Positions 1 to 32,986 of a stretch of DNA of 32,986 bases are shown piece after piece. Source of the DNA: Gammaproteobacteria bacterium. Lineage in GTDB: Bacteria > Pseudomonadota > Gammaproteobacteria > Pseudomonadales > Azotimanducaceae. Where the stretch lies: assembly GCA_002726655.1 (NCBI GenBank), contig PBRP01000093.1, positions 1 through 32,986 of the forward strand. The letters run 5' to 3'. Numbering within the stretch: position 1 is the first letter of the stretch; each line of letters opens with the position of its first letter. Position numbers and translations under genes: made by a program. The notes beneath the pieces were generated by a model. The model did not search any database. It was given only the letters and a program-made list of their open reading frames with translations, and had not been told where the DNA came from.

Positions 1-812
1 ATTTCGATGTCACCCTCGTCTAACTGTGTTGCCACAATATCCGACCGTAGCATCGCCCCACCCAAAGGCAGGCGACCCGATACTGCCAGCACGTTATCGG
101 CATAGTGCTTTGCAGCGAGCAGTTCCATCTCGCCATCCCCGATGAAACCGTGCCACTTTAGAGCCGCGCTACTAGAGTCCCCGCTGATATCACCCGATAT
201 TGAACGGCGCCCCACTGCGAGCAATTGCAGATCATTACCATTGCTGAACAGTCGCTCCACCAAAAGAAGGTCATCTCCGGCCTTATAGTCCTGATCCACC
301 ACGGTGGGGGCAAAGGGGTTGAACAGATCCATAGGCGAAAAAGCCATGCCATTCCCCCAACTGACCGCCTGACGGCCCAGAGTGACTGCCCAATCACCTT
401 TGCGATAGTGTAGCGCCAGGCGATCAAAGCGATGCAGACTGCGATGCCGACTGCCATCCTCAATATCGAAGGTCAAATCCATGATGCGAGCTTCGTCATC
501 GACGGGCGTCTGGTCCAGTGAGGTCTGGGGTGCGCTGGCAAGCGCAAATGAGTCTCCTGACAGGAAGGTCGTTGAATGATCAACCTGCAGATTCACGGCA
601 CCCCAGCTATGCCGGAACACCATCCGCATATCACCATTCAAATCCAGGGCAGGTGTGCCATATAAATGGCGTTGGATGTCATGAACGGGCAGAAATGCCG
701 CAGTACCAAACAGCTTTAATCTAATCTTAGTATCAAGTGCAAGGGCATCGGCTGGAGCCAAAATACAAACAATACTAGCGAGCAGCAGCAACCGGCTGAA
801 CATGCTGCTCAT
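1..812 (-). CDS. Outer-membrane beta-barrel-like protein, partial (C-terminus outside window)
   Basis: Reading the minus strand from ATG at 812 gives an open frame that leaves the window at base 1, so about 270 N-terminal residues are present. Residues 1-25 form a signal peptide (MSSMFSRLLLLAS, then a hydrophobic core ending in ADALA). The mature part has the alternating polar/apolar strands of a barrel and a GRQAVSWGNG stretch followed by PMDLFNPF and a DQDYKAGDD segment, a pattern seen in DUF1302-like and related outer-membrane proteins. Its ATG overlaps the stop of the upstream ATPase gene by four bases (ATGA, 809-812), so the two are translationally coupled. The context makes it the outer-membrane partner of the ABC/FtsX cassette. 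Family name is uncertain; export and operon membership are well supported. Confidence 0.75.
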   Translation of the reverse strand, partial: MSSMFSRLLLLASIVCILAPADALALDTKIRLKLFGTAAFLPVHDIQRHLYGTPALDLNGDMRMVFRHSWGAVNLQVDHSTTFLSGDSFALASAPQTSLDQTPVDDEARIMDLTFDIEDGSRHRSLHRFDRLALHYRKGDWAVTLGRQAVSWGNGMAFSPMDLFNPFAPTVVDQDYKAGDDLLLVERLFSNGNDLQLLAVGRRSISGDISGDSSSAALKWHGFIGDGEMELLAAKHYADNVLAVSGRLPLGGAMLRSDIVATQLDEGDIE

Positions 813-1492
813 GTGCTGACGACTATGGCACCGTCTCTCAGGTTAATCTTCCGACTGGTATAAGCCATCACCATCGGATCATGGGTCGCCGTGACGATCG
901 TCATGCCGAATTCTTCATTCAGTTTCTTGAGCAGCTGCAACAACTCTTCCGTGGTGCCAGAGTCCAGATTGGCGCTGGGTTCGTCAGCCAACAGCAGAAC
1001 TGGTTTGGTTGCAATGGCTCTGGCGATCGCAACTCGCTGCTGCTGACCCCCGGACATATCGCCCGGGCGCCTGTCTGCAAGATCCTCAAGTCCTACTGAA
1101 GCCAGAGTTTCCCGCGCCCTCTCGCTACGTTCGGTTTTGGACATACCTTGCAGTTGCATGACAAAGCCCACATTCTCTTCGGCGGTTAGCACCGGCAGCA
1201 GGTTGTATGCCTGGAATACAAAGCCGATCTTCTCCAATCGAAGATCAGAGAGCTGATTCTCATTCAATTCCGACAGAGAGACCTGGTCGACTATTACGTC
1301 ACCTTCATCAGCCTGGTCGAGACCGCCAATCAGATTCAGCAATGTTGATTTCCCCGAGCCGGAGGGCCCAGCCAGGCTGATGAAATCACCGCGATGTACT
1401 TCAAGATCCACACCCCGAAGCGCGTGTACCGGGATAGTTTCCTCATTATAAGTACGGGTCGCTCCACGCACTGTGACTACTACATCATTCAT
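809..1492 (-). CDS. ABC transporter ATP-binding protein, LolD/MacB type
   Basis: This 227-residue ATPase has all canonical motifs in order: Walker A GPSGSGKST near residue 43, Q-loop in FVFQAYNLLP, signature MSGGQQQRVAIARA, Walker B VLLLADEP with D-loop SANLD, and H-loop in TATHDP. Length and motif spacing fit the LolD/MacB/FtsE group, which powers FtsX-like permeases that move lipoproteins or substrates at the periplasmic face rather than through a classical channel. Its start overlaps the stop of the preceding permease by four bases (1489-1492), and its stop overlaps the start of the outer-membrane protein. The cytoplasmic ATPase presumably energises the two neighbouring permeases. The substrate cannot be told from sequence. 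Confidence 0.93.
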   Translation of the reverse strand: MNDVVVTVRGATRTYNEETIPVHALRGVDLEVHRGDFISLAGPSGSGKSTLLNLIGGLDQADEGDVIVDQVSLSELNENQLSDLRLEKIGFVFQAYNLLPVLTAEENVGFVMQLQGMSKTERSERARETLASVGLEDLADRRPGDMSGGQQQRVAIARAIATKPVLLLADEPSANLDSGTTEELLQLLKKLNEEFGMTIVTATHDPMVMAYTSRKINLRDGAIVVST

Positions 1493-2700
1493 AGTCTTAG
1501 GGCCTCCAGAGGACTTATTTTTACGGCTCTTTTCGCCGGATACAGGCTTGCCAGTACACCAAACACCATGCTCATTACGGTAATCAGAACCATGTCAGAC
1601 ACATGCAGGCGCAAGTGTATCTTGGCTGGCATGCCAAACTTTTCGAACCCTTCACTAAAGCTTGACAGATCCAGAACCGGTGGAAGCAATTGAAAAATCA
1701 GCCAACCCAGCGTGAGTCCTAACGCCACACCAATCATCATGATAAAAGTGGATTCAATAACGACCTGCATGACCACAGCACCAGGGCGCATACCCACCGC
1801 CCGGAGCATGCCGAGTTCATGCACCCGTTCCATAACCGAAGTCACCAGGGTGTTGACCAGGCCGAATATCAACGCAGTCATAATGATGAAAAAGTAAAGA
1901 TAGATCGCACTTTCAGCAAACAGGAAAAACGCCGCTGCCAGGGGTTCGAGCTGCTGCCAGGTCTTGACTTCAAGATCAGCAAAGAATCTCAATAGCGAAT
2001 CCAGCATGCTGAGTTGAAACGCATCATCGACAAGTCTCACGGATACCTCTGTCACGACGATTGCGTCCACCATATTTTGCAGCGCTGTCACGCCCGTGAA
2101 TACGAAGATCTTTTCTATGGCTGTGCCCTCGGTATCATAGACGCCTGCAATACGGAACCCGGCTTCCCTGTTGAGCCCATCGGATCCCTGGGTAATGATC
2201 ACAAGTCGTCTGCCGACCTGTGTTTCAAGTTGATCCGCCATCTCCTTGCCGATGATGATCCGTCGATCTGACGATGTATTTAAGGGCTGCCCGTCATAGT
2301 GCGCCTTGCTGAGAAATGAAATCGACTCCTGGGCAGGATCTATGCCAACGAACTGAATCCCACGGGTTTCGCGTTCGCTCATAATCACTGCAGGAATACG
2401 AATCCGGGCCGCCCAGCCTTCAACTTCACTAACATTGATTTTGGGCTCCCACCCTGCAGCCAATTCGAAGCCACGGGCGATACTGGGATCATCCAGATAG
2501 CCGGGCGCATGGACTTTGATATGGCCATTCAGGTTGGAGACTGTCTGTTCCCGCAGGTCATACTGCATACCGCGAATGACTGTGTTCGCCATTAACACCG
2601 TGAGAACTGCGACAGCGATTGCCATTAAAAGCATCAGATTACGGCGACGATGACGTACGATGTTGCGCAGACTCAGTTGGGCGAGAAGTGTTATCGGCAT
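1489..2700 (-). CDS. FtsX-like ABC transporter permease (second)
   Basis: A 403-residue inner-membrane permease of the LolC/LolE/MacB (FtsX, MacB_PCD) architecture: one membrane helix near residues 20-42 (LMLLMAIAVAVLTVLMAN), a large periplasmic domain to about residue 260, then three helices near 265-292, 315-345 and 370-392. The FtsX hallmark ELGMLRAVGMRPGAVV follows the second helix, and the C-terminus ends SPLEALRL, a typical family terminus. It begins three bases after the stop of the other permease and overlaps the ATPase start, so it is in the middle of the operon. Two distinct permeases suggest a heterodimer as in LolCDE. What it moves is unknown. Confidence 0.9.
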   Translation of the reverse strand: MPITLLAQLSLRNIVRHRRRNLMLLMAIAVAVLTVLMANTVIRGMQYDLREQTVSNLNGHIKVHAPGYLDDPSIARGFELAAGWEPKINVSEVEGWAARIRIPAVIMSERETRGIQFVGIDPAQESISFLSKAHYDGQPLNTSSDRRIIIGKEMADQLETQVGRRLVIITQGSDGLNREAGFRIAGVYDTEGTAIEKIFVFTGVTALQNMVDAIVVTEVSVRLVDDAFQLSMLDSLLRFFADLEVKTWQQLEPLAAAFFLFAESAIYLYFFIIMTALIFGLVNTLVTSVMERVHELGMLRAVGMRPGAVVMQVVIESTFIMMIGVALGLTLGWLIFQLLPPVLDLSSFSEGFEKFGMPAKIHLRLHVSDMVLITVMSMVFGVLASLYPAKRAVKISPLEALRL

Positions 2701-2703
2701 GAG

Positions 2704-3990
2704 TTATTCTGCCGATCGCAATGCATCAACCGCATGCATATGTCTAAGGCGTAAGCCGGGAATAAGGGCAGCTAATTGCGTTCCCAGTACCATGACCGGA
2801 ACCGCAATAAACAGTGCGCCGAAGGAAAACACCGGGTACATCCGTTCCGGCATGGCCATGGATTTCAACAACTCACCTGCCTGCGCGGGCAGTGCGATAC
2901 CCGTCTCACTCAAAATGCCGACCCCCACTGCTGTAATTCCAAGACCCAAAATAATCCCCAATATGCACACCAGAAGTGCTTCGATTTGCAGCTGAATGAT
3001 GATGTGGTGGGGCCGCATGCCAACCGCCATCAGCATGCCAAATTCCGGGGTTCTCTCAAAGATAATCATCATAAAGGAATTGACCACGCTAAAAATCACA
3101 ATGATCGCCACCAGTATGAACAACACGTAGGTGCCGATTAATTTCATCTCCATCATCTGCACCATTTCAGGCTGCAAGTCCCGCCAGTTCAAACTCCGCA
3201 GGCCAGCACGACCCAACTGTGGCGCAAGCTCCTCACTATCGGCTACTGATTCTGCGATCACAATCACGGTGTGGGCTTCATCCGGCGCAAGAGTCCATGC
3301 CACCTGGAAATCCTGGAGCGGCACTTGCACGATGGCACGGTCCAATTCTGGCTGGCCGCTGGTATAGGTGCCCACTACATCCGCGACCAGCGCAGCGACA
3401 CCACCCTCGACGGCAGTGCCCAGGATCACCAGTTCGTCACCAATGGTGATGCCCAGATTACGAGCCAATGCAGATCCAATAAATGCCTCACCGGGTCCTT
3501 CAATATATCGGCCATCCACCTGCATACGTGTCAATGAAGACCAGACCGCTTCCTTCTCATACTGCACACCGATGATCTGTGCGCCAAAGCTGCGTTCTCC
3601 TGAAGATGTCAGTGCAAATGACTGAGCACGGGCAGAGACAATCTCAACGCCCGGTCGCGACTCGACATCGGCAATGATGTCGTTGATTCCGTGAATGCTA
3701 TTCTCGATCGCCGGATCATCTTCGTACACCGGATGCTGCAACTGGATATGGCCCAGCATGATCCGGGCCGAATTATCGACAGCGCCTATAAAGGCGCCGA
3801 CCTGCAGTGACCTGACAAAAGTCATCATCAAAATGGCAAACGCTATGCCACAGGCCGTCAGCCAGGTGCGTCGTTTGGTGCGTGTGATATTTCGCCAGGC
3901 CACGCCCCACAGCTCTGGTGTGGCGCGCTTGATGTCGGGCCTGATGGCTACTGCCGTCAATGTACCATCTGTCAACGAGATATCAGACAT
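2704..3990 (-). CDS. FtsX-like ABC transporter permease (first)
   Basis: A 428-residue permease with the same layout as its neighbour: a short cytoplasmic N-terminus, first helix near residues 42-62, a periplasmic domain to about residue 280, and three C-terminal helices with the family motif EFGMLMAVGMRPHH and a DALRSAE terminus. A GAGGA ribosome site lies just upstream of ATG 3990, and the gene starts six bases after the stop of the LolA-like gene. The two permeases differ clearly in sequence, so they are probably paired subunits and not a recent duplication. The set LolA-like, two permeases, ATPase and barrel protein implies movement of a lipid-like or hydrophobic cargo across the envelope. 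That role is inferred. Confidence 0.9.
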   Translation of the reverse strand: MSDISLTDGTLTAVAIRPDIKRATPELWGVAWRNITRTKRRTWLTACGIAFAILMMTFVRSLQVGAFIGAVDNSARIMLGHIQLQHPVYEDDPAIENSIHGINDIIADVESRPGVEIVSARAQSFALTSSGERSFGAQIIGVQYEKEAVWSSLTRMQVDGRYIEGPGEAFIGSALARNLGITIGDELVILGTAVEGGVAALVADVVGTYTSGQPELDRAIVQVPLQDFQVAWTLAPDEAHTVIVIAESVADSEELAPQLGRAGLRSLNWRDLQPEMVQMMEMKLIGTYVLFILVAIIVIFSVVNSFMMIIFERTPEFGMLMAVGMRPHHIIIQLQIEALLVCILGIILGLGITAVGVGILSETGIALPAQAGELLKSMAMPERMYPVFSFGALFIAVPVMVLGTQLAALIPGLRLRHMHAVDALRSAE

Positions 3991-3996
3991 GGGTCC

Positions 3997-4806
3997 TCAC
4001 TCTCCGGATTTGAGGTAAAACAAGGTAAACATCTGATCTTCGAGCTCAACGTCAAAGTCTGCCTCGCCCCAGATCAGCTCCGTGTATTTTTCCGGTGCGT
4101 TCAACTTCACCATGCGCATACGGGTTGCCATCATGCGACCGTCACGTTCGCCTATTTCCAGAGTTTCCAGTGTCTTAAGCGGCTCCATACTCTGATCATA
4201 GAAAGTATGCTGCAGCATCACGTAGTCGTCCCGGATCAGCATCTCTTCCTTCCCCCAGACCACCGGGGCATTATCATGGGGTATGGCGACCAGCGTGTAG
4301 ATTTTATGATCGTCCTCTGTCGTCACCGATGCGATGCTGAGGTCATATTCGTTCAACCAATTATCAGAGCGGGACAGGTCGGTGTAGGAGAAGTCGGAAC
4401 CGCCCCAACTCTGGGACATCAGGCTGTAGGGGAGTCGAATCGTCCGGTTCAGCTTGGGAGTGAAGGTCCACATCTTGTTACCCAGCTTGAGTGTTGCGTT
4501 ACCGGCATCCTTGGCAGGAGCAATGAAGCGAATAAGTGCATCCTTGCGTCCGCGGGTCCAGGACTTCAGGCTGGATGTCCGCTCCCAGTCGGGACGATGA
4601 ATCACCATGGAAAATTCTGCATAGGAAGATATGCCACGGGTCTGATCTATGGCGGCTTCAACCAGTTCTTTCGCCGTGATGTCGGCTTCCGCAGCATGGG
4701 ATCTGTCTGTGAAAGTAAGGCCAACAAGGGAAAAAACAATGGTAACCCATATTAATGAGCTTGAATCGATTCGAGTGTGCAAATTCCTAGTCATCTTAGC
4801 ATCCAT
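3997..4806 (-). CDS. Outer membrane lipoprotein-sorting protein (LolA-like family)
   Basis: A 269-residue exported protein. The N-terminus has a signal peptide with a hydrophobic core (LIWVTIVFSLVGLTF) and a likely cleavage after SHA or AEA. The mature part carries the hallmark of the LolA_like (PF17131-type) family: W-x-R-G-R-K-D-A-L-I-R-F, then LGNKMWTFTP, NRTIRLPYSLMSQSW and GSDFSYTDL. LolA-fold proteins bind hydrophobic cargo in a half-barrel in the periplasm, and this subfamily often sits beside RND/MMPL or FtsX-type exporters. It is the first gene of the operon. The start is not certain: ATG 4806 places the AGAGGA ribosome site too close, so ATG 4794 (MTRNLHTR) may be the real one. Confidence 0.85.
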   Translation of the reverse strand: MDAKMTRNLHTRIDSSSLIWVTIVFSLVGLTFTDRSHAAEADITAKELVEAAIDQTRGISSYAEFSMVIHRPDWERTSSLKSWTRGRKDALIRFIAPAKDAGNATLKLGNKMWTFTPKLNRTIRLPYSLMSQSWGGSDFSYTDLSRSDNWLNEYDLSIASVTTEDDHKIYTLVAIPHDNAPVVWGKEEMLIRDDYVMLQHTFYDQSMEPLKTLETLEIGERDGRMMATRMRMVKLNAPEKYTELIWGEADFDVELEDQMFTLFYLKSGE

Positions 4807-4845
4807 TCCTCTAATTCAAGGCCATCGACATAGACCAGCTTTACT

Positions 4846-4873
4846 ATAATACATTCAAACAGTGCCACACCAA
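4846..4873 (-). promoter_or_regulatory. Candidate sigma70-type promoter for the transport operon
   Basis: On the minus strand a TTGGTG box (4873-4868) is followed by a 16-base spacer and TATTAT (4851-4846), about 40 bases upstream of the LolA-like gene. This is a fair match to -35/-10 elements and lies where the operon promoter is expected. Pattern match only. Confidence 0.35.
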
Positions 4874-4941
4874 TTACCTGTCAACTACTGATTTCTTGAT
4901 ATAAAGACGTAGCATCCTGCCTGAAGGTTCATTATATCCTC

Positions 4942-4961
4942 CGTCATTCCGGCGAAAGCCG
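4942..4961. repeat. Partial intergenic palindromic repeat of the CATTCCGGCGAAAGCC type
   Basis: The stretch CGTCATTCCGGCGAAAGCCG forms a small stem (CGGC/GCCG around GAAA) and resembles a short palindromic repeat common between genes in many proteobacteria. Only one copy was noticed here and its 3' half degrades quickly. It marks this interval as non-coding debris. Confidence 0.45.
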
Positions 4962-5012
4962 AGATGTCGGACCACGGAATTTGAACTGGAACCATGCACC
5001 GTTAGCGAGTAA

Positions 5013-5027
5013 AGGGGACAGTCCCCT
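5013..5027. repeat. REP-like palindrome AGGGGACAGTCCCCT
   Basis: A 15-base palindrome with perfect 7-base arms (AGGGGAC/GTCCCCT) around one A. Very similar GGGGACxGTCCCC palindromes are scattered in many bacterial genomes, often near REP-associated or IS200-like transposases. It overlaps the stop codon of the small minus-strand fragment just to the right. Confidence 0.55.
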
Positions 5028-5325
5028 ATTCAGGAATTTTAAACGGCTCAAGCACACTCCCGGCGATCACCAGACTTGTCACACCTGGATCCGGATCCTT
5101 GACTGCTTCCATGACCTCGCCGAAGCCGCCATTGTGACCGCCATGGATCAATTTGAACCGATTCTCACCTAAATATGTGTAACGGGCCGCAGATGTTGCG
5201 GGCGTGAGCACTTCGGGTGATATTTCAACCAGCTTGCCTCGCAGTCGATCAAACTGCGACACGCCCCAGCGGGATGCCGATGCGGTGGTGATGTTAGAAT
5301 CATCGCATGCATTGAAGACCCCGAC
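5026..5325 (-). pseudogene. C-terminal fragment of an unidentified, possibly hydrolase-like protein
   Basis: The minus strand is open from 5325 to a TAG at 5026-5028, with the first possible start a GTG at 5262 (78 residues). The end of the reading, with RYTYLGENRFKL, a G-E-V-M-E-A-V stretch and SLVIAGSVLEPFKIPE, has the alternating pattern of the beta-rich C-terminal domain that follows some serine hydrolases (CubicO/beta-lactamase-like). No catalytic part is present and there is no convincing start or ribosome site. I read it as the tail of a lost gene cut where the transposase relic begins near 5265. The family guess is weak. Confidence 0.3.
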
Positions 5326-5400
5326 TTAATCAAAAAGATTCGAAGAGACTCAGCCTACGTCTATGACCGTGGGTATGACGTCGATGCCATCGTCGGTTAA
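5266..5400 (+). pseudogene. C-terminal relic of an IS91-type (Y2) transposase
   Basis: In the plus frame ending at TAA 5398-5400 the codons read C-R-C-G-G-D-V-R-I-I-A-C-I-E-D-P-D-L-I-K-K-I. This matches the conserved tail of IS91-like transposases, where a cysteine pair and GG precede M-R-I-I-A-x-I-E-D-P and a leucine/isoleucine-rich end. There is no start, no catalytic domain and no recognisable upstream part, so about 45 codons of a decayed element remain. The last 16 residues after KKI do not look like the family, so the element tail is probably also altered. Confidence 0.55.
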
Positions 5401-5626
5401 GACGTTAGGTTGAAGTGAACCCCTCTTTAGGGGGAGTCGGCGTCCGCTTTTGAGGAAACCAGTGCCTGCAGCCTCTTGCTTCCGCACCTGGCCGGTTGTG
5501 AAGCCGAGAATCATTCACGAACTGTTGCCCAAAATGTCCGGTTTTCTCTAAAGCGGCGTATCTGGGGTTCGGATCAGATGGTCCTAGGAGCATACCTCGG
5601 TACCCAATAGATGTAGGGGCATGAAG
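5401..5626. other. Gene-free spacer next to the relics
   Basis: No convincing gene. A small hairpin (CCCCT, CTTT loop, AGGGG) at 5420-5433 lies just after the transposase relic. The 62-codon minus-strand frame at 5405-5593 is proline/arginine-rich, has no recognisable features and is probably spurious. Confidence 0.5.
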
Positions 5627-7450
5627 CTACTTGCTGTTAGGAAGCAGACGTTCCAATTCGTCGAAGAAGTTCATGACCACTTGAATCTGAACTCCCGCCT
5701 GTTCCGCAGCAGGCTTTACCATCAGGAATTGCTGACCGTCTGGGGTCATATTAAAAACAGTGGTGAAGAACATTGGGAAGTGGTAGTTACTCACGTCAAA
5801 TAGCGTGACCCGTGTAGTAACATTGAAACCACCTTCAGTGTCAATGGCCGCCACCATCATTTCTTGCTTGACGTTGATAAAGTATAGCGCGCTCCCGTCG
5901 GGAGACCAGCGAGGTGCACCAGCTCCCTCCACAGATACCTGCCACTTGCCCTGATTGAGATCAGGATAAGGTCTGACATAGAGTTCCGAACGACCGGATT
6001 CATCCGAGAGATAGGCAAGCCAGCGACCGTCCGGGGAGATATCCGGCATCATCTCGTTATGTGCGTCATTCAGTATCAGTTCGACCTGCCCATTCGTTGT
6101 GCCGGGTAATCGGGCGATATCGCAGTTGGCAATTCCTTGATCGCACTGCATCAGAACCGGTCCCCTCATGCTGAGGCGCCAGCTTGAGCCTTTGGTCAAT
6201 TGAAGCAGGTCACCCATACCATTCGCTTGTTTTGAGGATGGGTCTAGCGATGTGAGATTAGTAGGTCCGAAATCAAATGTGATCAGGTCTGCGTCTGTCC
6301 AGGTCGGCTGCATAAAATGCGCCTGCTCAAAAGTCAGCCGCATTAGGCTAGTATCCTTCAGCCTGTACACCCAGATGTCACTCGACCACATTTCGCCGAT
6401 GGGTACCGCGACGCGCTGACCATCGGGTGACATGCTGGGATTGCCATACACACGCGGGGGTGCTCCCAGATCCGCCTCTTTACCCTGATGATTCACAAGA
6501 ACAAGCCGGTATAGCTTTTGCTCGGCGGCTGATCTGTAGTGAACAAGAGTACCTTCCTGCGATACACTGTAAGGTGCGAACAAGGGAGGAAAGAGGTCGT
6601 CCCTCACGAGTACAACATCGCCGACCATTTCATCGCGCTCGTGATCGAATAGCGAGGCCCACAGGCTGTTACCCTGCACAAACAGTAAGTGCCCACTGGG
6701 TGTTAGGGTAGGAGCGAGTCCACCCTGCCGACCTAACACTCTGACATCTCCGGTATCGAGTTGCAGAATCGCCATACGGGATGTCTCGGCCATCTCGGTA
6801 GGACCCACTTGGTCGTAAATACCGAAGAGTAATTTGTTGTCAGTACGGGAGAACCATGGGGACGAGTGATCTGTCCCTGGCTCCTCCTGCGTCAGGACCT
6901 CCAGGTCACCGCCAGATGTTAGTCGAGATAAACCCTTGTGAGTATTCGCATCGGTTAATGCCATCTGCCCATCGGGACCTAGAGCAATAAAGTTAATTGG
7001 TTGATTCTTCTTCCTCTCGTATGATGCACCCACCGAGATTGGCTTGCCGCCGGTTGTCGAGATTTTCTGTAATAACTTGCTTTCAGCATTCCAGAAATAC
7101 AGCCACTTATCATTCTGTGACAGACCGAACTTACTTTGACCTTCCACAATCACGCCTTCGAGTGGTTGCTCCAATCCTGTGCCCAGATCATGGAGGTGCA
7201 CCTCGTTACTCGAGCCATTAGGAACCGAATAGTAAATGCGCTGGCCATCAGTTGAGATAGCCAATGACCAAAAGTTTGACGGGCTTGTTGCGGGTTCGCG
7301 AATTGGATTGATATCGAATTGTCGCAGGGGTTTGCGGCCTATATTTGGCGGTGGTTTGTTATCCCAGGTGATAATGGATTGCAGAACGGCACCCATTATC
7401 ATTGTAGCGACACCGATAATCACAGTCAGTTTACGGCTCACCCCAATCAT
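5627..7450 (-). CDS. Membrane-anchored TolB/PD40-type beta-propeller protein
   Basis: This 607-residue protein starts with one membrane helix (residues 8-28, LTVIIGVATMIMGAVLQSII) followed by a long extracytoplasmic region made of repeated PD40/WD40-like blades. Each blade has an S-x-D-G-x-x-x-x-Y or S-P-D-G core: ISTDGQRIYYS near 68, MSPDGQRVAVP near 345, ISPDGRWLAYLSD near 480, WSPDGSALYFI near 525. Such propellers are usually the sensor half of Ser/Thr kinases or winged-helix regulators. Here no kinase or DNA-binding domain precedes the helix, and an in-frame stop lies about 35 codons upstream of ATG 7450, so it is either a stand-alone scaffold or the surviving C-terminal part of a larger protein. 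No clear ribosome site precedes the start. Confidence 0.75.
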   Translation of the reverse strand: MIGVSRKLTVIIGVATMIMGAVLQSIITWDNKPPPNIGRKPLRQFDINPIREPATSPSNFWSLAISTDGQRIYYSVPNGSSNEVHLHDLGTGLEQPLEGVIVEGQSKFGLSQNDKWLYFWNAESKLLQKISTTGGKPISVGASYERKKNQPINFIALGPDGQMALTDANTHKGLSRLTSGGDLEVLTQEEPGTDHSSPWFSRTDNKLLFGIYDQVGPTEMAETSRMAILQLDTGDVRVLGRQGGLAPTLTPSGHLLFVQGNSLWASLFDHERDEMVGDVVLVRDDLFPPLFAPYSVSQEGTLVHYRSAAEQKLYRLVLVNHQGKEADLGAPPRVYGNPSMSPDGQRVAVPIGEMWSSDIWVYRLKDTSLMRLTFEQAHFMQPTWTDADLITFDFGPTNLTSLDPSSKQANGMGDLLQLTKGSSWRLSMRGPVLMQCDQGIANCDIARLPGTTNGQVELILNDAHNEMMPDISPDGRWLAYLSDESGRSELYVRPYPDLNQGKWQVSVEGAGAPRWSPDGSALYFINVKQEMMVAAIDTEGGFNVTTRVTLFDVSNYHFPMFFTTVFNMTPDGQQFLMVKPAAEQAGVQIQVVMNFFDELERLLPNSK

Positions 7451-7678
7451 GGAAGTCGTGGGCGCACCGTCGACCCTGAGGCAGCAAGCCCTGAAAGGGA
7501 TAAGGCAACGTGTACAATCGGAAGCCGCGCAATCTGAGCTGAAGGCGCAGGACTGCTACAGAAAAACACTCAATACCTTCAGACCAGGAATATTTGAATT
7601 GAAATAATTATTGGAATCAAGTGTCAGCGTGAAAAGATGTTTGCTGGCATTTCCCAGTATCAGAATTGCAAGTGCCTG

Positions 7679-8842
7679 TCAGACCTGTAACCGGACCTCA
7701 ATATCGCTTACCGGATAGGTTGCGCAGGAGTGGATGTAGTTGTACTCCCTGTCGGCTTTCCTTAGCCGAACGCTATCCGGTGAATAGACATTTCCCGTTA
7801 CCAGTTTGATTCTGCACAAACTGCATTCACCCGCCCGGCAGGTCGCCGGCACGATGATGTTATGCCGTTCCAGGGAATTCAGAATCGGCTCCATGACGCT
7901 TGCCTCGATCACGGGTCCACCGGAGACCTTGATTTGAACACGAGTGTCGGCGGTCACATCTTGTGGCCAACCGGGCAGCCTTGTGGGATCAGCTGGCGGC
8001 GCCTGGACTTCCCGTTTGATCTGATGCTCATCCAGCCCGAGTGACACGAGTTCCTTCACCACCAGGCGATACATCTCTTCAGGTCCGCACAGGAAAAATC
8101 GTTTTCCATCAAGGCTTCCAATGAGTTTCGATATCAGGTCCGCGGTGATGAAACCGGTATGTCCGTCATAGCCGTCATCCGGCTCGGAAAGGACCAGATG
8201 CAGATCGAATCGGTCAAAGGTATCGTGAAGTTCCTCGAGTTCTCTTCTGAACAACACATCATCATTTCGGGCACAACCATAGATCAGTTCGATCTTCACG
8301 TTATGGTTATTCTTCTCGTGGAAGTTTCTCACCATGCTCATGAATGGCGTGATGCCGCAGCCCCCTGCAATGAACACCAGCCGGTCCCCATGGATCAGTG
8401 GATTGTAAACGAACTGACCGGTGGGAGCTGAGGTTTCAAGACTATCACCCACTTTCAATTCATTCAGCAGATAGTCGGATACGAATCCGTTCTCTATCGA
8501 ACGCACGGTAATCTCGTAGTAAGCCCGCTGATTGGGAGATGAAGAAATGCTGTAGGCTCTGTTCGTGGTGACACCATTCACATTTACTTTCACATTGATG
8601 TGCTGACCGGCCATGAACGGCGGCAGGTAACCACCCATGGGAGTCAGGCGAATGGTTTTACTACCCGGCGACGCCGAAATGATTGATGCCACTTGCATAT
8701 CGATCTTTTTTGGATGATACAAATTGACAACACGCGCGACGTTGCCTCTGGTCGCCCGGTGGTCGGGGCTGAACTTCCTTGATACACGAATTTCCTCGCG
8801 AATCGCGTCTATATCCTTCATATCATCAAAATCATATGCCAT
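7679..8842 (-). CDS. FAD/NAD(P)-binding ferredoxin-type reductase with C-terminal 2Fe-2S domain
   Basis: A 387-residue electron-transfer protein. After an N-terminal extension of about 45 residues, an FNR-like flavin domain carries RAYSISSSPN near residue 97, followed by an NAD(P)-binding domain with GGCGITPFMSM near 160 and a FLCGPEEMY motif near 250. The C-terminal domain is a plant-type 2Fe-2S ferredoxin with cysteine spacing C-x4-C-x2-C-x29-C (CRAGECSLC near 333). This is the architecture of reductases that feed oxygenases, desaturases or reductive enzymes from NAD(P)H. The start overlaps the end of the preceding flavoprotein gene by 11 bases, so the two are one operon and probably partners, with this protein passing electrons to or from the FAD enzyme. 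Confidence 0.9.
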   Translation of the reverse strand: MAYDFDDMKDIDAIREEIRVSRKFSPDHRATRGNVARVVNLYHPKKIDMQVASIISASPGSKTIRLTPMGGYLPPFMAGQHINVKVNVNGVTTNRAYSISSSPNQRAYYEITVRSIENGFVSDYLLNELKVGDSLETSAPTGQFVYNPLIHGDRLVFIAGGCGITPFMSMVRNFHEKNNHNVKIELIYGCARNDDVLFRRELEELHDTFDRFDLHLVLSEPDDGYDGHTGFITADLISKLIGSLDGKRFFLCGPEEMYRLVVKELVSLGLDEHQIKREVQAPPADPTRLPGWPQDVTADTRVQIKVSGGPVIEASVMEPILNSLERHNIIVPATCRAGECSLCRIKLVTGNVYSPDSVRLRKADREYNYIHSCATYPVSDIEVRLQV

Positions 8843-10340
8843 CGTTTCGGCCCTCCATGCCCAGTTCTCTCAGCATCAATGAAGACACCGCATGACCTGA
8901 TAAATAGGTTGTGTGGAAACCACCATAGAAGATTGAAGCGCCACAAAAGTACAGGCCTTCAATGGGCGATTTCGCATTGAGTTTGTTGGTGATCAGATCC
9001 TTGATATTGACCCCCTCACCAAAAATCTGCCCGCTTGGTGTGCCCAGATACCGCATGTGTGTAATAGGCGTGCTGATTTCCATCTCTTCGATATGTTCAC
9101 GGACGTTTGGGTAAAATCTGTCAAGTAGGTCGAGTGCTTTGTCCGCCAGCTTGAACTTGTTCTCGTGGTATGTTTCGGGCGGCATATCAAGCCAGGAGTC
9201 CATTCCCTGCCCAACCAGCAGGTCGAGGATGCAGGTGCCTTCCTCGCTGTAATCCGGATTATCGATATTATGGCAACCAATAAACCCACCAGAGACTCCT
9301 TCGGCATCGTAGTGACTTCCCACATAAGGATCCTGTTCACTCGTGGGGTCGAGGGCAAAGGTAATACCGTGTTCCAGACCCGCTTCCTGTGCAGAACAGT
9401 TGAGCCCCAGATAGAGGCCAAAAACCGTTGGGCCAACACGAGTTACCTTCAGATCAGAAAACGTCTCTTCAGGTACCTTGTCATCATCAATCAGATCGAT
9501 GTAGGTCCTCATTTTGCTGGCATTTGATAGGACCGATCTTGCAGTGAAACTGCGACCATCGGCCAACTCAACACCCGTTGCATGCCCGTCTTCAACTGCA
9601 ATTTTCGTGACTTCCGCGCCGTACACGACGGTTCCGCCACAGCTTTCAAACTCTTCAAGGAGTGTATTGGAAATCGCCTGCGCCCCACTATTTACATGGT
9701 GCCCGGTATCGACTTCGTTGGCCATTGAAAACATGAGGTAGGGAAGTATGTCAGGTGGAAGCGAGAGTGTGCCCAGATACATGGAATAGATGGATCGAAC
9801 CAGCGGGTGCTTAATGTATTTGTCCATCACTTCGATGGCCGGCCGGGTTCCGATATCGAACAGGAGTGGAAATTTGGTGGAATTGATCTCCCCGCCCAGT
9901 TCATCGTACAAACGATAGAGTTCTTCTGCCATGGCCTCGTTCAATGCCTGGAATTTCAGGATATTGTCTTTTTCTTCCGGGGCGATGGCCGTCAGCATGG
10001 CCAGAAATTTGTCTTTGTAAAACGGAACGGCTATCTCTGGTTGTCCCAATACATTGATAGAAAATATTTCATCCTGCCGAATGAACTTGATCTTGTCGTA
10101 GACATCAAGCTCCTCGAATATTTTCCTGAGCGGTCCTTTTTTTTCATCTGTTCCGATTCCCCACAGTGTGTGCAGACCCACATCGAACTCAAATCGACCC
10201 CGTACAAATGTGGTACCGGCACCACCTGGGATATTGTGCTTTTCAAGCAACAACACCTTCTTATCTGACTTGGCAAGATTGAGCGCCCCAACGAGACCTC
10301 CATTTCCTGCTCCGATTACAATCGAATCAAAACTTTGCAT
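8832..10340 (-). CDS. Phytoene-desaturase/retinol-saturase-like FAD oxidoreductase
   Basis: A 502-residue FAD enzyme of the CrtI/CrtISO/retinol saturase type. The N-terminal dinucleotide site reads VIGAGNGGLVGALNLA with the acidic end of strand 2 at LLLEKHNIPGG, followed by the family segment GRFEFDVGLHTLWG. The C-terminal FAD contact is GLYFCGASIFYGGFHTTYLSGH. Family members add or remove hydrogens at polyene or related double bonds. The partner reductase encoded immediately downstream is unusual for a carotenoid desaturase, and no other carotenoid gene is present, so a saturase or other alkene-reducing role on a lipid or xenobiotic is possible. A GAGGTTAGG ribosome site precedes ATG 10340. 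Substrate unknown. Confidence 0.85.
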   Translation of the reverse strand: MQSFDSIVIGAGNGGLVGALNLAKSDKKVLLLEKHNIPGGAGTTFVRGRFEFDVGLHTLWGIGTDEKKGPLRKIFEELDVYDKIKFIRQDEIFSINVLGQPEIAVPFYKDKFLAMLTAIAPEEKDNILKFQALNEAMAEELYRLYDELGGEINSTKFPLLFDIGTRPAIEVMDKYIKHPLVRSIYSMYLGTLSLPPDILPYLMFSMANEVDTGHHVNSGAQAISNTLLEEFESCGGTVVYGAEVTKIAVEDGHATGVELADGRSFTARSVLSNASKMRTYIDLIDDDKVPEETFSDLKVTRVGPTVFGLYLGLNCSAQEAGLEHGITFALDPTSEQDPYVGSHYDAEGVSGGFIGCHNIDNPDYSEEGTCILDLLVGQGMDSWLDMPPETYHENKFKLADKALDLLDRFYPNVREHIEEMEISTPITHMRYLGTPSGQIFGEGVNIKDLITNKLNAKSPIEGLYFCGASIFYGGFHTTYLSGHAVSSLMLRELGMEGRNDGI

Positions 10341-10693
10341 CCTAACCTCATCCTATTAGGCCGGGTCCGCAGGGTAGAACCGGGAAAACCATGTCCAACT
10401 ATACTATCAATTCATCACCTCTACCGACAGGTGTGGCACCAGCGATATCAACATCGATCATACAGATATCGCCTCTCTTTTTGAAATTGCTGGAGTCAGA
10501 CCTCAGAGCAAACCGACATCGTAAGCACAAACCCAAGAGAGTCGACAATTGACCGAATGCCGGTAAATGTGACGATCAATTTTTGTAGTTCGCCGCCTAG
10601 TGCGCCGAGGAAAACAGATATTCTGCAATACTTGATGACAACTAGGCTGCTGCTTTATGCTCTTTGCGGACATATGACTCTGATCAGGCGCTA
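10341..10693. other. Intergenic region upstream of the flavoprotein operon
   Basis: No convincing gene or RNA seen. It should contain the promoter of the minus-strand flavoprotein operon near 10350-10420 and the end of the broken TolB/TPR gene; I could not pick out a clear promoter or terminator. Confidence 0.5.
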
Positions 10694-12526
10694 CTAAAAA
10701 GGCAGCGGTGGAAACTCCAGCCTGGCAATGGATTCATCGTCCAGACCGGCTTCCCGTAGAATCCTTTCGTATTCTGGATGGGCATAGAATTTGGCCATAA
10801 ATGCTCCTGATGGGTTTCTAAAAAAGATTGATAGAGCGGTGGATTTCTGGACACTCTGTTCAAAGTAGGACAAGGCAAGTTCCACATTTTGCTCTAACAT
10901 TGCTTTTTGGATTACTGCTGTACCGAGTTGATCTGCTGATTCCTGTTGTAGGCTATCCAAAATGGCTTTCACCTGATTCCTGTCACCTTTCATCTGCGCA
11001 ACTATCGCTTCATGCAGGGTGTAGTTTTGCACCGAAAACCATGCCTCCCGACCCCGGTCAAGTTGTGCCTGAACACCATCGACGTCGTCCTGCGCAAGAG
11101 CGAAGTAGGCGATATTCCATCCCACTTTGTAGCCGAACTTCTCCGCCATCCGGTATGCATCACTTGCTTCATCGTGGCGACCAAGAAATGAAAGCGCTAT
11201 TCCTCGATCAAGATGTGAAACAGCGTGGAGAGGGCTTGCCTTTAGTCCCTGGTCAAAAACCTCAATGGCTCGCTCGAATTGAAATAGAGTTACCAACATC
11301 CACCCGTAGTAGTCCAGCAGATCAGGATTGGTCGGATACTGCCGAATCAGGGGGTCGATCTCGTTTATAGCCCGCTGGTAATCTTGATCCACCAAATAGT
11401 AAAGCAAGGCACTTAGAATTCTTGTTTCAACGTGCATGGGATCGATTGCAAGTGCTCTCTCATGGAACCCTCTTGCTTGCGAACTATGCTCATCAGCTAA
11501 GTGCAGTTCTAACCCTATCAGGGTTACATGAACTACAGCCAGCCCTGCAAGCGCATCCACATATTTCGGATCGTGACTGATTGCCTGCTCGTAGAATTAC
11601 ATCGCCTGCTCTAGCTCCCAACGGTCTAAGTGGAATCGACCTAAAAGATAAGCATTGTGGGCATCAAGATTTTCAGTCGATTGTGTAGAAATATCTGAAC
11701 CAAGTATCTCGGTATTCAGTGCCTTTAAGATGTGTTGGGTGATTTCATCCTGCACCTTAAAAATATCCGTTAGCTCTCTATCGTACTGATCTGATCAGAC
11801 GTGTGCACCATCGGCCACGCTATTCAACTGAGCTGCAACGCGAATTTTGTTTCCTGCTTTTCTGACGCTGCCTTCCAGAATGTGCGTCACATCTAACTTC
11901 GCACCTATTTCCCTGATGTCCTGGTTTGCACCTTTGAATTGAAAGGAAGAAGTCCTGGCGATAACTTTCATCTGCGTGTTTCTCACCAGAGCGTTCAGAA
12001 TATCTTCCGAAATACCATCGGAGAAGTATTCCTGCTCAGGATCGCTGCTCATATTGGTGAAAGGGAGCACAGCGATTGAGGGTTCTTCTTCCTCTACAGT
12101 TACAGTCACGTTCTCAACTGATTGCTCTAAAACCTCCGCCGGTTGCTCAAACGGTTCTGGGCTGCGGAGATACAACAACCCTACCGCAACAACCAACATA
12201 CCGATAATGACGTACTCTATCTTGTGGCTCTTACGCAGTGGCTCTTGTTCTTCCCTGGATTGTTCTGTGGAACGGACGATGCCATCAGGAGTAACATCAA
12301 AAAGCCAGGCCAGGATCAGGGCGATGGGAAAACCGATTAGTAGTGCACCAACCAGTGTGGTCTGAAACCAGTCAGGGAAAGAAAACGGGTCTGCGAGAAC
12401 GTCCGACACTTGCACCAGCACCCACGCAGCAACGACATACATCGTGCCGACCCGAAATACGCTTCGGCGTTTGAGTTCTTCCCAGATGCCGCGTGGTTGT
12501 TCTTCAGTCACCACTTTATCTCGCAT
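10694..12526 (-). pseudogene. TolB-like/TPR membrane signalling protein interrupted by two in-frame stops
   Basis: One continuous reading frame runs from ATG 12526 to the stop at 10694 and encodes a typical protein with a CadC/cyclase-like membrane N-terminus, TolB-like domain and TPRs, but two stop codons break it. Residues 1-85 hold WEELKRRSVFRVGTMYVVAAW and two membrane helices, then a third helix near 110-125. A TolB-like domain follows (SIAVLPFTNMSSDPEQEYFSDGI, HILEGSVRKAGNKIRVAAQL). The first stop is TGA at 11797-11795, where the family has Trp (AHVWSDQYDREL). The second is TAA at 11599-11597, where Gln is likely (QAMQFYEQAI). TPR repeats continue to the end. Both are single-base transitions, so the loss looks recent. 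Two separate genes are unlikely because the frame never shifts. Confidence 0.85.
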
Positions 12527-12881
12527 TTAAGACGATACAAGGTTCAGGGAGGTCTTGAATTGCCTAGTTTACTTTTTACGCTGTGGTGAGGCTAAAGTAT
12601 CGGGCGCTCATTGTCTAACTGGAGTCTTCCTCATCACACGTCAGGGCTCGCCGTGTATTCATGAGGTGTGAATCAGGATATTCGCTCCCAGTTCATCCTT
12701 TATCAGTCTGCCTTCGGCTGATCCCCGACGCTAACTGCCCATTAGCGGATACAACTAATTGTGGCAAATTTCTCAGGATAGGGTGTTCATGCTTCTTACC
12801 CTCTTCCGAGATAGTGGCATTTACAGTTACTATACTCCACGTATTCACTCATTCATTTAGATCTCAAACAGGCGAACTATT
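12527..12881. other. Divergent intergenic region before the nitroreductase
   Basis: No gene recognised. The right end must hold the nitroreductase promoter; a TATACT hexamer at 12831-12836 is a possible -10 element but no good -35 box is spaced from it. A weak AGGCG ribosome site lies at about 12869. Confidence 0.45.
12831..12838 (+). promoter_or_regulatory. TATACTCC element, copy 1
   Basis: TATACTCC followed by AC, 51 bases before the nitroreductase start. The same octamer recurs upstream of the SnoaL-like and SDR genes on the same strand. It could be a -10 region or part of a regulator site; neither is proven. Confidence 0.25.
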
Positions 12882-13676
12882 ATGGAATTGAAAGAAGTTT
12901 TGGGCTTGCGTCGTTCAATCAGGTTTGTAAAACCGTATAAGCCGGTGGAACCAGAGAAAATTCAGATGATGTTCGAAGCAGCAAGAATTGCTTCACACTG
13001 GGGAAATGTGCAAAGCCTTCGGGGAGTCGCAGTATTCAGAGACAGTGCCCCTGAAGAGGTTTTGCAGCAGGTAACTGGCCTGGTTATGGGATGGCAGATC
13101 AAAATAGCACCTGTAACTATCGTATGGTATGTACAACCAGAAGCAGTTGACGAACAGGCCGATAGATTACGTGAGGTTACTCGCGCTGGTGCCATGGGAT
13201 TTGGCGGACCAGAAGCACGCATGAAGGCGCTTGAAGAAAAGTTAATACCATTGTTCGACGGTATTCTGGAAGGTGCAAAAGCCCCGGGGATGAATGAAGT
13301 CGATTGCGGTCAGGGTATCGCTCAGGCAACTCTCATGGCATATGACCTTGGCCTGGGCACATGTTGTCTTGGTACACCCAATGGCCCTGGGATTCTGAAA
13401 GCACTGGGTGTCAGCGGCCAGGCCAGGCTGCTTTTTCTGCAAACTGTCGGTTACCCGCTGGAAGAAAGAGAGGCTGGTGGACAGCGCCCGCGAATGCCAT
13501 TCGAAAAGTTGTTCCACATGAATACAACTAACACACCCTACCCCAGAGATGATGATGTCGTTGAGTATCTCACGGATGAAGGGTTTTTTACGGAACCTGG
13601 GCCTCTACCCTATCGAGATGATGAGTTGGAATTCGTGAAGCAGGCACTTGGTCTCGAAGGAGATGGCTTACTGTAA
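12882..13676 (+). CDS. Nitroreductase family protein
   Basis: A 264-residue FMN-dependent oxidoreductase. The N-terminal FMN-phosphate motif reads GLRRSIRFVKPYKPVEPEKI (residues 8-27), followed by the helix A-R-I-A-S-H-W-G-N-V-Q that lines the flavin pocket. In the second half DCGQGIAQATLMAYDLGLGTC near residue 142 and LFLQTVGYPLEE near 188 complete the fold. Family members reduce nitro groups, quinones or enones with NAD(P)H, and some act as dehalogenases or in ring cleavage. The C-terminal 60 residues after the core (from about 205) form an extension rich in acidic and aromatic residues. It is a monocistronic plus-strand gene. Substrate not predictable. Confidence 0.88.
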   Translation: MELKEVLGLRRSIRFVKPYKPVEPEKIQMMFEAARIASHWGNVQSLRGVAVFRDSAPEEVLQQVTGLVMGWQIKIAPVTIVWYVQPEAVDEQADRLREVTRAGAMGFGGPEARMKALEEKLIPLFDGILEGAKAPGMNEVDCGQGIAQATLMAYDLGLGTCCLGTPNGPGILKALGVSGQARLLFLQTVGYPLEEREAGGQRPRMPFEKLFHMNTTNTPYPRDDDVVEYLTDEGFFTEPGPLPYRDDELEFVKQALGLEGDGLL

Positions 13677-13862
13677 GTAGTGGTCCCCCCCCCAGGAAAA
13701 AGGAGGGATAGAGTGGAAGAAACACGTGGGAGCCCCGTCAGAGGAGGATGAACATCTCATTGATCCAGTTGAGAAATGATGTGATTCATCCTTCCAATCT
13801 TCGCCCGAAGAGATGCGGCTGAGACCTGTCCAGACTGACAATTAGCGTTACAATACGTAACC

Positions 13863-15074
13863 ATGCCCACTGATGACAACTTTTCTGAAACCATTCGGCG
13901 GTTAGGCGAAACCGCCAACATGGACTTAACCGAATGGTTTAAGCACCAGGATTGGCTTGGCCAGAATCAAAAGGAAGCATCGGCACTGGAAATGCGGCTG
14001 CGAGATGTCTGGAACCTCGGTCGCAACATCATCCTACAGTGGTCACAACAGACCAAGGGCATCAAGATTCTGGCCGTCCCACACTATGTCATTGCAGGGG
14101 ATTACAATGACGACATTCCTTCGATCGTAGTTGAACACCAGGAATTCATTAAGGGAATACTATCGGGTCCCAAACAGGTTGACCCTGATGAAATGGAGAA
14201 TGTTGCATCAATCCTAGGCTATCGCCCCATCGATATTATTCTCGGGAAAAGATCCTGGCGACTGCCTGAAGGGGTCACCGATGAAATTGTCAAAAGATTC
14301 GAAACAAACTACGTGGAAGAACAGGCTGTTGCCCTCTTCGATATTGTCGGCTTTTCCCTCTATTCCCCACTTGAACAGGTGACACAACTCAATAGCCTGT
14401 CATATTCGCTTAACGCTGCTCATGCGCGAATGTTAACCAAGGAACGGGATATTGATTTCGCCAGGTCTACAACAGGAGATGGGTTCTATGTCTGGAACCG
14501 TGACACCAGCATCCAGGCCAATATCAATCTGTACCACTTTATGCACCTTGCCCTCGCCGACAATGCGATTGCCAGGTCAAAATCCAGCGGCAGCGTCACG
14601 CCAGAAATGCGAGCAGCTTTTCATGTCGGCAGCCACTACGAATTTTACCAGTCGGAAGAGTTGAGCCCAACGAGGAATATTTTCATCGTCGGTGACGTCA
14701 CCATTGAACTTGCCCGTATGGTAGATCGTGCCAGTCCAGGACAAGTGTTGGTTGGGGACTTTCTCGCACCAATGATCAACGCTGACAATGGCAAAACAGA
14801 ACGGGTGGACACCGTCAGGTTTATCGAATTGACGCAGGACTCCCTCTCAAGCCTTGAAGGTCTGGTGCTTTCAGGTGAGCGCGTTGATGCTATTCGATGT
14901 TATCTGACGGGCGATAATCGTGGTAATGATTTTGCTGTCAGAAAATACCTGATTGCCGACAAACATGGCCTTACAAGACATACGTTTAACGCAAAAATTA
15001 ATATATATCGAGAGAATTCAGCCCCCATTTTCCTCGGGCTTCAGGATGGGGATATTAAGCTCGAGCGTATTTGA
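13863..15074 (+). CDS. Class III nucleotidyl cyclase-like protein
   Basis: 403 residues. The first 150 residues form a helical and mixed region with no family I recognise. Residues 153-300 look like a class III cyclase homology domain: the first metal-binding Asp in ALFDIVGFS (D160), the beta-hairpin with the second Asp in TTGDGFYVW (D206), and the later segment GDVTIELARMVDRASPGQV (277-295). In active cyclases this last segment reads G-D-x-V-N-x-A-x-R, giving the catalytic Asn and Arg. Here Arg285 remains but the Asn position is Ile281. The protein may therefore be a weak cyclase, a pseudo-cyclase sensor, or an enzyme with different chemistry. The C-terminal 100 residues are unassigned. No good ribosome site precedes ATG 13863. 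Confidence 0.7.
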   Translation: MPTDDNFSETIRRLGETANMDLTEWFKHQDWLGQNQKEASALEMRLRDVWNLGRNIILQWSQQTKGIKILAVPHYVIAGDYNDDIPSIVVEHQEFIKGILSGPKQVDPDEMENVASILGYRPIDIILGKRSWRLPEGVTDEIVKRFETNYVEEQAVALFDIVGFSLYSPLEQVTQLNSLSYSLNAAHARMLTKERDIDFARSTTGDGFYVWNRDTSIQANINLYHFMHLALADNAIARSKSSGSVTPEMRAAFHVGSHYEFYQSEELSPTRNIFIVGDVTIELARMVDRASPGQVLVGDFLAPMINADNGKTERVDTVRFIELTQDSLSSLEGLVLSGERVDAIRCYLTGDNRGNDFAVRKYLIADKHGLTRHTFNAKINIYRENSAPIFLGLQDGDIKLERI

Positions 15075-15147
15075 TTGCACGCGTGGCCAGAGAGTTGCGC
15101 GTCATTCTGATCACACAAAAAAAGACCTTGAATCTTCCACAATTTGA

Positions 15148-15225
15148 GAACGATTTGTAGCAAGAGTTGGAGATGCAGGAAAGGGATTCGTTGTTCTTGC
15201 TGATGAAATAAGGAAAATAGTATGA
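15148..15225 (+). pseudogene. Relic of a methyl-accepting chemotaxis protein signalling domain
   Basis: Between an in-frame TGA at 15145-15147 and TGA 15223-15225 the plus strand reads 25 codons ending V-G-D-A-G-K-G-F-V-V-L-A-D-E-I-R-K-I-V. This is the most conserved tip of the MCP signalling hairpin (A-R-A-G-E-x-G-R-G-F-A-V-V-A-D-E-V-R-K-L-A), where CheA/CheW bind. Nothing else of a receptor is present. The fragment is too short to be a gene and is best read as a remnant of a lost receptor. Confidence 0.65.
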
Positions 15226-15253
15226 AGCTACAAAAATGACCATGCAGTTCATT

Positions 15254-15269
15254 ATCATCAATTGATGAT
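15254..15269. promoter_or_regulatory. Perfect 16-base palindrome ATCATCAATTGATGAT
   Basis: The 8-base half sites are perfectly symmetric with no spacer, a form typical of a dimeric repressor operator. It lies 38 bases before the preferred korA start at 15308, where a regulator could block transcription or initiation. It is followed by a short pyrimidine run (TTTCCCTTTTT), so a terminator-like role cannot be fully excluded. Confidence 0.45.
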
Positions 15270-15307
15270 TTCCCTTTTTAGTAATACCTGGTCCGAGGGT
15301 GTTCTTA

Positions 15308-16435
15308 GTGCCACTTGAATTTATAGAAGGAAATGAAGCAATCGCACGTGGCGCGGTGAGAGCTGGTTGTGGTTTTTTTGCCGGATACCCCATCACCCCC
15401 GCATCTACCCTTTTGCAGTACATGCTGGATCTTATGCCGAGAAATGACGGCACGGCCATTCAGGCTGAGGATGAAATTGCTTCGATCGGCTTCTGCATTG
15501 GCGCTTCAATGGCTGGTCGAAAAGCCATGACTGCAACGAGTGGGCCGGGCATTAGCCTCTATAGTGAAAACATTGGCCTTGCGATCATTGGAGAAACCCC
15601 CCTGGTGATTGTCAATGTTCAACGGCAGGGTCCTGCTACAGGTTCAGCGACCAAGGGAGCAGAAGGTGATATCCAGTTTACCCGCTGGATAACCTCTGGC
15701 GGTATGCCGATCATTGCCCTTAGTCCGGCAAATGTGGCGGAAGCCTATGAACTAACGGTAAGGGCCTTTAATCTTGCCGAACAATATCGCATTCCTGTGT
15801 TCTTGCTGACGAACAAAGAAATTGGACTTACGCAGGAAACCGTTGATCTGGACAGTGTACGACTTCCAGAGATCATCAATCGAACGAGAGCATCAGCATC
15901 GGAAGCATATAAACCGCATCAGTTTGGCTCGATTGAACAAGTGCCCGTAATTTCTGATTTTGGCGGTGAACATGTCACGCAATTCACAACCTCAACTCAT
16001 GATCAAAATGGGTACCTGACTTCTGACCCTGAAATTGCTCAGAACATGATCGATCATTACATCGCAAAAATCGAAGCAGCAACAGATGAAATTGCCTTGT
16101 ACAGGGAGGATATGCAGGAGGGGGCGGAACTGCTGTTCATCAGCTATGGCATCACGTCCCGCTCAGCATCAGTTGCGGTGAAACAATTGCGAGATGAAGG
16201 TTTTGGAGTTTCTTCCCTGGTTATTCAGAGCCTTTTCCCCGTACCAGAGACCGCCATCAAGGCTGCAATGAAAGGGATCAGGAAAACAATTGTTCCTGAA
16301 ATGAATATGGGACAGTACAAGCTCGAAATTGAACGACTCGCACCAGATGGTATGTCAGTTATCGGTGTCAACAAAATGGATACTACTTTGCTTTCACCTT
16401 CAGAAATTATCGCCCGGGGTGGCTGTCGTGACTGA
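15308..16435 (+). CDS. korA: 2-oxoacid:ferredoxin oxidoreductase, alpha subunit
   Basis: A 375-residue alpha subunit of the pyruvate/2-oxoglutarate:ferredoxin oxidoreductase family. Near the N-terminus EFIEGNEAIARGAVRAGC and GYPITPAST are the family hallmarks; QAEDEIASIGFCIGAS, TSGPGISLYSENIGLA and QRQGPATG follow. It binds the 2-oxoacid and, with beta, thiamine diphosphate, and converts a 2-oxoacid plus CoA to acyl-CoA, CO2 and reduced ferredoxin. GTG 15308 is chosen because a GAGG site lies about nine bases upstream and homologues begin near EFIEGN; GTG 15299 is an in-frame alternative. There is no gamma domain here; it is on the beta subunit. The stop overlaps the beta start by eight bases. 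The 2-oxoglutarate assignment is a guess; pyruvate or branched-chain acids are possible. Confidence 0.88.
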   Translation: MPLEFIEGNEAIARGAVRAGCGFFAGYPITPASTLLQYMLDLMPRNDGTAIQAEDEIASIGFCIGASMAGRKAMTATSGPGISLYSENIGLAIIGETPLVIVNVQRQGPATGSATKGAEGDIQFTRWITSGGMPIIALSPANVAEAYELTVRAFNLAEQYRIPVFLLTNKEIGLTQETVDLDSVRLPEIINRTRASASEAYKPHQFGSIEQVPVISDFGGEHVTQFTTSTHDQNGYLTSDPEIAQNMIDHYIAKIEAATDEIALYREDMQEGAELLFISYGITSRSASVAVKQLRDEGFGVSSLVIQSLFPVPETAIKAAMKGIRKTIVPEMNMGQYKLEIERLAPDGMSVIGVNKMDTTLLSPSEIIARGGCRD

Positions 16436-17756
16436 TCAATACCATGAAACCTATATGACAGACGCTCTGGGTCCCCTTCCTTGTTGCCCAGGATGCGGGC
16501 ATGAACGGATTCTAAAAGACCTGGATAGCGCGCTTACCAAGATGCAAATCGACCCGCGCAAACTGGTCATTGTGACTGATATTGGTTGTATTGGGTTGGC
16601 GGATCGTTACTTCAAGGCCAATTCTTTTCATGGATTACATGGCAGGTCACTTACCTATGCGACCGGATTGAAGCTTGCTAATCCTGAGTTAACGGTTGTT
16701 GTTCTCATGGGCGATGGTGGTTGCGGGATAGGCGGTGCTCATCTGCTGAGTGCCGCACGTCGCAACCTTGATATTACACTAATAATAGCGAACAATTTTA
16801 ACTACGGTATGACCGGTGGCCAGCATTCTGTGACCACGCCCATCGGAGGGCTCACCCCGACGACACCCGGAGGGAATGTTGAGCGTGCAATAGACATTTG
16901 TGCAATCGGTGCTGGTGCGGGTGCCACCTGGGCTTATCGCGGCATCAGCTACGATAAGGATCTGGATGAAAGGATTATCGAAGGCATCAAGCATCCTGGC
17001 TTTTCCATCCTCGATATCTGGGAACTCTGTACTGCGTACTACATGCCCAGAAATGAATACAACAAAAAGGAACTCTATAAGCTGATTGAGACCAGTGGCC
17101 TAAATTCTGGTTTGATAGTTCAATCTGAGCGAGGCGAGTTCGGCGCTATGTACAGAGAAAGCGCTGGAAACCTACCGCCGGCAAAGGACATTTCAGCCCT
17201 GGAACCCGTATTTGGACACAAGTTAAAGGAACAAACGGGCGTGGTAATTGCAGGTAGTGCTGGTGAAAAAATCCGATCCGCTGCCAGTCTTTTTTCAAGA
17301 GCGGGCATTATGTCTAACCTCCATGCCACCCAGAAAGATGACTACCCAATCACTGTGATGACAGGTCATTCGGTGTCCGAAATAAACCTCTCGCCAGTAA
17401 CGATTGAATATACAGCCATCGATTCTCCCGATTACTTCGTGATTGTTTCAGAGGATGGCCTGAAGAAAACAGCAGCTTTGGTAGCAAGTTTGGGGTCCAC
17501 AACACATCTTATTGTAGATGAAGGTTTGCAGATTCCAGATACGGCAGCAACCATTGAACGATTGCCGCTTGTCAGGTCTGCGAAGAAAGCAGGGCAGTTC
17601 ACAATTGGCCTGATTGCACTTGGGGCACTTATCGAACGAAGTGAAATCTACCCAACAGAAGCACTGAGGGAATCCGTCAGAAGGCATCAAAAGCCCGGGA
17701 TAGTTGAGACGAACCTCAGAGCAATTGATCTTGGTTCAGAGCTAGCCGCTGACTAA
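16428..17756 (+). CDS. korB: 2-oxoacid:ferredoxin oxidoreductase, fused beta-gamma subunit
   Basis: 442 residues from GTG 16428. The beta part (1-250) has the four cluster cysteines expected of the family at C20, C23, C54 and C201 (CCPGCGH, DIGCIG, WELCTAYY) and the thiamine diphosphate/Mg motif MGDGGCGIGG with ANNFN at 94-125, then GMTGGQHS. From about residue 264 a second domain begins with GHKLKEQTGVVIAGSAGEK and runs through MTGHSVSEINLSPVTI, which fits the gamma (POR) domain. In bacteria gamma is commonly separate or fused ahead of alpha, so a beta-gamma order is unusual. No ferredoxin-like delta subunit is encoded nearby. It forms an operon with alpha; electrons would leave through a separate ferredoxin. 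Confidence 0.88.
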   Translation: MTDQYHETYMTDALGPLPCCPGCGHERILKDLDSALTKMQIDPRKLVIVTDIGCIGLADRYFKANSFHGLHGRSLTYATGLKLANPELTVVVLMGDGGCGIGGAHLLSAARRNLDITLIIANNFNYGMTGGQHSVTTPIGGLTPTTPGGNVERAIDICAIGAGAGATWAYRGISYDKDLDERIIEGIKHPGFSILDIWELCTAYYMPRNEYNKKELYKLIETSGLNSGLIVQSERGEFGAMYRESAGNLPPAKDISALEPVFGHKLKEQTGVVIAGSAGEKIRSAASLFSRAGIMSNLHATQKDDYPITVMTGHSVSEINLSPVTIEYTAIDSPDYFVIVSEDGLKKTAALVASLGSTTHLIVDEGLQIPDTAATIERLPLVRSAKKAGQFTIGLIALGALIERSEIYPTEALRESVRRHQKPGIVETNLRAIDLGSELAAD

Positions 17757-17801
17757 CAGGGAATCAGAGGCACCGGATACAGTGCCCCCATCAATAGTTC
17801 G

Positions 17802-17816
17802 TATACTCTATACTCC
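17802..17816 (+). promoter_or_regulatory. Tandem TATACTC element, copy 2
   Basis: TATACTC and TATACTCC follow one another directly, then GCCATACC, 60-74 bases before the SnoaL-like start. A possible -10 region with a repeated half element, related to the octamers at 12831 and 22789. Confidence 0.25.
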
Positions 17817-17875
17817 GCCATACCCCGTCGCATGCGTGTACGGAGACGACCTATGGAACAGAACTGGAGAGCACT

Positions 17876-18370
17876 ATGAGCGACGATCTAGGAGCACGTG
17901 TAGGACTGCTGGAGGCGCGCATTCAAGAGCTCGAAGCCATCGAAGGTGTGCGCTCGACAATCCTGTCCTACGCCTTGGCCCATGACCGCGGCCAATCCGA
18001 TAAGGTGGCGGATTTGTTTACAGAACAGGCGCGACTCGACATCGTAGGATACGGCCCGGACCTGGACACCACTATCGAAGGGCGCGAAGGAATCCGCGCC
18101 ATGTACACAGCACTCGATGCGAAATTTGATAACAACCCGCCATTCAAGCATATGGTGACAAACTGTCATGTGACGTTGGAAGGTGAGAGCGCGGTCGCGG
18201 TGACCTATCTGCACGCCTGGGGCGGACCCAAGACTGAAACCGGTCCAGGCGGCGGTCTTTACCATGACCGTCTACGGCACGAATCTGACGGCCAGTGGCG
18301 CTTCGCCCACAAACGAATCATCTCAATATCCACTCAGACCGTGGGCGATTCGATAGCCGATGGTATTTAG
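17876..18370 (+). CDS. SnoaL-like (NTF2-fold) protein
   Basis: 164 residues with the conical alpha+beta NTF2 fold. A predicted coiled-coil N-terminus (LGARVGLLEARIQELEAIEG) leads into helix one, then the family pattern LSYALAHDRGQSDKVADLF, the pocket segment GREGIRAMYTAL, and strands ending in HMVTNCHVTLEG and WRFAHKRI. Such proteins are isomerases, hydrolases, dehydratases or ligand-binding partners in degradation and polyketide pathways. The His-rich pair in HDRG and HMVTN may line the pocket. A GGAGAG ribosome site precedes ATG 17876. It converges with the giant activase gene, with only 16 bases between stops. Its sequence looks richer in GC than the kor genes, which may indicate separate origin. 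Confidence 0.8.
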   Translation: MSDDLGARVGLLEARIQELEAIEGVRSTILSYALAHDRGQSDKVADLFTEQARLDIVGYGPDLDTTIEGREGIRAMYTALDAKFDNNPPFKHMVTNCHVTLEGESAVAVTYLHAWGGPKTETGPGGGLYHDRLRHESDGQWRFAHKRIISISTQTVGDSIADGI

Positions 18371-18386
18371 GGGCGTTAAACTCCTG

Positions 18387-21300
18387 TCACGCTACATCTA
18401 AGCTCAATGTAGGAATACGATTGAGCCTGAATGCAAAACTGTTGATTCTGCGTTCATCAAGTGGTGTTCCATCATCATAAAAAAAGAGGAATGGTATATC
18501 CCTCTGATGACGCAGGATACTCTCTGACACCAGGACGCTGTCGCAACCCCAGGGGCCACACATGACTACGCCATCATAAAAACCCTGCTTCCAGCGCAGT
18601 AAAACACTGCCAATCTGGGATACAGCAGCAGAATTTGTACGAATATCAATCAATTCAGCTGCCTGATCAAGAATTGGCTGTGGTGCCGAGTACGGTAGCC
18701 AAGGGTGGTTTTTCAATGCTTCCGTGTAGATTCGGTCACGAAGCATACGAAAGGTCTGCCTCATCTCCTGCCGCGATTCAGGTGTGGAGGCGCGGCCAAA
18801 CACCTGGTGCGGTTGTGTGTGTGACAGGACTTCCGTCATCTCTCCATTACCATCCACAACCACTCGAATGCCCCTGTCACTCAGGCATTGAAACAAGCCG
18901 CAGTTTGCGAAATCATTGCCTTTGGTCAGACCATCTCCTGACGCAAAAACGGTACGGAAAGATTTGCCTTCACCAAAGGCTCTATCCATATCCTTATACA
19001 TCTGGCTGGCTTCACTAACAATTTCAGTAATTTTCTCCAGCTTCCATTCAATTTTTGTAGTGTCTGTCTCGTCATCGATCGGTGCTTCGATTACTTTGAT
19101 CACCTGCTCGCAGAAGTTATCACGGTATTCTTTCGACTGCCCTCGATACGCTTCGACCGGCAGGTGGTAGTAATATAACTGGTTCATCACATCAAGTGCG
19201 GCCATGCCGGTATAGGTCTGGTAGAACATGGGCATGTTTGCGGAGACTCTAATTGAATCGACAACAACCATGTGGTCAATACCCATTTTTTCAATGCTGA
19301 TCTTGTCCTTGGCAGAATAGATCCCTGCGCGACAATTTCGGGCGGTTGTTTGCATCAATCTTGTTTCTTTCTCGATCGCGTTGTTCTCAAGATAATGACG
19401 GAACGATCCCCATACCAGTTGATAGGACAAACACTCTTTACCGGAGCAATCCTGCTTGCCGATAGTCGCACTTTCCTCTGAAAAAGGAGACGCAGCATCT
19501 GCGTCATACCCTAACGATCTGTAGTTGGCTGCGTACAAGTCACCGAGATAGTTACTTCCGGTCATGAACACATATTTAACATCATCACGGAAAAATCCAC
19601 CTCGCCTGTTTGTGGTGCCAACATACGATACGGCGTTTTCGACATCCGGCAGGTCCAGACTCGAATGATCTGCGTTTGCCTCTGCAATGAACTGCCTGAC
19701 CGATTGCAGGAATGCCTGAATTCGGGTCACATAACCTGCCGCACCGCCATGGCCATCGCTTTCAAGTATCGTATGTGGGTATCCTTCAAGCTGGGATTGC
19801 AGTACGGACTCCATCATTGACGCAGGTCCGCAGCCAAAGGATGAAATTTGCAGAGGGAAAACATCCAGCAGCTGACGAGCTGTATAGGCCGCTCTCATAT
19901 AGCGGTTGGAGTCTGCCCAATACACCTTGATCATGGCTGGTGCATCTGCGCTTACTGGAAAACAGTCCATGGGAATGGCCATGGCACCGTTCTGCCTTAG
20001 CAAGTTAGGAATATTGGCATTAATCGCAGGGTCATGAACGACATGCACTGAACCGCACACCAGGACCATGGGGATATTCCTTTCGCGGCTGTAAGCCATC
20101 GCCTGTTCGCCATACCTCAAAAGGGCATGATCATATTGTTCTTGTGCTGCAGTAGCCCTGGCAACTGCAGTCTCAAGTATCAGGTCATCTACTCCCAAAT
20201 CGGTGATGAGGCAGCGCAAATTCTCAAGGTTGTCCTCGGTGTTCATACCTTCCTGGAACGAGAGTACGGGTCGAATGACACGTACATCCTTGCCTCTCGC
20301 CTTTAGGGACTGCTCGATGATTTCCGGTTCAGCCTGCTCTGTAAGGCAGGTGTCTCCACCTCTGCCACGCGGATCAGCCAGCGTAATAACTTTAGGATAG
20401 AAAAGGATCGGCACATCTGTATCGCAGATTGCATGAGCGATCTTCACCGGTCCACAGGAATCAAAGGAGAAGCACATCTGCTCGCCTCGAGCGAGTGACT
20501 TGGAATTTGATTTAAGGAACTTTACAGAGAACCCGAGTTCACCGATTAATGTGGTGACGAATGGCATCACCCCGGCAAGCGCACCGGTCTGTGGCACAGC
20601 GACAACAGTTCCACCCGGGACATCCTGGATATAGCTCTTGAGGAGTTCTTCCCTTAACTCGAATGGATTTGGCGCATCTTTGTCTAGCTTCGGCATGCTT
20701 TTGGTGGGAACCTCGTACTTTGGACAGGCGCCCCCTGATATTGCAGTTCTTACTTCATCACCGATTTTGATGACCGTTTTCTCAATGGGGCAGAGAATCT
20801 GACAATCCTTGTCGTTGCATTGGAATTCCGAACGTTCAGTAATTTCTGCGTCGAGAGCGGTCGCAATACCGAGAGAAGTCGCGGTCTCCAGTGTAGCCAC
20901 TCCCAGTTGCTCAATAGCGCAAAGACCTATGCCCCAGGCTCCCATGGCTCCGGGGTTTGGTGGGACAAAGATTTCACGTTTGCTCACGGCGGCGAGTGTC
21001 CAGGCAAGGGATGGGTTAGATGCAGGCTTTCCCTGAAAAAAGATCTTCTTGCCAAGCGTTCTTTGTCCCATCACCCGATTGAGGTAATTATGGACCACCG
21101 AATATTGGAAGCCTGCAAAGATATCTGATAGTTCAAATCCTTCCTTTAGCGCTTCAGAACCTGCATCTGCCACGTAGACCGTACACATTTGCCCGAGATT
21201 GGGCGGACGTTTTGCGCTTTCAGCCAGATCAATAAATTCCTGAATATCGTTAACATTATAAAAAGTAGCCTGCTCTTCCAGGAACGATCCTGTACCCGCA

Positions 21301-22670
21301 CTGCAGGCTTTATTCAAATCCGATTCAACAATTCTGCTACCCTTAATGCTCATGAACTTGGCGTCCTGTCCACCAATTTCTATCACTGACAGGTCCTCTC
21401 CATGATCCGGGTCCAGTAGGGTTGCGGCGGTGGCATGGGCGACAATTTCATTCATGACGACGATCTGATCTTCAAGGTCCGGGAACACCGCTCGCAGCAG
21501 CGTAGCGACTGCCTCACGGCCAGAGCCAGTCACGCCGATTGCTCTAATGTCCGGCTTTCCCAGATCGAGGATCGCCCGAATCAGACGCCGGCCAGCATCC
21601 ACGGGATTTCCACGGGTTTGATCGTAAATATCGAGTAATGGCTCATTGGTCTTGATTGAACTAAGAACCGCCTTGGCACCAGTAGAACCAAGGTCTAGAC
21701 CAAGAACCGTTGGCTCGGTCTGCCAATCCGTGGTTGGCGTCTTATCCTCCATCATGGTCACGCGATCCCGCCAATTGCTGGCTGGGTCAAGCACCGTAAA
21801 TCTGGCAGACCTTAAGGAGATCAGATCGGCGGGGTCTTCTGGCAGGGCATCGTCACCGTCCGCTGTTTCCTGACCCGCTGCGATCAGGGCCGCACCAACC
21901 GCTTCATAGGTCAATGCATTTTCAGGCAGTTTTACTTCACGGCCCATGAATTCAGTAAATGCATCTCTGAAGGATTCGATTTGAGTACAGCCACCGATGA
22001 GGTAAACAGCGCCATCCACTTCGTTACGTGATACCAGTGCGCGGGTGTTACGGGCGACTGAGGCAAAATACCCACTAAAAAGGTCTGCCGTGTCCTTACC
22101 CTGATTGGCAAAGTGCGTCATTTCGCTCTTAGCAAAGACTGAACACCGGGCGGTTATGGGAATACTACGACTGGCTGTTTTTGCCAGTTGATCGGCCTCG
22201 TCCACTTCCAGGCCAAATCGTCCGGCGATCTTGCGAATGTTTTCACCCGTACCTGACGAGCACTTGTCGTTTTCAAGATATTGAAAGTGATACTTCTTAC
22301 TTTCCGAACCATCGCCTGACTGTGCTGCGGATCGGGTGAGAACACTGTAACCCCTGGCCCCTACACTGACCAGATTCAGCGTGTCCTCCAGGTCTGAACT
22401 GGAGGAGAGAGCCGCCTCCTGGCAGGTGTCCTCCGGGAGAATCAGAACTGAACCAGTCAGCTCGTCTGCATAGACACCTGTAGCGCCGAGCTGGGCGCAA
22501 GTATGAATAGCATTATCCTGGTACCAGCGTTGAAAGAATTCAAGGGGTGCGCCCTCGTGATCATGCCGTTCCACCTTCTCAATAGTGACATGACCCTGAT
22601 CACCAATCGAAGCGATTGCAAAACAGGCGGTTGCCTTTCCCAGATCACAGCCCGCAACACGGATACCCAT
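18387..22670 (-). CDS. Giant dual activase/2-hydroxyacyl-CoA dehydratase-like reductase fusion
   Basis: About 1427 residues from ATG 22670 ([13 protein letters not shown]; an upstream GTG at 22700 adds ten residues, and numbers here count from it). Domain 1 (11-285) and domain 2 (331-600) are both BadF/BadG/BcrA/BcrD-type activases. Each carries the two cluster cysteines: C147 (CSSGTG) and C186 ([10 protein letters not shown]); C466 ([10 protein letters not shown]) and C506 ([11 protein letters not shown]). Domain 2 has canonical ATP motifs ([19 protein letters not shown]); domain 1 has degenerate ones. A linker holds C628, C633, C637 and C659. A DUF2229-like part (about 690-890, with [13 protein letters not shown]) and an HgdB-like part (about 880-1437, with [13 protein letters not shown] and CGPWGC) follow. 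Family logic: the activase hydrolyses ATP to push one electron to an FeS enzyme. Expected role: ATP-driven reduction or dehydration of a difficult substrate in the cytoplasm. Substrate unknown. Confidence 0.88.
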
Positions 22671-22788
22671 ACCAGTTCCCAGAATATATATTATCATCAC
22701 AGAATGAATGAAGGATTGGGCAAAAGCCAGCTAATTTTGCGGGCTGCCTGGCAACGCGAATTTCTCAGGATCGGGCATTAGCACTCCT

Positions 22789-22796
22789 TATACTCC
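22789..22796 (+). promoter_or_regulatory. TATACTCC element, copy 3
   Basis: TATACTCC followed by GC, 111-118 bases upstream of the SDR start in the divergent region between the giant activase and the SDR. Third same-strand copy of the octamer in the window. Confidence 0.25.
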
Positions 22797-22841
22797 GCTT
22801 ACGAGTTGCCGAATCAGGGTCAAGCACCGCAGATCGTATAA

Positions 22842-22855
22842 ACAAACTGGTTTGT
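22842..22855. promoter_or_regulatory. PsrA-type (TetR family) operator candidate ACAAACTGGTTTGT
   Basis: Six-base inverted arms (ACAAAC/GTTTGT) around TG. The core CAAAC-N2-GTTTG fits the published PsrA consensus, [G/C]AAAC-N(2-4)-GTTT[G/C]. PsrA is a TetR-family repressor that senses long-chain fatty acyl signals in pseudomonads and relatives. The site is 52 bases before the SDR start and overlaps a TATAAA that could be a -10 element, so repression of the SDR, and perhaps the divergent activase, is plausible. Other TetR regulators use similar sites. Confidence 0.5.
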
Positions 22856-22906
22856 GCGCAAAACATATGCGGCTGCTGTTTGTATCGCAATTTCGAGGAG
22901 AAACAT

Positions 22907-23863
22907 ATGTCGGGGAAGTTAGAGGGCAAAGTCGCAATCATCACTGGAAGCGGACGAGGCGTGGGACGCTGCACCGCACTACTAATGGCCAAAGAAGGTG
23001 CCAAAGTAGTAATTGCAGACAATGGAAGCCAGGTAGATGGATCCGGTGCCAGCAGCGGTCCTGCGGAAGAGGTTGTGGCGCAAATCTCTGCTGATGGAGG
23101 CACCGCAATTGCAATTGCCTGCGATGTCTCTAACTGGGACGATGCAAAAGCCATGATCGAAGCTCCGATCAAGAAATGGGGAAAGCTCGATATTCTGGTG
23201 AATAACGCTGGCAATTTTCGAGTGAACACCATCGCAAGCGTTACCCGCGCTGACTGGAACGCTCTGAGGCGAGTGCACATGGATGGCATGATGTACACAA
23301 GCCACTTTGCTGCACTGCATTGGAAAGAGCGGGGTGAATATGGCCGCTTGATAAATTTCACTTCAGATTCTTTCATGTCTGGAGTTCCAGACACGTTCGC
23401 ATACGCAGCAGCCAAGGGTGCAGTCGTCGGTATGACCAGAGCGATCGCGAATGCGATGGTGAACTACAATGTTACTGCCAACTGCCTTACCCAGTCTTCG
23501 ATGACTCGAATGGCTGACTCCTACTATCCGGACGGCGGAATCAAACCCAGTGAGGTCGCGCCTCCGGATCAAAGACCCGACACCGTTGCCCCACTGATTG
23601 TTTACCTCGCTTCACCCGAGGCGACCGGGATTAGTGGCCGCATATTTGGTTCATACGGCTACAAGTATATCCGTTGGAGCGAACCTTGCCATGAGGTTGA
23701 TCTGAGAAGTCGCGACAATGAACCCTGGGATCTGGACTATCTGTTTTCGCGCTTCTCCGAGACACTTGGGAAAGACCTGGAGTTGAAAAAAGACCTTCAA
23801 TGGCCGATGGAAAGCCTTGATCAGCAGTCGGGGACGGCAGGCAGTGACAATCTGAAACAATGA
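22907..23863 (+). CDS. Short-chain dehydrogenase/reductase (SDR), multifunctional-enzyme-like
   Basis: 318 residues from ATG 22907, chosen because GAGGAG lies six bases upstream; an earlier ATG at 22880 has no ribosome site. Rossmann motif TGSGRGVGRCTA near residue 15, NNAGN near 102, catalytic Ser in INFTSDSF and Tyr-x-x-x-Lys in FAYAAAKGA near 165. The insert ADNGSQVDGSGASSG after strand 2 is typical of SDRs related to the 3-hydroxyacyl-CoA dehydrogenase part of peroxisomal multifunctional enzyme 2. A C-terminal extension of about 70 residues (IRWSEPCHEVDL onward) follows the core. It likely oxidises a hydroxyacyl-CoA or alicyclic alcohol with NAD(H). A 9-base repeat AAACATATG occurs at 22861 and again at the start codon. 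Confidence 0.87.
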   Translation: MSGKLEGKVAIITGSGRGVGRCTALLMAKEGAKVVIADNGSQVDGSGASSGPAEEVVAQISADGGTAIAIACDVSNWDDAKAMIEAPIKKWGKLDILVNNAGNFRVNTIASVTRADWNALRRVHMDGMMYTSHFAALHWKERGEYGRLINFTSDSFMSGVPDTFAYAAAKGAVVGMTRAIANAMVNYNVTANCLTQSSMTRMADSYYPDGGIKPSEVAPPDQRPDTVAPLIVYLASPEATGISGRIFGSYGYKYIRWSEPCHEVDLRSRDNEPWDLDYLFSRFSETLGKDLELKKDLQWPMESLDQQSGTAGSDNLKQ

Positions 23864-23867
23864 ACCA

Positions 23868-23902
23868 ATGCGACACCCGCGGTATCAACGGGACCTTCGC
23901 AT
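23868..23902. terminator. Possible bidirectional hairpin between convergent genes
   Basis: ATGCGA (23868-23873) pairs with TCGCAT (23897-23902), and inside it CCCG (23876-23879) with CGGG (23889-23892), with bulges. It fills the 50-base gap between the SDR and GST stops. No U-tract, so it would be an imperfect or Rho-assisted terminator. Confidence 0.3.
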
Positions 23903-23913
23903 AGAAGCGGGAT

Positions 23914-24621
23914 CTACCTCCCGGAGACACCGACGTCTTTCTCGATTCGATCGACGTATTCCTTGAGGCTCGGATAATCGTTCGCCAGATCACTTATCCA
24001 AGTGGGCGGTTCATTGAAAATGAAACTGGACAAGGTGCCCGCGACGATGAAGTCATACACGGTCAGTCTGTCTCCGACTATGTACTGGTGTTGGGAAACA
24101 ATATCGGTGATCGCCTGCAGATCTCTTCTGGCAAAACCTTTTTGTTCGTCCAGTGTGTGGCGGCCGAGGCCTTGCAGGTGATAGGTTTGTTTAACTTCCT
24201 TTTGGGCAGAGCGCGACACGAAACCGCGAATCAGCCCTGGAAGGAAGCCAAAAAAGCCACTGACTATATGAGGAAACCAGTCATCGTCAAGCCATCGACT
24301 GGCAACCCCCATCCAGTAAAGATGGTCTTCCGCCAGCCTGGCGAATGCGGTACCGATGGCCTTCTCCCCGGGAGTAAGTTTGCCGTAGAGACCCCCCTGA
24401 GATATTTCGTCCAGGTATTCAAGAATCAGTTCCGAATCAGCGAGTTCGGTTCCACTGACTTTGATATAGGGAAGTTTTCCTTTTGGGGTTTTTCTGGGAT
24501 CTCCCTCATGCTCAATTTCATAGTTTATATTCAGGTACTTCAACGCCATTTCAGCCTTGAGGCAGAAAGGACTGACATTGCGTAAGCCGAATGCCGGTGG
24601 AAGTGTAACGAGCGTAATCAT
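23914..24621 (-). CDS. Glutathione S-transferase-like protein
   Basis: 235 residues. A thioredoxin-like N-terminal domain (1-80) has SPFCLKAEMALKYLNINYE, the cis-proline segment KGKLPYIKVSG and the glutathione-contacting ELADSELILEYLDE. A helical C-terminal domain follows with VGDRLTVYDFIVAGTL near 185, an N-capping box of the GST fold. The F-C-L-K-A motif and long helices resemble the failed-axon-connections/metaxin-like branch. GSTs conjugate or isomerise electrophiles, and this one would suit detoxification of pathway intermediates. It converges with the SDR gene. No other glutathione gene is in the window, so a catalytic role is family inference. Confidence 0.85.
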   Translation of the reverse strand: MITLVTLPPAFGLRNVSPFCLKAEMALKYLNINYEIEHEGDPRKTPKGKLPYIKVSGTELADSELILEYLDEISQGGLYGKLTPGEKAIGTAFARLAEDHLYWMGVASRWLDDDWFPHIVSGFFGFLPGLIRGFVSRSAQKEVKQTYHLQGLGRHTLDEQKGFARRDLQAITDIVSQHQYIVGDRLTVYDFIVAGTLSSFIFNEPPTWISDLANDYPSLKEYVDRIEKDVGVSGR

Positions 24622-24925
24622 GGTATTTGCTTCGGTTAATAGAGTGAAGTGAGTTTACACCCCCACTGCTGACAGCATCCTGTCAACAGTCATTTGGCTG
24701 TAGACGAAAAGGTGGTTAAGAAAGTCCACCAGGGCGTGAGTGTTTCTTTCCAAACAAGACGGTGCAGGTGCAGGCTTTGCCATGACAATTGACAATGATG
24801 ATTCAAGAGAGCGCTAAGGCGTTACCGGCCCGATGATACCAGCGTCGACGAATCGCTCAAACTGAGCCTGAAGCTACATTCTCAGTTCTGTCGTAACATA
24901 GCTATAAAACCGGTAGGAGGGTGTT
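24622..24925. other. Divergent intergenic region between GST and membrane protein
   Basis: No gene seen. It must contain promoters for both neighbours. A TATAAA at about 24902-24907 is near the membrane protein start, and a strong GGTAGGAGGG ribosome site precedes ATG 24926. Confidence 0.45.
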
Positions 24926-25786
24926 ATGGCAACCGTAGGATTGAAAGGAATTTGGGGGTTGGAGCAACTGGATAGAACAGGTATCGCAACATGGAAGTTG
25001 GGTATTTTGCTAATGGGTGGTGGCGTACTTATGGGCGTTTTACTGAGTCCAATCTTGGGTGAAGTGAATCAAGATTCTGTCATGGCTTCTTTCTATACAC
25101 CGAGAGTAGTCTCTCTCACGCTAGTGGTTGCAGGCCTTTATGTTGGGTTGAGTGTATTTGTTACTTTAGTTTTGGCAAGAACTACTGAAGCAGACCTGCG
25201 TTTGCTGCCGCTGACTGATGACGGTGTCACCGAGAGCCTCAAACGGCTTCAACCATCAACGGGAACCCTGCTGTCCATTAGTATAGTTCTGATGATGGCT
25301 ATTATCGCTATGTTGCCGGTCCTGAGAACTTTGCGGTTGAATATAACAATAGTGGAATCGTTTTCAGCAATTCATTCTTCCGGGCTGGTTTTAAACGTAA
25401 TCGTCTATGGAATTTCACCGATTGTCGGCCTTGTAAACGGTATTATGTTTGCCATTTTCATTAGCCAGTTTTTGAGCCTTATTCATACTGCTCGCAGGAT
25501 GAAAGTTGATCTGTTGCAGTTAAACCACTATTCAGCGATAGCGAATCCGGCAGTTAGGCTATCCTTGTTTTTGTTGGCACTCTTTAGTCTATGGCCACTG
25601 ATGATGTTGTATGTCAGCGACCCAAGGTTTAGCTCAGGTATGACATCTATTGCACTAATTATGATGTTAGCTATTTCTCCAATACTTATCCTGTATTTCT
25701 ATCCGGTCCTAATCTTAAGGAACAGAATCAGGGATGAGAAGCAGAAAGAATTGAACGCGGTGCCAGGACCTCGTCGGCATCAGTAA
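24926..25786 (+). CDS. Polytopic inner-membrane protein of unknown family
   Basis: 286 residues with a strong upstream ribosome site (GGAGGG). Hydrophobic segments near residues 23-45, 58-83, 115-137, 150-185 (one or two passes), 210-233 and 240-268 suggest six or seven membrane helices. A charged loop with RTTEADLRLLPLTDD sits near 84-100, and HTARRMKVDLLQLNHY near 187-202. The C-terminus is basic and polar (RNRIRDEKQKEL). No transporter, enzyme or sensor motif that I recognise is present. It stands alone between an intergenic region and a VCBS relic, so context gives no function. Confidence 0.7.
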   Translation: MATVGLKGIWGLEQLDRTGIATWKLGILLMGGGVLMGVLLSPILGEVNQDSVMASFYTPRVVSLTLVVAGLYVGLSVFVTLVLARTTEADLRLLPLTDDGVTESLKRLQPSTGTLLSISIVLMMAIIAMLPVLRTLRLNITIVESFSAIHSSGLVLNVIVYGISPIVGLVNGIMFAIFISQFLSLIHTARRMKVDLLQLNHYSAIANPAVRLSLFLLALFSLWPLMMLYVSDPRFSSGMTSIALIMMLAISPILILYFYPVLILRNRIRDEKQKELNAVPGPRRHQ

Positions 25787-25788
25787 CC

Positions 25789-25989
25789 ATTGCTCACCCC
25801 GACTGGTTGATCGTCTCTATAGGTGACTTCGATTTGGACGGCATTGCTGACTTGATGTGGCGAAATACAACCAATGGTACAAATCGATATTGGAAGATGA
25901 ACGGCACGACGAGAACCAGCAGCCTTTCAGTACAATCAGTTGCGAACCAGAACTGGGCACCGGTTACTGTGGGTAATGTATCAGACTAA
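25789..25989 (+). pseudogene. VCBS/FG-GAP repeat fragment
   Basis: Directly after the membrane protein stop the plus frame reads I-A-H-P-D-W-L-I-V-S, then IGDFDLDGIADLMWRNT, a text-book VCBS/FG-GAP calcium-binding blade (G-D-F-D-x-D-G-x-x-D-L-x-W-R-N), then RYWKMNGTT and W-A-P-V-T-V-G-N before a stop where the next blade would begin. Such blades occur in large secreted or adhesin proteins as several tandem copies. A single copy with no signal sequence or ribosome site is a relic. Confidence 0.6.
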
Positions 25990-26069
25990 TCAGCATTGAT
26001 TCTCTGGAGCTAGCCCGCTGACGAGTAGTTAGCAGTGAGCGATAGGTAAGTGGCTGCAGCCGGTAGGCA

Positions 26070-28367
26070 TTATTGGTCCAGGAACAAACGGATATCCCAG
26101 ATATCCTCACTCTCCGATTTTCCGAAGTCGCCCTGTAGAATCAGACCACAACCAGGACATATGTATTCCTTGTAGACGATCTTGTCATCAATGAACAACT
26201 CAGGGTCAATGGGCGACAGCCCCACTTCCTCTACTGGGGTTTCCTTTTTCAGACATCCGGTCTTAAAGTTCTTTTCCGCGTCCTGAATCCGTACCCTGCA
26301 TTTTCGGCAAACATAACAAGCACCATCTGAGGATGTGCTGACCACAAGACCTTCCGACACGGGGACTTCATCCGCTGTTTCGGTTACGGTGGCACGCTCC
26401 CCCTGTAAGCCCACAGCATCGGAAAGTCGTTGTTGACGCATCTGATCCCTCAGCGCCATGGTTTCGCTGATATCCACTTCGCCCTTGTCATCGATACACA
26501 CACCACAGCGCGCCCTTGCCCAATCGCTGGTAATATAGCTTTCCTCTATATCCTGACGCACCATTTCAGGGACCCGCTCAAGCGGGTCTCCATAACCGGA
26601 GGCGGCAGTCCAGGCCAATGACCATACGTCGCCACTTTGCTGAAGTACCTCGCTGGCCTTGGGTGCAATATTGATATGTTCACCGCCAAGGTCTGAAAGA
26701 TCCCCCGGCATCACCGCATCCATGGCAAAGTTCTCCCTGACATTGGCATCCTTCACCATCACGAAACGGGTCCTGGAGGTTGGATCCCCACCAAACAATC
26801 CATTTCCAGGAATGATGGTGTGGCCGCTGCATGTGTGATGCTCGAGTGATTCAGTATCATTGAGGACGTAGGCTATTTCCGCACTATTACCACCCCTGTA
26901 CTTACCAACGCCCCCGGAGTTCGGAATCTCTTTGCGCCACAGGTAGATCAGGGGGTAAAAAATCTCATTGTCCTCGACGTTGGGCATTGTGCTCTGCAGA
27001 TCCCAGGGCCAGCCCCCCGTATTGACGCCATCCCTCCATGACAGAGCACCAAGGGCGCCACCGACAGGGTCCGCAAGAAATGACGTATAAGGGCTGCCAT
27101 GCTGATCGATCCCGGATATGGCATCAATCGGGTAATTCAAGGCACCCATGCAACTTTGCACCTCTTCGCGCAGCGCCGGATCCGATGAGGTATATAGCAT
27201 CCTCGAAATCGCTAGACCGGCTAGTCCAATGGTCTGAATCGTGACCGTGGGTGGCGCAGATATGACACCCGCTGGATACAAAGCGTTAGTCAGGGTGCCC
27301 GGAGTTGGATTGAAGTCCATATGCCGATACGCACCTTCAATTACAAACATCTGATCAAACAGCATCTGTGCACAGATCATCGATGCGACGGCACCTTTCC
27401 AGCCAATAGCAGTACAATTGATGCCACCAATTTGCGGCGCCGTGCCCTCGTTATCAAAAATAAGTCTGTTATCTTTCTTTGTTAGACGAACAACATTGCG
27501 GTAGGCATTGCGATCACCTTCACGACTCAGTTCAATCCACGATTCCTCACACCACTGACCATCGGGTATGGTTGCCAGCTTCTCCAGAAACGCTACTTCC
27601 GAGTTGTCCTGCAGTTTTTTCATTACACTCTTGATCTTCACCGGCCCGTACTTGCCGATAAGTTCCTGCATTCTCTCCCGCGCGACATTACATGCGGTCG
27701 TCTGGGCCCGAAGATCCAGGGCTACAAGGTCCGGCATTCTAGAGCGCCGGATGTACTCGTCCTCAAGATCCTTGCGCATAAGCCCCTGCTCAACTATTTT
27801 CAAAGGCGGGATACATCCAGCTTCCCAGAATACATCCTTGGACATAGGGTTGAAGGCCCCGGGGGTTGTACCTCCTAGATCCCACTGGTGCAGGCTGTTG
27901 GCAAACCAGCAGAATAGTTCACCCTCCCAGAACAAGGGAGCAAACAGACAAACGTCAGCCTGGTGGATCGCCCCAATCCATGGGTCGTTGGTAAGAAAAA
28001 TGTCTCCATCCCTGATTCCTGGATTCTCAGACCTGTTCTCGAGAGTCCATTTGATGGCAGAGCTGGCAACTGAAGAGAGATACTGGAGAAAGGGACCGAA
28101 AAAGACAAAGTCGCCCTGCTCGTCCATCAGGCAGGGATTGAAGTCGTGGCCAAAGGCAGCGATGGGAGAACCCGAAATACGCACCAGCGTATTACCCTGT
28201 TCAACATTGAGGTTCCACATTGCATAGCGGATGACTTCAAATGTAATGGGATCAAGATCTTCTTCTACCACATCATGAAATTTGATACTCGGATCAACCT
28301 TTAGCGGTTCTGAGGGGATATAAGGATATGTTTTACCATCCCACTTGATCTCTGCTTCACTGACCAT
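26070..28367 (-). CDS. Hydantoinase B/carboxylase-type subunit with C-terminal acetone-carboxylase-gamma-like domain
   Basis: 765 residues. The HyuB domain (about 30-570) has DPITFEVIRYAMWNLNVEQG, then GDIFLTNDPWIGAIHQADV and HQWDLGGTTPGAFN, which match the metal-dependent hydantoinase B/oxoprolinase and acetone/acetophenone carboxylase families. Unusually, after a linker (about 575-680) a small cysteine-rich domain follows: C684, C687, C690, C705 and a C-P-G-C pair at 737 and 740 in YKEYICPGCGLILQ. That tail resembles the separate gamma subunit of acetone carboxylase, so this looks like an alpha-gamma fusion. With HyuA it would activate a substrate with ATP for carboxylation or hydrolysis. 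It starts two bases after the HyuA stop; the HyuA end supplies its GGAGGG ribosome site. Confidence 0.85.
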   Translation of the reverse strand: MVSEAEIKWDGKTYPYIPSEPLKVDPSIKFHDVVEEDLDPITFEVIRYAMWNLNVEQGNTLVRISGSPIAAFGHDFNPCLMDEQGDFVFFGPFLQYLSSVASSAIKWTLENRSENPGIRDGDIFLTNDPWIGAIHQADVCLFAPLFWEGELFCWFANSLHQWDLGGTTPGAFNPMSKDVFWEAGCIPPLKIVEQGLMRKDLEDEYIRRSRMPDLVALDLRAQTTACNVARERMQELIGKYGPVKIKSVMKKLQDNSEVAFLEKLATIPDGQWCEESWIELSREGDRNAYRNVVRLTKKDNRLIFDNEGTAPQIGGINCTAIGWKGAVASMICAQMLFDQMFVIEGAYRHMDFNPTPGTLTNALYPAGVISAPPTVTIQTIGLAGLAISRMLYTSSDPALREEVQSCMGALNYPIDAISGIDQHGSPYTSFLADPVGGALGALSWRDGVNTGGWPWDLQSTMPNVEDNEIFYPLIYLWRKEIPNSGGVGKYRGGNSAEIAYVLNDTESLEHHTCSGHTIIPGNGLFGGDPTSRTRFVMVKDANVRENFAMDAVMPGDLSDLGGEHINIAPKASEVLQQSGDVWSLAWTAASGYGDPLERVPEMVRQDIEESYITSDWARARCGVCIDDKGEVDISETMALRDQMRQQRLSDAVGLQGERATVTETADEVPVSEGLVVSTSSDGACYVCRKCRVRIQDAEKNFKTGCLKKETPVEEVGLSPIDPELFIDDKIVYKEYICPGCGLILQGDFGKSESEDIWDIRLFLDQ

Positions 28368-28369
28368 GG

Positions 28370-30460
28370 CTACAGACCCTCCAATTCAATAATAAAATTT
28401 CCAGACCGATCGGTTTTGCCACTTGAACCGGGGTGAAGCACAACCGTTGTTTCCGGGTACTCGATCACAGCAGGCCCGCTAACAGCATAATCGACTGACA
28501 AATCCTGGCCACTATAGATGGGCGTTTCCTGTTTTCCCCCAAGGTCACGCCAGTAGATCTCCCTGTGACCAGACAGAGGTTCCTCGTTAGTATCCGTACA
28601 GGTGGGAACTTTTGGCTTAGTCATTTTGCCGATAGCATTAGTTTTGAAGAGGCCTATCTCAACGCCCGCATCCCGGTATGCAGATCCCTTGCCATAAAAA
28701 CTCTCATATATCTCTTCATAGTGAACCAGAACCTGTTCCAGGTCGCTCTCGTCCAGATATCCATTTGGTACAGGCACCGCAAGCTGGTGAATCTGCATCT
28801 TGTATTTGATTTCGAAGAACCTCTGAAATTCTATATCAGCGGCTTCAAAACCGTCTTCCTCTAGTTGACGCAACCCCTCGGATTCCAGCTCAGAGAAGGT
28901 GCTATTAATATGTTCCAAGTCAAATGGCTGCGATAACAGGTCGCTTTTCTCATAAATATGTAACACATCGGCACACAGTGTGCCAAAGGCTGACCAGGTC
29001 GAACTGATCGTACCCATCGGTATGATGATCCGCTTAATTCCCAATTCCTTTGCATACTGGCAGGCATGTGTCGGTCCGGCTCCGCCATAAGCAATAACCA
29101 CGAACTCCCGTGGGTCAAGTCCACGCTGAAGAGTCATCTGCCGGATCAATTCCGCCATCTTGGTCTCCGCAATCTGGGCAGCACCGGCGGCCAACGCCTC
29201 GACTTCCATGTCCATTTTTTCAGCCAGGACTTGCAGGGCCTCAATGGACTTGCTCTTATCGAGGAGCATTTTGCCACCAAGGAAATTGTCTGGGTTCAGA
29301 ATTCCCAGCACCAGGTTGGCATCCGTGATCGTTGGCTGCACTCCCTTGCCATAACAGGCCGGTCCCGGGTCTGCACCAGCGCTCTGCGGGCCAACTTTCA
29401 GGGTGCCACTAAACTCTTCAACCCACAATATTGAGCCACCACCACTGCCGATAGATTCCACATCCAGGCGTGGCATGGAAAAAGCATACTGGTTAATGAT
29501 CGTCTCTGAAGCACTTAGGGGTTCTCCATCACAGATGATCCCTGCTTCAAAACTGGTGCCCCCCATGTCAGCAATAATCGCGTTCTTGTATCCCAGGGAA
29601 TCGCAGAGAAAAGCGCTGCCTGTCACTCCGGCGGCGGGTCCGGAACTGATTGTGTAGAGTGGTTTGCTAACAACTTCCCTGGAGGGAACAACACCACCGT
29701 TAGCCTGTAGCACCAGTATCGGCTTTTTATAGCCAAGCTCAGCCGAGTTCTGCTCTATCTTCTCAACATACTTCTTCATGGTGGGTCCAATGAAGCAGTT
29801 AATAGCAGTACCGACGGCGCGCTCGTATTCACCTCTCTTGGAGATCAGTTCATGCGAACAACTCACGAACATGCCCGGAGCTATTTCGCCAACCATCTGT
29901 TTGAGCGCAAGTTCATGCCGTGGATTTACAATTGACCACAACAGGCTGATAGCAATAGCCTCAACTCCCTGCTCCACAAGAAGCCGAATAGCCTGCTCTG
30001 CTTCTGCCTCGTTTAGAGGCAGATAAACTTCCCCTTTCCAATCGACTCTTTCACTGACTTCCAGCACCAGCTTTCGCGGAATAATCGGGTCTGGCTTCTG
30101 GTGCCTTGATACATGCAGCAGTTTTTCTATCGGCAGACCAACAGAGCGCCCGGCGGATTTCATGATGAACAAACTATCCTTGTGCCCGCGAGTTGTGAGC
30201 ATCCCGGTCTTCGCTCCCTTCATCTGAATGAGAGCGTTGGTACCAACCGTAGTCCCCAGAAACAGATGCTCCATATTTTGCATCAGCGCATCTGGATCGA
30301 TACCTATTTTTCCAGCACAGGCCTCAAGGGCATTGAATAAGCCCACGGAGTAATCATCCGGTGTAGAGGGACACTTGGCGATAATGATGTTCCCACTTTC
30401 ATCGATGACCGTACAATCGGTGAAGGTCCCGCCAGTATCAATGCCGCAGAAATATTTCAT
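28370..30460 (-). CDS. Hydantoinase A/carboxylase-type ATP-binding subunit
   Basis: 696 residues. The N-terminal acetate/sugar-kinase-like phosphate loop reads GIDTGGTFTDCTVI (residues 6-19). Further family signatures are HLFLGTTVGTNALIQMKGAK near 87, ANGGVVPSREV near 255, ADMGGTSFEAGII near 296, and VIAYGGAGPTHACQYAKELG near 447. The family includes N-methylhydantoinase A, 5-oxoprolinase and the beta subunits of acetone and acetophenone carboxylase, all of which use ATP to phosphorylate the substrate carbonyl. Length is close to the usual 680-720. It lies in the middle of a five-gene minus-strand operon, 38 bases after the preceding gene and two bases before HyuB. Ketone carboxylation is favoured by the gamma-like domain on HyuB, but hydantoin-like substrates are not excluded. 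Confidence 0.88.
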   Translation of the reverse strand: MKYFCGIDTGGTFTDCTVIDESGNIIIAKCPSTPDDYSVGLFNALEACAGKIGIDPDALMQNMEHLFLGTTVGTNALIQMKGAKTGMLTTRGHKDSLFIMKSAGRSVGLPIEKLLHVSRHQKPDPIIPRKLVLEVSERVDWKGEVYLPLNEAEAEQAIRLLVEQGVEAIAISLLWSIVNPRHELALKQMVGEIAPGMFVSCSHELISKRGEYERAVGTAINCFIGPTMKKYVEKIEQNSAELGYKKPILVLQANGGVVPSREVVSKPLYTISSGPAAGVTGSAFLCDSLGYKNAIIADMGGTSFEAGIICDGEPLSASETIINQYAFSMPRLDVESIGSGGGSILWVEEFSGTLKVGPQSAGADPGPACYGKGVQPTITDANLVLGILNPDNFLGGKMLLDKSKSIEALQVLAEKMDMEVEALAAGAAQIAETKMAELIRQMTLQRGLDPREFVVIAYGGAGPTHACQYAKELGIKRIIIPMGTISSTWSAFGTLCADVLHIYEKSDLLSQPFDLEHINSTFSELESEGLRQLEEDGFEAADIEFQRFFEIKYKMQIHQLAVPVPNGYLDESDLEQVLVHYEEIYESFYGKGSAYRDAGVEIGLFKTNAIGKMTKPKVPTCTDTNEEPLSGHREIYWRDLGGKQETPIYSGQDLSVDYAVSGPAVIEYPETTVVLHPGSSGKTDRSGNFIIELEGL

Positions 30461-30498
30461 TCGAATTCCAGGTTCAATGCAATTGACTGTTGTTTCGT

Positions 30499-31464
30499 TT
30501 AAGCACGCCTCAATGCCTCAGACCACTGGCCGTACTGCCACACATCCTGGGCTTCGCCCCAGCCTTCCTCGCCGTTGATATCCCAGCGACACAGGTTCAG
30601 CGCATTCACCCACCTGGATGTCGCCCAGGCAAAATGACTAACAGCCTGCCCCGTCGCGTGATGGGGCGTCCCTTCCTCATCCGTGGCTTCAATTTCGATA
30701 TGGTCTATCCAGTTACGCTTACGGTCCCGCTCTGATCTGAATTTGCCTTCGGCCAACTGGATCCGCCTGCCATCCTGCAGCCAGAAACCATGGTTAATTT
30801 CGCCTTCGCTAATATTGGAAAAATCTCTCTGGTGCCCGATAGTAACAAAACCAGTACCGTTACGAGAGCAGCCATGGTTATAACTCAGACGTTCAAAACT
30901 GGGTGGCGCCTGCTCCTGGCGTGGACCCCATGAACGATCACGTACCGAGTAACAGTCCACCGCTATGGTCTCCCCACGCAGCACCAGGCTGCCGGTTACA
31001 TGTCCCATCTGATCAAAGTGTGAGGCCTTTTCAAAAGGCGGCTTGCCCTTGCCAAAGGGATGAGGCTCCATGATCCCCTGCCAATCCAGGTCCACCGTGA
31101 GCACATCATCTTTCTGGTAGTGAAGCTTGTAGCGCATCAGGGGGTCTAGCATTTTTATCGAGTATCCCGTTGGGTACTGAAAATCCCGCAGATCACGCTC
31201 ATCCCTAATTGGCTGAACGACCTGGTGCTCGTAAAAGGGAACCTCCCAGGGCGCGAACCCCAGTTCATCATAGAGAAAAACCGCTGCAGTGCAGACCCCC
31301 AAATTTGGTCGGATAAACCCGTAGAGCCAGCCGCCGAGATTGCGCTCGGGGACATTAAAAGAATACCAGGTAGTCTCAGTCTCCCACACGTCATCGCTAT
31401 AGTCATGAAACATGTCGTCTTCTGGCCCGTAGGGACAAGGTGGTATACCGGCTTGTTTGCTCAT
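30499..31464 (-). CDS. Uncharacterised DUF7064/DUF7065-like protein
   Basis: 321 residues without signal peptide or membrane segment. The sequence alternates aromatic-rich strands such as TTWYSFNVPERNLGGWLYGF and HYQKDDVLTVDLDW, then FEKASHFDQMGHVTGSLVL, CYSVRDRSWGPR and AVSHFAWATSRW. That pattern (a two-part beta barrel with an R-D-R-S-W-G-P-R signature) is like the AttH/CrtC-type lipocalin-like proteins and proteins annotated DUF7064/DUF7065, which sit beside APH-fold kinases in sphingomonads, mycobacteria and marine bacteria. It is between the APH-like gene and HyuA, so it probably binds or transforms the same hydrophobic substrate. No catalytic residue can be named. Family naming is from memory and uncertain. 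Confidence 0.7.
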   Translation of the reverse strand: MSKQAGIPPCPYGPEDDMFHDYSDDVWETETTWYSFNVPERNLGGWLYGFIRPNLGVCTAAVFLYDELGFAPWEVPFYEHQVVQPIRDERDLRDFQYPTGYSIKMLDPLMRYKLHYQKDDVLTVDLDWQGIMEPHPFGKGKPPFEKASHFDQMGHVTGSLVLRGETIAVDCYSVRDRSWGPRQEQAPPSFERLSYNHGCSRNGTGFVTIGHQRDFSNISEGEINHGFWLQDGRRIQLAEGKFRSERDRKRNWIDHIEIEATDEEGTPHHATGQAVSHFAWATSRWVNALNLCRWDINGEEGWGEAQDVWQYGQWSEALRRA

Positions 31465-31511
31465 GGTCTTCTCCTGGCTTCTTCTTGTCCGAATTTACAC
31501 TGGGATTAGGC

Positions 31512-32909
31512 TTAGATAAGCGGCGGGTAGGTACTGTCTGCCAGAGGACCCAATCCGCGCCTTGCTGCGTCCATCTCCCTTGCGACTCGATGACAACATA
31601 ATCGAATAGCGTCTGGCATGGAAACACGATCCGTCTTGATGGCTTCAGCAAAGGCGCTCCGGGCATCCGGCAAAGATGAAAATGTTTCGCCAAGCACCTC
31701 ACTAATATCGTTGGTTTCCGCTACATCAAAGGCAGCACCGTACTTTTCGCGCCCCTGCCAATAGCGCATAACTTTTACCAGTGATGTGGCTCGATCAGTG
31801 GCAGCGGCGTCACTGCATCGTGGTGCAATATTTTTCTCGATCTCATCCTGCACCAGATCATACAGCCGATCCCATTGCCTCACTGGAACTTCAGGCAGGG
31901 TCAGGGGTTCCGGCTCTATACCCTCTGCTTCTGCCATGCCCTGGACTATCAGGGTCATAAGCCCAAAGTAGTAGGCAAATACTTTTCCAACATTCCCGGC
32001 AAAGGGCTCGTTCGACTGCACCAGTTGGCCGTGCATATCATTCAGGCTTCCCAATGTTACCAGCGTCCGGTAATAACGGATGCGTTGAAGATCAATTGGA
32101 TACCCGCCCTTTTTCTCATAAGCCTTGATCAGCAGAGGCAGGGGTACAAATGGAAACAGCGCACCGCGCAGGGAGAACATCGCAAAATCTTCCATCGGAT
32201 CACCAAAGTGACTCTGCTCCCAATCCAGTACGGCTACCAGCTTACTTCCGTCATGAAGAAAATTTGCAGCACCCACGTCACCGTGCACCACCACGGTTGG
32301 AATGTCGTCACCGCTCGGCAGGTTCTTCTCCAGCCATTGATAAACCAGCAGGAACAAGGGGTCTTCTCGACCATGAAGATCATGTCGCATGCGAAGGGAT
32401 GCGGTTCTCTGCCTGGCCCAGGCATCAACCGGCCCAGGTGCACCAAAACCATCCATGTTCAAATCATCAACCGATATCCGGTGTAACTTAACGATCTCGC
32501 TAACATAATCTTCAGCGATCTGATTCAGCGTAGTGGTGTCCAGATTTTCAAGGCTGGCATCAGCATATAGTCGATGGGTCAAAATCGCCCTTTGTTCTGG
32601 CCAGCTGGCAAGAACACGTGGGGCTCGCAGGCCATTTTCTTCGGCCAGTCGCAAAGCCGCGGCTTCCCTTCGGCACCAATCCGCCCGGGAAGGGTCATCT
32701 GCTCGACGTACATCGAATGCCAGATAGGCTTCCTTGACCTCTCCTTGTACTTCAAGAGTAACGTAAGCGCCCTCACGGGATACACCGGCGCCTACCGCGG
32801 CTTCGACATTGACAACGCGGCTTGAGGTGGCAGTTTCGATCCACTCAACCATCCCGTTAGGCAGAATACCAGACCCCTGTTGTTTCGCTTCTGATTCTCC
32901 GCTTACCAT
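31512..32909 (-). CDS. APH-fold phosphotransferase with C-terminal extension
   Basis: 465 residues. The kinase fold of the aminoglycoside phosphotransferase superfamily is shown by VVHGDVGAANFLHDG (catalytic Asp near residue 211) and VLDWEQSHFGDPMEDFAMF (metal-binding Asp near 229), with an N-lobe of beta strands before them. Residues after about 345 form a helical extension rich in Arg/Ala that ends in LADSTYPPLI. In catabolic operons such kinases usually phosphorylate small alcohols or activate acyl groups rather than antibiotics, so resistance is an unlikely role. It starts 14 bases after the upstream stop; the ribosome site AGGAG sits at that TAG stop. Substrate unknown. Confidence 0.82.
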   Translation of the reverse strand: MVSGESEAKQQGSGILPNGMVEWIETATSSRVVNVEAAVGAGVSREGAYVTLEVQGEVKEAYLAFDVRRADDPSRADWCRREAAALRLAEENGLRAPRVLASWPEQRAILTHRLYADASLENLDTTTLNQIAEDYVSEIVKLHRISVDDLNMDGFGAPGPVDAWARQRTASLRMRHDLHGREDPLFLLVYQWLEKNLPSGDDIPTVVVHGDVGAANFLHDGSKLVAVLDWEQSHFGDPMEDFAMFSLRGALFPFVPLPLLIKAYEKKGGYPIDLQRIRYYRTLVTLGSLNDMHGQLVQSNEPFAGNVGKVFAYYFGLMTLIVQGMAEAEGIEPEPLTLPEVPVRQWDRLYDLVQDEIEKNIAPRCSDAAATDRATSLVKVMRYWQGREKYGAAFDVAETNDISEVLGETFSSLPDARSAFAEAIKTDRVSMPDAIRLCCHRVAREMDAARRGLGPLADSTYPPLI

Positions 32910-32923
32910 GATAGCCGCAACTC

Positions 32924-32986
32924 CTACTGGAAAGCAGGAATGACCTCTTTACCAAAACGGCGCAGACATTCCAGGTGGCTTTCATG
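32924..32986 (-). CDS. C-terminus of a probable LLM-class flavin-dependent oxidoreductase (partial)
   Basis: The last 20 codons before TAG 32926-32924 read HESHLECLRRFGKEVIPAFQ. This is the usual C-terminal helix of luciferase-like (F420 or FMN) monooxygenases, e.g. L-E-L-F-A-R-E-V-M-P-A-F. The gene continues beyond the window. It is the upstream member of the operon, which would give it an oxidative step on the shared substrate. The short stretch makes the call tentative. Confidence 0.5.
   Translation of the reverse strand, partial: HESHLECLRRFGKEVIPAFQ

Follow-up and report, generated by a model that had tools for sequence, protein, structure and literature searches.

A divergent relative of PlsA and Ger with a probably asymmetric activase pair in a single chain

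Plasmalogen synthase is encoded by two genes (PlsA-PlsR) in Clostridium perfringens and by one gene in Enterococcus, Lactococcus and Bifidobacterium. PlsA turns a glycerolipid ester into a vinyl ether, whereas Ger (glycerol ester reductase) turns it into an alkyl ether. PlsA synthases have been described with the domains Act1, Act2, Red1 and Red2, and single-gene plsA has a length of 4,248–4,920 bp (PMC12838417). Thus, the single-chain layout of the protein described here is already known from PlsA and is not new. According to the accessible part of PMC13274423, PlsA and Ger are not yet distinguishable by sequence.

The window is a stretch of 32,986 nucleotides from a gammaproteobacterial contig. 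Its minus strand carries an open reading frame at positions 18387–22670, which encodes 1427 residues from an ATG at 22670. An alternative GTG start at 22700 would give 1437 residues. The first-pass annotation had described this single frame of about 1427 residues without naming the strand, and the frame is confirmed. The cysteines that it listed are present, with the spacings of 39 and 40 residues in the activase pairs, but its residue numbers for the activase and linker cysteines are 10 too high, having been counted from the GTG. In the ATG-based numbering used here they are C137/C176, C456/C496 and C618/C623/C627/C649. The protein is a divergent cousin of PlsA, related to the PlsA/Ger type in the benzoyl-CoA reductase/2-hydroxyacyl-CoA dehydratase superfamily.

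Two activase domains form the N-terminal part, as previously annotated. Pfam BcrAD_BadFG matches in two stretches (E 2.3e-37, 129.4 bits with a cut-off of 31.5) and the TIGR00241 profile scores above its cut-off (163.8 vs 125.4 bits). The NCBIfam equivalogs of BcrA, BcrD and BzdQ reach 70.8, 42.4 and 41.7 bits and stay below their cut-offs of 578, 312.85 and 380.2, respectively. Act1 (residues 1–290, 21801–22670, minus strand) is an activase (ASKHA) domain that keeps its cluster cysteines, while its ATP-binding motifs are unmatched. The phosphate-1 position (residues 9–16, 22623–22646) reads DLGKATAC in place of DxGSTxxK and the phosphate-2 position (residues 104–110, 22341–22361) reads GARGYSV in place of GG[Q/E]DxK. 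Act2 (residues 316–600, 20871–21725, minus strand) contains its cluster cysteines and both ATP motifs, DLGSTGAK (21672–21695) and IGGQDAK (21357–21377). Because Act1 has no match to the ATP-binding motifs, the two domains are not equivalent.

Motifs and cysteines were counted in an alignment of 27 sequences, the window protein among them. Both Act2 motifs are matched in all 27 and hence in all seven members of the window clade. Both Act1 motifs are present in 18 sequences and are retained by each of the 18 PlsA-type and two-gene relatives in the set. They are both unmatched in the same nine sequences, including 7/7 of the window clade. An eighth, partial member of this clade (L013) is consistent with an unmatched Act1 and a matched Act2. 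The motif loss is incomplete within the clade: in one member (L064) the first Act1 motif still has D, G and K, and in four (L062, L063, L028 and L029) the second still has GGE. In two further relatives outside the count, L005 and L045, the phosphate-2 motif of Act2 is altered. Viral contigs were also scanned for relatives; this yielded three loci, of which only L095 was used. Act1 alone has a dN/dS of 0.064, indicating strong purifying selection, with a dS of ~1.1 that makes the ratio a rough one. From these sequences, an Act1 with retained cluster cysteines and lost ATP motifs beside an intact Act2 appears to be a novel feature of the window clade. Searches of the open-licence literature showed no report of a degenerate Act1.

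The trees place the window protein outside the PlsA-type clade, in its own clade of seven members with a bootstrap support of 96. Window-type Act1 domains form a clade with a support of 99 and do not group with PlsA-type Act1. In the activase tree, the Act2 domain of the window protein and 23 others, drawn from PlsA-type, two-gene and window-type proteins, form one clade (ultrafast bootstrap 90), which is set apart from BcrA, BcrD and YjiL.

All four activase cysteines, C137 (22260–22262) and C176 (22143–22145) of Act1 and C456 (21303–21305) and C496 (21183–21185) of Act2 (all on the minus strand), are present in 27/27 sequences. In the alignment to the activator 1HUX, C456 corresponds to Cys127 and C176 to Cys166. 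Likewise, the cysteine pair of Act2 coincides with that of 4EHT, and the pair of Act1 with that of MbdQ (9gai_D). We take the aligned cysteines of these three structures to be the ligands of a bridging cluster. A second BcrAD_BadFG gene was not found in this genome, which is 91% complete. Relatives of the long family that are split have the break after Red1 (Fusobacterium and many others) or before Red1 (L074, L005); a split between Act1 and Act2 was not seen among them. In view of the cysteine alignments, the lack of another activase gene and the split pattern, an intramolecular Act1–Act2 pair with its own acceptor is the natural reading. The first-pass annotation had proposed such a pseudo-dimer, but its halves are unequal: since the Act1 motifs are unmatched, the pseudo-dimer would be asymmetric. 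C137, C176, C456 and C496 probably hold one bridging [4Fe-4S] cluster. AlphaFold2 models of residues 1–601 (three sequences, mean pLDDT 34.3, too low to read cysteine distances) and residues 612–1427 (two sequences, mean pLDDT 33.1) are both of low confidence. Because the mean pLDDT is just 33–34, we infer the bridging cluster rather than read it from a model.

The linker (residues 601–690, 20601–20870, minus strand) contains C618, C623, C627 and C649 (20724–20819). All four are present in 25 of the 27 sequences and may form an extra metal site. Red1 (residues 690–1012, 19635–20603, minus strand) is the DUF2229-type reductase-like module of the earlier annotation (Pfam DUF2229, E 2.3e-27), with the conserved C739, C775 and C947. 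Red2 (residues 1030–1427, 18390–19583, minus strand), with the conserved C1080, C1113 and C1376, had been labeled an HgdB-like module. That label is weak by sequence: Pfam HGD-D remains below its cut-off (19.5 vs 28.4 bits). In a profile comparison with hhalign, Red1 is homologous to Red2 (E 4.9e-8, probability 94.8, 282 columns), and by this measure the reductase-like module is repeated in the C-terminal part. The three cysteines are present in 27/27 sequences for Red1 and in 19 of the 20 sequences that include Red2, which is a separate gene in Fusobacterium and the two-gene relatives.

Neither Red1 nor Red2 gave a match better than E 0.04 in profile searches of the PDB. For Red1 the top match, located at the C-terminal motif, is BzdN (E 0.051); the matches of Red2 are unrelated proteins. 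Against single BCR-like and YjiM sequences, hhalign reached at best E 0.0066 over 31 columns. Against a three-sequence profile it reached E 2.5e-4 over 55 columns for Red1 and E 0.014 over 58 columns for Red2. An assignment as a 2-hydroxyacyl-CoA dehydratase subunit was not obtained, the HGD-D match being sub-threshold and the weak resemblance confined to the C-terminal motif.

We propose a self-contained ATP-driven low-potential reductase with an asymmetric activase pair that acts on an ester of a membrane glycerolipid. As a whole this is tentative, with a chance somewhat short of even. The architecture together with the asymmetric pair is likely. The lipid-ester substrate is about evenly balanced: an ester of a membrane lipid is the first guess, and a CoA thioester or another small molecule is its main rival. 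In the proposed mechanism, Act1 and Act2 would form an intramolecular pseudo-dimer with one [4Fe-4S] cluster on C137, C176, C456 and C496, and reduced ferredoxin would load this cluster. ATP would act at Act2 only, because Act1 seems to be a half without an ATP site that contributes ligands to the cluster; the loss of the motifs is observed, that of the activity is presumed. Electrons would then pass to three-cysteine centers in Red1 and Red2, perhaps via the four-cysteine site of the linker. These centers would reduce the substrate, preferably a carboxylic ester of a membrane glycerolipid.

The lipid-ester substrate is favored by the clustering of Act2 with PlsA-type proteins and by a layout and length that match single-gene PlsA. 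Inspection by eye of the five clade members other than the window protein and its 90%-identical relative L003 revealed no evident pathway neighbors (some contigs are short), in keeping with a substrate that is ubiquitous. Against it stand the position outside the PlsA-type clade and an identity of 23–26% to the Listeria homolog, which is not a proven PlsA. Air cost three of four tested PlsA enzymes much of their yield (PMC12838417), and the haem-copper oxidase genes of the host also argue against this substrate. Furthermore, the company of an SDR and a SnoaL-like protein suits a small-molecule pathway at least equally well.

Two genes on the plus strand accompany the reductase gene, a short-chain dehydrogenase/reductase (SDR, 22880–23863, ATG at 22910) and a SnoaL-like gene (17876–18370). 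Two genomes carry these three genes as a group, each at another site, which appears to be novel. The sister genome has the order reductase, SDR, SnoaL, with an enoyl-CoA hydratase gene on one side and an APH-like gene on the other. Its three-gene site is empty in the genome studied here, where the copies sit elsewhere and are rearranged. The SnoaL-like protein is 79% identical to the sister copy. The SDR is 88% identical to its sister copy and at most 41% identical to the others among the matches listed from five genomes. A small-molecule substrate, most probably a CoA thioester, is quite possible: together with the SDR and the SnoaL-like protein, the chain would then serve a short pathway, with a reaction of the 2-hydroxyacyl-CoA dehydratase or enoyl/aryl-CoA reductase type. 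The host shares, at 90% identity, the AMP-binding (acyl-CoA synthetase-like) gene adjoining the sister site. BCR, HAD, DCCP and TudS have CoA esters or other small molecules as their substrates (PMC11971306, Discussion); PlsA and Ger are absent from the superfamily members named there. However, the Act2 phylogeny places the window with PlsA-type and not with BcrA-, BcrD- or YjiL-type activases, and the CoA-ligase and hydratase genes are part of the site, not of the three-gene group. Moreover, tblastn (to E 1e-3) did not find the SDR or SnoaL-like gene beside the reductase gene in five other clade members (loci of 7.6–19.5 kb).

A 2-oxoacid:ferredoxin oxidoreductase (15299–17756, plus strand; alpha subunit 15299–16435, fused beta-gamma subunit about 16428–17756) is adjacent and is a possible source of reduced ferredoxin. 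This KorAB was rejected as a conserved partner. The adjacent copy is unique to this genome; other genomes have only paralogs of at most 35% identity, and in the loci of other clade members the reductase gene has no such neighbor.

Alternatively, the protein may activate or repair the cofactor of another protein, like the RACE corrinoid activases. ATP-dependent corrinoid reductive activases exist (PMC10418091, accessible part), and the divergent Red modules with their sub-threshold HGD-D match are compatible with such a role. Nevertheless, this function is improbable: the same chain carries two conserved three-cysteine Red modules, the homologous PlsA reportedly converts a substrate of its own, and no recurrent gene for a partner protein was seen by eye beside it in the clade.

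The Red modules might also carry double-cubane [8Fe-9S] clusters, which would make the chain a fused double-cubane cluster protein. YjiM, a distant relative that works with the activase YjiL, is called a double-cubane-cluster reductase, and the window protein and L003 have extra cysteines 5–6 residues upstream of conserved ones (C733/C739, C1075/C1080 and C1371/C1376). Across the family, however, just three cysteines are conserved per Red module, and hhalign of Red1 or Red2 with YjiM (single sequence or three-sequence profile) covers only the C-terminal motif. The NCBIfam double_cubane model, which scores YjiM with 519.7 bits, is absent among the window matches up to E 1. By these comparisons the double-cubane reading is disfavored and very improbable.

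A merger of two genes by an assembly error or by a sequencing error, the latter named by the first-pass annotation as a way to refute its reading, can practically be dismissed: although the source is a MAG of 161 contigs, L003 from an independent MAG has the same 1427-residue frame with 90% identity and a whole-gene dN/dS of 0.077 (purifying selection), and the window clade has five further single-gene members.

If true, a live and a dead ATPase half in one chain would separate cluster holding from the coupling of ATP to electron transfer, roles that are hard to tell apart in homodimeric activases. Such a single protein would allow testing whether one ATP per electron suffices. With a lipid ester as the substrate, anaerobic-type ether-lipid synthesis would extend to a bacterium with genes for oxygen respiration, and the diverged sequence would help to distinguish PlsA from Ger. 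With a small molecule, the SDR/SnoaL group would point to a novel pathway. The full combination of a single-ATPase chain, dead and live activase halves sharing one cluster, one ATP per electron step, a host with oxygen-respiration genes, a relocating three-gene group and a reduction new to the superfamily is rather unlikely.

Among known systems, PlsA shares the domain order in one chain and a similar length. Annotated homologs with this order and similar length are found in Listeria, Haliovirga and Collinsella, and the activase, linker and Red cysteines are common to the window protein and the PlsA-type homologs of Listeria, Acetoanaerobium, Fusobacterium, Haliovirga and Collinsella. In contrast to PlsA, the window protein has unmatched Act1 ATP motifs, ends without the long tail that the Listeria protein has at its C terminus and is encoded in linkage with SDR and SnoaL-like genes. 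Its identity to the Listeria homolog lies below the cut-off of 30% used for Ger in the accessible part of PMC13274423. There, Ger (Desulfatibacillum, Thermotoga) is described as PlsA-like with two activation domains. The uncharacterized two-gene relatives (Act1-Act2-Red1 plus Red2) have the same modules and, where included, the same cysteines, but Red2 is a separate gene and the Act1 ATP motifs are intact in 13/13.

YjiM-YjiL likewise combines an activase with a distantly related reductase. These are separate genes, YjiM is richer in cysteines, and its resemblance to the Red modules is detectable at the C-terminal motif alone. Class I benzoyl-CoA reductase BcrABCD is driven by ferredoxin and ATP (PMC11971306). 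Its activase subunits lie on separate genes and BcrD belongs to another clade than window-type Act1. In the pair checked (L058), BcrA is motif-intact and BcrD motif-degenerate, comparable to Act2 and Act1. Asymmetric activases were at first considered unique to the window clade; this was rejected, as the same motifs have been lost in BcrD-type proteins. Because the scored BcrD-type proteins also lack them, a dimer does not strictly need ATP-binding motifs in each half.

The reductase gene (18387–22670, minus strand) is one open frame of 1427 residues from ATG, which agrees with the first-pass annotation of a single chain of about this length. An upstream GTG at 22700 is an alternative start and gives 1437 residues. 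In locus L003 of the sister genome G1146, the frame from the equivalent ATG has exactly 1427 aa. The start is therefore probably the ATG, and the residue numbers of the annotation are 10 too high. Pfam searches recovered the two BcrAD_BadFG activase domains (Act1, Act2) and DUF2229 (Red1) that had been proposed earlier, whereas HGD-D stayed below its cut-off. The C-terminal 400 residues (Red2) instead repeat the DUF2229-type module (hhalign, E 4.9e-8, 282 columns). DUF2229 was matched by 7 of 11 Red2 members at up to E 1; in the window's own Red2 no match was found in a search to E 1. These assignments give the chain order Act1-Act2-linker-Red1-Red2.

A sequencing error that joins two genes had been named as a possible source of this long frame. 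L003 (PBRQ01000084.1) belongs to an independent MAG titled Gammaproteobacteria bacterium NP948, and its protein is 90% identical to the window protein across all 1427 residues, a closeness that suggests a gammaproteobacterial host for the window. Five further single-gene members of the same clade are present (L062, L063, L064, L028 and L029). For one of these, in genome G667, a TGA is reported within the profile match; the 1471-aa frame remains unbroken. Thus, the single-chain gene is not an artefact. It is under purifying selection, with an overall dN/dS of 0.077 between the window and L003 (Act1 0.064 and Act2 0.035, both rough values with dS >1). Along the gene (window 18390–22670) dS is uneven, about 1.1–1.3 in Act1/Act2 and about 0.4 in Red1/Red2, which may result from recombination of one half.

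Twenty-seven sequences including the window were aligned, and Red2 is covered in 20 of them. None of the 27 lacks any of the four activase cysteines or the three Red1 cysteines. The four linker cysteines are found in 25; L026 lacks all of them and L075 lacks one. The three Red2 cysteines are present in 19 of the 20 sequences with this module, the exception being L026. L026 (3650–7498, on a Paraclostridium bifermentans plasmid) is a shorter relative without linker or Red2 cysteines, and its Act1 ATP motifs are unmatched.

The scored motifs, which we take to be ATP-binding from the known actin/hexokinase/Hsp70 (ASKHA) fold, are distributed unevenly between the activase domains. In Act2 both patterns are matched in 27/27 sequences. 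In Act1 both are matched in 18, of which 5 are PlsA-type and 13 are two-gene relatives; the remaining nine, namely the window, L003, L062, L063, L064, L028, L029, L026 and L075, match neither. Here "neither" denotes pattern failure and not full loss of the motif residues: D, G and K persist at the first motif of L064 and L026, and GGE at the second motif of L062, L063, L028 and L029. The first seven of the nine form one clade (ultrafast bootstrap 96; 27 sequences, 969 columns); the other two, L026 and L075, are long branches elsewhere in the tree. A partial eighth member outside the set, L013, agrees on the motif loss. The Act2 motifs are not invariant across the wider family, since two long relatives outside the 27, L005 and L045, have an altered second motif (GGTDVK and GGCDVK).

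A control scan of activase domains in the fetched loci yielded 125 distinct rows. The motifs are intact in 70, both are lost in 15, the second in 4 and the first in 2. Gaps made 34 rows unscorable; among these are the Act1 domains of the window and of most of its clade, in which the profile aligned the second half only. Thirteen of the 15 rows with both motifs lost come from outside the long-chain proteins of this family, and the majority of these 13 have an activase gene next to them whose motifs are intact. In L058, the one such pair compared with NCBIfam models, the two genes are called BcrA (772.9 bits, cut-off 578) and BcrD (466.4 bits, cut-off 312.85), the benzoyl-CoA reductase activase subunits. 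Benzoyl-CoA reductase therefore already pairs an intact with a degenerate activase.

In an activase tree including the window (78 domains, 177 columns), window-type Act1 forms a separate clade of eight (bootstrap 99) away from BcrD, whose placement is taken from an earlier version of the tree. Window-type Act1 therefore looks to have lost its motifs independently of BcrD. The window's Act2 groups with PlsA-type and two-gene Act2 (24 domains, bootstrap 90); the L005 row in this group is labelled Act1 owing to its truncated gene fragment. PlsA-type and window-type Act1 do not group together. Long-branch attraction or an independent origin may account for this separation.

The full-length gene is present in 1 of 61 genomes of the window's own family. 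Any match is found in three, one of them (G035) with the gene truncated on a 3.1-kb contig, and the genus-mates G008 and G041 have none. In the order, 1/390 genomes carries a window-type gene and 15/390 any match. A class sample gave profile matches (E up to 0.001) in 33 of 369 genomes, many of them separate activase genes of the benzoyl-CoA reductase type; the nearest full-length single-gene matches are in G000 (the genome carrying the window), G555, G667 and G657. Family f38, from another class of the phylum, has a match in 4/4 genomes, two of them on cut contigs, and tblastn of named plasmid records found 33 with matches. Long relatives in Listeria, Haliovirga and Collinsella are annotated as 2-hydroxyacyl-CoA dehydratase or acyl-CoA dehydratase activase. 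The Listeria homolog compared here is presumably lmo0788, judging by its neighbours. In Fusobacterium the equivalent content is divided between genes of 975 and 404 aa. A relative in G783 (L074, 7439–10805) is divided between Act2 and Red1 into frames of 724 and 419 aa, and its Act2 phosphate-2 motif is altered. Activase domains also occur on two viral-database contigs. L095 (2985–4379, IMGVR_UViG_3300027917_002365), a viral-listed and possibly chimeric contig, has an SU10-type adaptor gene and a 5'-terminal portion of an Act1-Act2 gene. L096 (5131–7212, IMGVR_UViG_3300028835_002564), a contig with a phage integrase, has a 693-aa frame in which one activase domain comes after a Red-like module, an order different from the window's.

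The reductase gene forms a three-gene group with a short-chain dehydrogenase/reductase (SDR, 22910–23863) and a SnoaL-like gene. The SDR is 88% identical in G1146, and among the matches listed from five genomes no other exceeds 41%. For the SnoaL-like protein, identity between the window and the L003 genome is 79%. L003 has the order enoyl-CoA hydratase, reductase, SDR, SnoaL, APH-like. Its flanks are present on contig C59 of G000 (L123), with an AMP-binding gene 90% identical, and no reductase, SDR or SnoaL gene lies between them. Flank homology stops at L003 position 3104 and restarts at 9579, the L123 counterparts being 12930 and 13095. In G000 the three genes are in the window in the order SnoaL(+), reductase(-), SDR(+), with 76–85% nucleotide identity to L003. 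Thus, the three were relocated, gained or lost together, and their arrangement changed. Next to the reductase genes of L028, L029, L062, L063 and L064, neither the SDR nor the SnoaL gene was found.

L123 also carries an acyl-CoA-type run (OYE-like, CoA-transferase, luciferase-like, thiolase-like, AMP-binding and enoyl-CoA hydratase genes, most named by eye). Elsewhere in the window, two adjoining minus-strand frames at 10694–12526, a membrane-anchored N-terminal part (11795–12526) and a C-terminal part (10694–11560), resemble, on visual inspection, fragments of a single disrupted gene. Two large minus-strand genes occupy 26070–30460. The first (26070–28367) scores below cut-off against models of acetophenone carboxylase delta and caprolactamase beta, and the second looks by eye like its ATPase partner.

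The window also has, upstream, a 2-oxoacid:ferredoxin oxidoreductase (an alpha and a fused beta-gamma subunit), which could supply reduced ferredoxin. Its beta subunit (16428–17756, plus strand) has a fused C-terminal POR (gamma) domain. The adjoining copy is found in G000 only; the other searched genomes have just paralogs of ≤35% identity. G000 can probably respire oxygen, since it has four matches to the haem-copper oxidase family.

Act1 and Act2 would share one bridging cluster, ATP would be used at Act2 only and the electron path would lead to Red1/Red2; any substrate assigned to the protein is one that we infer. AlphaFold2 models from two or three sequences had mean pLDDT values of 34.3 (aa 1–601) and 33.1 (aa 612–1427). 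Red1 and Red2 are weakly related in sequence to characterised reductase subunits, and their putative role as such draws mainly on the published description of PlsA. Double-cubane and single [4Fe-4S] clusters both occur in benzoyl-CoA reductase and its relatives (PMC11971306). The three conserved cysteines in each Red module favour single clusters, but the window lineage has extra cysteines, which weaken this preference.

The genes plsA and plsR are described as converting diacyl lipids to plasmalogens, with orthologs in Listeria, many anaerobes and some groups of Proteobacteria (PMC9702350). Listeria lmo0788 is described as resembling benzoyl-CoA reductase subunits (PMC2679221), and the Thermotoga maritima PlsA homolog is a proposed maker of ether bonds (PMC8788747). 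In Enterococcus, Lactococcus and Bifidobacterium one gene of 4,248–4,920 bp does the work of plsA-plsR; E. coli expressing these forms makes plasmalogens, and their AlphaFold3 models are labelled Act1, Act2, Red1 and Red2 (PMC12838417). Forms with two activation domains are reported as validated glycerol ester reductases (Ger), which according to the authors are indistinguishable from PlsA by sequence alone (PMC13274423; similarly PMC11868695). The main architecture put forward in the first-pass annotation has therefore been published before. The window protein belongs to the activase and DUF2229 families and is related to PlsA/Ger. It is placed outside PlsA because neither its clade nor its identity assigns it there. 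In architecture it is like PlsA, and in the asymmetry of its activase domains it is like BcrA/BcrD.
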